A stretch of DNA of 64,000 nt from Deltaproteobacteria bacterium (GTDB lineage: Bacteria; UBA10199; JACPAL01; JACOUP01): the NCBI GenBank assembly GCA_016177765.1, contig JACOUP010000008.1, forward strand, positions 767,165-831,164, written 5' to 3'. Positions 1 through 64,000 of the stretch are shown here, in pieces; within the stretch, counting starts at the first letter, position 1, and each line of letters starts with the position of its first letter. Below the pieces are notes generated by a model, which was not told where the DNA came from, did no database searches, and saw only the letters and a program-made list of their open reading frames with translations. The position numbers were made by a program, and so were the translations under genes.

Positions 1-1
1 C

Positions 2-214
2 GTCCATGCCCGCATCGAACATATCGACAGCCTCTCGGCCCACGCGGACTATCGCGAAATCCTCACCTGGCTTGCCAACTTTGAAAAACCGCCGCGGATG
101 ACCTATATTGTCCATGGCGAGAAAGAGGCGGCGGAGAGTCTTCAGCAGAAAATAAAAACCAAATTCGGTTGGAAAACGACTATCCCCAAATACGGTGAGT
201 CGTTTGATTTGTAA
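2..214 (+). CDS. C-terminal end of a beta-CASP metallo-beta-lactamase-fold RNase (partial)
   Basis: The window opens inside this gene; 70 residues and a TAA stop remain. The fragment contains the SLSAHADY motif (the histidine motif of the YSH1/CPSF-73-like beta-CASP family) and VHGE, matching the late conserved histidine motif of the same family. These proteins are zinc-dependent RNA endo- or exonucleases. The N-terminal HxHxDH zinc motif lies outside the window, so activity cannot be judged. A short GC stem with a T-rich tail follows the stop. Family assignment is fairly sure; the exact subfamily is not. Confidence 0.8.
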   Translation, partial: VHARIEHIDSLSAHADYREILTWLANFEKPPRMTYIVHGEKEAAESLQQKIKTKFGWKTTIPKYGESFDL

Positions 215-274
215 GTAACAGGGGCTCGCGTCGCCCCCTCCACCGGCCGAGCCGGATGGAGCCTCCCCCTCAAC

Positions 275-300
275 GGCCCTTTGGGCCTGTTTTATTTTAA
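275..300 (+). terminator. Rho-independent terminator after the beta-CASP gene
   Basis: The 5-bp stem GGCCC/GGGCC with a TTT loop (275-287) is followed by TGTTTTATTTTAA. It lies 60 bases after the first stop codon and overlaps the stop codon of the convergent transporter gene. The rest of 215-291 shows no gene. Confidence 0.55.
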
Positions 301-1209
301 TCGTTGTTCTATCGTTGCCCTTCTGTCTTCATACCCGGCCGGGTCGTAGTGGATCGTGACGTGGGAGTTTGGGATCCGGTTTTCGATGGCAAGCCGGAGC
401 GATTCTGTCAATTCATGGGCCTCTTCAAAACTCTTGGCCCGGTCGACATCGATATGGAATTCAATCAGCTTCCGTGATCCGGAGCGGCGGGAACGAAAAT
501 CGTGGTAGTCGGTAATGTGGGGTTGGTAGCCTCGAATAATGGTATTCACCTCTTCCCGGTAGTGGTACGGGAGCGCCTTGTCCATCAACTCATCCAAGGC
601 CTCTTTGGCCAGACGACCGGCTCCCCAAAGGATAGAAAGGGTGAGCCCGAGGCTCACTATCGGGTCAATGAGTGTCCATCCGGTCTGCTGGATCAGGACC
701 AGTGCGACAATAATGCCGGTGTTGGTAAAGATGTCGGTCGCGTAGTGAAGGGCGTCCGCCTTCAGGGTGAGAGATTCCGTTTTTGCCGCTGTCTTCCGGA
801 GGTATCGGACAAGGATCAGGCTCACCACGATCGAAAAAACCATCATCCCGATCCCGAGCGGGATCTGGCTTAATTGTTCATCATGAAGCATCCTTTGGGT
901 AGCGGCGTAGATCAGCGCCCCTGCCGAGGCAAAGATAAATAAGGATTGGAAGAGGCCAGCCAACCCTTCCGCCTTGCCATGCCCAAAGGGGTGGTCTTCA
1001 TCGGCCGGTTTGTCGGCGATCCGTATCGAGAGGTAGTTGACCAGTGAACTGAAGAGATCCAGGAGCGAATCGAGGGCCGAGGCGATCAGGGCGAGGGAAT
1101 GGCTGGCCACCCCAACGGCCAGCTTTAAAATAAAAAGGGCCACGGAGACCCCGACGGAAAAGAGGACCGCTTTTTTCTTTCTCCCTTCCGGTGTCAACGG
1201 ATGTTGCAC
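292..1209 (-). CDS. fieF: Cation diffusion facilitator family metal efflux transporter (FieF/YiiP-like)
   Basis: Inner-membrane divalent metal/proton antiporter that exports zinc or iron. Numbering from an upstream TTG at 1245, the DxxxD of TM2 (D59, D63) and HxxxD of TM5 (H167, D171) reproduce the tetrahedral metal site of E. coli YiiP. The loop DEDHPFGHGKAE is almost the YiiP sequence. Six membrane segments are followed by a cytoplasmic ferredoxin-like domain with HxxxH-type residues (HVTIHYDP). A GTG at 1209 has AGAGG seven bases upstream and is preferred; the TTG at 1245 would add 12 residues. It is divergent from yjbQ. Family is certain; the preferred metal is not. Confidence 0.9.
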   Translation of the reverse strand: MQHPLTPEGRKKKAVLFSVGVSVALFILKLAVGVASHSLALIASALDSLLDLFSSLVNYLSIRIADKPADEDHPFGHGKAEGLAGLFQSLFIFASAGALIYAATQRMLHDEQLSQIPLGIGMMVFSIVVSLILVRYLRKTAAKTESLTLKADALHYATDIFTNTGIIVALVLIQQTGWTLIDPIVSLGLTLSILWGAGRLAKEALDELMDKALPYHYREEVNTIIRGYQPHITDYHDFRSRRSGSRKLIEFHIDVDRAKSFEEAHELTESLRLAIENRIPNSHVTIHYDPAGYEDRRATIEQRLK

Positions 1210-1252
1210 AGGAAGACCTCTAGCCTGTTTTGGGCCGATTGGCAATCACCCC

Positions 1253-1281
1253 TTGACGCAACTTTTCAAAAGTCTTAAGTC
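1253..1281 (+). promoter_or_regulatory. Possible promoter of yjbQ with a very short leader
   Basis: TTGACG (1253-1258), a 17-base spacer and a weak -10-like TAAGTC (1276-1281) end 10 bases before the yjbQ ATG. No Shine-Dalgarno is present. The weak -10 keeps confidence low. Confidence 0.3.
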
Positions 1282-1291
1282 TTGTCCCGTC

Positions 1292-1702
1292 ATGCGTTGT
1301 CAAACGGAATACCTCTGGTTCCAGACCAAGAACAAAAAGGAACTGATCAATATTACGGAGGAGATCGGGCATTTCGTCAAAAAATCAGAGGTCCAGGAGG
1401 GGCTCTGTCTCGTCTCGGCGATGCATATTACCGCCGGGATCTGGGTCAATGATGAAGAGGGGGGGTTAAAGAAGGATTTAATGAAATGGCTCGAAGAACT
1501 GGCCCCCGCCGGGGACTACCTCCATCACCAAACCGGCGAGGATAACGCCGATGCCCACCTCAAAAGAACCCTGACCCATCACCAGGTCACCCTGCCGATC
1601 ACCAAGGGAAAACTGGACTTGGGCCCCTGGGAGCAGATCTTCTATGCCGAATTCGACGGCCAGCGCAAAAAACGGGTCGTCATGAAGGCGTTGGGTGAAT
1701 AA
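1292..1702 (+). CDS. yjbQ: YjbQ/UPF0047 family protein
   Basis: A 136-residue protein covering the whole UPF0047 family. Members have a compact beta fold with a conserved metal-binding histidine cluster, and E. coli YjbQ has weak thiamine-phosphate synthase activity. Visible family motifs are HITAGIWVND, the EDNADAHLKRTL histidine segment, ITKGKLDLGPWEQI and YAEFDGQRKKRV. The frame stays open 255 bases upstream, but that extension is antisense to the transporter gene and has no family similarity; the ATG at 1292 gives the normal length. No Shine-Dalgarno precedes it. The physiological role of the family is unsettled. Confidence 0.88.
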   Translation: MRCQTEYLWFQTKNKKELINITEEIGHFVKKSEVQEGLCLVSAMHITAGIWVNDEEGGLKKDLMKWLEELAPAGDYLHHQTGEDNADAHLKRTLTHHQVTLPITKGKLDLGPWEQIFYAEFDGQRKKRVVMKALGE

Positions 1703-1739
1703 CCAGCTGTAATCGTAGGAAATTTCTAGAAAAATTAAC

Positions 1740-1756
1740 AGCAACTTAAAGTTGCT
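1740..1756. repeat. 17-bp palindrome before the giant gene
   Basis: AGCAACT-TAA-AGTTGCT is a perfect inverted repeat with 7-bp arms. It sits 20 bases before the first ATG of the following large gene, where an operator or RNA hairpin could lie. Function unknown. Confidence 0.4.
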
Positions 1757-1775
1757 TCAAGCCGATATTCCAGGC

Positions 1776-4700
1776 ATGGCTGGTCCCGGTTCTATCGATC
1801 CTAAAGCCCCGACTGGTTCCCCTCCATCCGTTGAGGATGGCGATAACGATCCTTCGGGTTTTGTCGAACTCTCCCCCGATCCCCCCTCGCCGGGAGACCA
1901 TTTTTTGCCGGTGCCGGACGGGGTTGAGGTGACTCTTGAGGATGCTCCTCCTGTTATTCCCTCTGGGACCGGCGCCTTACTGGTGGGTCCCACGGGGGAA
2001 ATAATCCCCGCCGCGCCGGCCGTGGAGGAGGCGATTTTTGAAGATGGGGCCGGGATGCAAAGGGGATACTTCCGGTTTTCACCGCTGTCGTCCTCGGCGG
2101 GAGATATTGTCGTCTATCTGACAGGACCGGATTCTCATACCGATCTCTCCACACATATCTTGATTCAAACGCTTACCGGCGCCGGCTTTTCCACCTACAC
2201 CTATATCCCTCCCTTCTCCCTCGATATTGATTATCATACCGGGACACTCTCCCGCTTTCTGGATCGGGTGAGGGGCGAGAATCCGGGGAGAAGGATCCAC
2301 CTGGTGACCTGCAGTTCCAGTGCGGTGATTGCCAGGCGTTATTTGGAGGAGTCCCCGGCCGCTGTCTCTAGTTTTGTGGCGGTGGTCCCCGCGTTCGAGA
2401 TCACTCAGGAACATGCCGCCGCCTGGGAACGCCTGGGGAAACCGATTCCAGCCAATATCTATTCCTGGCCGGCAAGGCCGGTGGAGACCCCGGCGCTCTT
2501 TATCCTGGCAGGAGATGACCGGTCGGCCATCAATGACCGGTCACTGGCCGATTTGAGGGATCACTTTGGCGGGTATCGCCATCATGTCGTCTTTCCCGGT
2601 CGTCAGCATGAGATCTTCTTGACGGACACTGGGGAACGCCGACTGGCCGCGATGGAAGTGACCGCCGCCGTGGCCCGCTTCCTCCTCGAAAGACCGTATG
2701 AACCGGAGTTTCCGCTAACCCTTCATGATGGATCTGGGAGAAATGCCTGCTTTCGTCAAGCGATTACCCAGCGAACACAGTTTTGGGAAGGGGTGGCCCA
2801 GATCTTTCAGGAGGTGGCGAGTGGGGGAATCGACCTGGAGACGGCGGGCGCGATGTTTTATGAAGCCCACCCGGATCGGGCGCCTCTGGATCGTCTTCCC
2901 CATTATGATCCACAGGGATTTGGACGCCTCCTTCGTGAGATGATGCAACGGGTGGACCATACGCGATATTATTTGGCCAATACATCCGAGACGAGTCGGC
3001 TGGAGCCCTCGAGGCTTGTCGAGAGATTGGATGAGATAGAACACCTCCTCTTTGATCTGGCGAACGAGGCGGAGATCATTTTTTACGGGCTTTCTGTCTA
3101 TAACATCTCGGATGCCACGAATGGAGACAGAAATCGTTTTTTCAGAGTTCTTCACCATGTTGCGAACATACTCGTCAATCTCGTTTCAGAAAATCCGGAA
3201 CAGGTCAGGAATGGTTTTGAACAACTCCCGGCGGTTCTCGTGGAATTAAGGGGGGTGGTTGGGGACCTTGCCCTGGTGGGGGACCATGCCGCTGTGGCGG
3301 TGATGGGAGAGGGGCCGCTCTTTCCCGAAGGGTGGTCCACCCAAGGGGATTTACACGAGGAGGAAAAAAGAGTTCGCGCCCAGTTGGGAGAGCGGCGGGC
3401 GCTGTTCCGGCAGGTGGCGATGCGCCGTTTACAGAGATTCTACTGGGATCACCGAGAGGTTTGGCCGGAAGCGGTTCGAGCCAAAGCCGCCGCGATTGAC
3501 CGGGTGGTGAACCACTTTTTGGCCCTTCAAAGGAAGCAAGATGGTCTGGATGTCCGGGGGCTTGTCCAGCGGTATCTCACCGCCTATCCGGACGTGGCTG
3601 ATTATCTGCAGGTGACGCTCGATTATTACGGGGCGACCCTCAATGATTTGGAAACCCTCCCGATGCTTTTGCGGATCGTGATTGAGCGGTACAACACCGC
3701 GGCGACCGCCATCTATGGGGATATAACCACGATGGAACACACCCCGGAGGAGACCTGGCAGGGACTCCGGGTACAGGTCCGGGCGGCGGCGGCACTTCTC
3801 TCACTCCTGGACCAGATCCCGCCTCAAGAGGGACTTGGGAACCCGACGAGAGTTCGGCCAGATATCCTGGCGGTGGTTCGTGAAAGGCTGGAGGCGATCC
3901 GGGCCTTGATTGAAAGGAGGGTCTTGGATCAAAGGCCCGGCCCCGAGCCACAGACGGTCTATACCTGGGAAGAGGTGACAACGCTTTTGTCAAACCTTGA
4001 CCAGGCTTGGGGAGAGGTCGTTGCGGCGGCCCTTTTGATTGATCTTTCCCCTGAACTCATTGCCCGCTTTGAATCACTCCGGGCCCATTTGGGGTTGATG
4101 ATTGCCGCGAGAGGCCGTTACCGTTCTGTGAGTGGCACCATCCATGCGGTGATTTATCGTCTTTATACGAATCTTGCCGAGCTGATGCGGGGGGCCCACC
4201 AATTCCCCTCGGTGGCGGGGAGTTCCGGGGCTGTCGGTGAAGAACCGGTTGGTGAGCGGATGATGACTGAGATGGAACGGGACCTGGACCTTTTGGACAG
4301 GACGTTGGCCGAACCGGTTTCTGCCGCTCCTGCGGGAGATGCAGAAAGGACGCAACCATTACTGGGAGGAGCCGATAATGCCGCCACAGGAACAGATTTA
4401 AAAGGAGGAGATATGTCGGTCGGAACAGTTGCCGCAAGCCTTGTTGGAACTAGTGTCGTTGCGCAAACAGCCGGTAACCCGCCGGCGGGGGATGGCCCTG
4501 TGTCAGAATTTCCGGAAAGCCGCGAACCGGCGGCACCGGCCGGGGATGCCTACCTACAACCTTACGTCCCTCCTTCTTTTGGAGGTCCTGAACGTCCTGA
4601 GGATTATGAAGGAGGGGGAGAGATCGGTGAGCGGGGGTTTGAGCCGACCCCATTTTTTGGTGCCTCCGTTGTTGCCGCTGTGAGACGGCTGGTGGCTAGA

Positions 4701-6002
4701 GGGGGAGGGGATTCTTCCGCCCTGGTAACCAAGGTCTTGAGAGAGATCGAAGAACTGGCCCAGCGGGTAGAGTTGCCGAGGACAGACGATTCTAACGTGG
4801 CCTATGCCACCAGGGAATTCGAATTAAGCCGCGCCTTCTTAACGGATCTTCTTCAAGAAGCGCAGACCAATCCTGATACAGCCTTGGCGAGCCTCGTCCT
4901 TTCTGTCGCCTATTCGGTGGATCGTCAGAGGGATACCGTTGCTCTGCTCCGAGGAGAGGCAAGGACAACACCCTCTTTGTTGGTGACGCGTATGGATCAA
5001 AGACCGGTTGTGGAGACAAGGTCTTATGCTCGTTTATCGGATAATATTTTTTGGGATCGACGTCGCCTCAGTTATCTGGAAGGACGGTTAGCGGGAGGAG
5101 TTCCTGTCGAAGAACAGCGGTTTTTTGAAAACCAGAGGGATAAAGCAGGCTGGGATCTCGTCTCTGATCTTCGTGTCCTTATCAGAGAACACCGGGAGAA
5201 ACTGCTCGTCTCTGTTGAGGGAAGGGGCGCCTTGGATGGCCACCTCCGAGAATTTATTGCCGCTTTGGATCGTCACGTGGCGGTGCTCCGAAGGGTTCGT
5301 CCGCTCCTCGAAAAGGGGGATAGAGATCTCTTCAGAGGTTTCCCGAGTGGTCTTGCCGGTCTGGATCAGGAGTTGGCAGACTGCGCATTTGATCTTGAGA
5401 GGGCGAGGGGTTTGCTCGCCATTCTTCAGGATCCACCCTATGGCCCTGGTTCCCCTTCCACCCCGACTGCGGCAGGGGGTTCAGCGGCACCGGTGGCCCC
5501 TGCCTCGCCTGCGAGTCAAGGCGGGCCAGCAACTCCGGCCGCTTCGGCTAGTTCTATCGGTCCCGATGAATCGAATGTGAGCTATGATGTTGCCGCTTGG
5601 GCCACGCTCTGGGATGGGCTGGCTGCTGAGTCACCAGAGGTTCGTCAACGACTCAGGGTATTGACTCTTGGAGGTCCGGCGACAAGGGGTGAACTCTTGG
5701 CCGCCTATGGTGTTTCTGCCGATAAATTTGCCGCTGTTCGCGGTGGCTTGGCAATGGTAGATAACGGTTCTCTCGAGGTTGGCCTTCTCGCTCGTGACCT
5801 GGCGGCGGTGTTGGTGGCGAGCGGGTCTGACGCTGCGATGACACCGGCGGTTTTTGAACGGGCCGTTGTGAGGGGAATGAGACTCCTTGGTCCAGTCCCT
5901 GCCTCAGGGATTCCTGGCGAAGCGGGAGGTCGAGAGGGTCGTGAGCGGTTTGGTGAAAGAGGGGCTCGAGAACCACTCCCTGTCCGGGCGATTGTCCCCT
6001 AG
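1776..6002 (+). CDS. Very large unrecognised protein with an N-terminal alpha/beta-hydrolase-like domain
   Basis: About 1,408 residues; no family is recognised for most of it. Residues ~110-310 resemble an alpha/beta hydrolase: a nucleophile elbow LVTCSSSA (non-canonical, usually GxSxG), an acid in LAGDD and a histidine in GRQHEIFL, in the right order. The long middle is predicted helical and rich in Arg, Glu and Leu. Around residues 850-960 is a Pro/Gly/Ala-rich linker, followed by another helical region and a second low-complexity linker. No signal peptide or membrane segment is evident. The ATG at 1776 was chosen; a TTG at 1752 is possible and neither has a clear ribosome site. An internal ATG at 4413 has a strong ribosome site and may give a separate 529-residue product. 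Function unknown. Confidence 0.65.
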   Translation: MAGPGSIDPKAPTGSPPSVEDGDNDPSGFVELSPDPPSPGDHFLPVPDGVEVTLEDAPPVIPSGTGALLVGPTGEIIPAAPAVEEAIFEDGAGMQRGYFRFSPLSSSAGDIVVYLTGPDSHTDLSTHILIQTLTGAGFSTYTYIPPFSLDIDYHTGTLSRFLDRVRGENPGRRIHLVTCSSSAVIARRYLEESPAAVSSFVAVVPAFEITQEHAAAWERLGKPIPANIYSWPARPVETPALFILAGDDRSAINDRSLADLRDHFGGYRHHVVFPGRQHEIFLTDTGERRLAAMEVTAAVARFLLERPYEPEFPLTLHDGSGRNACFRQAITQRTQFWEGVAQIFQEVASGGIDLETAGAMFYEAHPDRAPLDRLPHYDPQGFGRLLREMMQRVDHTRYYLANTSETSRLEPSRLVERLDEIEHLLFDLANEAEIIFYGLSVYNISDATNGDRNRFFRVLHHVANILVNLVSENPEQVRNGFEQLPAVLVELRGVVGDLALVGDHAAVAVMGEGPLFPEGWSTQGDLHEEEKRVRAQLGERRALFRQVAMRRLQRFYWDHREVWPEAVRAKAAAIDRVVNHFLALQRKQDGLDVRGLVQRYLTAYPDVADYLQVTLDYYGATLNDLETLPMLLRIVIERYNTAATAIYGDITTMEHTPEETWQGLRVQVRAAAALLSLLDQIPPQEGLGNPTRVRPDILAVVRERLEAIRALIERRVLDQRPGPEPQTVYTWEEVTTLLSNLDQAWGEVVAAALLIDLSPELIARFESLRAHLGLMIAARGRYRSVSGTIHAVIYRLYTNLAELMRGAHQFPSVAGSSGAVGEEPVGERMMTEMERDLDLLDRTLAEPVSAAPAGDAERTQPLLGGADNAATGTDLKGGDMSVGTVAASLVGTSVVAQTAGNPPAGDGPVSEFPESREPAAPAGDAYLQPYVPPSFGGPERPEDYEGGGEIGERGFEPTPFFGASVVAAVRRLVARGGGDSSALVTKVLREIEELAQRVELPRTDDSNVAYATREFELSRAFLTDLLQEAQTNPDTALASLVLSVAYSVDRQRDTVALLRGEARTTPSLLVTRMDQRPVVETRSYARLSDNIFWDRRRLSYLEGRLAGGVPVEEQRFFENQRDKAGWDLVSDLRVLIREHREKLLVSVEGRGALDGHLREFIAALDRHVAVLRRVRPLLEKGDRDLFRGFPSGLAGLDQELADCAFDLERARGLLAILQDPPYGPGSPSTPTAAGGSAAPVAPASPASQGGPATPAASASSIGPDESNVSYDVAAWATLWDGLAAESPEVRQRLRVLTLGGPATRGELLAAYGVSADKFAAVRGGLAMVDNGSLEVGLLARDLAAVLVASGSDAAMTPAVFERAVVRGMRLLGPVPASGIPGEAGGREGRERFGERGAREPLPVRAIVP
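4404..4415 (+). promoter_or_regulatory. Strong internal ribosome-binding site and in-frame ATG inside the giant gene
   Basis: GGAGGAGAT directly precedes an in-frame ATG at 4413. This is a better Shine-Dalgarno than at either possible start of the whole gene, and it lies at the junction of the helical region and the low-complexity linker. It could yield a shorter product of 529 residues. Confidence 0.4.
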
Positions 6003-6406
6003 AGAGGGGACCCCAGAGAACCTTTCTGAATCTTTAGATCAGTATGCCTCGCAATATGGTTAAAATCTGAGTCATGATGAAACAGGGGCATCTTTGTCCT
6101 CATTGATAACTGCGCAATGAGACTGTCCACTGTTTTAGCTTCAACCCCTTTTTTTCTGAGATACCCTCTGAGCAATGCTGCTTCGAAGAAATCCTCTTTT
6201 TCTAGAGAGAGAAAAGGCAGGACAGAGAAGTGTTCTTTTAATACTTTGTATTCAGTGTTCCTCTCAGCACCTGAAAGGACCTCAGTAATAACTGGCCCAC
6301 AGGTTACCACTTGGTCTGCCTGAAGGAGTTCACTGATAATCTCGGCCGTGATAAGATCGGATTGATTAAGAAAATGAATCCATGAGGATGAATCAATCAG
6401 AATCAC
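5999..6406 (-). CDS. vapC: VapC-type PIN-domain toxin
   Basis: A PIN-domain ribonuclease of about 135 residues, the toxin of a type II VapBC module. The four acidic positions of the metal site are visible: the first Asp in LIDSSSW, Glu in VITEVL, Asp in TVDSLIAQ, and Asp in HHDSDF. Substrate RNA cannot be inferred. A GTG start at 6406 has AAAGGA six bases upstream and overlaps the vapB end by 14 bases; a TTG at 6421 is less likely. Tight overlap with vapB indicates translational coupling. The 3' end overlaps the end of the convergent giant gene by 4 bases. Confidence 0.88.
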   Translation of the reverse strand: MILIDSSSWIHFLNQSDLITAEIISELLQADQVVTCGPVITEVLSGAERNTEYKVLKEHFSVLPFLSLEKEDFFEAALLRGYLRKKGVEAKTVDSLIAQLSMRTKMPLFHHDSDFNHIARHTDLKIQKGSLGSPL

Positions 6407-6611
6407 GCCGCATCCTTTCAAGTTCCTTGAGTGTGAGAGTAAAATGAACCTTTCCCCCTAAACGGGCAAAGCTTTCAAGTTTCTTCTGCCTCAAAACGGT
6501 TTCAAGAGAAAGGACCACCGCCTCGGTATCCGTCTTGGCCTTGAGGATCTTTTTGACCTGGTTCAACTTGTCCTGCGGCAAGATAAATTGTTTTCGTCTC
6601 ATTTTAGCCAT
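6393..6611 (-). CDS. vapB: VapB-type antitoxin
   Basis: A 72-residue protein preceding the PIN toxin in the same operon. The N-terminal KQFILPQDKLNQVKKILKA and TDTEAVVLSLE segments fit a short DNA-binding antitoxin (ribbon-helix-helix-like); the C-terminal half would wrap the toxin. The start codon lies at the edge of a 28-bp palindrome that also holds the promoter, which suggests autorepression by the complex. No Shine-Dalgarno is present, so the mRNA may be leaderless. Role is assigned from position, size and partner. Confidence 0.82.
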   Translation of the reverse strand: MAKMRRKQFILPQDKLNQVKKILKAKTDTEAVVLSLETVLRQKKLESFARLGGKVHFTLTLKELERMRRDSD

Positions 6612-6646
6612 GTGTATATATTATAGTTTATATACACATCCGTCAA
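6611..6646 (-). promoter_or_regulatory. vapBC promoter within a palindromic operator
   Basis: TGTGTATATA (6611-6620) and TATATACACA (6629-6638) form a perfect inverted repeat with an 8-bp spacer. On the minus strand TTGACG (6646-6641) is the -35, and TATAAT or the overlapping TAATAT inside the palindrome is the -10. The -10 ends 6-8 bases before the vapB ATG, placing the expected transcript start at or next to the start codon. Confidence 0.7.
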
Positions 6647-6665
6647 TAGTTAACTTTGGGGAGGA

Positions 6666-6696
6666 GATCAGCCGGGGCCTAGAGCCCCGGCTGATC
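6666..6696 (-). terminator. Strong GC hairpin downstream of the small-gene operon
   Basis: GATCAGCCGGGGC and GCCCCGGCTGATC form a 13-bp perfect stem with a 5-base loop. It lies between the vapBC promoter and the end of the small minus-strand genes. The T-rich stretch is on the plus-strand side (GTTTTCCCC), so as a minus-strand terminator it lacks a U tract. Confidence 0.45.
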
Positions 6697-6726
6697 GTTT
6701 TCCCCTTGAGCGAACTACCCTCAACT

Positions 6727-6876
6727 TCACTCCCCCTTGGCGGGGTTGGTGACCTTGAGATGATGTTTCGGTTTGGCTTCCTTCACCTTCTTTTTCCTCT
6801 TGGCCATGGCAGGGCCTGTTCCTGCCAAGAGGGAAGCCAGAACCGCGAAGATCGTCAGTTTCTGATAGAGCTTCAT
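6727..6876 (-). CDS. Small secreted basic protein (49 residues)
   Basis: A tiny gene with an optimal ribosome site (AGGAGGAG) before its ATG. Residues 1-25 are a standard Sec signal peptide: MKLYQKL, a hydrophobic core and a cleavage site ending AMA. The mature part is 24 residues, very rich in Lys with two His (KRKKKVKEAKPKHH). It begins two bases after the upstream small gene and shares its sigma-54 promoter. Function unknown; a periplasmic basic peptide that binds acidic polymers or metal is only speculation. Confidence 0.6.
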   Translation of the reverse strand: MKLYQKLTIFAVLASLLAGTGPAMAKRKKKVKEAKPKHHLKVTNPAKGE

Positions 6877-6877
6877 C

Positions 6878-7072
6878 TTAGTCTCCTCCTTTCTTTGTTT
6901 TATTTTGCCGGTCACGGATATGGATCCGGCCATTGACCGGGATCGCATCCAGCACGACATTGATCGAGTTGTCCTTGTTGACAAACCCGATCCCGATCCG
7001 GGTCCAGAGGTTTTTCTCCTCGCTACCCCGCTCGGTAATCGTGTAGACATCTTTGAGATTTGTCTCTTCCAT
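6878..7072 (-). CDS. Small conserved-looking hypothetical protein (64 residues)
   Basis: An intracellular protein with the segments TITERGSEEKNLW, RIGIGFVNKDNSINVVLDA and VNGRIHIRD. It reads as a compact beta-strand fold without signal peptide or membrane segment. I recall similar short hypothetical proteins in deltaproteobacteria but cannot name a family. AAAGGAGGTTTCT gives an excellent ribosome site. It is first in a two-gene operon behind a sigma-54 promoter, so expression is probably conditional and needs an enhancer-binding activator, none of which is encoded nearby. Confidence 0.65.
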   Translation of the reverse strand: MEETNLKDVYTITERGSEEKNLWTRIGIGFVNKDNSINVVLDAIPVNGRIHIRDRQNKTKKGGD

Positions 7073-7100
7073 AGAAACCTCCTTTGTAAAAGGTTGCTAA

Positions 7101-7115
7101 GCAAGAGGCGTGCCA
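7101..7115 (-). promoter_or_regulatory. Sigma-54 (RpoN) promoter
   Basis: On the minus strand TGGCACG-CCTC-TTGC matches the -24/-12 consensus (TGGCACG-N4-TTGCW), with the invariant GG and GC separated by exactly 10 bases. Transcription would start near 7089, about 17 bases before the 64-residue gene and just ahead of its Shine-Dalgarno. Confidence 0.8.
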
Positions 7116-7120
7116 AATGG

Positions 7121-7285
7121 AAAAAACCAGGGAGGGGAGGGGTCTTGAGAAGTGGCTCTCGCAGACCCTCATCACCGTGCAGCCTTAGAATCATGAGGGT
7201 CGAGAGCGCAGGCGGACTTTTTGCGGCTGTGGGGCAAAAAGGACCGCCGGCAGTTCGAGAGACTTCTCCCCTCCCTGGTTTTTTT
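7121..7285. ncRNA. 165-nt structured element, candidate non-coding RNA
   Basis: A 17-bp perfect outer stem (7121-7137 with 7268-7284) continues through AGAAGT (7148-7153) with ACTTCT (7262-7267) and CTCTCG (7156-7161) with CGAGAG (7256-7261). It encloses two hairpins: GACCCTCAT/ATGAGGGTC (7164-7201) and GGCGG..CTTTTTGC/GCAAAAAG..CCGCC (7211-7248). Both ends carry A6/T6 tracts, so either strand could end in a terminator-like stem plus U tract. CTCTCG can instead pair with CGAGAG at 7201-7206, giving an alternative fold. Size recalls 6S RNA, but the fold is a three-way junction and I cannot assign a family. It lies between the prenyl synthase end and the sigma-54 promoter. Confidence 0.45.
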
Positions 7286-7304
7286 AGGGGGAACAGTTCG
7301 ATTT

Positions 7305-7321
7305 TCGAACCGTCGGTTCGA
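7305..7321. repeat. Short inverted repeat
   Basis: TCGAACC-GTC-GGTTCGA, 7-bp arms, lies between the structured element and the tandem repeat at the end of the prenyl synthase gene. No function assigned. Confidence 0.4.
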
Positions 7322-7325
7322 TTTT

Positions 7326-7355
7326 GCTACCGGCTCCGGTGCTACCGGTTCCGGT
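7326..7355. repeat. Two 15-bp tandem units across a stop codon
   Basis: GCTACCGGCTCCGGT and GCTACCGGTTCCGGT differ at one base, and each is internally near-palindromic (ACCGG..CCGGT). The TAG stop of the prenyl synthase (7344-7342) lies in the second unit, so the last residues of the protein come from the repeat. Confidence 0.6.
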
Positions 7356-8319
7356 CGATGACGTAATTGGCCAGCGCCGTCAGCGCCTCTTTTTCAATGG
7401 AAGGCTTAAAGAGGACCAGTTCCCCCTTGGCCCGTTCGACGTACCGTTTGGCCAGGTTCAGGGTGTAACTGATCCCGTCATATTTTTGGATAATACTCAC
7501 AATCTCCTTTAAATGCCCTTCCCCCACTTCCCGGGCGATCAGGGCATCTTTGATAATCCGGACCTCTTCAGACCGCGCCTTTTTGAGGGCGATAATCAGG
7601 GGCAGGGTCAATTTTCCCTCGCGGAGGTCGGTTCCTTTCAGTTTCCCGAATTTATCCTGTTCGCTCAAGTAGTCGAGGACGTCATCGGCCAGTTGGAAGG
7701 CGATTCCGAGAGAGAGCCCGTAATTCCTCAGGGCGACGGAGAATTCTTCAGAGATATTGCCAAGGATCGCCCCGACCTGACAGGCGGTAGCGATCAGAAC
7801 GGCGGTTTTATGGGTGACAATCTGCAAATAATCCTCTTCGTTGACATCCATGCTGTTGCTCTTCGCGATCTCCAGGACCTCCCCCTCGGTGGTTTCGATC
7901 ATCGCATCGGTCACCAGTTTCAGGATCTGGAGATTTTTGAGGGAGACCAGGATATCACAGGCCCGGCAGTAGAAAAAATCCCCAACGAGGACACTGACCT
8001 GATTTCCCCACCGGGCATTAGTCGAGACCTTGCCGCGGCGGAGTTCGGCGTTATCGATGACATCGTCATGAAGGAGTGAGGCGGTATGCATGAACTCCAG
8101 GGCGGCACCAGATTGGATCGCCGCCTCCCCCTGGGAACCGGCAATTCGGGCAGAGAGGAGGGTTAAGAGCGGCCGGAGCCTTTTTCCCCCGTTTTTGAGG
8201 ACATATTCGGTGACATGCCGGACAAAAGGGACGCTGGAATGGAGCTTCAGTTGCATCAGCTCTTCAACCTTTTCCAGCTCTTCCCGGACAGGGAGGGCAA
8301 TTGGGGCGAGTTCCATCAT
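7342..8319 (-). CDS. ispB: Trans-polyprenyl diphosphate synthase (IspB-like)
   Basis: Condenses farnesyl diphosphate with isopentenyl diphosphate units to make the long prenyl tail of respiratory quinones. The first Asp-rich motif is LLHDDVIDNAELRRG and the second is LADDVLDY; GGKRLRP binds substrate diphosphate. About 325 residues, typical for octaprenyl/heptaprenyl synthases. The residues before the first DDxxD are small, which suits long-chain products, though chain length cannot be read reliably. The ATG at 8319 is chosen; a TTG at 8367 would add 16 residues and run into the start of the divergent hydrolase. It ends inside a 15-bp tandem repeat. Confidence 0.88.
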   Translation of the reverse strand: MMELAPIALPVREELEKVEELMQLKLHSSVPFVRHVTEYVLKNGGKRLRPLLTLLSARIAGSQGEAAIQSGAALEFMHTASLLHDDVIDNAELRRGKVSTNARWGNQVSVLVGDFFYCRACDILVSLKNLQILKLVTDAMIETTEGEVLEIAKSNSMDVNEEDYLQIVTHKTAVLIATACQVGAILGNISEEFSVALRNYGLSLGIAFQLADDVLDYLSEQDKFGKLKGTDLREGKLTLPLIIALKKARSEEVRIIKDALIAREVGEGHLKEIVSIIQKYDGISYTLNLAKRYVERAKGELVLFKPSIEKEALTALANYVIDRNR

Positions 8320-8366
8320 GGGGGTTTTGGATAGCCCTGTGATGGGGGAGTTGTCAAAGAGAATCA

Positions 8367-9149
8367 ATGATGTTAGTTCCCCCTCTCATGCCGGCCTGTT
8401 TACTCATCCATGGTTTTACCGCTACCCCCCCCGTCATGGGGTTTCTCAAAAAATCTCTGGAAGAGGCCGGTTTTTTCACGGTGACCCCGGCCCTTGCCGG
8501 TCATGGGGGAGACTGGCAGGGGTATGAGGAGAGTGGGTGGCCGGAGTGGTATGAGTCGGTCCGTGTGGCCTATCGGGAGATGGTGGGACGGTATTCCCCC
8601 ATTTTTGTGGCCGGCCAATCGTTGGGGGGGTTGCTCTCTTTGAAGCTGGCCCTGGATGTTGGGCCGGCGATCCGTGGGGTAACCTGTCTCGCCACTCCGC
8701 TTTATCTCGACAGTTTTCTGGCCCGATTTCTCCTGCCAGTGATCTGGAAGACACCGGTCCGTGAAGTTTACCGGTTTCAGCCCAAGTTTGGGCAGGCGAG
8801 CCTTGAAGATCCCGAGGGGTTGAGGCAATTCCGCCAATGGAGCCACCCGAAAATGCCGATCCGGGCGATTGTCAGCATCCGTGAACTTCAGGACCAGCTC
8901 CGCCCGGCACTGGGGGGATTCAAAACGCCTCTTCAGGTGATCTATTCCCGGAAAGACCCGCTTATTTCCGGCAAGACGAATCGGTTTTTCCGTGAAAAGA
9001 TCCCGGCCCAAAAGGAGTTCTTGATCTTGGAGCGGTCGGGCCATATTATCTCGATGGATTACGAAAAAGAGGTGGTTGTCCGGAAAATGGTTGAATTTTT
9101 CAAGTCGCTCAGTCACAAGGAGGATTCACCCAAAGGGAGAGAGAGATGA
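8367..9149 (+). CDS. Alpha/beta hydrolase, carboxylesterase or monoacylglycerol-lipase type
   Basis: A 260-residue serine hydrolase. The oxyanion motif LIHGFTATP is near the N-terminus, the nucleophile elbow is GQSLGG, the acid is in SRKDPL and the catalytic His is in RSGHII. The arrangement matches the Est30/thermostable monoacylglycerol lipase group. It overlaps glycerol kinase by ATGA, so it may release glycerol from acylglycerols for that enzyme; this link is inferred from position only. The C-terminal DSPKG is encoded by a partial copy of the dispersed GGGTG..CACCC element. Substrate not known. Confidence 0.85.
   Translation: MMLVPPLMPACLLIHGFTATPPVMGFLKKSLEEAGFFTVTPALAGHGGDWQGYEESGWPEWYESVRVAYREMVGRYSPIFVAGQSLGGLLSLKLALDVGPAIRGVTCLATPLYLDSFLARFLLPVIWKTPVREVYRFQPKFGQASLEDPEGLRQFRQWSHPKMPIRAIVSIRELQDQLRPALGGFKTPLQVIYSRKDPLISGKTNRFFREKIPAQKEFLILERSGHIISMDYEKEVVVRKMVEFFKSLSHKEDSPKGRER
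9121..9137 (+). repeat. Partial copy of the dispersed hairpin element in the hydrolase C-terminus
   Basis: AGGATTCACCCAAAGGG matches one and a bit units of the element in the same reading frame as in ftsI and tamB (DSPKG). Confidence 0.45.
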
Positions 9150-10624
9150 AAGACCTCGTTCTTGCGATCGATCAGGGGACCACCGGCACAACGCTCCTCC
9201 TCATCAACCATGACCTCCAGATTGTGGGGAAAAAGACGAACGAGATCACCCAGTACTACCCACAGACAGGCTGGGTGGAGCATGACCCAAACGAGATCTG
9301 GGAGACCGTCCTTCGCACCCTCAAGGAGCTTCTGCAGGAAACCGGAATTTCTGCCAACCGGGTCGCCGCGATCGGGATCACGAACCAGAGGGAGACGACG
9401 ATCCTCTGGGACCGGAATCTGGGGGAGACAATCGCCCGGGCGATCGTCTGGCAGGACCGGCGAACCGCCCCGATCTGCCAGGCCTTGAAAAAGAGGGGGC
9501 TTGAAAAAAAATTTCAGAAAAAGACTGGGCTCCTGTTAGACCCCTATTTTTCAGGAACAAAGATAAAATGGCTTCTGGACAATATTGAGGGGGCCAGGGA
9601 GAAGGCGGTGCAAGGGAGTCTCGCCTTCGGGACGGTCGATTGCTATCTGGTCTATCGGTTGACCGGTGGCCGGGTCCATGTGACGGACGCCTCCAATGCC
9701 TCCCGAACCTTGCTCATGGATCTGGCGGAGGTTTCCTGGGATCCAGACCTCTTAAAAATTCTTTCCATCCCGGAAAAGATTCTCCCAAAAATTGTTTCCT
9801 GTTCGGAGGTTTATGGTCAAACCAGGGGGGTTGAAGGGTTACCGGATGGGATCCCGATTGCCGGCATGGCAGGGGACCAGCAGGCGGCACTCTTCGGCCA
9901 GGCCTGTTTCAATGCGGGGGAGGTCAAATGTACCTATGGCACCGGTTCCTTTCTGGTCATGAATACCGGCTCGAGAATCATTTCCTCCAGGAGCGGAATG
10001 TTGACAACGGTGGCCTGGAAGCTGGGGGAGGATGTTGTTTATGCCCTGGAAGGTTCCGCCTTTGTCGCCGGGGCAGCGGTTCAGTGGCTCCGGGATGGCC
10101 TGAAGATTATTAAGGAGTCGGCCGAGATTGAGGATCTCGCCTCTCAGGTCCCGGATAGCGGCGGGGTGACCTTCGTGCCGGCCCTGGTTGGTTTGGGGGC
10201 ACCGTATTGGCGGCCGGAGGCGCAAGGATTGATTAACGGCATCACCCGTGGGACGACCGCCAAACATATTGCCCGCGCCGTCCTTGAGGGGATTGCCTTT
10301 CTGCAACACGACATCCTCAAGGCGATGTCGTCGGACCTTGGTAAAAAACTAAAACTCCTCAAGGTCGATGGCGGGGCCTCGGCGAACAATCTTTTAATGC
10401 AATTTCAGGCGGACCTCTTAGGGGTTGAAATCATCCGGCCACGGATGGTGGAAACGACAGCCTTGGGGGCCGCCTTCCTGGCGGGGCTGGGAGTCGGTTT
10501 TTGGAAGGATATGGAAGACCTGGAGATCGGCTGGAAAGAAGACCGCCGGTTCCGGCCGCAGATGGATAAAAGAGAGGTGGCCCGGCACCTTGCCCGTTGG
10601 CAGGAGACGGTTAAAAAGGTGTAG
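9146..10624 (+). CDS. glpK: Glycerol kinase
   Basis: Phosphorylates glycerol to sn-glycerol 3-phosphate with ATP in the cytosol. At 492 residues it is full length for FGGY kinases. Visible landmarks are the N-terminal DQGTTGTT phosphate loop, GITNQRETTILWDR and GTVDCYLVYRLTGG (FGGY region). AGDQQAALFGQ carries the catalytic Asp, followed by GTGSFLVMNTG and the adenosine motif DGGASANNLLMQ. It is translationally coupled to the preceding lipase-like gene. No glpF or glpD lies nearby. Its stop codon is part of a palindrome shared with the convergent antiporter. Confidence 0.96.
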   Translation: MKDLVLAIDQGTTGTTLLLINHDLQIVGKKTNEITQYYPQTGWVEHDPNEIWETVLRTLKELLQETGISANRVAAIGITNQRETTILWDRNLGETIARAIVWQDRRTAPICQALKKRGLEKKFQKKTGLLLDPYFSGTKIKWLLDNIEGAREKAVQGSLAFGTVDCYLVYRLTGGRVHVTDASNASRTLLMDLAEVSWDPDLLKILSIPEKILPKIVSCSEVYGQTRGVEGLPDGIPIAGMAGDQQAALFGQACFNAGEVKCTYGTGSFLVMNTGSRIISSRSGMLTTVAWKLGEDVVYALEGSAFVAGAAVQWLRDGLKIIKESAEIEDLASQVPDSGGVTFVPALVGLGAPYWRPEAQGLINGITRGTTAKHIARAVLEGIAFLQHDILKAMSSDLGKKLKLLKVDGGASANNLLMQFQADLLGVEIIRPRMVETTALGAAFLAGLGVGFWKDMEDLEIGWKEDRRFRPQMDKREVARHLARWQETVKKV

Positions 10625-10647
10625 GGACGATTCGTGAATCGCCCTAC
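10621..10647. repeat. Palindrome supplying the stop codons of two convergent genes
   Basis: GTAGGG(A)CGATTC and GAATCGCCCTAC pair over 12 bp with one bulged A and a 2-base loop. The TAG of glpK (10622-10624) and the TAG of the antiporter (10646-10644) occupy symmetric positions in the two arms. The hairpin may also act as a two-way terminator. Confidence 0.6.
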
Positions 10648-11882
10648 AGGAAGAAAATCAGCGTGATCAGCCCGAAGACTGGCAGAAGAATCAGGCCGGA
10701 ATAGAACATGTAGCCCAGGAAAGAGGGGGTTTTAAACCCCATCTCCTCGGCGATCGCCTTCACCATAAAATTTGGTCCGTTCCCGATGTAGGAATTGGCC
10801 CCCATGAAGACCGCCCCGCAACTAATCGCCGCCAAAAGTTTTGCAGGGATGGAAATGACTTCCGGCGAGAGGTGCAACCCTTGGGCAAGCGACACAAAGG
10901 CCAGGTAAGTGGGGGCGTTATCCAACAAAGAGGAGAGCCCACCGGTCAGCCAGAAGAACTGCCAGGGTTGGGTAATCCCCGATTCGGCCCCATGTTTTTC
11001 CAAAAGGATGAGCGCCGGGACCATGGTGATAAAGATCCCCAAAAAGAGAATCGCCACCTCCTTGATTGGGTTCCAGCCAAAACCGTTTTCCTGGCGAACC
11101 AATTTTGGGGTAGTAATCAGGGAAAGTCCTGCCATCAACAGCATACCGATCTCCCTCAAAGGGGTTTGGAGAAACACGGAACCGACGACCCCCAGAAGGA
11201 AAACAAAATTCCGGACCCCTTCAATCTTAAGCGGCTGTTCCTGGATGACATCCTCAACGATATCCACAGCCGTTTCTTTGCGGTAAGCCAGGCTATCCCA
11301 GATAAAAAAAACAAGAAGGACTAACCCGACCGCCACTAGCCACTGGGGGAAGAGACGGAGGGTCCAAAAAAACGGGACGCCGCGGAGATAACCCAAAAAG
11401 AGGGGGGGGTCCCCCAGGGGTGTTAGAAGGCCGCCGATGTTACTGACCACAAAGATGAAAAAGACAGGGATGTGAAAAACATGATGCCGTTCACTATTCG
11501 TCTTGAGGAATGGCCGGACGAGGAGCATCGAGGCGCCGGTGGTCCCGATAAAATTGGCCAAGAGGGCGCCGATTGCCAGAAAGGTGGTGTTGATCGCCGG
11601 CAAGGCCCTCAGGTCACCGGTAAGCCGGATCCCCCCGGAAATGACAAAGAGAGACCCCAGGAGGATGATGAACGAGGTGTATTCGACCAGCGAGTGAAGG
11701 AGTGGGCCGGTCTGATGCGGGACAAAAATGGCCAGGACCGGCGCGGAAAAGAGGAGTGCGACAGCCAACTTATTTCTATTTTTCTCCCAAAAATGACTCG
11801 CTTTGAGGGGAAGGATGGCGATTGAGAGGAGAAGACCGGCGAATGGAAGGGCAGACCAGAGGGGAAGCGACAAGGTTTCCAT
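10644..11882 (-). CDS. Ion-transporter superfamily membrane protein, sodium:proton antiporter/citrate-transporter-like
   Basis: About 412 residues with 11-12 hydrophobic segments, in the ArsB/NhaD ion-transporter superfamily. The two internal repeat signatures are visible: GGLLTPLGDPPLFLG in the first half and the SSLLDNAPTYLA ... GANSYIGNGPNFM pair in the second. This pattern is common in proteins annotated as NhaD-like Na+/H+ antiporters, but the transported ion cannot be told from sequence. The ATG at 11882 follows TAGACA, 16 bases and TATGAT, which ends nine bases upstream, so the mRNA may be leaderless. A TTG at 11888 is the alternative start. Confidence 0.8.
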   Translation of the reverse strand: METLSLPLWSALPFAGLLLSIAILPLKASHFWEKNRNKLAVALLFSAPVLAIFVPHQTGPLLHSLVEYTSFIILLGSLFVISGGIRLTGDLRALPAINTTFLAIGALLANFIGTTGASMLLVRPFLKTNSERHHVFHIPVFFIFVVSNIGGLLTPLGDPPLFLGYLRGVPFFWTLRLFPQWLVAVGLVLLVFFIWDSLAYRKETAVDIVEDVIQEQPLKIEGVRNFVFLLGVVGSVFLQTPLREIGMLLMAGLSLITTPKLVRQENGFGWNPIKEVAILFLGIFITMVPALILLEKHGAESGITQPWQFFWLTGGLSSLLDNAPTYLAFVSLAQGLHLSPEVISIPAKLLAAISCGAVFMGANSYIGNGPNFMVKAIAEEMGFKTPSFLGYMFYSGLILLPVFGLITLIFFL

Positions 11883-11891
11883 CTTCAAAGG

Positions 11892-11919
11892 ATCATATGC
11901 GGAGAAAAGAAAATGTCTA
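11892..11919 (-). promoter_or_regulatory. Promoter of the antiporter gene
   Basis: Minus-strand TAGACA (11919-11914, 5/6 to consensus), a 16-base spacer and TATGAT (11897-11892, 5/6). The -10 ends nine bases before the ATG, and no Shine-Dalgarno intervenes. Confidence 0.6.
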
Positions 11920-11928
11920 GAACTTATC

Positions 11929-11945
11929 GGGTAAATTGTTTACCC
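11929..11945. repeat. Inverted repeat before rluB
   Basis: GGGTAAA-TTG-TTTACCC, 7-bp arms, 12 bases before the rluB ATG, in a 75-bp divergent intergenic region. A possible operator; no regulator is identified. Confidence 0.4.
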
Positions 11946-11957
11946 TAGCGAACTAAT

Positions 11958-12707
11958 ATGGAGCGCATTCAGAAAATCATCGCCGCCACCGGTCTTTGTT
12001 CCAGGCGTCAGGCCGAGGAATGGATCGAACGGGGCCGTGTCTCGGTGAATGGGGAAAAGGCGACCCTCGGGACCAAGGCTTCGATGGTCGACAAAATTCT
12101 GGTGGATGGGAAGCCGCTTTCTCCTCCCGCGGGAGAAGAATTCTGGATCCTCCACAAACCGAGAAATGTAATAGTTACCCGACGTGACCCGGAAGGAAGG
12201 ACTACGATTTACGATCTCCCTTCTGTACAGACGCACCACCGTCTGTCCCTGCTGCCGGTAGGACGACTCGATTTTGATTCCGAGGGGCTCCTCCTTTTAA
12301 CTTCACGCCGCGACCTAATCCACCGCCTGACCCACCCCCGTTTTGAGGTGCCGCGGACCTATGAGGTAAAGGTCAAGGGGGTTATTTCCAAAGAGACATT
12401 GGACCGGATTGGCCAAGGAATTCCCCTGAAAGAAGGGCCGACCAATCGTACAAAAGTCAGGTTGATGAAGATCAATCCCCATAACTGTTGGGTTGAGATC
12501 ACCCTGAAAGAGGGAAAGAATCGGGAGGTCCGCCGGATTTTTGAGGGGGTGGGTCATCCGGTCCTGCGTCTCAAACGGGTCGCCTTCGGACCGTTCCATC
12601 TGGGAGACCTCGCTGTGGGGGCAACAAGGGCCCCGACTGCCGCCGAACGCCAGACCCTGGAGAAGATGGAGAAATTCCTGGATAAAAAGCCCTCGACAAC
12701 AGACTGA
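11958..12707 (+). CDS. rluB: RsuA/RluB-family pseudouridine synthase
   Basis: Isomerises a specific uridine of rRNA to pseudouridine. Residues 1-55 form the S4 RNA-binding domain (RIQKIIAATGLCSRRQAEEWIERGRVSVNG). The catalytic motif GRLDFDSEGLLLLT holds the active Asp, and GKNREVRRIFEGVGHPVLRLKR is the C-terminal family motif. At 249 residues it fits RluB/RluE rather than the longer RluA type. Target (23S 2605 for RluB, 2457 for RluE, 16S 516 for RsuA) cannot be fixed without a tree. No Shine-Dalgarno precedes the ATG. Confidence 0.9.
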   Translation: MERIQKIIAATGLCSRRQAEEWIERGRVSVNGEKATLGTKASMVDKILVDGKPLSPPAGEEFWILHKPRNVIVTRRDPEGRTTIYDLPSVQTHHRLSLLPVGRLDFDSEGLLLLTSRRDLIHRLTHPRFEVPRTYEVKVKGVISKETLDRIGQGIPLKEGPTNRTKVRLMKINPHNCWVEITLKEGKNREVRRIFEGVGHPVLRLKRVAFGPFHLGDLAVGATRAPTAAERQTLEKMEKFLDKKPSTTD

Positions 12708-12752
12708 CTATAGGCTAGAAGCCCACCCTTCTATTCCAAAGGAGAAGGAATT

Positions 12753-14849
12753 ATGGCAGGGATTGAAAAGGTCAGGAATATCGGGATCTCCGCCCATATT
12801 GATTCGGGCAAGACGACGCTGACCGAGCGGGTTCTCTTCTACACCAAGAAGATCCACAAGATTGAGGAGGTTCGCGGCAAGTCTGGTGTCGGGGCCACGA
12901 TGGACTTCATGGACCTGGAGCGGGAGAAGGGGATCACCATCCAGTCCGCGGCGACCTATTGTGAGTGGGGGGGGTACGTAATCAACATCATTGATACCCC
13001 CGGCCATGTCGATTTTACGATTGAGGTGGAACGGGCCCTCCGTGTTTTGGACGGCGCCGTCCTTGTCCTTTGCGCCGTTTCCGGGGTGCAGAGCCAGTCG
13101 ATCACGGTCGACCGGCAGATGACCCGTTACCATGTCCCGCGCATCGCCTTTGTCAACAAGATGGACCGGGCCGGCGCCGACCCTGTTCGTTGCATGAACC
13201 AGCTTCGTGACAAACTGGGGCACAATGCCCACCTGATTGCGATGCCGATCGGGGCCGAGGACAAATTTCAGGGGGTCATTGATTTGATTGAGATGAAGGC
13301 CAATTATTATGATGGGGGCAACGGGGAGAAGGTTCGTGTAGAGGAGATTCCGGCCAACCTTCTCGGTCAGGCCAAGGGACTGCGTCATGAGCTTGTTGCC
13401 GCCGCCGCCGATTTTGACGACGAAGTGGCCCACCTTTACCTTGATGATAAAGAGGTTTCTGACGAACTCCTCCGGAAGGCAGTCCGAAAGGCGACGCTCT
13501 CGCTTAAGTTTATCCCGGTGATGATGGGCTCCGCCTACAAAAACAAGGGGGTTCAACTTCTTCTGGATGCCGTTGGCCATTATTTACCGAATCCTGCTGA
13601 GTCTCACAATGAGGCTCATGACCAGAGAAAAAACGAGGAAAAAGTGGTGTTGCAGTCAGTCCCCGAAAAACCGTTTGTCGGTCTCGCCTTTAAGCTGGAA
13701 GACGGGCGGTTCGGCCAGCTGACCTATATGAGGATTTATCAGGGAAAGGTGTCGAAGGGAGATTTTATCGTCAATTCCATGAACGAACGGAAGGTCAAGA
13801 TCCCGCGGCTCGTCCGGATGCATGCCGATGAGATGCATGACATCTCGACGGCCAGTGCCGGCGACATCGTGGCGATGTTTGGCGTCGATTGTGCCTCAGG
13901 GGATACCTTTACCGATGGGACCATCCGGTACACCATGACCTCCATGCATGTGCCGAACCCGGTTATTTCTTTGGCGGTGGCGCCGAAGGAAAAAGCGGCC
14001 TCGGCCAATTTTTCCAAGGCGTTGAACCGGTTCTCCCGTGAGGACCCGACCTTTCGGGTTCACCGGGATGAAGAGTCCGCCCAGACGATCATCTCCGGGA
14101 TGGGGGAGTTGCACCTGGAGATCTATATCGAGCGGATGAAGAGGGAATATGCCTGCGAGGTGATCGCCGGCAAGCCGCAGGTCGCCTTCCGCGAGACGAT
14201 CACGCAGAAGACAGATTTCATGTACCAGCACAAAAAACAGACTGGTGGGGCCGGACAGTATGCCAAGATAGGCGGTTATTTTGAGCCGCTCCCGCCCGAT
14301 GCGGCAACGACCTATGAATTTGTCGATGATATTGTCGGGGGTCGAATCCCGCGTGAATTTATTCCCGCCTGCGACAAGGGTTTCCAGGAACAGTTGAAAA
14401 AAGGGCTTCTGATCGGGTTTCAGGTTGTCGGCTTTCGGGCGGTGATTAACGACGGCGCTTACCACGATGTCGACTCCTCCGAAATGGCCTTTAAAATTTG
14501 CGCGATGACGGCGGTCCGTGAATTTTATCACCAGTGTCGGCCGATTGTCTTGGAGCCGATCATGCGGCTTCAGACCCAGGCCCCCGAAGAGTTTCAGGGG
14601 TCTGTGGTGGGGCAGATCAACCAGCGCCGCGGCCTGATCTTAAGCACGGCGACGGTCAACAAGTATGTCCAGGTGGATGCCGAGGTCCCGCTCTCGGAGA
14701 TGTTTGGTTATTCCACCGATCTGCGCGGCAGTACGCAAGGGAAGGGGGAATTCCAGATGGAATTTTTGAAATATGCCCCGGTCCCCAGAAACGTACAAGA
14801 AGTCTTGGTGAAACAGTATCAGGATAAAAGGGCAGCGGAGAATAAATAA
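12753..14849 (+). CDS. fusA: Translation elongation factor G, mitochondrial EF-G1-like
   Basis: The GTPase that moves tRNAs and mRNA through the ribosome; 698 residues. G1 is [10 protein letters not shown]2 lies in [11 protein letters not shown]3 is DTPGHVDF and G4 is NKMD. Domain IV and V motifs follow ([29 protein letters not shown]). AHIDSGKTT instead of the usual bacterial [27 protein letters not shown] and [13 protein letters not shown] are features of mitochondrial EF-G1 and its bacterial relatives. It stands apart from str operon genes (no rpsL, rpsG or tuf), so a second, canonical EF-G may exist elsewhere. A good ribosome site (AAAGGAGAAGGAATT) precedes the ATG. Confidence 0.95.
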
Positions 14850-15238
14850 TGGGCACCTTTGAAGCGGTTTTCGCGGAATTGCGTCTCCTCCAGTCGCACC
14901 TCAAGGCGGCGGGTAACAGGATCTGGTATCTCAAGGAGGCCCTGGCGCTGGCCCATCAACAAGGCCAAAAAGAAACCGACTTTCTCCCCCGCCGGCTGAT
15001 TGTCCTCAAAAGGGAGGAACAGTTGAAGATGGAACGGCTGCTCCATCAGTTGAATCAGCTCATTTCCACCCGGTTGGACAGTACCTTTATCGCGTTGGAT
15101 CCGACCGATGACCTCAAGACCGTAAACGGTATCCGCCAAACAATCCGATACATCCGAAACGCCTTTGCCGAAGACCTTTCGCTGGATATCACCCTTGCCC
15201 GCTTGAACTCGACCCTGCCAGGCTCTTTGAAGGACTAA
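14849..15238 (+). CDS. Hypothetical helical protein downstream of EF-G
   Basis: 129 residues, translationally coupled to EF-G by a TAATG overlap. It appears mostly alpha-helical, with heptad-like runs (LLQSHLKAAGNRIWYLKEALALAH, here cited in part by position 13-36) and no signal peptide or membrane segment. No family recognised. A strong terminator follows its stop, so it is the last gene of the operon. Confidence 0.6.
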   Translation: MGTFEAVFAELRLLQSHLKAAGNRIWYLKEALALAHQQGQKETDFLPRRLIVLKREEQLKMERLLHQLNQLISTRLDSTFIALDPTDDLKTVNGIRQTIRYIRNAFAEDLSLDITLARLNSTLPGSLKD

Positions 15239-15252
15239 CGATTCAGACAATA

Positions 15253-15300
15253 AAAAACCGCTCCAGGAAGGGTGCCTCACCCAATACTGGAGCGGTTTTT
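15253..15300. terminator. Bidirectional terminator between the EF-G operon and cspA
   Basis: AAAAACCGCTCCAG (15253-15266) pairs perfectly with CTGGAGCGGTTTTT (15287-15300), with A and T tracts on both sides so it works on both strands. Its loop holds a second hairpin, GGGTG-CCT-CACCC, which matches the arms of the dispersed element. Confidence 0.88.
15269..15283. repeat. Dispersed element copy in a terminator loop
   Basis: AAGGGTGCCTCACCC has the same arms and leading AAG as the units inside genes, with a different 3-base loop. Confidence 0.4.
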
Positions 15301-15321
15301 ATCGCACTTTAAAGTTCTAGG

Positions 15322-15531
15322 TTAGACCTTAGTGACTTCAGTGGCATGCTCTCCCTTGGGACCCTGGCCGACATTGAACTCGACCTGTTGACCTTCGGAG
15401 AGAGACTTGTAACCATCTCCCATAATGGCCGTGTGATGGACAAAGAGATCCTTGCCACCATCCTCAGGGGTGATAAAACCATACCCCTTGCTGTCATTGA
15501 ACCATTTGACGGTTCCTTTTTTCTTGGACAT
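15322..15531 (-). CDS. cspA: Cold-shock-domain protein
   Basis: A 69-residue single cold-shock domain that binds single-stranded RNA and DNA and melts mRNA structure. RNP1 is KGYGFITP and RNP2 is DLFVHH, with the aromatic surface residues intact. AAGAAGGAGGACG provides a strong ribosome site before the ATG. The 231 bp between its start and the next gene probably hold its promoter and a long 5' leader, as is usual for csp genes; I could not fix the promoter. It shares a bidirectional terminator with the convergent EF-G operon. Confidence 0.95.
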
Positions 15532-15762
15532 AAACGTCCTCCTTCTTTTATTGCGGTAGTGCCTTGGGCAACGGAAGGGTTGAGGCGAAATGCCTCGAGG
15601 GGAGCTCTTGACTCACCACTGTCATTTTAAGACCCTACGTACTCCAGTACTACAACGCTTTGACAAGAAGGAGGATAGGGGATTTGCCAAAGGTTGGCAA
15701 GTGGTTTTTTTTACCCTTTTTTAAGGCAACTTTTCAAGGCGATCGGCGAAATGAGGGGTACC

Positions 15763-16851
15763 ATGACGAGTCCTGTCGGTATAGCACCCCCTTTCAGGGA
15801 AAAAGTGACCAATGTTCTTATCGGTGAACTCCTGATGGAGCCGGCGGCGGTCCGGGAACTCCTTGCGGATGGGGAGATAACCCCGTCCGAGTTGTTTGAT
15901 TTCCACCGGCAAATCCTGGTCTTTCCCTCCTCACGCCATCTCGTCAAGACGAAGGCCTCCCGGATTTTTGATGACTCGTTCTTTCAAAGTGCCGGTTTAA
16001 ACAAAGGATTCTTTAGTGATCTTTATGAAGATACTTTGGAAGAAGCGGCGGATGGGAATGGCCCGAATGGTGAGGCGATTGATAGTGACGAAGAGGTTGA
16101 CCTGTTGCGGACTCACCTCCGTCGGTTTGTTCAGGAGAATAGGCCGGTCGCCCTGCAGGCCCTCGATCGGGCGATGGGTTACTGGGCTGAAGAGGCGGTA
16201 CAAAAGGGGAATATTACGGTTCGTCAGTTGCCGGGGAGTGTGATTCAGGCGAGGGTGGTGAAAAAGGCCCCGATCGATATCAACCCCCTTAAGGATGTTT
16301 TCTACGACCGGATGGTTGAACTGATGCCACGGTATGCTTCCGAACTCTTTGCCCGTGTAGAAAAGGTGACCTTGCCCCCTTTGACCCCGGAAGACGAGGA
16401 AAGGGAAAGAGTCCACCTGATTCGAGGAGGGATGACCGTTTATGAAGAGGCGTATGTCCCCCTTCTCCCCAATAGGGAGCTCTATGCCCATATCACCCTC
16501 GAGGAGCAGAGATCAGGGGGTGGGAGGAGGAGAGTCACGATTACGATGAGGCGATTGACCCCGGATCAGGAGCGGCTTTACCGGTTAAAACCGTTGGAAC
16601 ATGAAGTAAACTCTGTTGAGGGACAGATTGTTTTGACGGAACAGGCGGATGGGGAGACAGAATTTATCTTTGAGGTGAAAACAAACCCCAATTTGTCCTG
16701 GGTCCCTGATGGGGTGATCGGTTCCTTTGCCTTTGGTATTCCGGGGCAGTTGTTGGCCTCCTCTCGCACCACCCTGAAGGGGATTATCCACGAGGCCTAT
16801 TGGCAGGAATGCCTTGTGCCTCAAGCCCCGAACCCCGCTTGTTTTGAATAA
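15763..16851 (+). CDS. Unrecognised protein, C-terminal half possibly START/SRPBCC-like
   Basis: About 362 residues, soluble, without signal peptide. The ATG at 15763 follows GAGGGG at four bases; earlier starts (ATG 15751, TTG 15694) would add residues unlike the rest. Residues ~60-110 are helical and acidic. The C-terminal third (VEGQIVLTEQADGETEFIFEV, then PNLSWVPDGVIGSFAFGIPGQ) has the rhythm of an SRPBCC/START lipid-binding fold, with an antiparallel sheet and a final long helix. This is a weak structural guess. It shares the Pro-containing, Arg/Glu-rich style of the giant gene at 1776. Confidence 0.55.
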   Translation: MTSPVGIAPPFREKVTNVLIGELLMEPAAVRELLADGEITPSELFDFHRQILVFPSSRHLVKTKASRIFDDSFFQSAGLNKGFFSDLYEDTLEEAADGNGPNGEAIDSDEEVDLLRTHLRRFVQENRPVALQALDRAMGYWAEEAVQKGNITVRQLPGSVIQARVVKKAPIDINPLKDVFYDRMVELMPRYASELFARVEKVTLPPLTPEDEERERVHLIRGGMTVYEEAYVPLLPNRELYAHITLEEQRSGGGRRRVTITMRRLTPDQERLYRLKPLEHEVNSVEGQIVLTEQADGETEFIFEVKTNPNLSWVPDGVIGSFAFGIPGQLLASSRTTLKGIIHEAYWQECLVPQAPNPACFE

Positions 16852-16877
16852 AGGAAAGTGGTAGGCTTAAACCCGCC

Positions 16878-17816
16878 TTGAAGATTCTCCAAAGAGTGAA
16901 GACTTTCTTCACCCAGACCCTCTGGGAGATGGATACCCCTATCCTTCGGTGGTACCGTCGTATCCCGATCTATCTGGCCAGGCTGGTGGCCACGGTCGTG
17001 AAGGGGTACCGGCAAAACAAGATCCCGGTGAGGGCCACCGCCCTGGCCTACACCACCCTTATTTCCATTGTCCCATTTTTGGCGGTCACCTTCTCCCTTT
17101 TTAAGGCGTTCGGTGGCCTGAACCAGGCGATGGAGCCGATCAAGAGGTTTGTCCTCTCCAATCTGGCGACCGGCACCGGGGATGCCGCTATTACCTACCT
17201 CGACCAGTTCATCGAAAATTTCCGGAGCGGTGCCGTCGGGCTGGTCGGTTTTATGCTTCTCATCCTGTCGGTCATCTCGGTGCTGGCGACTATTGAGCAG
17301 GCCTTCAATGATATCTGGGGAATCCCAAAGAGCCGGACCTTTATCCGGCGGTTTACCTCCTATTGGACAATCATCACAATCGGGCCGGTCCTTCTCGGGA
17401 TCTCCCTCTCACTGACCGGGGCGTTGCAGAGTAGCCGGCTGGTCAATGATATCCTGTCCTTGAGCGGGGCCCAGCGGTTTCTCATTGCCAAGATCCCCTG
17501 GCTGGTCACGTTCGGGATGTTTACGGCCCTTTACCTGATTATGCCGAACACCAAAGTCCGTGTCCGCTCCGCCCTCCTGGGAGGGATAATCGGGGGGAGC
17601 CTCTGGGAAGTGGCCAAATGGGGTTACACCCTTTATGCCACACAGGTTGTCAGCACTTATAAGGTGTATGGCTCCCTGGGGATGGTGCCGATTTTTCTGG
17701 TCTGGATCTATTATACCTGGGTGGTCGTCCTGGTGGGAGCCCTCGTGGCCTTTGCCAATGAACACCTCCATCAGCTGAAGGGTGATTCACCCAAGGGTGG
17801 TTCACCCAAGGCTTAA
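16878..17816 (+). CDS. yihY: YihY/BrkB family inner-membrane protein
   Basis: A 312-residue protein with about six membrane segments and the family signatures VRATALAYTTLISIVPFLAV and FNDIWGIPKSR. Late helices contain MPNTKVRVRSALLGG and YKVYGSLGMVPIFLVW. Often mislabelled ribonuclease BN; the true RNase BN is a different protein, and this family has no established biochemical role. The start appears to be TTG at 16878, with an ATG at 16929 as alternative. The C-terminal 12 residues (GDSPKGGSPKA) are encoded by two tandem units of the dispersed hairpin element. Its stop overlaps the convergent dtxR-like stop by four bases. Confidence 0.87.
   Translation: MKILQRVKTFFTQTLWEMDTPILRWYRRIPIYLARLVATVVKGYRQNKIPVRATALAYTTLISIVPFLAVTFSLFKAFGGLNQAMEPIKRFVLSNLATGTGDAAITYLDQFIENFRSGAVGLVGFMLLILSVISVLATIEQAFNDIWGIPKSRTFIRRFTSYWTIITIGPVLLGISLSLTGALQSSRLVNDILSLSGAQRFLIAKIPWLVTFGMFTALYLIMPNTKVRVRSALLGGIIGGSLWEVAKWGYTLYATQVVSTYKVYGSLGMVPIFLVWIYYTWVVVLVGALVAFANEHLHQLKGDSPKGGSPKA
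17780..17810 (+). repeat. Dispersed hairpin element, two tandem units
   Basis: GGGTGATTCACCCAA followed directly by GGGTGGTTCACCCAA. Both are 15 bp with 5-bp arms GGGTG/CACCC and loops ATT and GTT. Read as GDSPKGGSPK at the end of the YihY-family protein. Confidence 0.8.
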
Positions 17817-18496
17817 ACCTTCTTGACGTAGATATCCCTGACAACCTCGGCATCGAGCGCCACATCGGTCTCGCCGCATTGAATGACGTACGAAGGTTTC
17901 TTCTGGTGAATCCGAATAAGACCTCCTGGCATAATGCCCAACACCGCGAGGCGGTCCAGCCGGCGGTGATTTTCCGGCGTCATGAAGACGATCTTATAAT
18001 GATCAGCCACGGAGGCCTCGGAAAGGGGGATCACAAAAGGGGCGATGTCCCGTTTGAATTCAGAACAACAGGGGCCGTGGGGGATCGGCCTCCCGTGGGG
18101 ACAGGTGGGAGGATGCCCCAGGAACGAGCAGACGGCACTGACGGCCTCTTCAGTCAAAACTGCCGGGTGTTCCAGTTCACAGGCCTCCCGCTCCCAAACA
18201 GCTTCGCTGGTTTTTAATACGTCTGCGAAGAGACGCTCTGCAAGACGATGACGCCGAATGATGGCCGAGGCCTCTTTTTCACCGGCAGGCGTCAGGAGCA
18301 CATTTTCCCCCTGTATCCGGATCAGTTTTTCGTTAGCAAGGGCTTGCAACCATCGCTCTCCCTCTTCAATCGGTGTATTTTCGAGGAGTGATGATCGATT
18401 TTCATACCCCTGCTCCCGCTGGGTCCAGACCCTTTCCAGGAGCTCGTCCATCTCATGGGGGCGTGTGACCGCCTCGCCGCATTTAAGAGATTTCAT
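17813..18496 (-). CDS. DtxR-family metalloregulator with C-terminal FeoA/SH3 domain
   Basis: 227 residues. Residues ~15-75 form a winged helix with LLTPAGEKEASAIIRRHRLAER (dimerisation start). The metal residues of DtxR/MntR proteins follow (HRLAERLFADVL, the ACELEH Cys-Glu-His cluster and CSFLGHPPTCPHGRPIP). Residues ~150-227 are a FeoA-type SH3 domain (RLDRLAVLGIMPGGLIRI). A ferrous-iron or manganese-sensing repressor is likely. It is third in an operon with feoB and a zinc-ribbon protein, starting by an ATGA overlap. No separate feoA is present, so the SH3 domain may substitute for it; this is inference. Confidence 0.85.
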   Translation of the reverse strand: MKSLKCGEAVTRPHEMDELLERVWTQREQGYENRSSLLENTPIEEGERWLQALANEKLIRIQGENVLLTPAGEKEASAIIRRHRLAERLFADVLKTSEAVWEREACELEHPAVLTEEAVSAVCSFLGHPPTCPHGRPIPHGPCCSEFKRDIAPFVIPLSEASVADHYKIVFMTPENHRRLDRLAVLGIMPGGLIRIHQKKPSYVIQCGETDVALDAEVVRDIYVKKV

Positions 18497-18684
18497 TGAG
18501 GATGCTTCTCCTTCCTTTTCCTGAATCGCCTAAAAAGTTTCATCAAAAAGTCAGCGATCACGGATCGCTCGACAAATTCATACCCGCAGTTAGGGCACTT
18601 GATCATGGTACAGCCATCGGTCAGGCCACAGCCATGGCAAGCCCCTTTGTCATCAAAATTATACTGACATAAAGGACAAGTCAT
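18493..18684 (-). CDS. Small cysteine-rich zinc-ribbon protein in the feo operon
   Basis: 63 residues with CPLC near the N-terminus, CHGCGL in the middle and CPNC later, enough for one or two zinc or iron sites. A basic C-terminal helix (LMKLFRRFRKRKEKH) follows. It overlaps feoB by TAATG and the DtxR-like gene by ATGA, so all three are coupled. Similar small Cys-rich proteins accompany feoB in other bacteria, possibly as FeoC-like partners; the role here is unproven. Confidence 0.75.
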   Translation of the reverse strand: MTCPLCQYNFDDKGACHGCGLTDGCTMIKCPNCGYEFVERSVIADFLMKLFRRFRKRKEKHPQ

Positions 18685-20642
18685 TAGAAGACCCTCAGCC
18701 CCCAGTTTAAGACACCCCCCACGAAAAAGGCAAACGGGTAGATGAAACCGACGATCGCCAGCATCGTTTTCACCCCCCTCTCTTTAAGAATCATCAAGGT
18801 ATTGGCAAGGCAAGGGACAAAGAGGGTCATCACGATGAGTGAAATAATCGCCTGAACGACACTGAGACGACCCTGTCCGAAGAGGTCAAAAAAACGGGTT
18901 GCCCCGTAATCCCGTCTCAAGAACCCCACAAGAAAGGCCTCGGTTGCCTCCTTGGGGAGATCCAAAAATCCCTCAACAATGGGGGAGGCCAGATTTTGAA
19001 TTTTTGGGAGAAGAGACAGCTTGTCCAAAAAAAACAAAAAGAGGGTTCCGATAATAAAAAGGGGGACTACCTCTTTAAGGTACCATTCCAGTCGGGCCAT
19101 GGTTTTGGTCAGGATGTTGGCGAGCGTCGGCTTTCGGATCGGGGGGATCTCCATCATGAAGTCTGAGCTTCCTCCGGGGAGGATCTGTGCCGACAAAAAT
19201 CCGACCAGGATCAGGGCACCTCCCACCACCCCCAACCAAAGGAAAGTGGCCCAGAGGGGGAGGGCGGCGAGCATCGCCAGGACGATCCCCAACTGGGCGG
19301 AACAGGGAACCCCCAAGGCAAGGAGGAGTGTCAAAATAATCCGTTCTTTTTGGGTGTCCATAATCCGTGCGGTCATTGTTGCCATCGTGTCACAACCAAG
19401 ACCCAGGACCATCGGGACCACCGCCTTGCCGTTCAGGCCGATCATCCGGAAGATCCGGTTGAGCATGACCGCCAGTCGGGGGAGGTAGCCGGAGTCTTCC
19501 ATCAGGCTAAAGGCCATGAAGAAGGTGATCACGATCGGCAAGATGATAGCGAGGGCGTAGGTCAGCGCCATCGTTATGATTCCAAACTCCCCGACAAAGA
19601 GGTCACGAAGGAATGGGGAAAACGAAAATATTTTTGAAAAAAGGGTGATGGACCAGGGATTGAGAAATTTTCCGAAAAGGCCATTTTCCAGCCAACCCAC
19701 CGCCGTCTGGGCCCCGAATTGACCGACAAATTCGTAAATGAGAAAGAGAATCGTTGCGAGAACGGGAAGCCCCCAGAGGGGGTGCATCGCCATCCGGCCA
19801 ACCCAGGAGGCCCATCCTTCCCGACGAGAATCTTCCTGCCTCACAATGACCGATAGCAGTTCTTCGGCGGATCGGAGCCTCTGGCGGTTGATAATATAAG
19901 CGAGAGGCTCGCTGTAGCGGCGCGCCAATTCCCCGCGAATCTGTTCCAGGGAGTCAATGGCGGTATCACTCAGTTTGGCAAGCCACCCTTTCAGACTTTT
20001 GTCCCCCGAAAGGATCATCAGGGCGACCGCCCTGCGGGAGATAAAAGACTCCGGCAGGAGTCCCTCGAGCCTCTGGATCGCCTGTTCGATCTCTTTGGAG
20101 TAGGAAAAATGGTGGGTGGAGGGTGTCAACGAAAGACTCTTCTTTCGGATCTCCTTTAACCCCTTTTTCTGGATGGCGATAGTCCCGACAACGGGAACCC
20201 CGAGGAGTGAAGAGAGTTTTTCTTTATGAATGGTGATCCCACGTGCCGCCGCCTCATCCTCCATGTTCAAGTCCAGTAAAAAGGGGAGTCCTATTTCGGC
20301 AAGTTGCAAAGAAATAAAGAGGGCCCGGCGGAGGTTTTTGGCATCAGCTACCTGGATAATCCCATCCAGGCGTTCCTCGAGAAGGATGTTTCGGGTAACC
20401 TGCTCGTCTTCGGACATCGGCACCAGACTGTTGATCCCTGGCGTGTCGATGATCTGCACTTCCTTGTTATCGAGACGGGAAACTCCCCGTGAGACCTCCA
20501 CTGTCGTCCCGGGGTAGTTTGAAACGGTGACATAACGGCCGGTCAAAAAGCCAAAAATGACGCTTTTGCCAACATTGGGATTACCAACAAGCGCGATGCG
20601 TGGCAAGGTCTCGGCCGGGATCGTCGTCGGCGTACACTCCAT
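18684..20642 (-). CDS. feoB: Ferrous iron transporter FeoB
   Basis: 652-residue GTP-gated inner-membrane Fe(II) importer. The N-terminal G domain has GNPNVGKS, YPGTTVE and DTPGINSL. The two Gate regions of the membrane half are visible (GYLPRLAVMLNRIFRMIGLNGKAVVPMVLGLGCD around residues 385-420 with its conserved Cys, and LGVPCSAQLG). It is slightly shorter than E. coli FeoB (773), lacking the extended C-terminus. The ATG at 20642 lies 8 bases after a -10 box with no Shine-Dalgarno, so the mRNA is probably leaderless. A Fur box covers the promoter. Confidence 0.95.
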   Translation of the reverse strand: MECTPTTIPAETLPRIALVGNPNVGKSVIFGFLTGRYVTVSNYPGTTVEVSRGVSRLDNKEVQIIDTPGINSLVPMSEDEQVTRNILLEERLDGIIQVADAKNLRRALFISLQLAEIGLPFLLDLNMEDEAAARGITIHKEKLSSLLGVPVVGTIAIQKKGLKEIRKKSLSLTPSTHHFSYSKEIEQAIQRLEGLLPESFISRRAVALMILSGDKSLKGWLAKLSDTAIDSLEQIRGELARRYSEPLAYIINRQRLRSAEELLSVIVRQEDSRREGWASWVGRMAMHPLWGLPVLATILFLIYEFVGQFGAQTAVGWLENGLFGKFLNPWSITLFSKIFSFSPFLRDLFVGEFGIITMALTYALAIILPIVITFFMAFSLMEDSGYLPRLAVMLNRIFRMIGLNGKAVVPMVLGLGCDTMATMTARIMDTQKERIILTLLLALGVPCSAQLGIVLAMLAALPLWATFLWLGVVGGALILVGFLSAQILPGGSSDFMMEIPPIRKPTLANILTKTMARLEWYLKEVVPLFIIGTLFLFFLDKLSLLPKIQNLASPIVEGFLDLPKEATEAFLVGFLRRDYGATRFFDLFGQGRLSVVQAIISLIVMTLFVPCLANTLMILKERGVKTMLAIVGFIYPFAFFVGGVLNWGLRVF

Positions 20643-20646
20643 AACT

Positions 20647-20679
20647 GAAATTGATAATCGTTTTCGATTTTGATGTCAA
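20647..20679 (-). promoter_or_regulatory. feoB promoter overlapped by a Fur box
   Basis: Minus-strand TTGACA (20679-20674), exactly 17 bases, then TATCAA (20656-20651). GAAATTGATAATCGTTTTC on the plus strand (20647-20665) matches the 19-bp Fur consensus at 15 positions and covers the -10 and half the spacer. Iron-loaded Fur should therefore block transcription. Confidence 0.75.
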
Positions 20680-21909
20680 CTACACTTCTTTGTCTGTTTT
20701 GGCGACGCGGGGGGCGGCCGGTTTGGGTTTGCTGGCTTTCTGTTTTTTTTCGGGGGACTTCGAATCGAGGACCATCTTGCGGCTCCGGGAACCTTTGTGA
20801 CGGGCCTTTACCTTCCTTTTTGACTCGTCAACCAGGGCCCACCGCTCACCCTCGGGGGGCGGGTACGGGATCAGCAGGGACCGACCCGGCCGAACAGGAG
20901 AGGCTCCGTTAACCGTTGAAACATAGGTGGGGGGGAGTCCTTCCCTTTTGGCGATCCTGTGCAGGGTCTCCCCCTTTTTGACAACGACGACCTTTTCCGC
21001 GATTCTTTGCTCCGGAGGGAGGGCGGCATAATTTTCCTCGAACCGCCTCGCTGTCCCGGTCGGGAGTTTCAATTCATAGGTTGTGTTCGGGGGGGTCAGC
21101 CAGAGTTTCAATTCAGGGTTGAGCTCTTTGAGCTCTTCGTAGTCTCTTTCGGCAAGGCGGGCGGCGACCCGGAGGTCCATCATTCCGTCGACAAGAACGG
21201 TTTCATGGTCCAGCGGTTCCTCATAATTGAGCTGTTTGAAACCGAACTTCTTGGGATTCTTGGCGATCAACGCCGCCGCAATCATCTTCGGGACATAATT
21301 TTTTGTCTCGGCCCTGAGATAGGGGTGTCCGGCCACCTCCCAGAAATCGAGGGTGTCATAACGCCGGATCGCCCGGCCGACTTTCCCTTCACCGGCATTG
21401 TAAGCGGCCATGGCAAGATACCAGTCGTTAAACAGGGCGTAGAGGTCCCTGAGGTACAGGGAAGCGGCGAGGGTCGCCTTTTTGGGATCCCTTCGTTCAT
21501 CAACCCAGGCATTCGCCTTGAGCCCGTAGCGCACCCCTGTCCGGTACATAAACTGCCAAGTCCCGCTAGCCCTCGCCCTGGAGAAGGCCCTTGGATTAAA
21601 ACCGGACTCGATGAGGGCGACATAGACCAGGTCGGAAGGGAGGCCCTGTTCTTTAAAAATCGCCCGCATCATCGGCAGGTATTTATGGGACCGTTCCAGA
21701 TAGAGTGCAAACCGTTCCCGCCCCGCCCCCTGGAAAAAATCAAGCCAGCCCTGGACCTTATCGTTCATGACGATCGGGATATCAAAGTCCGCTACCCTGG
21801 AGTGGTCCGTTCTATGGGCTGTTTCGGGGGATTTGGACGCCCCGGAACAACCGGCCAGGAAAAGGAAGGCAAAAGCGGCTAATCCCAGGAATTGATTCCG
21901 TGTTTTCAT
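20680..21909 (-). CDS. mltD: MltD-type membrane-bound lytic murein transglycosylase with LysM
   Basis: About 409 residues. A lipoprotein signal peptide ends in the lipobox LAGC, predicting an outer-membrane anchor. Residues ~85-225 are an SLT domain with the catalytic Glu in ALIESGFNP, followed by SGTWQFM and AYNAGEGKV. A LysM repeat (VVKKGETLHRIAKREGL) binds peptidoglycan, and the C-terminus is a Lys-rich tail. It cleaves MurNAc-GlcNAc bonds to anhydro-MurNAc. ATG at 21909 follows GGGGAGAG; a GTG six bases earlier is possible. It lies directly after ftsZ on the same strand, 61 bp apart. Confidence 0.93.
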   Translation of the reverse strand: MKTRNQFLGLAAFAFLFLAGCSGASKSPETAHRTDHSRVADFDIPIVMNDKVQGWLDFFQGAGRERFALYLERSHKYLPMMRAIFKEQGLPSDLVYVALIESGFNPRAFSRARASGTWQFMYRTGVRYGLKANAWVDERRDPKKATLAASLYLRDLYALFNDWYLAMAAYNAGEGKVGRAIRRYDTLDFWEVAGHPYLRAETKNYVPKMIAAALIAKNPKKFGFKQLNYEEPLDHETVLVDGMMDLRVAARLAERDYEELKELNPELKLWLTPPNTTYELKLPTGTARRFEENYAALPPEQRIAEKVVVVKKGETLHRIAKREGLPPTYVSTVNGASPVRPGRSLLIPYPPPEGERWALVDESKRKVKARHKGSRSRKMVLDSKSPEKKQKASKPKPAAPRVAKTDKEV

Positions 21910-21970
21910 AGTCACTCTCCCCTTGAATATAACGTTCGTCGGCCCTTCCTGTCAAATATAATAAGGCTCG

Positions 21971-23143
21971 CTAGTCCGCATGCTTTCTCAAAAATGTTGG
22001 GACGTCATATTCATCCTCCCCCGTTTCGGTTATTCCGATCTCCTGGGCGATCTTCTTGATATCAATCACTCCCCCAACCCCTCCGGTCTGCCTTGGGACC
22101 GCCGGTGTGACGGATTTCAAACGGGCTGGCGGCTGGATTGAAGAAAGAGAGACCTTCTTTGCTTGAAAAGAAGTCCCCTTATTGAAGCCGGTGGCGATCA
22201 CCGTGACGAGAACATCATCCCCCATCCCTTCGTGGATGACAGACCCAAAGATGATATTGGCCTCAGGATCCGCCTCTTCCTGGATCAGTTTGGCCGCCTC
22301 GTTGACCTCGTAGAGGGTTAAGTTTTTCCCACCGGTGATATTGATCAGGATGCCGGTGGCCCCGGTGATCGACATGTTTTCCAAAAGCGGCGATGAAATG
22401 GCCCGTGTGGCGGCTTCAACGGCACGGTTCTCTCCGGACGCAACACCGGTCCCCATGACGGCCATCCCCATCTCTCCCATGATGGTGCGGATGTCGGCAA
22501 AATCGAGGTTGATCAGGCCATGGATCAGGATCAGGTCGGAAATGCCGCGGACCGCCTGAAAGAGGACTTCATCGGCCTTGCGGAAGGCCTCCAGCATGGT
22601 GGTCTCTTTTCCGGCAAGGGTGAGGAGTCTCTCATTGGGAATAATGATCAGACTATCCGCCGATTCCTTTAACTCTTCCATCCCCTGCTCGGCAAAACGG
22701 GCCCGACGCCTTCCTTCAAAGGCGAACGGTTTGGTGACGACGCCCACCGTCAGGGCGCCGCAATCCCTGGCGATGCGTGCGATGACAGGAGCGGCCCCTG
22801 TGCCGGTACCTCCCCCCATCCCGGCGGTGATGAAGACCATGTCGGCCCCCTGGAGCGCTTCAGTGATCTCTGCCTCGTTTTCGATCGCAGCGGAACGGCC
22901 GATGTCCGGATTCGCCCCGGCCCCGAGACCACGAGTCAGTTCCTTTCCCATCTGGATCTTGTGGCCGGCCAGCGAGGCCCCAAGAGCTTGTTTATCGGTA
23001 TTGGCGGCGATAAATTCGACACCGGAGAGACCCGACTGGATCATGGTATTGATGGCGTTCCCGCCGCTACCACCGACACCCACTACTTTTATATTGGCGC
23101 CTCGAATGACTTCTTTTTCCTGCTCAGGAATAATTTCAAACAT
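21971..23143 (-). CDS. ftsZ: Cell division protein FtsZ
   Basis: 390-residue tubulin-like GTPase that polymerises into the Z ring. [13 protein letters not shown] at the N-terminus and the tubulin signature [10 protein letters not shown] bind nucleotide; [11 protein letters not shown] is the T7 catalytic loop. The C-terminal conserved peptide DVPTFLRK, which binds FtsA and other partners, is preceded by a ~50-residue linker. A GAGG-type ribosome site lies in the 30-bp gap after ftsA. Confidence 0.98.
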
Positions 23144-23173
23144 GGTTTTTTGCCTCCTTATTTTAAAGATTAA

Positions 23174-24400
23174 TTAAAATATCTCCCCCAACCATTCTTT
23201 CATCCGATCTTTTACCTTATTGTAGACATTGTTGTCGCGAATCCGGAATTTCCGGTTGGCCATATGTTGGCTTCCATAGAGGACCAGGCCGACGCCGGTC
23301 GCATACATCGGGCTCTTGACCACCTCTACCAGCCCGCCGATCCCGCGCGGTATGCCGCGTCGGACCGGCAGGTTAAAGACCTGTTCCGCCAGCTCCGGCA
23401 TCCCCTCCATCAGGGTACTCCCGCCGGTCAGGACGATCCCTGAGGCGATCAAATCTTCGTAGCCTGATTTGGTGATCTCCTGACGGACCAGGTTGAAGAC
23501 CTCTTCAACACGCGGTTCGATAATCTCCGACAAGATCTGGCGGGAGAGAATCCGATCGCTTCGCCCTCCGACGGACGGCACCTCGATCGTCTCTTCCTTC
23601 CGCACCATGGAAGAAAGGGCACAGCCGTACTTCTGCTTGATCTTTTCCGCTTCTGCGGCGGGCGTCCTCAGACCCACGGCAATATCATTAGTCATGTGGT
23701 TGCCGCCGAGTGAAAGGACCGAGGTGTAGACCACACTGCCTCCGGAAAAGATGGCGATGTCGGTAGTACCCCCGCCGATGTCGATCAGGGCGACTCCAAG
23801 CTCCCTCTCCTCTTGAGTCAGTGTCGCCTCGGCGCTAGCGAGCTGCTCCAGGATGATGTCATTCACGTTCAATCCGGCCCGGTTGGCGCATTTGACAATG
23901 TTCTGGGCGGAGGTGACCGCTGCCGTGACGATATGAACCTTGGCCTCCAAACGAACGCCACTCATCCCGATCGGGTCATGGATCCCATCCTGCTCATCGA
24001 TGATAAATTCCTGAGGGATGACATGAATGACTTCCCGGTCGAGGGGAATGACTACCGCCTGTGCGGCATCGATAACCCTTTCTATGTCCGTTTGCTGGAC
24101 CTCGCGTTCTTTGATGGCGACAATCCCGTGGCTGTTGATGCCGCGGATATGACCGCCGGCAATACCGGTATAGACCGAGGTGATTTCGGAACCAGCCATC
24201 ATTTCGGCCTCTTCCACGGCCCGTTTGATTGATTCCACCGTGCTCTCAATATTGATGACGACCCCCTTGCGAAGGCCGCGGGACGGGTGAGAACCGATCC
24301 CGATGATATCGATTCCATCGTCTGTCAATTGACCGACGATGGCGCAGATCTTGGTCGTGCCTATGTCAAGGCCAACCACGCGATCTTCTTTCTTAGGCAT
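23174..24400 (-). CDS. ftsA: Cell division protein FtsA
   Basis: About 408 residues; an actin-fold ATPase that tethers FtsZ to the membrane and recruits the divisome. VVGLDIGTTK is the phosphate-1 motif, LIDIGGGTTDIAIF the phosphate-2 motif and GIVLTGGSTLMEGM the adenosine motif. The last 17 residues (NKVKDRMKEWLGEIF) form the amphipathic membrane-binding helix. The ATG at 24400 has GGGAGGA seven bases upstream and overlaps ftsQ by 8 bases; the longer frame to 24448 lacks family similarity. Confidence 0.97.
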   Translation of the reverse strand: MPKKEDRVVGLDIGTTKICAIVGQLTDDGIDIIGIGSHPSRGLRKGVVINIESTVESIKRAVEEAEMMAGSEITSVYTGIAGGHIRGINSHGIVAIKEREVQQTDIERVIDAAQAVVIPLDREVIHVIPQEFIIDEQDGIHDPIGMSGVRLEAKVHIVTAAVTSAQNIVKCANRAGLNVNDIILEQLASAEATLTQEERELGVALIDIGGGTTDIAIFSGGSVVYTSVLSLGGNHMTNDIAVGLRTPAAEAEKIKQKYGCALSSMVRKEETIEVPSVGGRSDRILSRQILSEIIEPRVEEVFNLVRQEITKSGYEDLIASGIVLTGGSTLMEGMPELAEQVFNLPVRRGIPRGIGGLVEVVKSPMYATGVGLVLYGSQHMANRKFRIRDNNVYNKVKDRMKEWLGEIF

Positions 24401-25151
24401 CTTGCTTCCTCCCTTCGGTTTGAGTAGTTCTGGTTTTAACAAAAACACGTTTGTTGTAGGTCATGTCGACGAATTGTGGCCTGTTTTCTCCCCTTCTTGA
24501 CAGGGTGGCGCCAACCTTCTCCCACTGGGCAAGCCTTTTGTTTAAATTCTCCTGCCCGAAAAGGATTCTGAAGGAGGGGCGGAGGGTGTAGACCGAAAAT
24601 CCTTCCGAGGGGTCCCAATGGAGTTCCGAAATCCCAAAGGTGCGGGAGGCTGTTGTTTTTTGATAATCGGTCAGGAAAGAAACCGCCTGATTTAACAATT
24701 CGGACCCATTGGGCTCAAGCCCGGTGAGTACCGGGTAATTAGTAAAATCCTCGGAGGTGAGTTTCTTGAAAATCGTTCCCTCCGGGCTGACGTAGAACCA
24801 GTTGCCGAAAAATACCAGGGCGACCGGTTCTTGCTCCTTAACTTCGATATAAAGGCGTCCGGGGTATCGTTTGAGGAGGGAAACTTCTTTGATCCAGCTG
24901 AAGCGGTGGAGATTCTCCTCGATCCCTGAGAGGCGTAGGGTCAAAAGGTTGGCTCCGAGCTGGATGCCGGAGAGTTTGAGGATCTCTTCTTCGGTGAGGT
25001 GAGGGGTCGCTTCACGGATCACCACTTCACGGAGGGTGAAGAAGTTCCGTGAGGCCTGCCGTCCCCCGAGGACTAAAAGGATCAGAATGATCGGGGCCGC
25101 CATGATCCATGATCTTTTTCTCAACGTCGCTAGTGTCGTCTTCTTTCTCAT
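24393..25151 (-). CDS. ftsQ: Cell division protein FtsQ
   Basis: 252-residue bitopic inner-membrane protein linking early and late divisome parts through the periplasm. A cytoplasmic basic tail and one membrane helix (residues ~15-30) precede the POTRA domain (TLREVVIREATPHLTEEEILKLSG, cited in part) and the beta domain (KRYPGRLYIEVKEQEPVA). Its start overlaps ddl by ATGA. Confidence 0.93.
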   Translation of the reverse strand: MRKKTTLATLRKRSWIMAAPIILILLVLGGRQASRNFFTLREVVIREATPHLTEEEILKLSGIQLGANLLTLRLSGIEENLHRFSWIKEVSLLKRYPGRLYIEVKEQEPVALVFFGNWFYVSPEGTIFKKLTSEDFTNYPVLTGLEPNGSELLNQAVSFLTDYQKTTASRTFGISELHWDPSEGFSVYTLRPSFRILFGQENLNKRLAQWEKVGATLSRRGENRPQFVDMTYNKRVFVKTRTTQTEGRKQDA

Positions 25152-26080
25152 ACTTGATTCACCTTAAGGCTTGCCCCTTTGAGGATTTCTTCCGTTAACT
25201 GTTCAAAACTGATCCCGGCCGCCGCGGCCATTTTCGGTACGAGACTTGTTTCTGTCATGCCGGGAATCGTATTGACTTCGAGAAAGTAAGGTTTTCCGTC
25301 TTGTCGGCTGATGATAAAATCGGAGCGGGCAACACCGGCGAGATTCATGGCCCGCCAGACCATTTCACTGTCCTCTTTTAATTTTTTGGTCAACTCAGGA
25401 GAAATCCTCGCGGGGACGATATATTCAGTCATCCCCTTGGTGTATTTGGATTGGTAGTCATAAAATCCGCCCTTGGGGATAATTTCTAAGGGGGGGAGTG
25501 CTCTCCCGTTCAGGACACCGACGGTGACCTCCGTTCCCTCAATGAACTTTTCAATCAAGATGGTGGAATCATATTGCAGGGCCTCACGGACCGCCGGTTC
25601 CAAGGCCTCTTTCTGACGGACGATCGTCATCCCGATGGTTGATCCCTCCCGATTCGGTTTGACAATCAGTGGCAGGGCCGGGGTCTTTTTTAAAAATCCC
25701 TTGAGGTCTTCCCCTTCCAGAAAAATCTGGTCAGAAGGCATCGTCAGACCGGTTGGTAACAGGAGTGTTTTTGTCAGCGCCTTGTCCATGGCGGCGGCGG
25801 AGGCGAGTGGTCCGGAACCGGTGTAGGGGATTTTCAGGATTTCCAAAAGCCCCTGGATACAACCGTCCTCACCGTACCGTCCATGAAGTGCGATAAAGGC
25901 GATATCCGGGTTTACGGTGCGTAGCTTTTGGTCAATATCCCAGCCGACATCGATAGTGACGAAGGGATACCCCAGTTTTTGAAGGGCCTTCGAGATAGCC
26001 GCACCGGTTCGGAGCGAGATTTCCCTTTCCCGCGACATCCCTCCCATTAGCACTGCTATTTTTTTACCCTTAAAGTCCAT
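25148..26080 (-). CDS. ddl: D-alanine--D-alanine ligase
   Basis: 310-residue ATP-grasp enzyme that makes the D-Ala-D-Ala ended substrate of MurF. The N-terminal LMGGMSREREISLRTG motif, the ATP loop NREGSTIGMT and the metal-binding EVNTIPGMT are all intact. Size fits the DdlB group usually found in dcw clusters. Three bases separate it from murB upstream. Confidence 0.97.
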   Translation of the reverse strand: MDFKGKKIAVLMGGMSREREISLRTGAAISKALQKLGYPFVTIDVGWDIDQKLRTVNPDIAFIALHGRYGEDGCIQGLLEILKIPYTGSGPLASAAAMDKALTKTLLLPTGLTMPSDQIFLEGEDLKGFLKKTPALPLIVKPNREGSTIGMTIVRQKEALEPAVREALQYDSTILIEKFIEGTEVTVGVLNGRALPPLEIIPKGGFYDYQSKYTKGMTEYIVPARISPELTKKLKEDSEMVWRAMNLAGVARSDFIISRQDGKPYFLEVNTIPGMTETSLVPKMAAAAGISFEQLTEEILKGASLKVNQV

Positions 26081-26083
26081 TTA

Positions 26084-26983
26084 TTATCTTTCCTCCCCGA
26101 CAATTTTTACCTCGGGTTCTAAATTCACACTAAATCGGTCTTTGACCTTGTCTTTCACCAGGTTGATCAGAATCTGGATATCCTTCGCGGTGGCCCCCCC
26201 TTCATTAATGATAAAGTTGGCATGTTTTGGCGAAATCCGGGCGTTGCCGATCCGGACCTCCTTGAGGCCCGCCTCTTCAATCATCTGCCCCGCGAACCCT
26301 GGGAGCGGGTTTTTAAAAACGGATCCTAAATTGGGATAATTCAGGGGTTGTGTCTTTAATCGGTACTCCTTGAACTCACGGATCCGGTTCTCAATCTCGG
26401 TTCTCTCCCCCTTTTCCAATTTTAAGATGGCTGAGAGGATCACCACCCCTCGTGGGATCTTGGAGGAACGGTATTTGAACTCCAGTTTTGATTTAGGAAT
26501 TCTTACTTCTTCCCCTTCTTTGGTGAGTCCGGTGACCTCTTCCACGAGAGAACCGATTTCTCCTTGGCGTGTCCCGGCATTCATGGCGATGGCGCCCCCC
26601 AAGGAGCCTGGCACACCGATCAACGGTTCCAGACCAGTCAGTCCCTGACTCGCTGTCCATTCAACCAGTTTGGGGACGAAGAGGCCAGCCTCTGCGGTGA
26701 GAAAAGTTTCCGAAATGAGTTCAACATGGCTGAAATTTTTAAGGAAAATCACAGCCCCGCGGATCCCTCCATCACGAATAAGGAGATTGGATCCGGCCCC
26801 CAGAATGAAGAGTGGGATCTCTTTTTCGCGGGTGTAGAGGACAAACCGTTTCAATTCATCCCTGTCCTTGGGGGTCAAAAACAGGTCGGCCGGTCCTCCC
26901 ACCTTGATCGAGGTGTAGGGGGCCAGTGGTTCGTTAAACTGGACCGATTCGCCAAACAGTTGTGAAAGTTCAGTCTGTTGCAT
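26084..26983 (-). CDS. murB: UDP-N-acetylenolpyruvoylglucosamine reductase
   Basis: 299-residue FAD enzyme reducing UDP-GlcNAc-enolpyruvate to UDP-MurNAc. The FAD domain shows APYTSIKVGGPADLF and GVPGSLGGAIAMNAG. The proton-donor Ser lies in NLGSVFKNP and the C-terminal Glu in NEGGA. The short length with no extra C-terminal loop places it in the type II group. Its ATG begins at the last base of murC. Confidence 0.97.
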   Translation of the reverse strand: MQQTELSQLFGESVQFNEPLAPYTSIKVGGPADLFLTPKDRDELKRFVLYTREKEIPLFILGAGSNLLIRDGGIRGAVIFLKNFSHVELISETFLTAEAGLFVPKLVEWTASQGLTGLEPLIGVPGSLGGAIAMNAGTRQGEIGSLVEEVTGLTKEGEEVRIPKSKLEFKYRSSKIPRGVVILSAILKLEKGERTEIENRIREFKEYRLKTQPLNYPNLGSVFKNPLPGFAGQMIEEAGLKEVRIGNARISPKHANFIINEGGATAKDIQILINLVKDKVKDRFSVNLEPEVKIVGEER

Positions 26984-28362
26984 TAATGTTCAAGTTGTCG
27001 GGCGATTTCGCGCCCCACCTTCCAGATATCACCGGCCCCCAGTGTCAAAATGAGTCGGGGAGTATGGCCGTACGCCCCTACCCTCTGTTTTGTTAAATCG
27101 ATGATTTTCCCGAAATCAGGTTCATAGAGGACGTTCGGATTTTTGATCGCCCGGGCCAGCCGTTCTCCGGTGATCCCCCGGATCGGTTCCTCGGAGGCGG
27201 CATAGATGTCGGTCAAAATCACCTGGTCCGCCAGGCCAAAGGCGGTCCGGAAGGAATCAAAGAGATCCCGTGTCCGGCTGTAGCGATGGGGCTGAAAGAT
27301 AACGATGGTTTTTCGCCCCCATCCCTCTTTCACCGCCCGGAGTGTTGCCTTGATCTCTTCCGGATGATGACCGTAGTCATCCATGACGAGGGTATTCTTG
27401 TCCTGGTAGAGAATCTCCATCCGTCGGGAAATCCCTTTGAATCGCCTGAGGGCACGGGCAATCTTGGTATAAGGAATCCCCAACTCCAGGCCAACAGCGA
27501 TGGCCGCAAGGGCATTGCTCACGTTGTGACGGCCGGGGATCTGGAGCTTCAAACGCCCCAACTTTTTCCCATGGAAATGGATGAGGGCTTCACTCTGGTT
27601 TTCTTTATGTGTCAGGTGGGTCGCCGTGAGGTCGGCGGCAATCTTTCCGCCAAGGCTGTAGGTCAGGCTCCTTTTCTGAAATTGATGGGCCAGTGTTCGG
27701 ACAACGGGATGATCAATCCCCCAGACGACAAGACCGTAAAAGGGAACCTTGGCACAGAACTCCGCAAAGGTCCTTTTGACCTTCGCGAAATCTCTGTAGT
27801 AGTCCATATGTTCGGGGTCGATAGTTGTGACAACGGCGATTGTGGGAGAAAGTTTCAGAAAGGAACCATCCGATTCATCCGCCTCGGCGACAAGAAACTC
27901 TCCCTTCCCCAGTCTGGCGTTGGACCGGAGGCTTCGAACACGCCCCCCCACCACGACTGTCGGGTCAAACCCCCCTTCCTCCAAGACAGCGGCGATGAGC
28001 GATGTGGTTGTTGTCTTCCCATGGGTCCCCGCGACAGCGACACCGTATTTTAATCGCATCAATTCTGCCAGGATCTCGGCGCGGGCCACCACCGGGATGT
28101 GGTGCCGGACTGCCTCGAGCACTTCCGGATTTTGTCTGGAAATGGCCGAGGAGGTGACAACCACCTGGGCACCGTCAACGTTTTGCATCTTGTGTTGGTA
28201 GAAAACCTTCACGCCGCGGCGGCGGAGGCGGTTGGTGATAGGGGTTCGTTTGATATCAGAACCGCTCACCCGATAACCCAAGTTCATCAATATCTCGGCC
28301 AGGCCGCTCATGCCGATTCCCCCGATGCCGACAAAATGGATCTTTTGAATGGTCTTATACAT
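26983..28362 (-). CDS. murC: UDP-N-acetylmuramate--L-alanine ligase
   Basis: About 459 residues; adds L-Ala to UDP-MurNAc with ATP. The N-terminal Rossmann motif is HFVGIGGIGMSGLAEIL, the ATP loop GTHGKTTTTS, with DESDGSF and the C-terminal DDYGHHPEEIKATL and FQPHRYSRT. The ATG at 28362 overlaps murG by 8 bases; the longer reading back to 28437 runs inside murG and lacks family similarity. Confidence 0.97.
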   Translation of the reverse strand: MYKTIQKIHFVGIGGIGMSGLAEILMNLGYRVSGSDIKRTPITNRLRRRGVKVFYQHKMQNVDGAQVVVTSSAISRQNPEVLEAVRHHIPVVARAEILAELMRLKYGVAVAGTHGKTTTTSLIAAVLEEGGFDPTVVVGGRVRSLRSNARLGKGEFLVAEADESDGSFLKLSPTIAVVTTIDPEHMDYYRDFAKVKRTFAEFCAKVPFYGLVVWGIDHPVVRTLAHQFQKRSLTYSLGGKIAADLTATHLTHKENQSEALIHFHGKKLGRLKLQIPGRHNVSNALAAIAVGLELGIPYTKIARALRRFKGISRRMEILYQDKNTLVMDDYGHHPEEIKATLRAVKEGWGRKTIVIFQPHRYSRTRDLFDSFRTAFGLADQVILTDIYAASEEPIRGITGERLARAIKNPNVLYEPDFGKIIDLTKQRVGAYGHTPRLILTLGAGDIWKVGREIARQLEH

Positions 28363-29437
28363 GCCGTATCCATTCCCAACAGTTCTCCACAATTTGTTGT
28401 GCCGCCAGGGGGCGGCCCAAATTTTTGGCCTTTTCACCCATAGTCTTCAACAGGGCCCGGTCTTTTAAAAACTCGTCGAAAATCTCTGCGATTTTTTCTC
28501 CTGTAGCCTGATCGTTGGGGAGAAGGCGTGCCGCCCCTGCCTGGACCAGATATTCCGCATTCTTCTGCTGATGGTTGTCGGCGGCAAAGGGATAGGGGAC
28601 AAGGATCGATGGGCGGCCGGAGACAGCCAATTCGGTGATTGTCATTGCCCCGGCCCTGGCGATTACGAGATCGGCTTCCTTAAAGTACTCCCCCATTTTG
28701 TTGCTAAAGGGAAAAACCTCCGCCTTGAACCCTCCCTGGTGATAGGCCTCGGCGACCGACCGGAAGTCGTTTTCTCCCGTCTGGTGAATGAATCGGATAC
28801 GGTCTCTAAAATCGGGACGGAGTGCCCCTGTTACCGCCTCGTTGAGTCTTTTCGCCCCCTGACTCCCGCCGACGACCAAAACGGTAAAAAGAAGGCCCCT
28901 CTTTTCAGTCTTTGCGAACTGTTCCAAGAAATCCGGTCGAACCGGGTTCCCGAGGCAGAAAACCGGTTTCTTGAAAAAACGGTTGCTTTCGGGGAAGTGC
29001 GTAAAAACCCGGTCGGCAAAGCGGCCAAGAATCCGGTTGGTGATACCGGCTACTGAATTCTGTTCTTGGAGCACGGTTTTTTTCCCCATCAGTTTGGCCA
29101 TCAGTACGACCGGTCCTGAGCTATAACCACCAACGCCGACAACGAGATCCGGCTGGAATCCCTTGATCAGACGGGCTGATCCAAAGAGGGCCTTCGGGAT
29201 GCCGGTTACTGTTCGGATCCTGTCCGTCCAGTACTCCCCTTTGAGTCTTTTGACCGGGATCAATTTGATCGGGTAACCCCTTTCAGGGACTAATTTTTGC
29301 TCCAGTCCTTTGGCAGTGCCGATAAAAAGGATCTCCATTTTTGGGTCCCTTGCACGAAAGGCCTCTGCCAAGGCCAAGGCCGGAAAGATATGTCCTCCTG
29401 TCCCGCCGCCAGCAATCATAATTTTAAGAACACTCAA
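28355..29437 (-). CDS. murG: UDP-GlcNAc--lipid I GlcNAc transferase
   Basis: 360-residue peripheral membrane glycosyltransferase converting lipid I to lipid II. The N-terminal glycine loop is GGGTGGHIFPALALA; the second is VVGGSQGAKRLNE. The C-terminal half has ARAGAMTITELAVSGRPSILVPYP. The TTG start at 29437 has GGAGAAAG in front and overlaps ftsW by ATGA-type coupling; ATG at 29419 would cut into the first strand. Confidence 0.96.
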   Translation of the reverse strand: MSVLKIMIAGGGTGGHIFPALALAEAFRARDPKMEILFIGTAKGLEQKLVPERGYPIKLIPVKRLKGEYWTDRIRTVTGIPKALFGSARLIKGFQPDLVVGVGGYSSGPVVLMAKLMGKKTVLQEQNSVAGITNRILGRFADRVFTHFPESNRFFKKPVFCLGNPVRPDFLEQFAKTEKRGLLFTVLVVGGSQGAKRLNEAVTGALRPDFRDRIRFIHQTGENDFRSVAEAYHQGGFKAEVFPFSNKMGEYFKEADLVIARAGAMTITELAVSGRPSILVPYPFAADNHQQKNAEYLVQAGAARLLPNDQATGEKIAEIFDEFLKDRALLKTMGEKAKNLGRPLAAQQIVENCWEWIRHV

Positions 29438-30546
29438 TTCTTTCTCCGGTGATCATTGTCCTGTCCTTGGCTTGAGATGTTGAGCAGGATACCGACCGCA
29501 ATCAATGAAATGATGAGTGAAGATCCCCCGTAGCTGATGAACGGGAGCGTCAGCCCCTTTGTCGGGAGTAACCCGATGACGACACCGATATTTAGCAAAA
29601 CCTGGAGCCCAAAGAGAATGGCAATGCCGCTTGCCAGATAGGTTGAAAAAAAATCAGGAGCCCTCCAGGCAATGACGAAGGATCGGTAGAGGAAGACCCC
29701 AAAGAGGATCAGCATCCCCAAGACTCCCAGGAAGCCCAATTCCTCGGCGACCACTGAAAAAATAAAATCGGTGTGGGCCTCGGGAAGGTAAAAAAGTTTT
29801 TGTTTTCCTCCCCCAAGACCTTGTCCCCAGAAACCACCGGTTTGAAAGGCGACCAATGACTGAATGAGCTGAAAACCGGATGTTTCGCGATGCTCCCAGG
29901 GGTTCAAAAAGGCCAGAATCCTCTGGCGCCGATAATTGACTGAGGCGATCATGAGGATGAAGGCAGGGATCGCCAAAAAGACTTCAGTGACAAGGTAAGA
30001 GAGACGGGCCCCGGCCACGAAGAAGAGTGTGAAAACAGTCGCCGTCATCAGGAGGGCATTCCCCAGGTCTTTCTGGAAAAGAATGGGTGCAATCATGGCT
30101 CCAGAGAGAATCATTGGCGGGACAAAACCGATCAGGAAAGAACGGATCTTTTCCTGCTTTTTGGAAAGCGCATAGGCGAGGTAAATCACCAAAACCAATT
30201 TGGCCAGTTCCGAGGGTTGGAAGGAGAAGAAAAAGAGATTGATCCAACGGTGGGCCCCACCGGCTTTGAGCCCAATCGAAGGAATGAAAACGACCAGGAG
30301 CAATCCAAGGCTGATGATGAAAAGGGGATAAATGCCACGGCGGTACCAATCAAAGGGAATCTTTCGAGCGACGAAAAGCCCCACAAAACCGATCAGGACA
30401 TAAAAGATTTCTTTTTTGAGAAAATAGCTATTCTGGCCGAATTTTTCCCTGGCAAAAATGGCTGACGACGAAAAGACCATCGTCATCCCGAGCCCCACGA
30501 GGAGGACGGTGGCCAGAAACAGGGTTGTGTCAAAGGGCTTTCTCAT
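29434..30546 (-). CDS. ftsW: Septal peptidoglycan polymerase FtsW (SEDS family)
   Basis: 370 residues, about ten membrane segments. SEDS glycosyltransferases polymerise lipid II with their partner transpeptidase, here FtsI. Signatures include QPSELAKLVLVIYLA, QKDLGNALLM with the catalytic Asp, GFQLIQSLVAF and the C-terminal LPTKGLTLPFISYGGSS. The N-terminus is short compared with E. coli FtsW. Confidence 0.96.
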   Translation of the reverse strand: MRKPFDTTLFLATVLLVGLGMTMVFSSSAIFAREKFGQNSYFLKKEIFYVLIGFVGLFVARKIPFDWYRRGIYPLFIISLGLLLVVFIPSIGLKAGGAHRWINLFFFSFQPSELAKLVLVIYLAYALSKKQEKIRSFLIGFVPPMILSGAMIAPILFQKDLGNALLMTATVFTLFFVAGARLSYLVTEVFLAIPAFILMIASVNYRRQRILAFLNPWEHRETSGFQLIQSLVAFQTGGFWGQGLGGGKQKLFYLPEAHTDFIFSVVAEELGFLGVLGMLILFGVFLYRSFVIAWRAPDFFSTYLASGIAILFGLQVLLNIGVVIGLLPTKGLTLPFISYGGSSLIISLIAVGILLNISSQGQDNDHRRKN

Positions 30547-31904
30547 AGGCGCATCACCAGATTTTTAAAGATCTCCCCGCGGTGTTCATAGTTTCGAAAC
30601 TGGTCATAACTGGCGCAGGCTGGTGACAGGAGAACGGAATCCCCCCACGAGGCGTCTCCAGAGACAAGATAGAGCGCCTTTTCCAGCGTCTCCGCGACGA
30701 CCGACGGTGCGGCACTGCCGATATTGCGACGAATCTTCTCAGCCGCTTCTCCAATGAGGTAGAGCCGTTTGACCTTCTTTCTCAAAAACGGGGCGAGTGG
30801 TTTATAATTGAACCCCTTGTCTCTTCCCCCGGCGATCAGCAGGACTTTTTTGTCAGGGAAACCGGCCAAAGCCATTCGTGTGGCATTGACGTTGGTTGCC
30901 TTTGAATCGTTGTAGTAAGTTACCCCCCCGACCTCGCGGACAAACTCGGTCCGGTGGGGAAGACCCAGGAAGGTATCCAGCGTCATCTGGATCGATTCTG
31001 TGGAAACGCCAAGAGTTCTTCCCACCGCAATGGAGGCCATCATGTTTTCTTTATTATGAAGGCCGGCCAAGTGGTTGTTGCGGACGAGATAATTTTCATG
31101 ATTTTTGCCGAACGGGTACTGGATCTCGGAATCTTTGAGAAAAAGTCCACCGGAGATCTTTTTTCCCGAACTAAAAAGACATTTCTTGGCCCTTGTCTTT
31201 CTGGCAATAGCTCTGCAGGTCTTGTCTCCGGCGTTGACGATGAGCAGGTCTGATCGATCCAGATTCTGCACAAGCCTCGCCTTGGCCTTCACGTAATTGG
31301 CGAACCGATTGTACCGGTCCAGGTGGTCCTCCGTAATATTCAGGAGAACGGCGATCTTGGGATGAAACGCCTGGATCGTTTCCAGTTGAAAACTGCTGAC
31401 CTCCACAACGACAAAATCGCTGTTTCGGGCCGGTTCGACAAGATCAAGGAGCGGTGTCCCGATGTTTCCTCCCAGAAGGACCCGCTTCCCCCCTTTTTTC
31501 AAAATTTCATACATCAGGGTCACCGTGGTTGATTTTCCATTGGTTCCGGTCACGGCAATCATCGGGATGGTGATAAAGCGACTTGCGATCTCCATCTCCC
31601 CCCAGACCGGAATTTTCTTTTTCAGTGCCTTTTGAATGACAGGGAGGTCGATCGGGACGCCGGGGGAGGGGACGATCAGGTCGGCCGCTTCAAAGAGTTT
31701 GGGGGGGTGACCGCCAAGGGCCAGCTTGACGGGGGCCGATTTGAGCGAGGTCCATGAATGGGCATCGAGGGAACCTTTCAGTTCCTCCTCTTTTCTTAAA
31801 TCGGTACCGGTGACCACCGCTCCTTTCTGGGTCAGGAAGCGGACAGCACTCACCCCTGATTTTGCGAGCCCAACGACCAAAACTTTTTTTCCCTTAAGTT
31901 CCAT
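30543..31904 (-). CDS. murD: UDP-N-acetylmuramoylalanine--D-glutamate ligase
   Basis: 453 residues; adds D-Glu to UDP-MurNAc-L-Ala. N-terminal KKVLVVGLAKSGVSAVRFL, the ATP loop AVTGTNGKSTTVT, the metal/substrate segment NITEDHLDRY, and the C-terminal NDSKATNVNATRMAL and GGRDKGFNY are intact. It overlaps ftsW by 4 bases. Confidence 0.97.
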   Translation of the reverse strand: MELKGKKVLVVGLAKSGVSAVRFLTQKGAVVTGTDLRKEEELKGSLDAHSWTSLKSAPVKLALGGHPPKLFEAADLIVPSPGVPIDLPVIQKALKKKIPVWGEMEIASRFITIPMIAVTGTNGKSTTVTLMYEILKKGGKRVLLGGNIGTPLLDLVEPARNSDFVVVEVSSFQLETIQAFHPKIAVLLNITEDHLDRYNRFANYVKAKARLVQNLDRSDLLIVNAGDKTCRAIARKTRAKKCLFSSGKKISGGLFLKDSEIQYPFGKNHENYLVRNNHLAGLHNKENMMASIAVGRTLGVSTESIQMTLDTFLGLPHRTEFVREVGGVTYYNDSKATNVNATRMALAGFPDKKVLLIAGGRDKGFNYKPLAPFLRKKVKRLYLIGEAAEKIRRNIGSAAPSVVAETLEKALYLVSGDASWGDSVLLSPACASYDQFRNYEHRGEIFKNLVMRL

Positions 31905-31907
31905 GAC

Positions 31908-32984
31908 TCACCTCAGTTTTAAAGTGGCGATGGCGACCAACGACAACAGGAAGGAGATGATCCAGAAACGGACACTCACCTTCGCTTCAGGCCACCCTTT
32001 CAGTTCGAAGTGGTGATGAATCGGAGCCATCCGGAAAATCCTCTTTCCGGTCAAACGGAAGGAGAGAACCTGCGTCATCACCGACACTGTCTCAAGGACA
32101 AACAGACCACCGACCACCGCCAGCAGAATTTCATTTTTTGTCAAAAGCGCCAACAGCCCCAGAACCCCTCCCAGGGAGAGAGAACCAACGTCTCCCATGA
32201 AAATTTCTGCGGGGTAGGTATTGAACCAGAGAAAGCCGAGTAAGGCCCCGATCATGGCTCCGCAGAAGATTGAGAGCTCGCCGGTCCCGACGAGGTAAGG
32301 GATCTGGAGGTAAGTGGCGATGGCAAAGTGACCGGCGATGTAGGCAAAGAGGCCATAAGTGGCAAACGAGAAGATCAGGGGGACCGTGGCCAGTCCGTCC
32401 AGACCATCCGTCAGATTGACGGCATTGGAAGCACCGACAATCACAAAGACGGCAAAGAGGGGATAGAAGAGCCCCAGATCCGGTTGGAAATTTTTGAAAA
32501 ACGGGACGGAAAGTTTCGTTTCAATAGGAAACAGGGTGACCAGGAGAACCCCGACAATCAGGGCTCCCATGACCTGAAGGAGAAATTTGTGCCGTCCTTT
32601 GAGCCCCTGTGAAGAACCGTAACGGATTTTACGGGAATCATCATAGAATCCGATCAATCCATAAAAGAGGAGCAGTCCGGCACACAGCCAAAATTGGAGA
32701 TTTTTCAGATCGATCCAGAGGAGTGCGGAAAAAAGGACTGCGAAAAGAATGGCAAGCCCTCCCATTGTGGGGGTCCCCTGTTTTTGGTAATGGCTCTGGG
32801 GCCCTTCTTTTCGGATAACTTGAGTCCATCGGGACTGTTGGCAAAAACGGATGACCCATCGGCCGATCAGGAAGTAGAAAAAGAGTGCGGTGAAGAGTCC
32901 CCCAAAGGTCCGGAAGGTGATGTATTTAAAGACATGCAGCAGACTGAATGTCTCGTGCCAGGGGTAAAGAAAGGTGTAGAGCAT
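31908..32984 (-). CDS. mraY: Phospho-N-acetylmuramoyl-pentapeptide transferase
   Basis: 358-residue polytopic membrane enzyme forming lipid I on undecaprenyl phosphate. GTPTMGGLAIL, the catalytic acidic motifs GFYDDSRK and NLTDGLDGLA, FMGDVGSLSLGG and the late MAPIHHHFELKGW are all present. Ten membrane segments are expected. Three bases separate it from murD and none from murF. Confidence 0.98.
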   Translation of the reverse strand: MLYTFLYPWHETFSLLHVFKYITFRTFGGLFTALFFYFLIGRWVIRFCQQSRWTQVIRKEGPQSHYQKQGTPTMGGLAILFAVLFSALLWIDLKNLQFWLCAGLLLFYGLIGFYDDSRKIRYGSSQGLKGRHKFLLQVMGALIVGVLLVTLFPIETKLSVPFFKNFQPDLGLFYPLFAVFVIVGASNAVNLTDGLDGLATVPLIFSFATYGLFAYIAGHFAIATYLQIPYLVGTGELSIFCGAMIGALLGFLWFNTYPAEIFMGDVGSLSLGGVLGLLALLTKNEILLAVVGGLFVLETVSVMTQVLSFRLTGKRIFRMAPIHHHFELKGWPEAKVSVRFWIISFLLSLVAIATLKLR

Positions 32985-34403
32985 TTAAGAGGTCGCCTTC
33001 TTTCTTGGGATCAGTTCTAAAAATCGTTCCATCCGGGTCCCCCGTGATCCTTTGAGGAGGATAAGATCCTTCGGGCCCAAAAGCTGGGGCACCTCTTGGG
33101 CGGCCTCCTCATAGTCATCAAAGGAGTGGATTTTTTCCGGAGGAAGCCCCCCTCTTCGGGCCCCTTCAGCAATGAGCCGCGCCTTTCGGCCCACGGTGAT
33201 GAGTAGGTCGAGACCACAAAGGGCGGCCATCCTGCCGACTTCCAGGTGCCCCTCTTTTTCGAATTTTCCCAATTCCAGCATTTCTCCAAGGATGGCGACT
33301 TTTGGGTGAATCACCCTTCGTCTCCCCATTTTTGAGGCAAGCCGGTGGAGGGTTTGAAGGGCGATGATCATCGAATCAGGATTGGCATTGTAGGTGTCGT
33401 TGAGGACCCGTTGAGACCCGATCGACAGGAGCTCCATCCGGTTTGAGGCCGGATGAAAACGGTGAAGCGCCCTGGCCATTCGGGACCAGGGGACCGATAA
33501 AAGATCACCCACGGCCAAGGCTGCCAGGGCATTGCTGATCGCCGCCTCGCTGATACAGGCGAGTTTTACGACCTGTTTTTTTTGTCCCTTTTCCAGGGAG
33601 AATTGAAGTTGGTCCTCCAAGAAATTTATTTTTTTTGCCCTGTAAGTGGGTTTTTTCTTGAAACCAAAGGTTACCCGCCGTGAACGACAGAGGGATTGAA
33701 GGAAAATAGTCTCGGAATCATCGGCATTCAGAACAGCAGTTCCTGTCTTGGGAAGATGGCGGAGGAGTTCCCCTTTGGCCCTTGCCACGGCGCGGAGGGT
33801 TCCTAGTCCTTGAAGATGGGCCCTCCCAACACTGGTGATGACACCGATCTGGGGCGCCGCGATCTCGGCCAGACGGTCGATTTCACCGGGGGCGTTCATC
33901 CCCATTTCGACCACCGCCACGTCATGTTTTTGTGTGAGGCGAAAGAGGGTCTGTGGCAGACCGATCAGGTTGTTCAAGTTCCCTTCCGTTTTTAAGACGC
34001 TGTATTTTTCTCCAAGAATGGCAGAGGTCATATCTTTGGTTGTTGTCTTTCCATTGCTCCCTGTAATGGCGACGACCGCAATCTTAAACCGCCTTCGCCA
34101 AAAAGCGGCCAGATCCCCCAGCGCCTCGAGTGTCGAGACCACTTGGATAAGAAAAATGCCTCGGTGTCTGAACCGAAGGTGATTCCCGCTATTTTTTTCA
34201 ACAAGAGCCCCGACTGCCCCCTTTTTAAATGCTTCCGCCAGAAAGGAATGGGCCTCATAGTGAACCCCCTTCAGAGGGATAAACAGATCCCCCCTGCGGA
34301 CTGTTCGTGTATCCGTGGAGATTCCGGCGACCCTTTTCCCTGTTTCGGAAAAAAGAAATTTCCCCTTTACAGCTTTTAAAATGTCGTTTTGGGTAAGATT
34401 CAT
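32985..34403 (-). CDS. murF: UDP-MurNAc-tripeptide--D-Ala-D-Ala ligase
   Basis: 472 residues. GDLFIPLKG near the N-terminus, the ATP loop AITGSNGKTTTKD and the C-terminal NDTYNANPDSM are diagnostic. Before AILGEMLELG there is an unusual RRRVIHPK; its DNA contains GGGTGAATCACCC, a unit of the dispersed element read in a different frame from the other genes (VIHP rather than DSPK), so the insertion seems tolerated in more than one frame. Confidence 0.96.
   Translation of the reverse strand: MNLTQNDILKAVKGKFLFSETGKRVAGISTDTRTVRRGDLFIPLKGVHYEAHSFLAEAFKKGAVGALVEKNSGNHLRFRHRGIFLIQVVSTLEALGDLAAFWRRRFKIAVVAITGSNGKTTTKDMTSAILGEKYSVLKTEGNLNNLIGLPQTLFRLTQKHDVAVVEMGMNAPGEIDRLAEIAAPQIGVITSVGRAHLQGLGTLRAVARAKGELLRHLPKTGTAVLNADDSETIFLQSLCRSRRVTFGFKKKPTYRAKKINFLEDQLQFSLEKGQKKQVVKLACISEAAISNALAALAVGDLLSVPWSRMARALHRFHPASNRMELLSIGSQRVLNDTYNANPDSMIIALQTLHRLASKMGRRRVIHPKVAILGEMLELGKFEKEGHLEVGRMAALCGLDLLITVGRKARLIAEGARRGGLPPEKIHSFDDYEEAAQEVPQLLGPKDLILLKGSRGTRMERFLELIPRKKATS
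33300..33319. repeat. Dispersed hairpin element unit inside murF, in a different frame
   Basis: TTTTGGGTGAATCACCCTTC contains a perfect 13-bp unit of the element. It encodes VIHPK here, unlike the DSPK reading elsewhere. Confidence 0.5.
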
Positions 34404-34425
34404 GATTCACAATTCTTATTTTCGT

Positions 34426-35943
34426 TCACCCCAGAATTTTTCTTAATTCTTCTTGATCTGAAAAATGTCTCTTTTCTGTGCCGATAATCTGATAATCTTC
34501 ATGCCCCTTGCCGGCGACCAGAACGGCATCTCCCGGTTCTGCGACAACGACGGCTCTTTTTAACGCCTCCTGACGGTCGACGATGACAAGCGCCTCCTTT
34601 TCCGCTTTGGTCACTCCGGCGAGGATCTGCCTGACAATACTCTGTGGGTCTTCGGTGCGCGGGTTATCGGAGGTCAGGAGGATAAGGTCCGCCCCTTGGG
34701 CGGCTACTTCCCCCATGAGTGGTCTCTTTTTGGCGTCCCGGTCACCGCCGCACCCGAAGACGACGATAAGACGCCCATGAGTGATCGAACGGAGTGTCTC
34801 GAGGGCCTTTTGGAGGGCCTCTGGTGTGTGGGCATAGTCGACAAAAAGGTGTATTCCTTTATTATTCTGGATTTTTTCGAGACGTCCTGGAATCAGGGAA
34901 AGGGCCTCAAGCCCTTTTTGAATCTGCTCTAAAGGGACTTCAAGGGCAACGGCACAGGCGGTAGCGGCCAGCATGTTTTTGAGATTATGTTCACCGATGA
35001 GTGGGGAGACGAGTTTCACCTCGCCACGAGGTGTTTTGATGACGCCCCGGATCCCCCGGCTGGAGAGGGAGGTTTTTTCTGCCAGGATTTGAGCAGGGGC
35101 CTCCAGGCCGTAGGTGAGAACCTTGACCGATGACGGCATCCTTTTTTGAATCTTTTCTCCCCAGGGGTCAGGGGCGGGGAGGACGGCAAACCGGGTCTTT
35201 TTTTCGCTCTGTTGCAGGACGTCGGTGAACAGACGGCACTTCGCCTCGAAGTAGTCATTGAGGTCCTTATGAAAATCGAGATGGTCCTGTGAAAGATTGG
35301 TGAAGCAGGCGACATCAAAGTGGCAGGCAGAGACCCGGTCGAGGGAAAGGGCATGGGAAGAGACCTCCATGGCTACATACTGCACGCCGTCTGATTTCAT
35401 GGTGGCGAGGAGTTCCTGGAGGTCGGCCGATTCAGGTGTGGTTGTCGGGGCTGTGAAGCGGTTTTTCCCGTACCGGTAGTTAATAGTTCCGATAATGCCG
35501 GAAGATTGATGGCCGGCAGCAAAGATTGATTCCAGAAGGTAGGTCAATGTCGTCTTGCCATTGGTCCCGGTAATGCCGATTAATTTTAGGGCGCGGCTGG
35601 GTTCTCCATAGAAATTGGAAGAGAGCCGGGCGAGCGCCTTTCGCGGTTCCTTGACCTGGGCCCAACCTAACTGGGTATTCCAGGGGGATGGAGGCGGGTC
35701 CTGAGACAAGATTCCGACAGCACCCCGATCAATGGCTTCCTCGATGAAGAGTTTGCCTTCCGTTTTTAATCCAGGTAGCGCGGCAAAGATAAAACCGGGC
35801 CGCACCTTTTTAGAGTGGCAGGTAATCCCGCAAACTGGAATAGACAGATTTCCCGCTGTTTTTTTAGGTAATGGATCGATAAGGGTCTCAAAGGTTATCA
35901 AAGAATAATCCTCTAATAATTGGGCTGAAATGTGATCTGACAC
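34426..35943 (-). CDS. murE: UDP-MurNAc-L-Ala-D-Glu--meso-diaminopimelate ligase
   Basis: 505 residues. GITGTNGKTTLTYLL is the ATP loop, and DYAHTPEALQKALE and the DNPRTEDP motif identify the meso-diaminopimelate-specific form rather than the Lys form. This supports a Gram-negative A1-gamma wall. The start is GTG at 35943, inside the last 31 bases of ftsI, so the two genes are tightly coupled. Confidence 0.97.
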   Translation of the reverse strand: MSDHISAQLLEDYSLITFETLIDPLPKKTAGNLSIPVCGITCHSKKVRPGFIFAALPGLKTEGKLFIEEAIDRGAVGILSQDPPPSPWNTQLGWAQVKEPRKALARLSSNFYGEPSRALKLIGITGTNGKTTLTYLLESIFAAGHQSSGIIGTINYRYGKNRFTAPTTTPESADLQELLATMKSDGVQYVAMEVSSHALSLDRVSACHFDVACFTNLSQDHLDFHKDLNDYFEAKCRLFTDVLQQSEKKTRFAVLPAPDPWGEKIQKRMPSSVKVLTYGLEAPAQILAEKTSLSSRGIRGVIKTPRGEVKLVSPLIGEHNLKNMLAATACAVALEVPLEQIQKGLEALSLIPGRLEKIQNNKGIHLFVDYAHTPEALQKALETLRSITHGRLIVVFGCGGDRDAKKRPLMGEVAAQGADLILLTSDNPRTEDPQSIVRQILAGVTKAEKEALVIVDRQEALKRAVVVAEPGDAVLVAGKGHEDYQIIGTEKRHFSDQEELRKILG

Positions 35944-37913
35944 AGCGTCCCCCTGGGTACCGTTTTGCCGGGCGTTAAACTCTGGTTAACGGCAAATCCA
36001 GTCCCATGGATCTCCGTCTTGATGCCCCGCTCTCCAAGAAGAGTCACAACTTCCCTCATCGAAAGCCCATGCAGGTCAGGTATAGTGGCCAGCGACCCCT
36101 CTTCAACAGGACTTCTGTTCAACAATTCCATTTTACCGGATGAAGGAGAGGCAGAATCGGTTACGATAGGGGCTTTAGCCTGATCCGGCGGGATCCCGAA
36201 ATGTTGGACAGCGGCCAGGGCGATATTTTTGAAAATGGGGGCCGCGACCTGCCCTCCATAGGTGATCCCCACCGGTTCATCGATGGCTACAAAGATTACG
36301 AGGCGTGGTGCCTCGGCAGGCAGGTAACCGACGAACGAGCTCAAAAATTTGGTGTGGGAGTAACGCCTCGTTTTTGGATCCAGTTTTTGTGCCGTTCCTG
36401 TTTTTCCGGCAATCGTATAGCCGGGGAGGAGTGCCAACTTTCCCGTCCCTTCTTCTGAAACAACACTCTTTAAGACTTCTGTCAGGTTCTTGGCCGTCTC
36501 TTCCTTCAAAACCCTCTTGACGATTTGAGGCGTCGTGTTTTGAAGCACTTTTCCATGTTCGTCGACAATCTTTTGCACCAAGTAGGGGCGCCAGCGAAGA
36601 CCACCGGAGGCGATGGTGGCAAAAGAATTGGTGATTTGAAGTCCTGTCACACCGATCCCTTGCCCAAATGAAATAGCAGCCATGTCAATATCGCTCCAAG
36701 TTGTCGGGGGGGAGATTTTTCCCTGAATCTCACCGGGGAAATCGATTCCTGTTCTTTCACCAAAACCAAAATCCCGGATCATTGTGTAGAATCGTTCTCT
36801 ACCTACCTTTTGCCCCACCTTGTAGATCCCGATATTAGAGGAGACCTTGAGGATTTCGAGAAAGGAAAGGTGGCCGTACGGATTGTGATCATGGATGATG
36901 TTCTTGCCGATCTTCAGCGAACCATTTTCACAGAAAAAACGATCCTCAAGGCGGGCAACGCCATATTCCAGGGCAGCCGCCGCTCCGATTGTCTTGAAGG
37001 TGGAGCCAGGTTCAAAGAGCTCACTCACCGCCTTGTTTTTCCAAAGGGAGAGGTCATAGGAGGAGTAGCTGTTGGGGTTAAAGGAGGGGTAAGAAGCCAT
37101 GGCCAGGATCGCCCCATTGGTCGGGTCCATGATAACGGCGGCCCCGGCCTTGGCCTTCAATCGCGAGGCGGTCGCCTGCAATTCCCTCTCTGTGACGAAC
37201 TGAATCTGTTGGTCCAGGGTCAAGGTGAGGTGGGCCCTGGGCGACACCCCATTGGGTGCCCCGCCCTTGGGTGAATCACCCTTTGGTGAATCAAAGATCT
37301 CTCCACGGGCGTCCCGGTAGGCGACCTCCTGTACGGGAGTTCCCTTCAGCACCTTGTCGTAGTAGAGTTCCAGACCGGAAAGCCCCTGGTTGTCGTACCC
37401 GACAGCCCCAAGGAGGGGACTGGCCAGTTCCCTGTTGGGATAAAACCGTTGTGATTCCTTGATCAGACGAAGTCCATCCGTTGGCGGGTTTTGGAGGATG
37501 GACGCTTCGTTGGGGGAGAGGCGTCTTTTGAGCCAGACAAATTTTTGGGGACTGTTCAACAACCCAGAAAGGATTCTTTTGGGAAGTTTCAATTGGGATT
37601 GGAGCTGTTGGGCGATCTTGGCTGGTTCCCTGACCTGGCGGGGGTGTACTCCCACCGAGTAACTGGGGACGCTAATTGCCATTTCTTCCCCTTTCCGATC
37701 ATAAATTGAACCCCGATCGACGACATTGGAGACTTTTTTCTGATATTGCTGTTCCGCGAGACGACCCAATTTCTGTTGGGGTCTCACCTGGAGCGAGTAG
37801 GAACGGTAAAGGACAATGCCAAATCCCAGCGTCAGGACCAATCCGACAAACAGGAGCCGTTTTTTGATCCCTTGACGTCCCACTTCATGAATAAAGATCC
37901 TTTCCTTCGTCAT
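35913..37913 (-). CDS. ftsI: Septal transpeptidase FtsI (PBP3) with PASTA domain
   Basis: 666-residue class B penicillin-binding protein. One membrane helix (residues ~18-38) is followed by the dimerisation domain. The transpeptidase has SxxK as EPGSTFKTI, SxN as SSNIG and KTG as AGKTGTAQ. A C-terminal PASTA domain (IPDLHGLSMREVVTLLGERGI, cited in part) is uncommon in proteobacterial FtsI and recalls SpoVD/PBP2x or myxobacterial-type proteins. Residues ~207-226, between the pedestal domain and the transpeptidase, read DSPKGDSPKGGAPNGVSP and are encoded by four tandem units of the dispersed hairpin element. Confidence 0.97.
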   Translation of the reverse strand: MTKERIFIHEVGRQGIKKRLLFVGLVLTLGFGIVLYRSYSLQVRPQQKLGRLAEQQYQKKVSNVVDRGSIYDRKGEEMAISVPSYSVGVHPRQVREPAKIAQQLQSQLKLPKRILSGLLNSPQKFVWLKRRLSPNEASILQNPPTDGLRLIKESQRFYPNRELASPLLGAVGYDNQGLSGLELYYDKVLKGTPVQEVAYRDARGEIFDSPKGDSPKGGAPNGVSPRAHLTLTLDQQIQFVTERELQATASRLKAKAGAAVIMDPTNGAILAMASYPSFNPNSYSSYDLSLWKNKAVSELFEPGSTFKTIGAAAALEYGVARLEDRFFCENGSLKIGKNIIHDHNPYGHLSFLEILKVSSNIGIYKVGQKVGRERFYTMIRDFGFGERTGIDFPGEIQGKISPPTTWSDIDMAAISFGQGIGVTGLQITNSFATIASGGLRWRPYLVQKIVDEHGKVLQNTTPQIVKRVLKEETAKNLTEVLKSVVSEEGTGKLALLPGYTIAGKTGTAQKLDPKTRRYSHTKFLSSFVGYLPAEAPRLVIFVAIDEPVGITYGGQVAAPIFKNIALAAVQHFGIPPDQAKAPIVTDSASPSSGKMELLNRSPVEEGSLATIPDLHGLSMREVVTLLGERGIKTEIHGTGFAVNQSLTPGKTVPRGTLCQITFQPNY
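37238..37294 (-). repeat. Dispersed hairpin element, four units inside ftsI
   Basis: On the minus strand the 15-bp units run GATTCACCAAA (partial), GGGTGATTCACCCAA, GGGCGGGGCACCCAA and TGGGGTGTCGCCCAG. One unit is perfect and the others have drifted, with compensated arms in part. The frame is kept. Confidence 0.75.
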
Positions 37914-38290
37914 CGTTTTGGATCTCCCCCAAGCCCGGTGGTTTCTGAAAGAAAGATCAACTGACTCTCTCGTGGAGGAACAAGACCGAAACGTTCCCGG
38001 CCGATCGTCTCCAGCCGTTGTGGTGATTTGAGGGTGGCGGCTTCCAGGGAGAGACTGTGATAAATTTCCTTTAATTCATCATGGGTCTTTCTTAGCTCTC
38101 CAAGACGGTATCCCTTTTCAAGGGTTTGGATTCGTGACCAGACATAAAAAAGAGAGCAGACCATGAGAGAAACAATGAGAACCGTGAAATCTTTCAATAG
38201 CCGTTTTTTCTGGAAGAGAGAGAGACCCCACTCGTTGCCCCGACGGATGGGATGGTGGAGTGTCTGAAAGATTGTGCGAGATTGTATCAT
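37910..38290 (-). CDS. ftsL: Cell division protein FtsL
   Basis: 126-residue bitopic protein, between rsmH and ftsI as in most dcw clusters. A basic cytoplasmic tail, one membrane helix (residues ~35-53) and a periplasmic coiled coil (residues ~55-100, LEKGYRLGELRKTHDELKE) are visible. Sequence conservation in this family is low, so position and topology carry the call. ATGA overlaps join it to both neighbours. Confidence 0.88.
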   Translation of the reverse strand: MIQSRTIFQTLHHPIRRGNEWGLSLFQKKRLLKDFTVLIVSLMVCSLFYVWSRIQTLEKGYRLGELRKTHDELKEIYHSLSLEAATLKSPQRLETIGRERFGLVPPRESQLIFLSETTGLGGDPKR

Positions 38291-39237
38291 TTCAAGCTTT
38301 CCCTTTTTTCCACGACACGGAGTTTTGCTGAACGGGCCCTTGGGTTGCTGTTCCTTTCCTGTTCCGAAGGAAGCACCGGTTTTTTGGTGATGAGGGAGAA
38401 TAATCCTCTTTGGGCGCCGGCCCGAAACGCATTTTTCACCAGACGATCTTCCAGGGAATGATAGGAGATCACCGCGGCGCGTCCTTCATCATTGAGAACT
38501 GTTTCGAGCGAATTGAGAAACAGCTTTAATTCGTTCAGTTCCTGATTCACAGTGATACGCAGAGCCTGAAAAGTCTTTGTGGCTGGATCAATTCTCCGGG
38601 ATCGGAATTGTCTGGGGATGGCTGAGCGAACCAGTGAGGCCAACTCCGTTGTTGTCTGGATTTTTTGTTTTTTTCGTCTCTGACAGATGACAGAGGCGAT
38701 TTTCTTGGACCAGCTTTCCTCACCAAATTCGTTGAGACATTCAGCAATCTTGTTTTCAGGCCAGCGGTTGATGATCTGTTCAGCAGTGAGTCTTGTCTTG
38801 TTGTCAAATCTCATGTCCAAGGGTCCCTCTTTTTGGAAACTGAACCCCCGATTGGCCTCCCCCAACTGTCGGGAGGAGAGGCCGAGATCCAGAACAACAC
38901 CGTCCACACTGGTAAAACCGATTTTCTCCAAGAGAAGAGGGAGTGAAGAGTAACTTTCTGCCATCAGGATAATCCTTTGTCTTGAGCGCTCTTTGTCGAG
39001 GTCGTTCAACCTCTCCCTGACACGACGGATAGCCTCTTCATCTCTGTCCAGACCAATCAAGATTCCGGAGGGGAAACTGGCCTCCAGAATCCGGGCGGCA
39101 TGCCCTCCCTCTCCTACCGTCCCGTCGACATAAATCTTGGGCGAACCACCCTGGCCGCCGGAAACCCTCAAATAGGAAACAACCTCCTCGCAGAGGACAG
39201 GCTGGTGCTTCGTTTGAAACAGAGGCTCATCCCTCAA
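38287..39237 (-). CDS. rsmH: 16S rRNA (cytosine-1402-N4)-methyltransferase RsmH
   Basis: About 316 residues. HQPVLCEEVVSYL, the SAM motif DGTVGEGGHAARIL, LIGLDRDEEAI, VDGVVLDLGLSSRQL and the C-terminal NPRARSAKLRV are diagnostic. A TTG at 39237 has GAGAGG four bases upstream; TTG at 39249 is the alternative. Residues just before IYVDGT read GGQGGSPK, encoded by a near-perfect unit of the dispersed hairpin element inserted directly in front of the first strand of the methyltransferase fold. Confidence 0.95.
   Translation of the reverse strand: MRDEPLFQTKHQPVLCEEVVSYLRVSGGQGGSPKIYVDGTVGEGGHAARILEASFPSGILIGLDRDEEAIRRVRERLNDLDKERSRQRIILMAESYSSLPLLLEKIGFTSVDGVVLDLGLSSRQLGEANRGFSFQKEGPLDMRFDNKTRLTAEQIINRWPENKIAECLNEFGEESWSKKIASVICQRRKKQKIQTTTELASLVRSAIPRQFRSRRIDPATKTFQALRITVNQELNELKLFLNSLETVLNDEGRAAVISYHSLEDRLVKNAFRAGAQRGLFSLITKKPVLPSEQERNSNPRARSAKLRVVEKRESLK
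39137..39155 (-). repeat. Dispersed hairpin element unit in rsmH
   Basis: Minus-strand CCAGGGTGGTTCGCCCAAG matches the unit with one base change (G for A in the right arm). It encodes GGSPK. Confidence 0.6.
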
Positions 39238-39580
39238 GAGGCCTCTCAAAACTTAAAACGGCCTCGGCCAGAGAATCATACGTCTCGAAGTAATTATGAA
39301 TCCCCGCAAACTGGAAAATTTTTTTATTGTAGGGATCCAGATGTGCTAATTTCAAATCACCATCGGCCAGTCTCAAATGGAGAAGGGAGTTTACCAAATG
39401 CCCGATGGCGGCATAGTGGAGGTGAGTGACCTGAGAAAGATTGAGAACGATACGAACCCAATCGCTCTGCAGGAGGGAATCAATGGTTTGGCAAAGTTCG
39501 GCAATCTCTCTTCGGCCTAATTCTCCGGTGGGTTCAATAACAGAAATATCAGAATAATTCTTAAAGTCCGAGATTGGCAA
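39227..39580 (-). CDS. STAS-domain protein (anti-sigma-factor antagonist type) in the dcw cluster
   Basis: About 117 residues: a single STAS fold with SVIEPTGELGRREIAELCQTI, VRIVLNLSQVTHLHYAAIGHL and LKLAHLDPYNKKIFQFAG. The usual phosphorylatable Ser (DSSG) position reads HYAAIG, so regulation by a serine kinase is doubtful. Start is uncertain: TTG at 39580 follows GGGGGA, whereas the ATG at 39658 lies deep in mraZ. It overlaps mraZ by 20 bases and rsmH by about 11. A STAS gene between mraZ and rsmH is unusual. Confidence 0.75.
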   Translation of the reverse strand: MPISDFKNYSDISVIEPTGELGRREIAELCQTIDSLLQSDWVRIVLNLSQVTHLHYAAIGHLVNSLLHLRLADGDLKLAHLDPYNKKIFQFAGIHNYFETYDSLAEAVLSFERPLEG

Positions 39581-40004
39581 GGTTGTCCCCCATTTTTTCG
39601 ATATCTCGTTCGGCGTCGGAGAAGATTTTCTGCCATCGCTCTCTGGACCAGATTTCAATCCGGCGTGTCATGCCAACGATCACAACATCTTTAGAGAGTC
39701 CGGAATAATCGCGGAGTGTTGGTGGAATCAGGATTCTTCCCTGTTTATCCAGGGGGCATTCACAGGCGGCGGAGATGAAAAAACGCTGTAATGTTTTGAC
39801 CTCGCTCTTGAACTGGGGGAGTGCCGCCACTTTTTCTTCGACCAGCTTCCATTCTTTGAGCGGGTAGGCCCAGAGTGAGGCATCAAAGTTGGTCAAGATC
39901 AGTCTCTCTTCCTCATAATGGGTGACAAGGGTTTCCCGAAAGCGAGAGGGGATGGAAAGCCTCCCCTTGGGATCGATGGTGTGTTCGAACCGTCCGCGGA
40001 ACAT
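39561..40004 (-). CDS. mraZ: Transcriptional regulator MraZ
   Basis: 147-residue AbrB-fold DNA-binding protein, first gene of the dcw cluster. Two tandem MraZ halves each show a DxxGR motif: HTIDPKGRLSIPSRFR and CPLDKQGRILIPPTLR. It forms a ring that binds short repeats upstream of itself and regulates the cluster. Three AAAGTGG-like boxes lie just before its ATG. Confidence 0.97.
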   Translation of the reverse strand: MFRGRFEHTIDPKGRLSIPSRFRETLVTHYEEERLILTNFDASLWAYPLKEWKLVEEKVAALPQFKSEVKTLQRFFISAACECPLDKQGRILIPPTLRDYSGLSKDVVIVGMTRRIEIWSRERWQKIFSDAERDIEKMGDNLANLGL

Positions 40005-40011
40005 AATTACT

Positions 40012-40073
40012 CCAATTTATGCCACTTTATACCACTTTGTGGGATACTAAATGAAAGAGGAGCGTCCTGTCAA
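40012..40073 (-). promoter_or_regulatory. dcw cluster promoter with three MraZ boxes
   Basis: Minus-strand TTGACA (40073-40068), 18 bases, TAGTAT (40049-40044). AAAGTGG (40038-40032), AAAGTGG (40028-40022) and AAATTGG (40018-40012) follow at exact 10-bp spacing, one helical turn each, as expected for binding by the MraZ ring. The boxes lie between the transcript start and the mraZ ATG. Confidence 0.82.
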
Positions 40074-40163
40074 GGGAAAATAAGGCCTAATTATTTGAAA
40101 ATTCAAAAGATTTTTGATTTTTCAGACGCGGTAGATAGAGACTATATTTAAGCCAATTAGACT

Positions 40164-40185
40164 ATAAACCTATTTTTAGGTTTAT
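40164..40185. repeat. AT-rich hairpin in the ferredoxin-mraZ gap
   Basis: ATAAACCTA-TTTT-TAGGTTTAT, 9-bp arms. It lies in the 216-bp gap after the ferredoxin stop and may terminate that operon, although no good U tract follows on the minus strand. The rest of 40075-40220 is AT-rich with no gene seen. Confidence 0.5.
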
Positions 40186-40220
40186 CTATTTAATATAACC
40201 TACTGAATATAAATTATTTT

Positions 40221-40526
40221 TTATATTTTATGATAGGGGAGTGGGATGATCCCGTCATCCGGCTTGAATCGCTCGATTTCATCAGGCACCAGCTTGTAGA
40301 CATGGATGGCGTCATAGGGACAATTCTGTTCACACAATTTGCAGCCGATACAGGTCTCCAGATTCACATGGACCAACGGCAGACTTCCTTGAACTTGTTC
40401 TCCTCCCTCCATCCAGAGACATTCCGGGACGGGACACCAGTGGACGCAATATTCACAACCGACACAGGAATCTTTTTCGACCAAGGCCTTATTTTTTGGT
40501 TTTTGTGAAGAAACTTCGCTCATCAC
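40221..40526 (-). CDS. Two-cluster ferredoxin
   Basis: 101 residues with two cysteine sets: CVGCEYCVHWCP and CIGCKLCEQNCP, each CxxCxxCxxxCP, for two [4Fe-4S] clusters. The 25-residue insert between them and the C-terminal tail (PDEIERFKPDDGIIPLP) are features of small electron carriers annexed to oxidoreductases. It starts at the last base of hisG. No oxidoreductase partner is encoded here, and the link with histidine synthesis is unexplained. Confidence 0.88.
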   Translation of the reverse strand: MMSEVSSQKPKNKALVEKDSCVGCEYCVHWCPVPECLWMEGGEQVQGSLPLVHVNLETCIGCKLCEQNCPYDAIHVYKLVPDEIERFKPDDGIIPLPYHKI

Positions 40527-41410
40527 TAGTAGATTACCTTATTCAGGGGATACTCCACAATTCCTTCGGCGCCGGCCCGCTTGAGTTCCGGGATCAGGTT
40601 ACGGACCTTTTTTTCATCAATCATCACTTCAACCGCCACCCATTTTTTGTCGGACTGTGGAGAAATAGTTGGTGTGTGTAGCGCCGGCAATTGGGCCAAA
40701 ACGGCATCCAGCTTGGCGTTGGGGACATTCATTTTTAAACCAACTTTTTCTTCCGCGATGATCGCCCCTTCCAAAAGCATCGCGATATTTTCTATCTTTC
40801 TCCTTTTCCAGGACTCCTGAAAACTCTTTTTGTTGGCGACAAGAACGGTGACCGATTCAAGGAGTGTCTCCACAATCCTCAAATTATTGGCCCGGAGGGA
40901 GCTGCCGGTTTCCGTCAACTCGACGATGGCATCGGCCAGAAGGGGAGGTTTTACTTCTGTCGCCCCCCAGGAAAACTCAACCTTGGCGGTCACCCCCTTC
41001 TTTTTGAGGTAACGCTGGGTAAAGCCAACCAGTTCGGTGGCGATCCTTTTTCCCTGAAGATCCTGAATCGTTTGTATTGGTGAATCATTGGGAACAGCGA
41101 CAACCCAACGGATTGGTCGAAGTCCCGCCTTGGCGTAACGGAGTTCTTTGACGATCTCTACAGTGGCCTCCTGTTCCATCACCCAATCGTGGCCGGTCAA
41201 TCCGATATCGAGAAGATCATCCTGGACGTAGCGGGCCATCTCTTGGGCTCGAATCAGGAGACACTCAATCTCAGGGTCATCCATGGTCGGGATATAGGCC
41301 CGCGAACCGACGGTAATATTAAAACCGGCCTTCTTAAAAAGCCGGAACGTCGACTCCTGCAGGCTCCCTTTCGGGAGGCCCAAACGCAGTCTTTTGGGTT
41401 TTTTTGACAT
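40526..41410 (-). CDS. hisG: ATP phosphoribosyltransferase, long form
   Basis: First step of histidine synthesis, joining ATP and PRPP. About 294 residues: [33 protein letters not shown] (the PRPP-binding loop) and the C-terminal ferredoxin-like regulatory domain of the long form, which binds histidine ([24 protein letters not shown], cited in part). HisZ is therefore not needed. ATG at 41410 is chosen over 41455. No other his gene is near. Confidence 0.95.
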
Positions 41411-41462
41411 AATCTGTGGACCCACCCTGCTAACAAAGGTGGTCCCAAAAGGCAAATCTTAA

Positions 41463-41479
41463 AAAGGGTGATTCATCCA
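41463..41479 (-). repeat. Degraded dispersed element between hisG and the terminator
   Basis: AAAGGGTGATTCATCCA differs from the unit at one arm base. An intergenic copy. Confidence 0.4.
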
Positions 41480-41483
41480 AACA

Positions 41484-41512
41484 AAAACGCCAGCCAAAAA
41501 GGCTGGCGTTTT
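41484..41512. terminator. Bidirectional terminator
   Basis: AAAACGCCAGCC and GGCTGGCGTTTT form a 12-bp stem with an AAAAA loop. On the minus strand it is followed by GTTTTTGTTT, 22 bases after the lipoprotein stop. Confidence 0.85.
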
Positions 41513-41533
41513 CAAACAATCTTTCAATTTACT

Positions 41534-42190
41534 TTAAGTGCTACAACCGGCATTGATAGCCACCTGGTTGGTAACATCAGTGGGGGTTGCGTAGCTGCAA
41601 CTGACTGGTATCCCATCGCATGTCGCCGAGGCAGACCCGCTGACCTGTGCGCTGGTCACGGTATTGGTCGCATCAACGGTTACCAAGAGCGTTGTGCCGC
41701 TGAAGGTGGTATCACAACCACCGACAGTTATTGTCCCGTTGAGTGTCCCTGTGGCCGTCTTGACGCCATTGCTTTCTGTATAACTGCCCACCGCGGTAGG
41801 CGTTCCATTGATACTGAGACAGTTGGTGATGACGGCCGAGAGGTCAAAGGAACCCCCTCCATCCGCATCGTCATCAGTAATGACGGTCCCTGTTACGGTG
41901 ACTGAACTTCCTTCCTTGTTTCCGGGACAGCCGACATCCTTGTTGACGGTACGTGTGGCCGCCTTGTTTTGATCCACCGTGTAGGCACTGACCAAGGCAC
42001 TCCCCTCAGCCTTAAGGGCCGTATTGATGGCGTCTGAAACAACGGTCAAGGAGTTGGTTTCCGCACTGGAGGCATCATTTTTGGCCGTGGTATTGGCGTC
42101 CGTTGTCGTGTCACTCGAAGAACCGCAACCGACCAAGAGGACAACCAGAACCGCCCCCAAGGCCCTCAAGGTCATCTTTTGGTTTCTCAT
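41534..42190 (-). CDS. Secreted lipoprotein, Thr/Ser/Val-rich beta protein
   Basis: About 218 residues from the ATG at 42190, which has GGAGGGGGGG upstream. The signal peptide ends in the lipobox LLVGC, so a lipidated envelope protein is expected. The mature part starts SSSDTTTDANTT and continues as repetitive beta-strands rich in Thr, Val, Gly and Asn, with six cysteines (CPG, NCL, GCD, TCDG, SCSY, GCS) that could form disulfides. No family recognised. It is divergent from another lipoprotein gene at 42371. Confidence 0.75.
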   Translation of the reverse strand: MRNQKMTLRALGAVLVVLLVGCGSSSDTTTDANTTAKNDASSAETNSLTVVSDAINTALKAEGSALVSAYTVDQNKAATRTVNKDVGCPGNKEGSSVTVTGTVITDDDADGGGSFDLSAVITNCLSINGTPTAVGSYTESNGVKTATGTLNGTITVGGCDTTFSGTTLLVTVDATNTVTSAQVSGSASATCDGIPVSCSYATPTDVTNQVAINAGCST

Positions 42191-42316
42191 AAGTAACCCC
42201 CCCTCCTTAATGAACCTTATTCTACCACTAAAAACCTCTTCGGAGTCAAATATTTCTTTACCCCCCAAAAAGTAAAAAAAACCAAAAAACCAAAAAACCC
42301 TTGCCCTTGTCAAAAA

Positions 42317-42336
42317 AGCCAGCTATGTAGCTGGCT
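42317..42336. repeat. Inverted repeat in the divergent lipoprotein promoter region
   Basis: AGCCAGCTA-TG-TAGCTGGCT, perfect 9-bp arms, 35 bases before the lipoprotein ATG at 42371 and in the 180-bp region shared by two divergent lipoprotein genes. A possible operator or a hairpin in the leader. Confidence 0.5.
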
Positions 42337-42370
42337 TACATTGTAGCAGGAGAAAGACGAGAGGGGACTT

Positions 42371-43225
42371 ATGAGAAAAAAAACAAGGGTGATCGTAGGC
42401 CTGTTGGTCAGCCTGGGGCTGGTTTATGCCTGCGCCAGCGGGAACGGCACCTTGATCGAAGAGGGAAAATTCCTGATGGACAGTTGCAAGCCGACGGATG
42501 CGACCACGCTTGATGGTTGCCGGACCACCTTAGAAAAGATGGACGAGATTCAGACGACGGATCCTAACAATATCGATGCCGCTGTCCTGGAGTCTTCGGC
42601 CCACTTGGGTCTTGCCGGTTTTAACTCACTCAAACTGGGGGCACGACTGACCGGCCTGACGAACGACAATCAGGATGACTTTTTGGAGTTTCGTCTTTTG
42701 GTCACAGATACAGAAATCGAGAACGGGCGAGAGATTGACTTGGCAGAGCTCGATGCCTCGAAGAAACCTCTCACCGACGTGCTGACGGGTATCACACCGG
42801 ATGAAACCAACAAGGCCGCTTTTTTTCAGCTGGGGATGCTTCAGGGGGTTGATTCGTTCATCCGGCCGGTCAAGATTGCCGGCGTTGGGGCCATGAACGT
42901 CGCCAAAATTGATGCTACCACCACCACCACTGTCAAAGAGGACTTCCTCAATGCCGATAACAACATGATTGCCAGTGGGACCACGAAAGATGATATCTTG
43001 AGGCCGCTCCGTGAAAATTACTGCCGTTGTTCCCTTCAGACGCCCCTGGGGGCGACGGCAGGGTATACGGCCCCTTGTTTGCGAGACCTGATGCGGTGCA
43101 CCCTTTCAGGGACCGCGATGCCGGAGCAGGATTACAACGGTGATGGGGCGCTTTCGCTCGGTGATTGCACAACATTGAGAACCCCTACAGCACTTTCTAC
43201 CTGTGGCGGACAGGATACCAAATGA
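42371..43225 (+). CDS. Lipoprotein with an EF-hand-like calcium loop near the C-terminus
   Basis: 284 residues. The signal peptide ends in the lipobox VYAC. The mature protein is mainly helical, with repeats reminiscent of TPR spacing at residues ~25-100 (tentative). Near the C-terminus DYNGDGALSLGD is a dockerin/EF-hand-type calcium loop (DxNxDGxxSxxD). Ten cysteines are spread through the mature part. GAGGGG precedes the ATG. The outer-membrane protein downstream starts 33 bases later, so the two probably form an operon. No specific family recognised. Confidence 0.72.
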   Translation: MRKKTRVIVGLLVSLGLVYACASGNGTLIEEGKFLMDSCKPTDATTLDGCRTTLEKMDEIQTTDPNNIDAAVLESSAHLGLAGFNSLKLGARLTGLTNDNQDDFLEFRLLVTDTEIENGREIDLAELDASKKPLTDVLTGITPDETNKAAFFQLGMLQGVDSFIRPVKIAGVGAMNVAKIDATTTTTVKEDFLNADNNMIASGTTKDDILRPLRENYCRCSLQTPLGATAGYTAPCLRDLMRCTLSGTAMPEQDYNGDGALSLGDCTTLRTPTALSTCGGQDTK

Positions 43226-43257
43226 CCTTTTATAGACAAAGGAAGAGGAAAAGTCCT

Positions 43258-44424
43258 ATGAAACATTTATTCTATTTTGCAGGTCTCTTTTTGTCCCTTC
43301 TTCTAACTCTGATCAGTCCCCGTCTCTGGGCGGAAACAACAACGATCGCCTCCGAAAATCCAAGCTTGGCCAAGGGGATCCGGCAGTTGGGGATGGGGAA
43401 TACCGGTATCGCCCTGCCGGCACAGACGGCGATGATTCGCGATGAATCCGAGTGGTTTTATAACCCGGCGGCCATCCATGATTATGAAAAGAAGATGCGG
43501 TATAATCTCTTGGGGGTTCAAGGGGATATCTCTGCCGGCGCCATCCCGTTGATCTTTGATGTCCTCCAACTCAAGGACGATATCAAGGCGGCGGCGACAA
43601 CAGAGGGGAAGATTAACGCCTTTAACACCTTTGTCCAGACCCGGATCGGGGATTTTGATTCCGTCAATGCCCGTGTCATCCCGGCGATGGTCAATCACCA
43701 GTGGTTTAGCGTTGCGATGATTGTGGATACCCGGACGACGATCTCGTTTCGGAATGCCGCCTTCACCAATTTTGAGATCTTCTCCCGCTCCGATGGGGGA
43801 GGGGTGATCGGAGGGGCCTACGGCTTCTTGGATGACCAGCTTCAGGTAGGGCTCAATCTTAAAGTTTTGCACCGTCTTGAAATTAGCGAGGTGGTCACCT
43901 CGGACGATATCCTGAATACCAATGACCTGGGTGTTACCCTTGAGCGCGGGACAGGGGTTGGTGTTGATCTCGGGTTAAAGGGAAAGATTCCGACGATGGA
44001 AAACAAGATCCTGGACTATTTGAAGCCGACCGTTGGTCTGACCTATCAGGATATCGGCAACACCCGATTCTCAGGGAATGTCTCCAACACGCAACAATCG
44101 GTCAGCACCGGCTTTGCCCTCCACCCGACATTGCCCCTTGGTGACGGTCTTGGCAGTCATTTTGCGGTTGATTTCCGGGAACTCAACCAGTCGTCCGAAT
44201 TCCTGACAAAACTGGCGGTTGGTTACGAGGTTGAATTACCCCCGCTCGGTTTCTTCCATACCGCTGTTCGCGCCGGGGCCTATCAGGGGTATGTTACCGG
44301 TGGTTTGACGGCGGATCTCAAATACGGCAAACTGGAATTTGCGACCTATGGTCAGGAAGTAGGGGCGACGACCCATCAAAAGGAATCCCGGCGGATTGCC
44401 TGGAATCTTATCTTTGGCTTTTAG
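43258..44424 (+). CDS. Outer-membrane beta-barrel protein
   Basis: About 388 residues. A Sec signal peptide ends LWAE (ATG at 43258 with AGGAAGAGG upstream). The mature protein shows alternating hydrophobic strands separated by Gly/Asn turns and ends in Phe (IAWNLIFGF), as in BAM-inserted barrels. The opening GIRQLGMGNTGIALP with NPAAIHDY resembles the start of PorV/TraF/FadL-like barrels (GxxNPA motif). Substrate unknown. It follows the calcium-loop lipoprotein and may interact with it. It overlaps the convergent E2 stop by 4 bases. Confidence 0.72.
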   Translation: MKHLFYFAGLFLSLLLTLISPRLWAETTTIASENPSLAKGIRQLGMGNTGIALPAQTAMIRDESEWFYNPAAIHDYEKKMRYNLLGVQGDISAGAIPLIFDVLQLKDDIKAAATTEGKINAFNTFVQTRIGDFDSVNARVIPAMVNHQWFSVAMIVDTRTTISFRNAAFTNFEIFSRSDGGGVIGGAYGFLDDQLQVGLNLKVLHRLEISEVVTSDDILNTNDLGVTLERGTGVGVDLGLKGKIPTMENKILDYLKPTVGLTYQDIGNTRFSGNVSNTQQSVSTGFALHPTLPLGDGLGSHFAVDFRELNQSSEFLTKLAVGYEVELPPLGFFHTAVRAGAYQGYVTGGLTADLKYGKLEFATYGQEVGATTHQKESRRIAWNLIFGF

Positions 44425-45599
44425 AAAATCTCTCTCAAATTGAACTGTTCCAGGTTCTTGCGGACCTCTTCGAGGAACTGTACCGCCTCGTTCCCGTCGG
44501 CGGCGCGGTGATCAAACGAAAAGTCCAGACAGGCGATTTGTCGAATAACGATGGTATTGTTCACGACCCATGGGCGTCGGACCAGTTTACCGATCGCAAG
44601 GATCCCCGTTTGGGGGTAGGCAATGATCTGATTGGAGCGGACACTGCCGAGGGCCCCCGGGTTATTGACGGTAAATGTTGCCCCCGTCAGCTCCCCAACG
44701 GCAAACTTCCCCTCTGGCCCCTTCTTTTTGAGCTCTTCGATCTTTTTGGAAAGTGCAATAAAACCGATCGCGCCGGCGTTATGGATCACCGGGGCAAACA
44801 ACCCTTGGGGGGTCGAAAGGGCAAAGGCGATGTTGTGTTGTTTATAGATCTCCAGCCACTTTTTCCCAGCTTCTTCCTTAAAAGAGCCATTAAAGACAGG
44901 AAACTTTTTTAAGGCCTTGATGGCGGCGATCATGACGAAAGGCAGGTAGCCGATGGAAGAACCGGTTTTCTTCTTGAAGGCCTCTTTGTTTGCCCGGCGC
45001 CATTCTTCCAGGGGGGTCAGGTCCACCTCGACCATGGCCCCGGCGTGGGGGATGGTTCTTTTGCTTTGGCTCATGTTTTCGGCAATTCTCAAACGGACCG
45101 GACTGAGAGTGATCATTTCAGAGAGGGGCGGTCCTTTTTTTCGGGTCTCAATATAGTGAAGGAGATCTTCCTTGGTGAGCCGGCCGCCGTCTGTCAGGGT
45201 TTTTACCTCGTCATCCGAGAGTTTGTGCTCTTCAATAATTTTCCGGAGAAGAGGAGGAAGTCTCATGCCAGATTCTGCAGGTATCGCGGATGAAGCAGGT
45301 ACTATTTTAGTATCGTATCGGATACCGATACCCAGAGAAAGGTATTTTTTGGCCTTCTCTTCGGTGACCTCAAAGACTGCCAAGGAGGTCCCAATCGGGA
45401 CCTTCTGGCTTTCTGAAACGAGACATTCAATCAGTTTCCCTTCAAAAGGGGACTCATACTCGGAGACCGCCTTCTCCGTTTCCAACTCAACGATCGGTTC
45501 CTTTTCGGCCACCCTCTGGCCTTCCTTCTTGATCCACCGGACCAGGAGTCCTTCGCGGATCGATTCCCCCATCGCTGGCATTGGCAGGGCCAGGAGCAT
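44421..45599 (-). CDS. 2-oxoacid dehydrogenase E2, dihydrolipoyl acyltransferase
   Basis: 392 residues. The N-terminal lipoyl domain has ETEKA with the lipoylated Lys43. A peripheral-subunit-binding domain spans ~110-150 (LPPLLRKIIEEHKLSDDEV). The catalytic domain ends with the active-site DHRAADG. It transfers the acyl group made by E1 to CoA. Only one lipoyl domain is present. It lies two bases after E1-beta. Pyruvate or branched-chain oxoacids are both possible. No E3 (lipoamide dehydrogenase) is in the window. Confidence 0.92.
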   Translation of the reverse strand: MLLALPMPAMGESIREGLLVRWIKKEGQRVAEKEPIVELETEKAVSEYESPFEGKLIECLVSESQKVPIGTSLAVFEVTEEKAKKYLSLGIGIRYDTKIVPASSAIPAESGMRLPPLLRKIIEEHKLSDDEVKTLTDGGRLTKEDLLHYIETRKKGPPLSEMITLSPVRLRIAENMSQSKRTIPHAGAMVEVDLTPLEEWRRANKEAFKKKTGSSIGYLPFVMIAAIKALKKFPVFNGSFKEEAGKKWLEIYKQHNIAFALSTPQGLFAPVIHNAGAIGFIALSKKIEELKKKGPEGKFAVGELTGATFTVNNPGALGSVRSNQIIAYPQTGILAIGKLVRRPWVVNNTIVIRQIACLDFSFDHRAADGNEAVQFLEEVRKNLEQFNLREIF

Positions 45600-45600
45600 G

Positions 45601-46575
45601 TCAGGACCTCTTCAACTTTCTCGCCGCGTCGATAATCTTATCGACAGAAGGAAGGTAGTCATCCTCCAGGAGCGGGGAGTAGGGGACAGGGGTATCCTTT
45701 GCGGCAATCCGCACAGGAGCGGCCGCCAGATGGTCAAATGCCTTTTCGCAGATAATAGAGAGTAGTTCGGCCCCAACACCCCCTCGCATCCAGGCTTCGT
45801 GGAGGAAGATTATTTTATTGGTTTTCTTGAAGGAGCGGATCATTGTCTCTTCGTCCAGGGGGCAGAGAGATCGGAGGTCCACCACCTCCAGGGAGATCCC
45901 CTCCTTTTCCAAAAACCCCGCCGCCTTCAAGGCGGTGTGGATCATTCCTCCGTAACTGATAAGGCTGATATCCCTTCCTTCACGGATAACGGCCGCCTTT
46001 CCCAGGGGGACTTCGTAACTCTCCTCAGGTACTTCCCCTTTGAGTTCATAATAGAGTTTCTTGTGTTCAAAGTAGACGACCGGGTCAGGGTCGCGGATCG
46101 CGGCGATCAACATCCCTTTGGCGTCATAGGGGGTCGAGGGGGTAACGATTTTGAGCCCCGGCGTATGGAAAAGCCAGGCCTCGGGGCATTTGGAATGATA
46201 GGGTCCGATCCTCTGTCCCCCGCCAAAAGGGCACCGGAGGACGAACGGAAGGTTTGTCCCCAGACGGAAGTAGAAAGGGGCGGCTACATCCAGGAGGGTG
46301 GAGAGGGCCGTGGTGATAAAATCGGAAAATTGCATCTCGGCAACCGGTCGAAGACCGTTAATCGAAGCCCCGATGGCCTCTCCGATAATCGCCGTTTCAG
46401 AAAGCGGCGTGTTTTTCACCCGCTTTGGTCCGAACTCTTCAAATAACCCCTTGGAAATTCCATAAACACCGCCATAAACAGCGACATCTTCGCCAAGGAT
46501 GTAGACCCTTTCATCGGCCCGCATCTCCTGACGGACCGCCTCCCGGATCGCTTCTCCGTAAAAAAGTTGTCTCAT
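45601..46575 (-). CDS. 2-oxoacid dehydrogenase E1 component, beta subunit
   Basis: 324 residues; forms the thiamine diphosphate-dependent E1 with the alpha subunit. It has the pyrimidine-domain features EAIREAVRQEM, ILGEDVAVYGGVYGIS with the conserved Glu, DFITTALS and PFGGGQRIGPYHSKCPEAW. The C-terminal transketolase domain contains YGGMIHTALKAA and DLRSLCPLDEET. The substrate (pyruvate, acetoin or 2-oxoisovalerate) is not decided by these motifs. Confidence 0.93.
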   Translation of the reverse strand: MRQLFYGEAIREAVRQEMRADERVYILGEDVAVYGGVYGISKGLFEEFGPKRVKNTPLSETAIIGEAIGASINGLRPVAEMQFSDFITTALSTLLDVAAPFYFRLGTNLPFVLRCPFGGGQRIGPYHSKCPEAWLFHTPGLKIVTPSTPYDAKGMLIAAIRDPDPVVYFEHKKLYYELKGEVPEESYEVPLGKAAVIREGRDISLISYGGMIHTALKAAGFLEKEGISLEVVDLRSLCPLDEETMIRSFKKTNKIIFLHEAWMRGGVGAELLSIICEKAFDHLAAAPVRIAAKDTPVPYSPLLEDDYLPSVDKIIDAARKLKRS

Positions 46576-46582
46576 AGGAAGG

Positions 46583-47608
46583 TTAAGGTTTCGAAAAAAC
46601 TTGATACAGTTCCGGAGACGGGCCGATCATCGGCCGGCACCGGGCATACTCAACCGCATCATCAATCTCCGTCTGAACCCTCTCCTGGACTTTTCTATCT
46701 GCCTCATTGGAGAGGATATTATTTTCTGTCAGGTAGTTTCTGAAAGTGGGGATCGGGTCTTTTTTCTTCCAGGCCTCCAGCTGCTCTTTGGGAATATAGG
46801 TGGCCGGGTCATGAGTTCCGTGACCGGCGAGACGCATCGTTCGGCACTCGATCAGGGTTGGCCCCGCACCACTCCGTGCCCTGTCCACCCCCTCCTTGAC
46901 GGCGCGATAGACCTCGATAATATTATTGCCATCGACCGCCTTGCCGGCAAATCCATAGCCGATCGCCCTGTCATAAAGATTCTTGGCCGCTGTCTGCTGG
47001 CTCAAGGGGGTAGAAATCGCCCACTGATTGTTATTCAGGACGAAGACAACAGGGAGCCTGAAGACACCGGCGTAATTCATCGTTTCATGGATGACTCCCT
47101 GAGAAGAGGCCCCGTCCCCAAAGGGGGCGATGACCACGCTTTTTTCTCCCTTATAAAGGGCGGCCGCGGCAACCCCGTTGCCGACGGGCAGATTGGAACC
47201 CATATGAGAGATAAAGCTGATCATATGCCGTTTGGTATCGCCGAAGTGGACATTGCCATCCTTGCCGTTTGTGGGGGACCCTTCCCGGCATCCGTATTGA
47301 AGGAAAATTTCCCTGGGGGTGAATCCACGGACCAGATGGGCCCCCATATCCCGGTGTGAGGCGCAGTACCAGTCTTCGGTTTCCAGTGTCGAGGCACTCC
47401 CGACAGAGATCGCCTCCTGACCCGTCGAGAGATACCCCTTCCCAACGATCAACGGATCCATAGGGTTCTGGTTCTGATAAAGTGTCAGAACCCGGTTTTC
47501 CAATTCCCGGGTCAGGAGGAGGTAATAATACATCGAAAGGAGCTTCTCCCGCGGGATAGCGCTGGTCTCTTTGGTTTCGGTTGTTGCTACCTTGAGGTGA
47601 CGGGCCAT
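46583..47608 (-). CDS. 2-oxoacid dehydrogenase E1 component, alpha subunit
   Basis: About 341 residues. The thiamine diphosphate motif runs from FGDGASSQG to LNNNQWAIS. The regulatory-loop region has RLAGHGTHDPATYIP, and SHRDMGAHLVRGF is the segment before it. The ATG at 47608 follows GGAGTTAAA; the extension to 47662 reads through a palindromic repeat and is unlikely. It is first of the three-gene operon E1-alpha, E1-beta, E2. Confidence 0.93.
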   Translation of the reverse strand: MARHLKVATTETKETSAIPREKLLSMYYYLLLTRELENRVLTLYQNQNPMDPLIVGKGYLSTGQEAISVGSASTLETEDWYCASHRDMGAHLVRGFTPREIFLQYGCREGSPTNGKDGNVHFGDTKRHMISFISHMGSNLPVGNGVAAAALYKGEKSVVIAPFGDGASSQGVIHETMNYAGVFRLPVVFVLNNNQWAISTPLSQQTAAKNLYDRAIGYGFAGKAVDGNNIIEVYRAVKEGVDRARSGAGPTLIECRTMRLAGHGTHDPATYIPKEQLEAWKKKDPIPTFRNYLTENNILSNEADRKVQERVQTEIDDAVEYARCRPMIGPSPELYQVFSKP

Positions 47609-47629
47609 TTTTAACTCCGCATTTGCTTC

Positions 47630-47670
47630 GTCCGCCTGTGGCGGACTGCGCACTGAAGCCAAGCTTCAGT
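47630..47670. repeat. Two adjacent hairpins upstream of E1-alpha
   Basis: GTCCGCC-TGT-GGCGGAC (47630-47646) and ACTGAAGC-CAA-GCTTCAGT (47652-47670), both perfect, lie in the 130-bp divergent region between E1-alpha and ldcA. Sequences like the first are frequent dispersed palindromes in other genomes; here only one copy is seen. They lie in the E1-alpha leader or promoter area. Confidence 0.55.
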
Positions 47671-47705
47671 TGGCACAGGGAAGACTCCTTTAAGGCAATT
47701 TCCAA

Positions 47706-47733
47706 TTGCGCTCAAGGAAAATAACACTATAAT
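47706..47733 (+). promoter_or_regulatory. Promoter of the murein-recycling/envelope operon
   Basis: TTGCGC (47706-47711), a 16-base spacer and a perfect TATAAT (47728-47733). The preferred ATG at 47741 begins seven bases later, where transcription would be expected to start, so the transcript is probably leaderless. Confidence 0.55.
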
Positions 47734-47740
47734 GACCGGG

Positions 47741-48625
47741 ATGCGACGTCGCCTTCCTTCCCTCCGTGATGGAGACTTGATCGGTCTTGCAGCCCCTGCG
47801 AGCCCGTTCGATAAAGACCTCTTTCGGCAAGGTGTCAAAAATATCCAGAGGATCGGCTTTGCGGCGCGTTATAGACAAGATATCTTTTCACGTCAAGGGT
47901 ATCTTGCCGGCCCCGACCGGCGCCGGGCCGGGGAATTAAACCGCCTCTTTGCGGATCCCAAAGTCAAGGCAATCCTGGCTGTTCGCGGGGGGTACGGTTC
48001 CTCGCGGATCATCCCCTACTTGGATGAAAAGGTGATTCGCAATAATCCCAAGTTATTGATCGGTTATAGTGACATGACCCTTCTCCAACTCTACCTTTGG
48101 AAACGGTTTGGCCTGCCAAGCCTGCATGGTCCGATGCTTCTTCCCCACTTCTGCGCCAGGAACTCTGGTTTTTATCTGAAAAGGGTCGCCTCTTTTCTCA
48201 GAGGAGAGCGGTTGGTGATCCCTTTAAAGAAGGGTCAATTTCTCCAGCGTGGGAAGGCCAAGGGGCTTTTAATCGGGGGTTGTCTTTCATTGATTGTCGG
48301 GACCTTGGGGACCCCTTTCGAGATTGATACGGATGGGGCGATTCTTTTCTTTGAGGATACGGGGGAGAAGCCTTATGCTGTTGACAGGATGTTGTCTCAC
48401 CTGAAGAATGCCGGCAAATTCAAGAAACTGAAAGGACTCCTCATCGGTTGTTTTCCTCCTCCCTTCTTGAAGGTTTTTAAAGGGTATTTCAAAGAGGTCA
48501 AGGGACCTGTTGTCTTTGGTCTTCCCTTTGGCCATGCCTCCCATCCCGTTTTGCTTCCGGTCGGGGTGATGGCTTCCCTGGATTCAAAAACCTCTCGCTT
48601 GGTTTTCAAAAATCCATTTTCATGA
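47741..48625 (+). CDS. ldcA: LD-carboxypeptidase LdcA (peptidase family S66)
   Basis: About 294 residues; removes the terminal D-Ala from murein tetrapeptides in the cytoplasm, giving the tripeptide that Mpl reuses. The nucleophile Ser lies in VRGGYGSSRI, the Glu in FEDTGEKPYAVDRML and the His in LPFGHASHPVL. The ATG at 47741 gives a normal N-terminus (RLPSLRDGDLIGLAAPAS); an ATG at 47732 overlaps the -10 box. It overlaps the next gene by ATGA. Absence of a signal peptide fits the cytoplasmic role. Confidence 0.93.
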   Translation: MRRRLPSLRDGDLIGLAAPASPFDKDLFRQGVKNIQRIGFAARYRQDIFSRQGYLAGPDRRRAGELNRLFADPKVKAILAVRGGYGSSRIIPYLDEKVIRNNPKLLIGYSDMTLLQLYLWKRFGLPSLHGPMLLPHFCARNSGFYLKRVASFLRGERLVIPLKKGQFLQRGKAKGLLIGGCLSLIVGTLGTPFEIDTDGAILFFEDTGEKPYAVDRMLSHLKNAGKFKKLKGLLIGCFPPPFLKVFKGYFKEVKGPVVFGLPFGHASHPVLLPVGVMASLDSKTSRLVFKNPFS

Positions 48626-49716
48626 CAACGGCGATTGAAGAAAAGATCCAACAGGCCATTGGTCAAGGGGTTTTTCCTGGGGCCCAGTGTCTTGTCGCCT
48701 CAGGGGAGGAGGTCCTTTTTGAATCATCCCAGGGGAGGACTTCTTCAGAACGAGGGGCCGCCGAGGTGACCCCGGCGACGTTTTTTGATGTGGCCTCGTT
48801 GACCAAACCGATTGTCACCACCAGTGCTCTTCTTCTCCTGATGCACCGAGAAAAAATAAGGCTGGATGCCCGCGTTGTTGATTTCCTCCCCGATTTTGAT
48901 GAAGGAGGGAAAAATAAAATTACCCTTCGTCATCTCTTGAAACATACCTCAGGACTTGCCGCGTGGCGTCCCTATTTTGAAGAGATGAGACGGAGCCAGC
49001 CAGAAATCGTTGGGACCTCTGCCGCGCGGGGATGGGTTCTTTCCAGGATCTGTCAGGAAGAACTGGAAATCCCTACAGGGTATCGTCGTCTCTACAGCGA
49101 TCTCGGATTTATGCTTTTGGGAGAACTTGTTGAAAGAATAAGTGGCATAAGGCTGGACCGCTTTTTTGCAAACGAGGTCTGCCAACCTTTGGGTTTGAGG
49201 GGCAGTTTTTTCAACCCGCTGGGGGATCAGGCTCCAGAGGCTGAAGGGGCAGTTTTTGCCGCCACTGAAGATTGTCCTTGGAGAGAGAAGGTTCTTGTAG
49301 GGGAGGTGGATGACGACAATGCCTATGCGATGGGGGGGGTCGCTGGACACGCCGGCCTCTTTCAGACGGCCCGGGATTGTCATCTTTTTGTTGGGGCCCT
49401 TTTAAAGGCTTTGCGGGGAGAAGGCTCCTTTTTCTCACCCGATCTTCTGATGGATCTCATCGGCCCAAGACACAAGATCAAAGGGGGGTGGGACACGCCA
49501 TCCCCTGAAAATTCACAGGCGGGGCGGTATTTTTCACCCCAATCGATTGGCCACCTCGGATTCACCGGTTGTTCCCTCTGGATTGATTTGGGGCAGAATT
49601 TTCACATTATTCTTTTTACCAACCGGATTCACCCGTCACGAAACAATGAAAAGATCAAAGAGTGGAGGCCGCTCTTCCATGATATCGCCTACGAAACAAT
49701 CATTAGGAAGAGTTAA
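48622..49716 (+). CDS. Class-C beta-lactamase-family serine hydrolase
   Basis: 364 residues. SxxK is SLTK (FDVASLTKP), the second motif is YSD (RLYSDLGFM) and the third is GHAG (VAGHAGLF), the pattern of the class C beta-lactamase/DD-peptidase/esterase superfamily. No signal peptide is seen, unusual for a true beta-lactamase, so a cytoplasmic amidase or esterase acting on muropeptides is plausible given its neighbours LdcA and Mpl. This link is inferred. It overlaps mpl by 38 bases. Confidence 0.85.
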   Translation: MTTAIEEKIQQAIGQGVFPGAQCLVASGEEVLFESSQGRTSSERGAAEVTPATFFDVASLTKPIVTTSALLLLMHREKIRLDARVVDFLPDFDEGGKNKITLRHLLKHTSGLAAWRPYFEEMRRSQPEIVGTSAARGWVLSRICQEELEIPTGYRRLYSDLGFMLLGELVERISGIRLDRFFANEVCQPLGLRGSFFNPLGDQAPEAEGAVFAATEDCPWREKVLVGEVDDDNAYAMGGVAGHAGLFQTARDCHLFVGALLKALRGEGSFFSPDLLMDLIGPRHKIKGGWDTPSPENSQAGRYFSPQSIGHLGFTGCSLWIDLGQNFHIILFTNRIHPSRNNEKIKEWRPLFHDIAYETIIRKS

Positions 49717-51133
49717 AAAGGTTCATCTGATTGCTATCTGCGGGATGGGGATGGGGTCCCTGGCTGGTCTCCTCAAGGAAAAAGGGTTTGAGGTAACCGG
49801 TTCGGATGACAATATCTACCCGCCCATGAGTACTCAGCTTGAATCTCTCGGGATCCCCCTCTATCAGGGGTACCGGCCTGAAAACCTTTCTTCAAACCTG
49901 GATCTGGTCATTGTCGGCAATGCGGTCTCCAGGACAAACCCGGAGGTGACGGCCCTGCTCGAAGGGGGGCGACTCGCCCAAAAGAAAATACCAACCCTTT
50001 CCATGCCGCAGGCGTTGTTTGAATTTTTTCTGAAAGAAAAAACGCCGCTTGTGGTTGCTGGCACCCATGGGAAAACGACGACAGCCTCGCTCCTGGCCTG
50101 GATCCTGAATCATGCCGGGCGGGACGCCGGCTTCCTGATTGGTGGCATCTTGAAGAATTTTAAAAAATCGTATCATCTCGGAGGAGGCCCGTACTTTGTC
50201 GTGGAGGGGGATGAGTACGATACCGCTTTTTTTGATAAGGGGCCCAAGTTTGTTCATTATGCCCCCCAGATGGTTCTTTTGGGACCTGTGGAGTTCGATC
50301 ATGCCGATATTTACAAAGATTTGAACGACGTCATGGGGGCCTTTGAGAAATTAATCCCTGTGATCCCCCCAAACGGATTTTTGGTGGCCTGTGCCGATAG
50401 TCCGCAGACCCTCAAGTTGGCCTCCCTGTTTTCCGGGCGCAAGACCACCTATGGTTTCTCTCTTCAGGCCGAGTGGCGTGCCGAACAGATTACCTTCACG
50501 GCAGAAGAGGCTAATTTTCAGGTTGTTTATAGAGGAAAACGGCTCGGATCGGTCCGGTCCCCCCTGGCCGGTCGGCATAATATCCAGAATTTGCTTGGTG
50601 TGATTGCCCTGACAACAAACATCGGGTTCTGCCTTGAGGAGATCAACAGGGCCTTAGCCCGGTTTGAGTCGGTGAAACGGCGTCAGGAGGTGAGGGGAAC
50701 CGTTCACGATGTTATTGTGGTCGATGACTTTGCCCACCACCCAACAGCGATTGCGGAAACGATAACGGCGATTCGCAGTCGATACCCCGGACATTTTCTC
50801 TGGGCCCTTTTTGAACCACGGTCGAATACCAGCCGCCGGAACATCTTTCAAGGGGAGTTTGTCCAATCGTTGGCCGGCGCCGATGAGGTGGTTATTGCCG
50901 ATCTGTACCAACCCGAAAAAATTCCGGCAGGAGAACGACTGGATCCCCAAAAACTGGCCGGCGATATCACCCAGGGGGGAACAAGGGCCCGGTTTATCCC
51001 CGCTGTTCCGGAAATCGTCTCCACGGTTGTTCGGGAGGTTGTTCCCCCTGCGGTCCTTTTGGTGATGTCCAACGGCGGGTTCGGGGGGATTCACAGCAAA
51101 CTTTTGGAAACCTTGAAGGAACGATTCCAGTGA
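49679..51133 (+). CDS. mpl: UDP-MurNAc:murein-tripeptide ligase Mpl
   Basis: About 484 residues; joins recycled L-Ala-gamma-D-Glu-meso-DAP to UDP-MurNAc. It is MurC-like: VHLIAICGMGMGSLAGLLKE, GTHGKTTTASLLAW, and the Mpl-type EGDEYDTAFFDKGPKF, with FEPRSNTSRRN near the end. Start chosen at ATG 49679; ATG 49646 is also possible. With LdcA upstream it completes the tripeptide-reuse route. It ends in a GTGA overlap with the TamB-like gene. Confidence 0.94.
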   Translation: MISPTKQSLGRVKKVHLIAICGMGMGSLAGLLKEKGFEVTGSDDNIYPPMSTQLESLGIPLYQGYRPENLSSNLDLVIVGNAVSRTNPEVTALLEGGRLAQKKIPTLSMPQALFEFFLKEKTPLVVAGTHGKTTTASLLAWILNHAGRDAGFLIGGILKNFKKSYHLGGGPYFVVEGDEYDTAFFDKGPKFVHYAPQMVLLGPVEFDHADIYKDLNDVMGAFEKLIPVIPPNGFLVACADSPQTLKLASLFSGRKTTYGFSLQAEWRAEQITFTAEEANFQVVYRGKRLGSVRSPLAGRHNIQNLLGVIALTTNIGFCLEEINRALARFESVKRRQEVRGTVHDVIVVDDFAHHPTAIAETITAIRSRYPGHFLWALFEPRSNTSRRNIFQGEFVQSLAGADEVVIADLYQPEKIPAGERLDPQKLAGDITQGGTRARFIPAVPEIVSTVVREVVPPAVLLVMSNGGFGGIHSKLLETLKERFQ

Positions 51134-54100
51134 AGGCCTTGGAGAGACACCTCAAGCTCATTATTGTTTTTCTGATCTTTTTCATTTTTGTGTTTGGCGT
51201 CCAGGGGCTCGTTAATTCGACCCACTTCCAAAAACTGCTCCTCCACAGTTTTAGCCGCACAGTTCCACTCAAGGGTGATTCACCCGAGGGTGGTTCACCC
51301 AAGGGTGGTTCACCCACGATTGATTTTGAGCGCTTGCGGTTTAAAATTGCCCGTGGCGAGATTTCACTTAAAAAAGTAGTGGTCTCCAACCCTCAGGGCC
51401 TTCACGCTGAGGTTGACTCTCTTATCCTGCGATTGAGCCCGCTGTCACTCCTCCGTGGAAAGTTTCTTGTTTCTAAACTGGATCTGGAAGGGGTTCGTCT
51501 CCAGCTACCCGAAAACCGTTCCGCAACGAAGAGAGATCTTGGGCCAATCACCCTGGCCTCTCTTCGTTCGCAATTGGAACAACTTGGTTTTTTGCGGTCG
51601 CTTATTGTAGATCATGCCAGGATCCGAAACCTGACCCTATCCTCTCAGGATCAAGCCCCTGTTTCTATTGCCGCGATTGAGCTGTCACTCAGTCCTCATC
51701 TCCTCACCGAGTTTGGGTGGGATCTGACCCTGCGCGTGGATGAAATAGGTAGAGAGGGGAAAGAGATCCTGAAACTCTTCGAAACCGCGGTTTCACTGGA
51801 TAAGGATCGATTCCGTGTTGACTCGTTGAAGGTGGCGAGGGAAGGACTCGCTGGTCATCTCGAAGGAGAGGCCCGTTTTAGGGATTTAAAAAAGGTGAAG
51901 CTGGAGTTCCGGATCGGTCTGGAGATCCCGAATGTGTTGCAGGAACCTCTCAAGATCAGTCTCAAGGCCTCTTCCGAACCATCATCCCTGGGTGGTTCAC
52001 CCAAGGGTGAATCACCCTCGGGTGAACCACCCTCGTTATTTCTCATCCAGGAGTTGAAGGCCCAGATGGGGGGGGCTTTCTTGGAAGGGAGGGGTTTTTT
52101 CGATCTGGCCAAAAAAGAGTATCGTCTCCCCTTTACCGCCCGGCATCTTCCGCTTCAGGCGATCTTTGGCAAATCCTCCAGCCCGATTCTTCACCACTCG
52201 GTAGCCATGGCGGATACTGTCGAAGGAGAGGCCTCCGGTCGACTCCCCCAGTTGAGGGCCAAGGCCAATGTCACTCTGCTCGACTTTCGCCATCTGGCGA
52301 TTGCCGCTGAAAAGGCAACGGGCGAGGTGGCTGTAGACTGGCCACGCCTCTCCTACGAGGCCAAGGTGGACCAGGGGGGATCAGCCGCCTGGGGCTCCAC
52401 GGGACATCTTCTTTTCAAAGGGAAAAACCCGAAAACAGGTCGTCTCAAATGCCATGTTGAGAAAATTGATGTCCACTTTTCCAAGGCCTCCTTGGAGAAA
52501 ATCTTGCCGGAGGGCAAACTGGCAGGGGCCTTGAGCGGCTCTTTGGTCCTGGCTGACCAGGGGGCCCTCTTGAAAGGGACGGGACATGGTATTGTGGAGA
52601 ATGTCACGATAGCCCATTTCCCCATTCAGAAGATTACCGCGTCACTCCAACTACAGGAAAGGAGCTGGCTCCTTGATTCGGTGGAAGTTATTCACTCCGA
52701 GGAGAGAAAGTGGCTCTTTGAAAATCCTGTTCATCTTGAAGTCGGTGATGAAAAGGTCCATATCACAGCGAGGCCCAAGGCCTCTTTTAGTTTTGTTGGT
52801 GATTACCTGATTGATCAAAAGAAACTGGTGGTGACTTCCCTGGATTACGGGAATCCTTACGGTTCTCTCAAGGCTTCTGGTTCGATACAATCCCCGGCAC
52901 TGGTTGAGGCCTCTTTCAAAGGGCCCTTGCCGGCCGCCGATCTCGGCGTTTTTGAATCGGTGTTTAAGGAAGGGGAAGGGGCCCTGCTCCTCGATTTTCG
53001 TCTGAAGGGGTCTTTTCCGCATCTGGCGGCCCAAGGTTCTCTGGAATTTCAAAAAACCTCCCTTGGTTTTAGAAACTTGCGAGGCCGGTTTTCCAACCTC
53101 ACAGGACGGCTTTTGATGAATGGCTCAGAGGTTACTTTGCAAGGGGTTCAGGGGGAGCTGGATGAAGGGGATTTTTCGGCCTCCGGCAAGGTGGGTCTGC
53201 AGGAACTTTCTCCCACCCGGTTTGATCTTGATCTCAAGGCCAGGGATATCAATTTCGTCATCCCTGGAGAGCTCAAGCTTGAACTGACAACGACCTTGTC
53301 TGTCAAAGGGTCCACGCCCAGCCCGACGATTCGCGGGTCCATTGATCTGACAGAGGGGAAATATTCCAAAAAATTTACCATCAGTGAACTAGTGATCAAA
53401 CCGGTCCGTTCCTCACGGGAAGAGGTTTTCCCCTGGCCTTCCTGGCTTGAATCCTCCCGTTTGGACATTGAGGTCAAAAACAGCGGTGATCTGAAGATAC
53501 AAAACAATCTGGTCAATCGTCTGTCGCTTTTGAGTGACCTTCATCTTCATGGAATCCTGAAAAATCCGGTCCTGACCGGTTCCATTAATGTCGTTCAGGC
53601 CTTCGGAAGAGAGGAAGGGATCATCCGGCTCCTCGGGACCCGTTTTCAGGTGACCGAGGGTCGGATCGATTTTTCCGATCCCTACCGGATCAACCCCCGT
53701 CTGGAAATTACGGCCCAGCAGTACCTTGATGACATCACTTCAGCCAACAGGGCCAGGGTGGGTCTGAAGATAACGGGCCCCATGGACAATCTGAAACTGG
53801 TTCCCTTGACAACAACCGCGGATCAACGGGATTTTTCTTGTCTTATCTTCTACGGGGTGACTTGTCGCGAGGCCCAACAAGGCGGGAGCAAGAGGTCCGG
53901 AGGGACCATCGCCTCCTCTTTGGTAGGGGAACAGATTTCATCATTGGTGGATGAGTCACTCACAGGTCCTGCCAGACTGGATATCTTCAGACTGGAAACA
54001 GGGGGGGCTGATCAGGCGACCGTTTCAAAGGTGACTGTTGGCAAGACCTTAACGGACCGCTTGAATCTGGAATTCACCACCGATTTTGCGCCTGAAACGG

Positions 54101-54228
54101 CTGAACGGACTGTGAAGACAAACTATTTTCTGACGGATCATATTCTTTTGTCGGCCCGGCGGACACGGACGGCCGAGGTGAATAATCGTTATCGGTTTAA
54201 CCTGATCTTCCGTTTTGAGGGAAGATGA
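51130..54228 (+). CDS. tamB: TamB/AsmA-like envelope protein (DUF490)
   Basis: 1,032 residues. One N-terminal membrane helix (~8-28) anchors a very long beta-rich periplasmic part. The C-terminal ~330 residues are the TamB domain, with GTRFQVTEGRIDFSDPYRIN and LTTTADQRDFSCLIFYGVTCREAQ. Such proteins form a lipid-conducting or barrel-assembly bridge between the two membranes, with an Omp85 partner encoded directly downstream. GTG start overlaps mpl. Two blocks of the dispersed hairpin element, at residues ~48-62 and ~287-302, encode Gly-Asp-Ser-Pro-like repeats inside the periplasmic part. Confidence 0.9.
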   Translation: MKALERHLKLIIVFLIFFIFVFGVQGLVNSTHFQKLLLHSFSRTVPLKGDSPEGGSPKGGSPTIDFERLRFKIARGEISLKKVVVSNPQGLHAEVDSLILRLSPLSLLRGKFLVSKLDLEGVRLQLPENRSATKRDLGPITLASLRSQLEQLGFLRSLIVDHARIRNLTLSSQDQAPVSIAAIELSLSPHLLTEFGWDLTLRVDEIGREGKEILKLFETAVSLDKDRFRVDSLKVAREGLAGHLEGEARFRDLKKVKLEFRIGLEIPNVLQEPLKISLKASSEPSSLGGSPKGESPSGEPPSLFLIQELKAQMGGAFLEGRGFFDLAKKEYRLPFTARHLPLQAIFGKSSSPILHHSVAMADTVEGEASGRLPQLRAKANVTLLDFRHLAIAAEKATGEVAVDWPRLSYEAKVDQGGSAAWGSTGHLLFKGKNPKTGRLKCHVEKIDVHFSKASLEKILPEGKLAGALSGSLVLADQGALLKGTGHGIVENVTIAHFPIQKITASLQLQERSWLLDSVEVIHSEERKWLFENPVHLEVGDEKVHITARPKASFSFVGDYLIDQKKLVVTSLDYGNPYGSLKASGSIQSPALVEASFKGPLPAADLGVFESVFKEGEGALLLDFRLKGSFPHLAAQGSLEFQKTSLGFRNLRGRFSNLTGRLLMNGSEVTLQGVQGELDEGDFSASGKVGLQELSPTRFDLDLKARDINFVIPGELKLELTTTLSVKGSTPSPTIRGSIDLTEGKYSKKFTISELVIKPVRSSREEVFPWPSWLESSRLDIEVKNSGDLKIQNNLVNRLSLLSDLHLHGILKNPVLTGSINVVQAFGREEGIIRLLGTRFQVTEGRIDFSDPYRINPRLEITAQQYLDDITSANRARVGLKITGPMDNLKLVPLTTTADQRDFSCLIFYGVTCREAQQGGSKRSGGTIASSLVGEQISSLVDESLTGPARLDIFRLETGGADQATVSKVTVGKTLTDRLNLEFTTDFAPETAERTVKTNYFLTDHILLSARRTRTAEVNNRYRFNLIFRFEGR
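51271..51315 (+). repeat. Dispersed hairpin element, three tandem units in tamB
   Basis: Three 15-bp units: GGGTGATTCACCCGA, GGGTGGTTCACCCAA and GGGTGGTTCACCCAC. In frame as GDSPEGGSPKGGSPT. Confidence 0.8.
51988..52035 (+). repeat. Dispersed hairpin element, three units with mixed orientation in tamB
   Basis: GGGTGGTTCACCCAA, then GGGTGAATCACCCTC and GGGTGAACCACCCTC. The second is the reverse complement of the GGGTGATTCACCC unit and the third that of the GTT unit, so both orientations occur. In frame as GGSPKGESPSGEPPS. Confidence 0.8.
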
Positions 54229-56921
54229 TGAAGAAAAAAATTATCAAATTTCTTATTGTGTCCATTCTATGGATGCCTTCCCTTTTTGGCAAGGAGCCTG
54301 TCATTCATCAGATTGTGGTCGATCCGGGTCCCACGGTCTCTGCAGAAACGGTGCGCCAGGTCCTCCCATTCAAGGAGGGGGATCTTTTTGATCAGGGGCG
54401 GCTCGATCAGGCGCTCACTTATTTGAAACAGTGGGGCCGGTTTGAAACGGTGAATGTCGAAAAAAAGGTTGAAAAAGAGGGTGTCGTTTTAATTTTCCAC
54501 CTCCAGGCGGGGCTCGTGATCTCCCGTATCCATCTTAAAGGGCATTATCCCTTCCTCACGCGGCGGATCATGACAGTCATTAATCTACACGTTGGAGAAA
54601 TCTATCATCCAGAGACGGTTCAAGAGCAGACGGGGAGGATTGTGCGTTTTTTTGAAGGGCAGGGGTATGCCGGGACGCAGGTTTTTGTCGAGGAAAAGAA
54701 AGGCAAAAAAGGGCATCTCCAGCTTCTTTTCAGGATCAAGAAGGGGAGGAGGTACAGAATCAACAGGATCTTTGTGGAGGGGAATACCTATTTCCCTGAC
54801 GGTTATTTTGTCTCGCAGATCAATCCCTTGATCCCTTATCAGCCTCCGCGGGTCAAAGAGGCGATGGAGAAGATGAGGCATGATTATCAGCAAAACAGTT
54901 TTTACAAGGCCCACGCCAAGCTGGTAAAGACTGAGTTTGACACCGAGAGGGGCAAGGTTGATCTCTGGATCAGGGTCGATCAACATGACCGGGTCGCAGT
55001 CCGTTTTCAAGGAAACCGGCGTCTGTCGGACCGGACCTTGCGAAAGTCCCTGACCTTTGAACAGGAAGGGGATTACGATCGTTACGAGGTCGAACAGTCC
55101 CGCAGGTCGCTCCTTTCTTTTTATAGAAGGCAGGGGTTTCTGGAAACAGAGATCGAACCGATCCGCCAAACCCCTCGTCCTGGTGAAACGGTCTTGATCT
55201 TCAGGATCAACGAGGGCCCCAGGACCCAGGTTCATTCGATTCGCTTCCGGGGGAACGAGCAGTTATCCCCAGGGGCACTCAAGAAAAAAATGGAGACTCG
55301 AGAAGCCGGTTTTTTCCATTGGGCCCCTTTCAACCCCGATTCCTACAAAAAGGATCTGGACCGCCTCCCTGAGGTTTATCAGGACCGAGGTTACCTCAAG
55401 GCCAAGGTGACTGCTGATGAGTTGGGATGGAGTCGGGACAAGGAAAGGGTTTTTGTGTCACTCAGCATTGCTGAGGGAGAAAAGAGCCTCGTGCAGGAAG
55501 TGCTCTTTGAAGGGAATCGGTTTTTTACCGAAAAGAAATTACTCAAGAAGACAACCTTAAGGGTAGGAAAGGTCTTTCAACGCCGTCGTCTCGAAGAGGA
55601 TCGTGAAAAAATTTCGGTTCTTTATACCGATAACGGTTTTCCTTACGCCACGGTACAGGCGGTTCCTGTGGTTCATGAGGAAACGGGAAGGGTTTCAATT
55701 CATTACAAGATTGATGAGGGGGTACCGGTCACTGTTGGGAAAATACTTGTCCTGGGGAATCAGTTGACGAGGGAGAAGACCATTCGCAAAATTCTTTCTC
55801 TCAAGGAAGGAGACCCCTTTAGCCAGAGCCAGGTTCTGGAAAGCGCCGCCAATCTGAGAAGGGTCGGGGCGTACAATACTGTGAATATCGAGGTTATCGG
55901 CCTTGTAGAAAAGGAATCTGTCGTTCATCTCCTGGTCAAACTCGAGGAGTCCAAGACGTTGGTTGCCGATTTGGCGACCTCCTTTGATACTTATGAACGG
56001 TTTTCCGGTGAACTTACCCTGACGCATCGCAACCTCTTTGGCCTCGCGAAGCAGGGCAACTTCCGATTCAAAGGGGGGGAAAAGCTGCAAAGGGGAGAGT
56101 TCAACCTGATCGACCCCCACTTTGCCGGTTACAATCTCCAGGTCATCGGAACCGGTTTTTCACAGTATGAGAACAAACCGGCGTTTGATGCCTTCGAGAG
56201 CGGCGGTATCCTTTCTGTATTAAAGGAATTTGATCCCGAGATAAGTCTTCTGGGCCGTTACGAATTTAAAAGGTCCTACATTACTGACAAGGACCCGGCG
56301 GATAATGAAACAAAAAGGGATAATACCACCTCCAAAGTTGGTTTTTCCTTCACCTATGACACCCGGGATTATTTTGCCGATCCGACCCGCGGTCTATTTT
56401 TGATGAATAGCGCGGATGTCGCCGCCACAATGCTTGGCGGTGGTAGCAGTTTCCTGAAACTGCGGGGCTGGTTTGGTCATTACAAGACCTTTGCCGGCCG
56501 TCTGACCTTTGCCAACAGTTTCCGGATGGAGGGAATCAGGAACCTCGGGAGTGAGGCGGTCCCGATCCAGGAGCTGCTTTTTGCCGGGGGTGATTATACC
56601 CTCCGCGGTTTTTCACAGGATGCCGCGGGGCCGGTTGCGGCTGATGGGACGCCGGAAGGGGGAAGGATTCTTCTCCTCCATAATTTTGAGATCCAGACAA
56701 AACTGGTCAAAAACGTCAAGGCGGTCGTCTTTCTGGATAGCGGGAGTCTGACCAATCGCTTTGCTGAGATTGACCTGTCAAGTCTCAGACACTCGGCGGG
56801 CCTCGGCCTTCGTTACGTGACCCCTGTGGGACCACTCCGTTTTGACTATGGATTCAAGTTGGACAAGCGCGATGGTGAAGGGAGGGGTCACTTCCACTTC
56901 TCGTTTGGGTACCCCTTCTGA
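54225..56921 (+). CDS. Omp85-family outer-membrane protein with seven POTRA domains
   Basis: 898 residues. A signal peptide (~1-23) is followed by seven POTRA repeats, judged from their recurring pattern of strand, EGN/KGD turn and helices: ~25-96, 97-174, 176-254, 256-331, 333-418, 421-499 and 501-576. A 16-strand barrel follows (~580-898) with GFSFTYDTRDYFADPTRG, LRGFSQDAAGP and a C-terminal Phe (FGYPF). BamA has five POTRA and TamA three. It is coupled to the TamB-like gene by a 4-base overlap, so it is probably the outer-membrane partner of that protein. BamA itself may be elsewhere. Confidence 0.92.
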   Translation: MMKKKIIKFLIVSILWMPSLFGKEPVIHQIVVDPGPTVSAETVRQVLPFKEGDLFDQGRLDQALTYLKQWGRFETVNVEKKVEKEGVVLIFHLQAGLVISRIHLKGHYPFLTRRIMTVINLHVGEIYHPETVQEQTGRIVRFFEGQGYAGTQVFVEEKKGKKGHLQLLFRIKKGRRYRINRIFVEGNTYFPDGYFVSQINPLIPYQPPRVKEAMEKMRHDYQQNSFYKAHAKLVKTEFDTERGKVDLWIRVDQHDRVAVRFQGNRRLSDRTLRKSLTFEQEGDYDRYEVEQSRRSLLSFYRRQGFLETEIEPIRQTPRPGETVLIFRINEGPRTQVHSIRFRGNEQLSPGALKKKMETREAGFFHWAPFNPDSYKKDLDRLPEVYQDRGYLKAKVTADELGWSRDKERVFVSLSIAEGEKSLVQEVLFEGNRFFTEKKLLKKTTLRVGKVFQRRRLEEDREKISVLYTDNGFPYATVQAVPVVHEETGRVSIHYKIDEGVPVTVGKILVLGNQLTREKTIRKILSLKEGDPFSQSQVLESAANLRRVGAYNTVNIEVIGLVEKESVVHLLVKLEESKTLVADLATSFDTYERFSGELTLTHRNLFGLAKQGNFRFKGGEKLQRGEFNLIDPHFAGYNLQVIGTGFSQYENKPAFDAFESGGILSVLKEFDPEISLLGRYEFKRSYITDKDPADNETKRDNTTSKVGFSFTYDTRDYFADPTRGLFLMNSADVAATMLGGGSSFLKLRGWFGHYKTFAGRLTFANSFRMEGIRNLGSEAVPIQELLFAGGDYTLRGFSQDAAGPVAADGTPEGGRILLLHNFEIQTKLVKNVKAVVFLDSGSLTNRFAEIDLSSLRHSAGLGLRYVTPVGPLRFDYGFKLDKRDGEGRGHFHFSFGYPF

Positions 56922-57073
56922 TAGTATTTGACTTCCTCTTCCTCCTCCTCTTCTTCTTCAGATTCTTCTTCCTCTTCCTCTAGCTCATCGTTATTTTCTT
57001 CCTCCTCCTCTTCTTCCCAACCCTCCTCCTTTTCATCGTCGTCATCATCCACCGGTCTGAATCCCAACGGCAT
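56888..57073 (-). CDS. Small highly acidic protein, doubtful
   Basis: 61 residues from the ATG at 57073, which has GGGGG six bases upstream. Over half of the residues are Glu or Asp. It ends inside the Omp85 gene by 34 bases on the opposite strand. The bias could be a simple repeat (GAG/GAA codons) with a chance frame, but the ribosome site and the non-biased ends (MPLGFRPV and VKYYQKGYPNEKW) favour a real, disordered protein. Moderate to low certainty. Confidence 0.4.
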   Translation of the reverse strand: MPLGFRPVDDDDDEKEEGWEEEEEEENNDELEEEEEESEEEEEEEEEVKYYQKGYPNEKWK

Positions 57074-57131
57074 AGGAGACCCCCTTTCTGCCAACGACTG
57101 ATTTTAACACAAGGACAAAAAGAAGGAAAGA

Positions 57132-57168
57132 AAAAGGCCCCGGTTTAAACCATCAACCGGGGCCTTTT
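57132..57168. terminator. Bidirectional terminator after the porin gene
   Basis: AAAAGGCCCCGGTT and AACCGGGGCCTTTT form a perfect 14-bp stem with a 9-base loop. It serves the minus-strand porin, with TTTTTCTTTC following. Confidence 0.88.
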
Positions 57169-57191
57169 CTTAAAAACGTAGCCTCTTTAAA

Positions 57192-58394
57192 TTAGAAGCT
57201 ATAGGCAAACTGCCCACCGAATCCGGTGTGGAAGCCTGTCGATCCACCGGAGGGACGGGATAGATCAACCCGAGCCTCGAGGATGAACTTGGCTCCATCC
57301 GTGATTGAGTAGCTGGTGGCCAGGGCGATGTCATGCAACGAGCCCTTGGCACCAATGCCAGTGAACGCTGCCGGGGCGGCGGCTCCAGCGGATGCTGCGC
57401 TGAAGAAGCTTCCCAAGCCATTGGCATTCACGTTCATGGTTCCTTTACGATCCCAGGTGAAACCATAACGGAGGGTTCCATCCCAGATATCGGAGAAGGC
57501 ATAGGTGGTCTGGAGCGTACCGCCGATCAACTGGCTGTTGGCCCCTGCGGCACCATTATCGATACGGAAGATTCCTTCACCACCGAGCCAGAAACCGTCG
57601 GAGACCGCCACGTTGGCGGCGAGATCACCGAAGTAGCTGAAGTTGGTGTTGGTCGCCTGTTCCGGACCGAAGGCGGCTGAAATCTTCGCCCAGCTCTTCT
57701 CTCCTTCATCACCCCAGCTATACTTGAAATTGGCCCCCGTTGAAGGGAGATCCGTATTGGCTGGGAACGAATCCACCAGGTTGTTGACCACATAAAGGTC
57801 AAACCAGATGGCATCACTCGCCTGATACCCCAGGCGGGCACCGGTCATGTTGTGGGGGACGAGTGTCCGATGGATCGTTGAGAACGATACCGTCTTCAAC
57901 TCATTTCTATCGATCGGATCAAAACCGATACCGGAATTGAAACGACCGACAAGGAACTCGATCCCATTTCCTGCCGGGACATTGGCTGTCACATACCCCT
58001 GTTCGACGTAAACGCCACCGACACCGCCGCCCACAAAATTGGCGGTGGTTCCAACGATGTTGACAAAGGTTGTCCCATCCCCGGACCATCGGTGCGGACT
58101 GAAGTCGAGGTCAGCGCGGGCACGGATATTCTCGCCAAAGCTCTTGGCAAGGTCCAACTCGACCTGATCGACATAAAAACCAAACTGGTCAGTCCCTTTG
58201 GCGGCGGCAGCGGCTTGGAGGCCGTCACCCAGCAACCCGGTGCTGACGTAGTTGGCATTCTTGAGACCCCTCTGCCACCCGGAGACGACATCTACGTTTC
58301 CAGAGATCTCCAGTTCGGAACCCTCTTGGGCCCAAACAGTGGAGAAGGTAATGGCAGAAAGGAGAACAACGATTAACGAAAGTAGTTTCTTCAT
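57192..58394 (-). CDS. OmpL-like beta-barrel porin
   Basis: 400 residues. Sec signal peptide ends VWAQ; the mature protein opens with LEISGNVDVVSGWQ and continues in alternating barrel strands. It shows VYVEQGYVTANVPAGNG and VGRFNSGIGFDPIDRNE, matching the beta-barrel porin-2 pattern (a Y-V-T-strand followed by GRF and a catalytic-free hairpin). The chain ends in Phe (QFAYSF), needed for BAM recognition. Likely a general outer-membrane diffusion channel. AAGGAGAGG precedes the ATG and a consensus promoter lies 140 bp upstream, so expression is probably strong. Confidence 0.82.
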   Translation of the reverse strand: MKKLLSLIVVLLSAITFSTVWAQEGSELEISGNVDVVSGWQRGLKNANYVSTGLLGDGLQAAAAAKGTDQFGFYVDQVELDLAKSFGENIRARADLDFSPHRWSGDGTTFVNIVGTTANFVGGGVGGVYVEQGYVTANVPAGNGIEFLVGRFNSGIGFDPIDRNELKTVSFSTIHRTLVPHNMTGARLGYQASDAIWFDLYVVNNLVDSFPANTDLPSTGANFKYSWGDEGEKSWAKISAAFGPEQATNTNFSYFGDLAANVAVSDGFWLGGEGIFRIDNGAAGANSQLIGGTLQTTYAFSDIWDGTLRYGFTWDRKGTMNVNANGLGSFFSAASAGAAAPAAFTGIGAKGSLHDIALATSYSITDGAKFILEARVDLSRPSGGSTGFHTGFGGQFAYSF

Positions 58395-58536
58395 AGTTTT
58401 CCTCTCCTTGGATTTGAAAATAACTGCTTGATGCTACTTAAAGCGAGCCGGTTTCTTGGAGAGCACCCCCTTTCCGAAACTTGATTGCCGCCTTAAACTT
58501 GATGAACAAAGTTAGCTTTCTACAAACTTGAGGCCC

Positions 58537-58565
58537 CTTATAACGAAAAGTCCCTTTAAAGTCAA
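58537..58565 (-). promoter_or_regulatory. Promoter of the porin gene
   Basis: Minus-strand TTGACT (58565-58560), 17 bases and TATAAG (58542-58537). Expected start near 58530, leaving a leader of about 136 bases before the porin ATG. No other gene is seen in 58395-58601. Confidence 0.75.
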
Positions 58566-58579
58566 GTTGTTTATTAAAC

Positions 58580-58597
58580 ATAATTAATATTAATTAT
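58580..58597. repeat. 18-bp perfect AT palindrome upstream of the porin promoter
   Basis: ATAATTAAT/ATTAATTAT lies 15 bp upstream of the -35 box and just after the RidA stop. It could be an operator or an AT-rich UP-like element. Confidence 0.45.
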
Positions 58598-58601
58598 CAC
58601 T

Positions 58602-59069
58602 CTATTTGATCTCAAGGATCAGGTCGACCTCCACGCAGGCCCCCAGGGGCAATTCGGCAACCCCGACGGCGGCCCGGGAGTGCCTTCCGGCGTTTCCAAA
58701 GAGCTCCACCAGCAATTCACTGGCCCCATCCATAACCTTGGGTTGATCCGTAAAACCGGTGGCCGATGCCACATAGCCGGTCAGCCGGAGGACCTGTTTG
58801 ACCTTGTCCAGCGTCCCCAGTTCTCCCTTGATGACCGCCAAGGCATTGATCATGGCAACCCGTGCCCCCCTCCTCCCCGATTCCAGATTGACCTCCTGAC
58901 CCAGTTTCCCCTTGAAGGCGATCTTTCCTTCGCTGCGAGGTAGCTGGCCTGAGACAAAAAGGAGATTTCCGGACCGGACAGCTGGTTGATAAAGACCAGC
59001 CGACTGAACTTCAGGGAGTGTGATCTGCAGTTCCAGAAGTCGTTGATCGATCGAGAGGGGTGGCGCCAT
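58602..59069 (-). CDS. RidA family protein
   Basis: About 155 residues. N-terminus SIDQRLLELQITLPE, then VRSGNLLFVSGQLP and VYQVLRLTGYVAS-type core, with the C-terminal GVAELPLGACVEVDLILEIK. RidA proteins hydrolyse reactive imine and enamine intermediates; the catalytic Arg sits in HSRAAVGVAELPLG. The ATG at 59069 matches the usual start of this subgroup and lies 58 bases inside the methyltransferase gene. Its start codon lies within a strong hairpin, so translation may depend on the upstream gene. Confidence 0.88.
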   Translation of the reverse strand: MAPPLSIDQRLLELQITLPEVQSAGLYQPAVRSGNLLFVSGQLPRSEGKIAFKGKLGQEVNLESGRRGARVAMINALAVIKGELGTLDKVKQVLRLTGYVASATGFTDQPKVMDGASELLVELFGNAGRHSRAAVGVAELPLGACVEVDLILEIK

Positions 59070-59778
59070 GACGGGCGCCACCCTTAGACAAAAAGAAAAA
59101 GAGTGCAAGGGGATTAGAATGGTATTGCTGAAAAAATTTCTTGTCGGCCTCACTCTTCATCAGAGAACGGAATGCCCCGTCAATAAAGATTTCCTTCAAG
59201 TTGCCAATTACAAGTGATTGTTCACGAAAGAGTTTAAAGTATTTTTCAAAACCGATCGGCCCCTCATCCAAGCCCCCGGTTCCGTCAGAGGATGGACGTC
59301 CCTTCTTGGCCATCGGATTGAAGGGGTGCCAGTCAGTGACAATCGCCCTCCCTCCTTTTTTTAAAACACGTCCCATTTCCTTAATCATCATGGGAAGACG
59401 ATCCGCCGGTTGAGAATCCAGAGAGGCCAGGATGAAACCGATTGATTCCTGCTGAAATGGGAGACGTCGGCTATCAATCTTGATCAGGATTATTTTGTCA
59501 TCGCTCGATTTAACAGAAGAAGATTGCAGTGAGGCATTAAAAATGAGTTCGGCCCCCTTTTCAAGAAAAAGGGGATTGAGGGTTCCGGTGTTCTCGGCCA
59601 TATGCAAGACCCGCTCTCCCTTGAGGAGCGGGATGCGCGGATGGATTTCTCTTTCTTCAGCAACCGTCATCATCTCTTGGAGTTTATCCACAAAAGTGAG
59701 GTTGACCTTCGGTAAGACTGGTTTTGAAGAGGCCGGTGAAGGGGCCTTTGTGGAAAAGATTTTCTTCAAAAAAGACAT
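59011..59778 (-). CDS. SAM-dependent methyltransferase-like protein
   Basis: About 255 residues, class I methyltransferase by pattern: RLPFQQESIGFILASLDS around the motif III/IV region and MGRVLKKGGRAIVTDWHPF as the post-motif strand. The N-terminal motif I is weak (VLHMAENTGTL instead of DxGxGxG), so activity is uncertain. Start may be ATG 59778 or 59787. Its end overlaps RidA by 59 bases, and its last residues are translated from a hairpin sequence. No substrate inferred. Confidence 0.72.
   Translation of the reverse strand: MSFLKKIFSTKAPSPASSKPVLPKVNLTFVDKLQEMMTVAEEREIHPRIPLLKGERVLHMAENTGTLNPLFLEKGAELIFNASLQSSSVKSSDDKIILIKIDSRRLPFQQESIGFILASLDSQPADRLPMMIKEMGRVLKKGGRAIVTDWHPFNPMAKKGRPSSDGTGGLDEGPIGFEKYFKLFREQSLVIGNLKEIFIDGAFRSLMKSEADKKFFQQYHSNPLALFFFLSKGGARHGATPLDRSTTSGTADHTP
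59058..59083 (-). promoter_or_regulatory. Hairpin covering the RidA start codon
   Basis: GGGTGGCGCC (59058-59067) and GGCGCCACCC (59074-59083) pair over 10 bp with a 6-base loop that includes part of the RidA ATG (59069-59067). It lies inside the methyltransferase gene, so passing ribosomes would open it, suggesting coupled translation. Confidence 0.5.
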
Positions 59779-59815
59779 CAGTCTCATTTCTACAATAATT
59801 CCGGTAAAGTCACAA

Positions 59816-59845
59816 GTGTGATTCACACGCCGATTCACACGCCGG
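59816..59845. repeat. Variant hairpin pair in the divergent region before pepA
   Basis: GTGTGATTCACAC followed by GCCGATTCACACGCCGG. Loop and right half resemble the dispersed element (GATTCAC) but the arms have changed from GGGTG to GTGTG. Relationship uncertain. Confidence 0.35.
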
Positions 59846-59888
59846 ACTTGACTTCTTTTGGACCGGTACGCTAGGGTGGGCCCTTCTG

Positions 59889-61391
59889 ATGTCTATCCAG
59901 TGGGAACAGACAACCCGACCGATTGAAGAAACCGCCGAACTCCTGGGTGTCTTTCATTTCAGTTCAGGACCCAAGGGTGGTTTACCCTTGGGTGGTGCCG
60001 TGGCACGCCTGGACCAGCATCTCAAAGGGGCGCTTTCCCGCCTTCTTCATCAAGAAGAATTTAAAGGAAAAATAGGGGAGACCAAGCTCTTTCCAACTTA
60101 CGATCGTAAACCTCTTAACTACCTGCTCCTCATCGGTGCTGGTGAGGCGAAAAAGGGGACATTGGATACCGTTCGAAAGGGGGTTGCCCGTGCCGCCAAG
60201 GAGGCTACGCGGCTCAAGGCGAAGACCCTCGCCCTGGAATTGCCGTCCCTGACACGGGAAAGATCGACGGCCGTCGTCCAGGCGGCGGTGGAAGGGGTCC
60301 TTCTGGGGACTTATCGTTTTGGTCGTTACAAATCAGAAAATCATGTTTCCCCACTTGAAAAAGTGGTGTTCACCTCCCGCCAGAGGATGGCACCAGCCGC
60401 TTTTAATGGGGCGATTCGTCAGGGAGAGAAATTGGCCACAGCCACCAACTTTGCGAGGGACCTGATCAACACGCCGGCCTCCGATATGACCCCGCGGGTT
60501 ATTGGCCGTGAAGCGGAAAAGATTGGAAAACTCCCGCGGATTTCGGCGAAGGTTTATGGGAAGGCCGATATTGAAAAGATCGGGATGGGTTCCTTCCTCG
60601 CCGTGGCTAAGGGGAGCGCCGAACCGCCCGTCTTCGTTCATCTCCAATACAGACCGAAGGGAAAAAGTAGCGGGATCGTTGCCCTCGTTGGCAAGGGGGT
60701 CACGTTTGATTCGGGAGGGCTCTCCCTCAAAACGGCGCAGTCGATGGAGACGATGAAAGATGACATGAGCGGTGCCGCCGCCGTGCTCGCGGTTTTCAGG
60801 GCCCTCTCTGAACTGAACCCCTCGGTCACCGTCCATGGTTTTATCCCGGCCACGGAAAACATGCCTTCCGGGACTGCCGACAAACCTGGGGATATCGCCA
60901 GAAGTCTCTCCGGGAAGACCGTTGAAATTCTTAACACGGATGCGGAAGGACGGTTAATCCTTGCCGATGCGCTGACCTTTGCCCTCAAACAAAAACCGGA
61001 TCTCCTGATTGATATCGCTACATTAACCGGTGCCTGCGTTATTGCCCTCGGGGAACTTTGTGCCGGCATTCTGGGAAATGACGACACACTGATCCGGAAG
61101 ATCATTGCCGCCGGGGAAAAAACGGGTGAGAAGGTCTGGCAACTCCCCCTGATCGAGGAGTACAAGGAGGAACTCAAGACACCAATCGCCGATGTCAAAA
61201 ATGTTGGGGGTCGATGGGGAGGGACTATCAACGGGGCGCTGTTCCTCCAGGAATTTATCGGGGACCACAAACACTGGGCCCATATTGATATCGCCGGCCC
61301 CTCCTGGACGGAAAAGGATCTTGATTATTGCCCCAAAGGGGGGACCGGTTCGATGGTCCGGACCCTGCTTCAGTTTATTCTGGATTACTAA
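59889..61391 (+). CDS. pepA: Leucyl aminopeptidase (M17 family)
   Basis: 500-residue hexameric dizinc peptidase removing N-terminal residues from peptides. Metal ligands and the signature are visible: GKGVTFDSGG, KDDMSGAA, NTDAEGRLILADAL and TGACVIALG. The N-terminal macro-like domain carries residues ~27-37 (GPKGGLPLGGAVA), encoded by a dispersed element copy. No Shine-Dalgarno precedes the ATG; a TTGACT lies 36 bases upstream, but its -10 is poor. Followed four bases later by a gene of unknown function. Confidence 0.96.
   Translation: MSIQWEQTTRPIEETAELLGVFHFSSGPKGGLPLGGAVARLDQHLKGALSRLLHQEEFKGKIGETKLFPTYDRKPLNYLLLIGAGEAKKGTLDTVRKGVARAAKEATRLKAKTLALELPSLTRERSTAVVQAAVEGVLLGTYRFGRYKSENHVSPLEKVVFTSRQRMAPAAFNGAIRQGEKLATATNFARDLINTPASDMTPRVIGREAEKIGKLPRISAKVYGKADIEKIGMGSFLAVAKGSAEPPVFVHLQYRPKGKSSGIVALVGKGVTFDSGGLSLKTAQSMETMKDDMSGAAAVLAVFRALSELNPSVTVHGFIPATENMPSGTADKPGDIARSLSGKTVEILNTDAEGRLILADALTFALKQKPDLLIDIATLTGACVIALGELCAGILGNDDTLIRKIIAAGEKTGEKVWQLPLIEEYKEELKTPIADVKNVGGRWGGTINGALFLQEFIGDHKHWAHIDIAGPSWTEKDLDYCPKGGTGSMVRTLLQFILDY
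59967..59999 (+). repeat. Dispersed hairpin element copy in pepA
   Basis: CCCAAGGGTGGTTTACCCTTGGG is a larger palindrome built on the unit: arms GGGT/ACCC extended by CCCAA/TTGGG. It encodes PKGGLPLGG in frame. Confidence 0.6.
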
Positions 61392-61394
61392 TCT

Positions 61395-62063
61395 ATGCTC
61401 AAAGGGCTCGACGATTTTCTCGCCGACAGCTACGATCGCGGCGAGGTCGTCGGTTCCTGGGGTTTCAATTCCAACCTGAATTTTACCCGGATGAAACCGG
61501 AGGAGAATAACGTCTGGTTTTTCGAGCAGACATTTAATTTCTTGCGCGCCTTTTTTGGTCTTGTAGCCCCGGACAATCTGGAGATCATCACCTACAATGC
61601 GACCCAAAAGGTGGTGAAGAAAAATCTGGATCAGCAGACCTTTCTGGATGAATTAATGCTGATGATGAAAAAATTGAAAGAACCGATCTGGACACTCCGT
61701 TTGAATCTGGGGATTATCGGGTTCCTGCGGAAGTCCTGGGACCCGTCCAACCCGATCCGGATCCATATCCAGGAACCGGCCTCTCTCATTATCTGGGGAG
61801 GACCGGATGAGACCGGGTTTCAGTCTTTTTCCATCGGGTATACCTTCTTTTCTTCACAGACGCTCGAGGAAGAAGGGACGGAGCTTTGGTCGATGAACCA
61901 ACCGCTTTTGGAAAAAGGTTTAAGAAAATGGGAACAGCAGACCGGGCGAATGATTGAGGTGGTCGATTCCAACGGCGGCCTGCCGGTCTATCGGTACGGT
62001 TTCAAAAAGCCGACACAACCCTCCCCGCGAAAGACCCAGGGCAGACAACCGCTCCCTCGCTAG
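61395..62063 (+). CDS. Hypothetical protein downstream of pepA
   Basis: 222 residues, soluble, no signal peptide. It has a mixed alpha/beta look: an N-terminal acidic helix, strands around LEIITYNATQKVVKK, then IRIHIQEPASLIIWGG and SFSIGYTFFSS, ending in a Pro/Arg-rich tail (KKPTQPSPRKTQGRQP). No family recognised. It begins three bases after pepA and is probably cotranscribed; its stop is followed one base later by the convergent metG stop. Confidence 0.65.
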   Translation: MLKGLDDFLADSYDRGEVVGSWGFNSNLNFTRMKPEENNVWFFEQTFNFLRAFFGLVAPDNLEIITYNATQKVVKKNLDQQTFLDELMLMMKKLKEPIWTLRLNLGIIGFLRKSWDPSNPIRIHIQEPASLIIWGGPDETGFQSFSIGYTFFSSQTLEEEGTELWSMNQPLLEKGLRKWEQQTGRMIEVVDSNGGLPVYRYGFKKPTQPSPRKTQGRQPLPR

Positions 62064-62064
62064 C

Positions 62065-63996
62065 TTATTTGACTTTGCTCCCTGCAACAGCCTCTTTTTC
62101 CGGCGTCAGAACGATGACCTTGCCGGTGGCGGTATCGGTGGCGGCGAGCAACATCCCGTTCGATTCAATTCCCCGGATGACAGCCGGTTTAAGATTGGTG
62201 ACCACAACGACTTTTTTCCCGATCAATTCTTCGGGCGTGTAATGTTGGGCAATACCGGCAACGATCTGTCGCTCATCACCGCCGATATCGATCTGAAGGA
62301 CGAGAAGTTTATCTGCCTTTTCCACCTTGGCGGCCTGTTTGACCTCGGCGATCCTCAGTTCCAACTTTTGAAATTCAGAAAATTCAATTTGATTTTCCAT
62401 CTTGTTCTCCTTGTTGGTTGGGACAGAGGGAAGGGAGGGGGAGATATCAATCCTCGGAAATATCGGTTTTCCCGCAGTGACCTGAGTTGCGGGTGTCTTC
62501 CCCCAGCCGATATTTTTGAAAACCTGTTTTTCCCATTTTAATTTCTTTTCCAATCCCAACTGTGACCAGATCTCCCGCGAGGTTTTGGGGAGAAACGGGG
62601 CGATCAGTAGGGCAATATTTCGAAGTGAATCGGCGACGTTGTAAAGTGTTTTTTTTAATTCTTCAGTTTTCTCCTCTTTGACGAGTCGCCAGGGGGCAGA
62701 ACTATCGATATATTTATCGGTGGCCCCGATAACCTCCCAGATGGCCGCCAAGGCCTTGTGAAAATTAATATCTCCTGATTTTTGCCAGTCCACTTCCTCA
62801 CGCACAATCTTCAAGACGCCGGTTATTTTATCCTTTAAAACAGTATCCTCAGGTAGTGGCTTGGTCTTCTTCAGTGGCACAAGATGACCCTCCAGGTATT
62901 TGTTGGCCATACCCAGTGTCCGGTTCAGAAGATTGCCGATATCGTTTGCCAAATCCCCATTGTAGCGCTTTGTAAAATTGTCCCAGGTGAAATCACCATC
63001 AGCCCCAAAACTGGATTCTCTCAGGAGATAATACCTCAAGGCGTCGGCCCCGTAGCGGGGGATAATGTCCAGAGGTGTCACGATATTCCCCAAGGTCTTG
63101 CTCATCTTTTCCCCTTTAAGAAAAACAAAGCCGTGCCCGAAAACAGTTTTGGGCAACGCTAAACCGGCACTCATCAACATTGCTGGCCAAATGACACAAT
63201 GAAATCTTGTGATATCCTTCCCCACCAGATGCAACTCCGCCGGCCAGAGGCTCAGCCTCCCTATTTTTTTGTTAACAGTTTTCGATCCGTAGCCGGTTGC
63301 CGTTAAGTAATTAATCAAGGCATCGAACCAGACGTAAACCGTGTGGGAGGAATCTCCCGGAAACGGGATCCCCCAATCGAGCCCCGCCCGTGAAATACTG
63401 ATATCCTGAAGCCCCGCCTTGACGAAGTTTCTCACCTCATTCCGACGGATCTCCGGAAGGATAAACCGAGGGTGCTCTTTATAATGCTGGAGCAGCTTGT
63501 CCTGGTAGGCAGAAAGTTTAAAGAAGTAGTTTTCTTCGGAAAGCCACCTTGGTTTGCTCTTGTGGGTCGCGCAATTCCCGTCGACTAAGTCTTTTTCAAG
63601 GGTAAAGGCCTCGCAGGGTTCACAGTACCATCCCTCGTATCGTTTTTTGTAGAGGTCTTCCTTCTTCATTTTTCCAATGAAGGTGGTAACGGCGGTATAG
63701 TGTCGTTTTTCGCTCGTCTGGATGAAATCGTCGTAGGAAATCCCAAGGGAGGCCCAGATTGAGGTGAATTTTTCCTTCATCCCGTCGCAGTATTTTTTTG
63801 AGGGAAGTCCCTCTTTCTCAGCCGCCTTCTTGACACCCGCGGAGTGCTCATCATTCCCCATCTGAAAATGGACCTTGTCTCCCTCCATCCGCCGGAAACG
63901 GGCGATCGCGTCGGCACCAATCTTTTCATAGGCGGTTCCCAGATGGGGGAGGTTGTTGACGTAATCGATGGCGGTGGTGATGTAGAGCTGTCTCAT
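62065..63996 (-). CDS. metG: Methionyl-tRNA synthetase
   Basis: 643-residue class I synthetase charging tRNA-Met. The HIGH equivalent is PHLGTAYEKIGAD at the N-terminus and KMSKS is KMSKT (GEKMSKTLGN). Zinc-knuckle cysteines are CEPCEAF and the later NCATH. The anticodon-binding helical domain follows, then a C-terminal EMAP/Trbp111-like tRNA-binding domain (~540-643; FQKLELRIAEVKQAAKVEKADKL, cited in part). The linker is Pro/Lys-rich. The gene is complete, its ATG four bases from the window edge. Confidence 0.97.
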   Translation of the reverse strand: MRQLYITTAIDYVNNLPHLGTAYEKIGADAIARFRRMEGDKVHFQMGNDEHSAGVKKAAEKEGLPSKKYCDGMKEKFTSIWASLGISYDDFIQTSEKRHYTAVTTFIGKMKKEDLYKKRYEGWYCEPCEAFTLEKDLVDGNCATHKSKPRWLSEENYFFKLSAYQDKLLQHYKEHPRFILPEIRRNEVRNFVKAGLQDISISRAGLDWGIPFPGDSSHTVYVWFDALINYLTATGYGSKTVNKKIGRLSLWPAELHLVGKDITRFHCVIWPAMLMSAGLALPKTVFGHGFVFLKGEKMSKTLGNIVTPLDIIPRYGADALRYYLLRESSFGADGDFTWDNFTKRYNGDLANDIGNLLNRTLGMANKYLEGHLVPLKKTKPLPEDTVLKDKITGVLKIVREEVDWQKSGDINFHKALAAIWEVIGATDKYIDSSAPWRLVKEEKTEELKKTLYNVADSLRNIALLIAPFLPKTSREIWSQLGLEKKLKWEKQVFKNIGWGKTPATQVTAGKPIFPRIDISPSLPSVPTNKENKMENQIEFSEFQKLELRIAEVKQAAKVEKADKLLVLQIDIGGDERQIVAGIAQHYTPEELIGKKVVVVTNLKPAVIRGIESNGMLLAATDTATGKVIVLTPEKEAVAGSKVK

Positions 63997-64000
63997 CTGG

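Follow-up and report, generated by a model that had tools for sequence, protein, structure and literature searches.

A conserved sigma-54 promoter before a small-protein operon of uncultured bacteria, with a possible role in the uptake or handling of external DNA

In Ralstonia solanacearum, RpoN is reported to control competence and natural transformation needs the sigma-54 factor, the proposed target being pilA (type IV pili) (PMC4371752). The DNA receptor of natural transformation is ComEA/comE (TIGR01259, TIGR00426; HHH_3), and the genes for ArdC antirestriction and mobilisation functions form neighbourhoods in plasmids and phages. The locus described here differs from the Ralstonia case in having a conserved sigma-54 promoter before a ComEA-like operon; a literature search, limited to open-licence papers, returned nothing on comEA being under sigma-54 control. 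In relatives of this locus, the second gene resembles ComEA in its signal peptide and ComEA-type helix-hairpin-helix (HhH) domain. It falls below the full-length comE cut-off, however, and differs in following another small gene, ORF A, under the sigma-54 promoter. In the window (the whole 64-kb stretch of DNA analysed) the corresponding gene, ORF B, lacks the HhH domain. The likeness to the ArdC neighbourhoods is that ORF A relatives adjoin genes for ArdC, relaxase, MobC and DNA methylase; the proteins themselves share no similarity with ORF A, so this link is purely one of neighbourhood.

The original prediction, made from the sequence, was of a near-perfect sigma-54 promoter 28 nt before a gene with a strong ribosome site. 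Both the match and the spacing were confirmed: TGGCACGCCTCTTGC conforms to the GG-N10-GC and TGGCAC/TTGC consensus, is the sole exact sigma-54 match within the window, and is separated by 28 nt, counted from TTGC, from the ORF A ATG at 7072. The features of the locus are as follows.

7101..7115, minus strand: sigma-54 promoter, -24/-12 elements TGGCACGCCTCTTGC; exact consensus, conserved at 26/30 homologous loci
7078..7085, minus strand: ribosome-binding site AAAGGAGG, read from the sequence
6878..7072, minus strand: ORF A, an uncharacterised small beta-strand protein of 64 residues, with homologues and a predicted four-strand fold
6727..6876, minus strand: ORF B, 49 residues, signal peptide and Lys-rich tail, in the position of the relatives' HhH gene
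7296..7310, minus strand: putative enhancer (activator-binding) dyad GTTCGAAAATCGAAC; the same dyad occurs at homologous operons and at other sigma-54 promoters of this genome
7316..7330, minus strand: further putative enhancer copy of degenerate sequence, GTAGCAAAATCGAAC, spaced 20 bp from the first in a tandem geometry matching that of relatives
7118..7287, minus strand: structured element of about 170 nt (predicted three-way junction, possible kissing loops), recognised by its folding z-score and its copies
7342..8367, minus strand: upstream polyprenyl synthetase gene; ORF given end to end, the true start possibly lying further in

The polyprenyl synthetase gene is a conserved neighbour, its motifs being detected 5' of the operon in 17/30 loci by a motif test. 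Directly 3' of ORF B, at 5999-6611 on the minus strand of the window, a small ORF and a PIN-domain protein gene form a toxin-antitoxin-like pair.

A first search found nine ORF A loci in Deltaproteobacteria and Myxococcales MAGs, and a profile search found ORF A homologues in 30/46 genomes of the phylum. The strict motif TGGCA[CT]N5TTGC lies within 130 nt upstream of the homologue in 26 of the 30 loci; these are related sequences and do not represent 26 independent events, although their flanks differ widely. As background, the same loci contain one further motif match in 176,184 strand positions (~176 kb), and the reversed pattern has no match in their focal regions. Four loci have no strict motif; among these, L062 carries TGGCCCTTCCTTTGC, while L055 and L063 lack the usual next gene as well. 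Most of the more G+C-rich MAG loci feature a looser GGCA[CT]-N6-[TC]GC. Across the 1.92-Mb assembly of the window's own genome, TGGCACN5TTGC occurs at 18 sites, versus one for a reversed control pattern, and many of these sites stand shortly 5' of ORFs with a ribosome site, often encoding exported proteins. The original prediction had proposed a search for homologues and their co-occurrence with sigma-54 sites, and had named a promoter not conserved before homologues as grounds for abandoning it; the promoter is clearly conserved. On this comparison of sequences, the sigma-54 promoter is not a chance match, and throughout a lineage of uncultured bacteria it is the same two genes that it precedes. 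The promoter and the conditional nature of the operon are well supported.

In 26/30 loci the gene after ORF A encodes an exported protein comprising a signal peptide and a ComEA-type HhH domain (NCBIfam, Pfam). The exceptions are the window, L055, L063 (where a Dam-type methylase gene follows) and L076 (where the contig ends). The window's ORF B features an export signal, a hydrophobic N-terminus ending in AMA, followed by a Lys-rich tail, as read from the sequence. Its signal peptide weakly resembles that of L015 (41% over 29 aa, E 0.19), the likeness being confined to the first 29 residues. No HhH coding was found in any frame of the window, and a frameshift hiding the domain was rejected on this ground. 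These data suggest that ORF B is probably what remains, at the signal-peptide end, of a ComEA-like HhH gene that has lost its DNA-binding part. The predicted two-gene operon of 64 and 49 residues therefore holds in its layout and in its exported, Lys-rich second ORF, but ORF B is probably a remnant rather than an ordinary functional partner. Elsewhere the genome encodes one other ComEA-like protein (HHH_3), which has no sigma-54 site, and comEC is present in this genome and in 42/46 genomes overall.

ORF A has no relative in Pfam, NCBIfam or the PDB; neither a curated profile nor a solved structure matches it, and it lacks a signal peptide. Its structural model comprises four strands (mean pLDDT 79.7). 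A fold search with this prediction returned no PDB match at E <= 0.001 and a single uncharacterised phage protein at E 9e-4; the resemblance is to uncharacterised phage proteins only. PHROG 18187, a phage family without known function, is matched by 7/10 members of the ORF A alignment (best E 1.4e-6), with the window's own protein falling below threshold. The plasmid and phage relatives of ORF A adjoin genes for ArdC, Replic_Relax, MobC/relaxase, MobA/MobL, RepA and DNA methylase; MobA/MobL and methylase neighbours occur together, as do RepA and methylase. Through guilt by association, these neighbours and the ComEA-like partner suggest that ORF A works on incoming DNA.

Sigma-54 promoters depend on activators, and the original prediction had called for a check of upstream inverted repeats. 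These were found: the dyad at 7296-7310 and its degenerate copy belong to a motif common to relatives, and are putative activator sites. The upstream regions share the dyad GNYCGAWWWTCGRNC, present with at most one mismatch in 6/26 against 0.21 expected, and a palindromic motif search of these regions scored above shuffles; about 15/26 regions have no clear copy. In relatives the dyad stands roughly 50-80 nt before the -24 element, with tandem pairs 21 bp apart in two cases. Within the genome of the window, three perfect dyads were found in 640 kb, in stretches chosen partly around known sigma-54 sites, and each has a sigma-54 motif no more than 300 nt away. One is that of the window, and the other two lie at divergent promoter pairs. 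The pair on contig C1, which has a tandem dyad, serves lipoproteins in one direction and a CsgG operon in the other; one side of the pair on contig C2 serves a lipoprotein whose metallo-beta-lactamase domain is of ComEC type.

The C1 operon (L088:8135-12980), preceded by a sigma-54 promoter and tandem dyad, is curli-like and encodes CsgG, FHA, a TPR lipoprotein and Asn-rich exported proteins. At L090:5671-4712, the C2 lipoprotein is an instance of a ComEC-type metallo-beta-lactamase domain in a gene other than comEC; AGGCACGTTATTTGC immediately precedes the start codon of the lipoprotein gene. On contig C3, the gene of a REP-associated tyrosine transposase (L091:4276-4984) begins 13 nt downstream of a TGGCACGTTATTTGC motif; two weaker dyads lie upstream, and GGTACC palindromes flank the gene.

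Between the dyad and the promoter of the window lies the structured element (7118-7287), which folds far better than shuffled sequences (z-score -8.1). A second copy in the same genome (L090:5794-5953, plus strand) also lies between a tandem dyad and a sigma-54 promoter; at 17 predicted pairs, both partners differ between it and the window copy. Two diverged copies occur in L016 near the same operon (626-781, plus strand; 1895-1739, minus strand). Over the four copies, 180/184 cells pair and 40/50 pairs show double-sided change, figures favoured by the L016 rows having been fitted to the model. In 3/4 copies the loops of the inner hairpins look complementary when the sequences are read (CAGCC/GGCTG, CTGCC/GGCAG, CGGCC/GGCCG), and may kiss. 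No Rfam family reached its gathering score in the window, and matches elsewhere were weak and sub-threshold; a known RNA was accordingly set aside as the identity of the element. A common repeat was also rejected, as no more copies were found in ~470 kb of additional stretches of this genome or in the genome of L016, searched over 274 kb. The element may represent an RNA, a mobile hairpin or a DNA structure with a regulatory role.

We consider it rather probable that the locus represents an activator-dependent sigma-54 operon through which external DNA is taken up or handled. A signal would switch on an enhancer-binding protein, which would bind the tandem GTTCGAAAATCGAAC dyads and open the sigma-54 promoter. 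The operon would then yield ORF A together with an exported ComEA-type HhH protein; beyond the inner membrane, double-stranded DNA would be bound by the latter. Once in the cytoplasm, the incoming DNA would be acted on by ORF A, a role suggested by the relaxase, ArdC and DNA-methylase genes that adjoin ORF A relatives. The firing of the promoter, the role and cytoplasmic location of ORF A and the part played in DNA uptake are what we infer from these comparisons. In the present genome, the second gene would have lost its DNA-binding domain and the structured element would have come between enhancer and promoter; for these two reasons, the local copy of the operon may be partly decayed. The original prediction of a conditional response thus stands as far as an activator-dependent operon is concerned. 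It gave no function, and it is the genomic context that points to DNA uptake or the handling of extracellular DNA.

Several observations weaken the uptake reading. HhH proteins also act outside competence, the second ComEA-like protein of this genome has no sigma-54 site, more than half of the upstream regions have no clear copy of the dyad, and no rpoN was found in the assembly or in the genome, 82% complete, of a member of the same family. Moreover, a matrix role would fit equally well the presence of the same dyad at the CsgG (curli-type) operon and at other secreted proteins. The operon would then belong to a biofilm matrix, its activator turning on curli-like fibres along with an exported HhH protein that binds the extracellular DNA of the matrix, and no DNA would be taken up. 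This alternative draws on the tandem dyad between the divergent sigma-54 promoters of the lipoproteins and of the CsgG/FHA/Asn-rich secreted-protein operon, and on the many sigma-54 sites of this genome that precede exported proteins. We nonetheless regard it as rather unlikely, as ORF A lacks a signal peptide and has relatives in DNA-transfer contexts, while the ComEC-type nuclease domain and the presence of comEC fit uptake.

Two profile searches found no rpoN in the assembly, which the original prediction had stated would count against it; the gene was found in 28/30 genomes searched, the other genome without it being the 82%-complete member of the same family. In three relatives of the same order, rpoN lies between pyrG and hpf-ptsN-hprK, and pyrG, hpf and hprK are also missing from the present assembly, even though it is rated 96.5% complete. 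Moreover, pyrG is present in 14/14 control genomes, and this genome has eight strong sigma-54 activator matches, each with a G[AS]FTGA loop. Given the missing neighbours and the retained activators, an assembly gap is the preferred reading of the absence of rpoN, the gene probably being present but unassembled, and its loss was judged less likely; the presence of metK on contig C2 leaves the gap unproven. No GAFTGA-type gene was found in the flanks of the operon that were examined, and none of the activator genes examined has the dyad beside it. The locus could also be a dead relic, with a fossil promoter left behind after the loss of rpoN and the decay of the HhH gene; the missing rpoN and the HhH domain gone from ORF B would fit this. 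We hold it to be improbable: the assembly also lacks pyrG, hpf and hprK, as expected of a whole block left unassembled, 18 perfect sites and eight activators persist, and ORF A, its ribosome site and its promoter are intact. Taken with the tandem dyads upstream, the eight activators and the promoter kept at most homologous loci support well a conserved and so far unnamed operon of the activator-dependent kind originally proposed. The lone exact match in the window is weak evidence by itself, since matches with up to two mismatches are no more frequent there than in shuffles, but a chance motif in an operon run from an ordinary promoter is rejected as wholly improbable, the exact consensus being kept before homologues whose upstream regions otherwise differ and no sigma-70-like site lying between 7118 and the ORF A start codon.

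The preferred reading, of an operon for the uptake or handling of external DNA, can be extended further, though only speculatively. The locus could be part of a sigma-54 regulon that serves DNA capture throughout the lineage, featuring a new small-protein family shared by chromosomes and transferable plasmids and a new structured element, possibly an RNA, that may take part in control. If true, the operon would place a ComEA-like gene directly under a sigma-54 switch, where the earlier link found between RpoN and competence runs via type IV pili (PMC4371752). ORF A would define a small, widespread protein family, present in chromosomal HhH operons and in the DNA-transfer neighbourhoods of plasmids and phages, whose role on incoming DNA could be tested. 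The tandem dyad and TGGCAC-N5-TTGC would together provide a signature by which the remaining regulon and its activator may be found.

Follow-up and report, generated by a model that had tools for sequence, protein, structure and literature searches.

What is the long interrupted palindrome at positions 7121-7285 of the window, i.e., of the whole stretch of 64,000 nucleotides analysed here? A first-pass annotation had proposed a 6S-like or other regulatory RNA, or an upstream element of the adjacent sigma-54 promoter. The fold itself is far more stable than expected: the plus strand of positions 7110-7300 shows an MFE of -100.7 kcal/mol, compared to -67.55 (sd 4.69) for 200 dinucleotide shuffles, none of which is as good (z=-7.07; 0/200). 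The annotation was thus right that the stems are too long for chance. For the minus strand of the same segment, we obtain an MFE of -86.4 (z=-6.78).

The whole element (7121-7285, plus strand) is Y-shaped, that is, a long outer stem (P1) closes a three-way junction with two hairpins (P2 and P3). P1 pairs a 5' arm at 7120-7146, which starts with an A tract (A6 at 7121-7126), with a 3' arm at 7259-7285, which ends in a T tract (T7 at 7279-7285), such that U tracts are possible on either strand, as had been noted before. The 27 unbroken pairs of the two arms are followed by a GA/GA internal loop (7147-7148 opposite 7257-7258; by eye kept in most relatives) and 3 further pairs, for which the earlier description as a 29-bp interrupted stem is about right. 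An inverted-repeat scan reports arms at 7121-7154/7251-7284 with 82% complementarity. The two internal hairpins of that description are present as well: P2 (7155-7207) combines a sequence-conserved base (GCTCTC/GAGAGC) with a 3-nt bulge, a variable distal stem and an apical loop, and P3 (7211-7248) combines a GGYGG/CCRCC base with a TTTTT/AAAAA stem and the loop GGCTGTGGG. All three stems, given here for the plus strand, are supported by the fold and by covariation.

The annotation had also suggested two exclusive folds, given that CTCTCG at 7156 can pair with CGAGAG at both 7201 and 7256. The three motifs are found at these positions and the alternative can form, but it is about 13 kcal/mol costlier (-87.4 kcal/mol with the 7156/7256 pairing forced vs. 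-100.2 with 7156/7201 forced). Furthermore, 7156/7201 pairs in 3/3 sequences, i.e., in the window copy and its two nearest relatives, whereas 7156/7256 is not kept in these two relatives. Since the alternative is both costly and not kept, the two folds do not represent a conserved switch.

With regard to relatives, BLAST identified one partial second copy in the home genome (75% over 97 nt) and, among 60 genomes, matches in two when counting the home genome, i.e., in one other genome. A covariance model built from three sequences (R1; the window copy and two BLAST relatives) matched 14/46 genomes of the class. A second model built from 55 members (R2; cut-off E<=0.001) matched 22/46 genomes of the phylum, where both selections comprise the same number of genomes. 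R2 copy numbers are 5 for the home genome, 65 for G014, 61 for G033 and 1 to 18 for the others. The weak R1 match L022 (G024) was not recovered by R2 and is excluded from it; L039 and L059 are also outside its training set. Within the window, the sole covariance-model match is located at 7137-7268 (142.9 bits).

Compensatory changes among relatives, which the first-pass annotation had suggested to look for, are indeed found. In the three first sequences, 97.7% of the cells are paired and 20/43 pairs are changed on both sides, while 7.0 are expected from shuffles. In the set of 55 members, of which 54 are distinct, standard pairs account for 94.6% of 2261 cells and double changes are observed in 42/43 pairs; for P1, 8/8 modelled pairs show changes on both sides across relatives. 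The respective covariation score is 0.826, compared to 0.185 for shuffled and 0.098-0.131 for alignments slid by 1-3 columns; the alignment was fitted to the model and is hence biased toward it, but the controls are far lower. That is, compensatory change supports one fold, as expected for a structured RNA family. Sequence conservation is patchy and confined to the base of P2 (CTCTCG/CGAGAG) and to the T/A stem within P3, while P1 and the distal part of P2 vary freely. For instance, L044, L016 and L047 of G014 share the outer stem and P3, and the P2 stem of L044 is entirely different from that of L016 and L047, yet still well paired. The fold of 7121-7285 is real and strongly selected.

A pattern scan identified 43 stretches in the genome collection and 3 in viral contigs (46 loci in total). 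Of these, 38 were passed to R2; the other 8, all from G014 contigs, were not. R2 confirmed 22/38 loci with 30 matches; one of these 22 loci (L137, in G039) belongs to the home phylum. The confirmed loci include Harrisonbacteria, Liptonbacteria, Parcubacteria, an Omnitrophota bin, and bins of 0.6-1.1 Mb. The 16 unconfirmed loci, among them all three Dadabacteria loci, Salinicola and Caballeronia, were dropped; 0/3 pattern matches in viral contigs were confirmed by the model, and plasmids gave no match. All 14 genomes that entered via loci outside the phylum search are positive with 1-16 copies each (14/14), where each was picked for having a match and one, G072, carries Deltaproteobacteria in its title and could thus be a member of the home phylum. 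Copies from other phyla, referred to as type II, carry AGCTTGGT plus a mini-hairpin at the P2 tip and CGCTGGA as P3 loop.

Judging from their neighbourhoods, the copies are dispersed. Their size ranges from about 130 to 280 bp across the family. The window copy lies between a prenyl synthetase gene (PF00348) and a small ORF without family match, another copy lies between YifB/comM and an aminotransferase gene, and further copies are found among many other genes. Spread is recent in G014, where near-identical 283-bp units (identity up to 95%) occupy four unrelated sites and units of about 178 bp occupy three. Among the close pairs in the matches listed, 11/12 are head to head (-/+), the exception being L131.

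The fate of individual copies can be followed in the sister Patescibacteria genomes G063 and G065. Seven copies are at orthologous places, where 25/985 element bases differ vs. 21/894 flank bases and 0/17 listed changed stem pairs are compensated. This comparison indicates no local constraint on individual copies. Because the recent changes between orthologues are uncompensated, an instant arm-to-arm correction as the origin of the perfect stems is unsupported. At one further site, flanks with 94-99% identity enclose different elements. At two sites, G065 carries a palindrome of 26-28 nt where G063 has a whole type II element, and both exchanges are located in the P2 arm, i.e., at the hairpin tip, of a larger relative on the opposite strand. 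In this comparison, sites turn over between sister genomes and whole elements are exchanged with short palindromes at hairpin tips. None of the orthologous sites seen was free of an element; both exchanges at tips relate a short palindrome to an element, such that either direction is possible. Elsewhere, a deletion between short repeats has removed 51 nt from the copy in G065. No target duplications were seen by eye.

Elements nested in the P2 arm of a relative on the opposite strand ('type III') are also seen at L108, L191, L192, L193, L195, L204 and L209. Such arrangements are mostly missed by R2, and their alternative tip is a shared perfect palindrome (CCCAGCCAGTCCATGGACTGGCTGGG). Independently, G063 contains a palindromic insert of another kind, A/T-rich and about 143 bp long (L231:13011-13153), where G065 has 7 bp instead; by this comparison, the insert is a separate small mobile element.

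The surroundings of the window copy bear on the promoter proposal. The element abuts a sigma-54-type promoter TGGCACGCCTCTTGCT (7100-7115, minus strand; score 26.5/26.5 for the consensus as generally known), and across the element from it we find the palindrome pair GTTCGATTTTCGAAC (7296-7332, plus strand; identified from genome repeats), a proposed activator site. Neither is part of the element. In minus-strand order, the palindromic site is followed by the element, the promoter and the small ORF. The GTTCGATTTTCGAAC palindrome occurs at about 8 places in the home genome, usually beside a sigma-54-like promoter and often doubled at a spacing of about 20 bp. These sites precede Y1 transposase ORFs (3 checked via Pfam), a ComEC-like hydrolase, a YifB/ComM ORF and small ORFs. 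Taken together, the sites (7296-7332 of the window; L066-L072) look like a single regulon of a sigma-54 activator that links DNA uptake with transposases. Elsewhere in the window, the minus-strand ORF 5999-6421 resembles by eye a PIN-domain toxin and is preceded by a short antitoxin-like ORF, as in VapBC systems (5999-6640 in total), and a perfect 13-bp inverted repeat with a 5-nt loop, possibly a terminator, is located at 6666-6696.

Four explanations compete with mobility. 6S RNA is a long hairpin of similar length, and a long hairpin with U tracts is what the segment presents; a three-way junction is not the fold known for 6S. Unlike 6S RNA, the Y-shaped element has such a junction, occurs in many copies per genome and has no Rfam match. 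The 6S-like RNA of the first-pass annotation finds no backing in the covariance search, since at the gathering score no Rfam family, 6S included, was found in the window, in 16 loci of relatives or in 19 loci of other phyla (tRNA and rRNA only), and a permissive scan of 7050-7360 yielded chance matches only, without 6S. We regard 6S RNA or any other known Rfam family as a negligible prospect. The element could also serve the sigma-54 promoter as a DNA spacer or architectural part that separates the -24/-12 box from the activator site. In favour of this, 3/5 home-genome copies are located between a GTTCGATTTTCGAAC palindromic site and a sigma-54-like promoter. However, other activator-site/sigma-54 pairs of the home genome have no element, and for the remaining 2/5 copies as well as the copies examined in other genomes, the best promoter scores (16.5-21.5) stay below the 95th percentile of the background (22.55), such that sigma-54 as a general partner is rejected outside the home genome. 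Given that the link is seen in 3/5 home-genome copies and in no other genome examined, it looks like an insertion site rather than a function. The adjacency stated by the annotation stands; the spacer looks like a tolerated landing place for the element, and we consider a promoter part very improbable.

A multicopy structured non-coding RNA family that acts as RNA, e.g., as trans-acting sRNA or mRNA-stability element, has more in its favour. One strand folds slightly better than the other: the core model columns show 92 GU/UG pairs vs. 24 AC/CA mismatches, which favours the plus strand, although this count is biased toward the strand on which the model was built. The GA/GA loops are kept on that strand. 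A strand-neutral count gives GU:AC ratios of 9:5 for the outer stems of 32 elements and 13:9 for P2 of 41 elements, and GU pairs make up about 2-3% of all pairs in this count, which is low for an RNA family. The complementarity of P2 and P3 loops exceeds that of shuffled partners (10.98 vs. 10.04, sd 0.23; 0/1000), a hint of a P2-P3 loop-loop contact from a shuffle that ignores relatedness. On the other hand, orthologous copies are not preserved between G063 and G065, and scoring of the region immediately upstream of the window copy, on the strand of the element, revealed no sigma-70-like promoter. A regulatory RNA of this very locus, as the annotation had considered, is weakened since relatives lie beside unrelated genes, reach up to 65 copies per genome and drift like their flanks when orthologous. 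Overall, we rate the RNA family as rather unlikely; the acting molecule may be either folded ssDNA or RNA. A large intrinsic terminator, or a 3'-end element belonging to the upstream gene, would fit the window copy, in which a T6 tract closes the arm on the prenyl synthetase strand, as well as the copies of other phyla, which often begin 12-100 bp past a stop codon on the antisense strand. Based on gene calls that comprise long ORFs only, 12/13 copies of other phyla (Patescibacteria and similar bins) are antisense to both co-directional neighbour genes, but orientation is even in the home phylum (19 sense-sense and 15 antisense-antisense copies, with one locus, L013 = L137, counted twice). In addition, many outer stems have no T tracts and a terminator does not need the conserved three-way core, which leaves this explanation improbable.

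No mobilising enzyme was found in searches that covered Y1 transposases. Y1 transposases (PF01797) are encoded in 38/46 genomes without tracking the copy number of the element: G033 has 61 copies and 0 Y1 genes, while G004 and G044 have 10 Y1 genes each and 0 copies. Likewise, a search at E<=1 found 0 elements in 25 loci (20 Y1 loci and 5 activator-site loci of the home genome). RAYT, i.e., a REP-type tyrosine transposase, is therefore rejected as mobiliser based on counts and neighbourhood. An autonomous partner sharing the ends was not found in a search covering Y1 transposases, and the genes between two copies at L051 and L020 have no Pfam match and thus provide no evidence for an autonomous transposon.

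We consider it probable that the Y-shaped element is a non-autonomous, non-coding mobile element, about 130-280 bp long, and that selection acts on the shape adopted by a single folded strand. We infer that this folded strand is recognised and that the element inserts at hairpin tips. Arms that are free in sequence and bound to pair close a conserved core, which comprises the three-way junction, the GA/GA loop, the CTCTCG/CGAGAG base of P2, and P3 including the T/A stem. A putative enzyme acting in trans would recognise the folded single strand, either as ssDNA exposed at replication or DNA uptake or as an RNA copy, and would place the element at new sites, often the tips of existing hairpins. 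In this view, the unique outer stem would partly represent the target hairpin; the arms of the window copy (A6...CCAGGGAGGGG/CCCCTCCCTGG...T7) resemble a split bidirectional terminator, a look shared by this copy and a few others. The window copy would have inserted between the activator site and the sigma-54 promoter, i.e., in a spacer that may tolerate an insert because activation acts at a distance. The antisense bias in other phyla (12 vs. 1) counts against the mobile-element reading, since random insertion does not explain it. The same holds for the failure to find a mobilising enzyme, element-free orthologous sites or target duplications, and for the small number of copies that suggest a terminator in the outer stem.

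A wider claim is conceivable but considerably more doubtful, namely that the family represents a new cross-phylum class of mobile elements that is defined by a one-strand three-way-junction fold (ssDNA or RNA) with sequence-free stems, uses hairpin tips as landing sites, stacks on its own copies and on host hairpins such as terminators, and is moved by a putative enzyme. If true, an elaborate fold with varying arms, present in several phyla and with module swaps at tips, would point to a mobilisation system that reads shape, present in bacteria which have received little study and are for the most part uncultured. The family provides a concrete substrate for seeking the mobilising enzyme, and G063 and G065 already give sites for following turnover.

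No description of this Y-shaped hairpin family appeared in the result listings of open-access literature searches, and it is apparently undescribed. Bacterial interspersed palindromes are usually either MITEs, whose ends are fixed, or short hairpins linked to REP transposases. A further point of reference is provided by integron attC sites, which act as a folded single strand that retains its structure while the sequence may vary. The Y-shaped element likewise keeps its structure with free sequence; unlike attC sites, it shows no conserved R boxes noticeable by eye, and its copies are single or in head-to-head pairs rather than in cassette arrays.

According to the account in PMC3733652, REP/BIME with RAYT, i.e., the GTAG and CGTC families, are dispersed intergenic palindromes with lineage-specific expansions, form head-to-head dimers with spacers of mostly 20-100 bp, and in case of the CGTC REPs 'apparently lack a dedicated transposase'. 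As far as this account goes, the Y-shaped element is similar in being dispersed, intergenic, arranged head to head and expanded in certain lineages, while REPs are single hairpins of 20-40 bp and the Y-shaped element is a three-way junction of 130-280 bp with a conserved core and freely varying paired arms. Size and fold of our copies differ from a 20-40 bp hairpin with a GTAG or CGTC tag (the tag judged by eye), and no cognate tyrosine transposase gene flanked by the repeat is observed given the 25 loci and the copy counts. CIR repeats of Caulobacter and Brucella, in the description by PMC2229807, are intergenic with a GANTC motif and form two arms in the predicted RNA, joined by a linker; as described there, they have two arms like the Y-shaped element, but no long closing stem. 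ERIC/IRU (127 bp), YPAL/RU-2 (168 bp), RUP and NEMIS are treated as bacterial MITEs in the respective accounts (PMC2229807; PMC2759123). In the features described there, they resemble the Y-shaped element in size, intergenic location, non-coding nature, pairing of 5' and 3' ends and mobility by inference. As general background, the ends of these MITEs are known to be conserved in sequence, whereas those of the Y-shaped element vary freely with pairing alone kept, and this in several phyla. In the broad sense of a MITE, the Y-shaped elements are non-coding, multicopy and dispersed with terminal inverted repeats, and mobile DNA of a broadly MITE/REP-like kind, but with a new architecture, is the best reading of the family.
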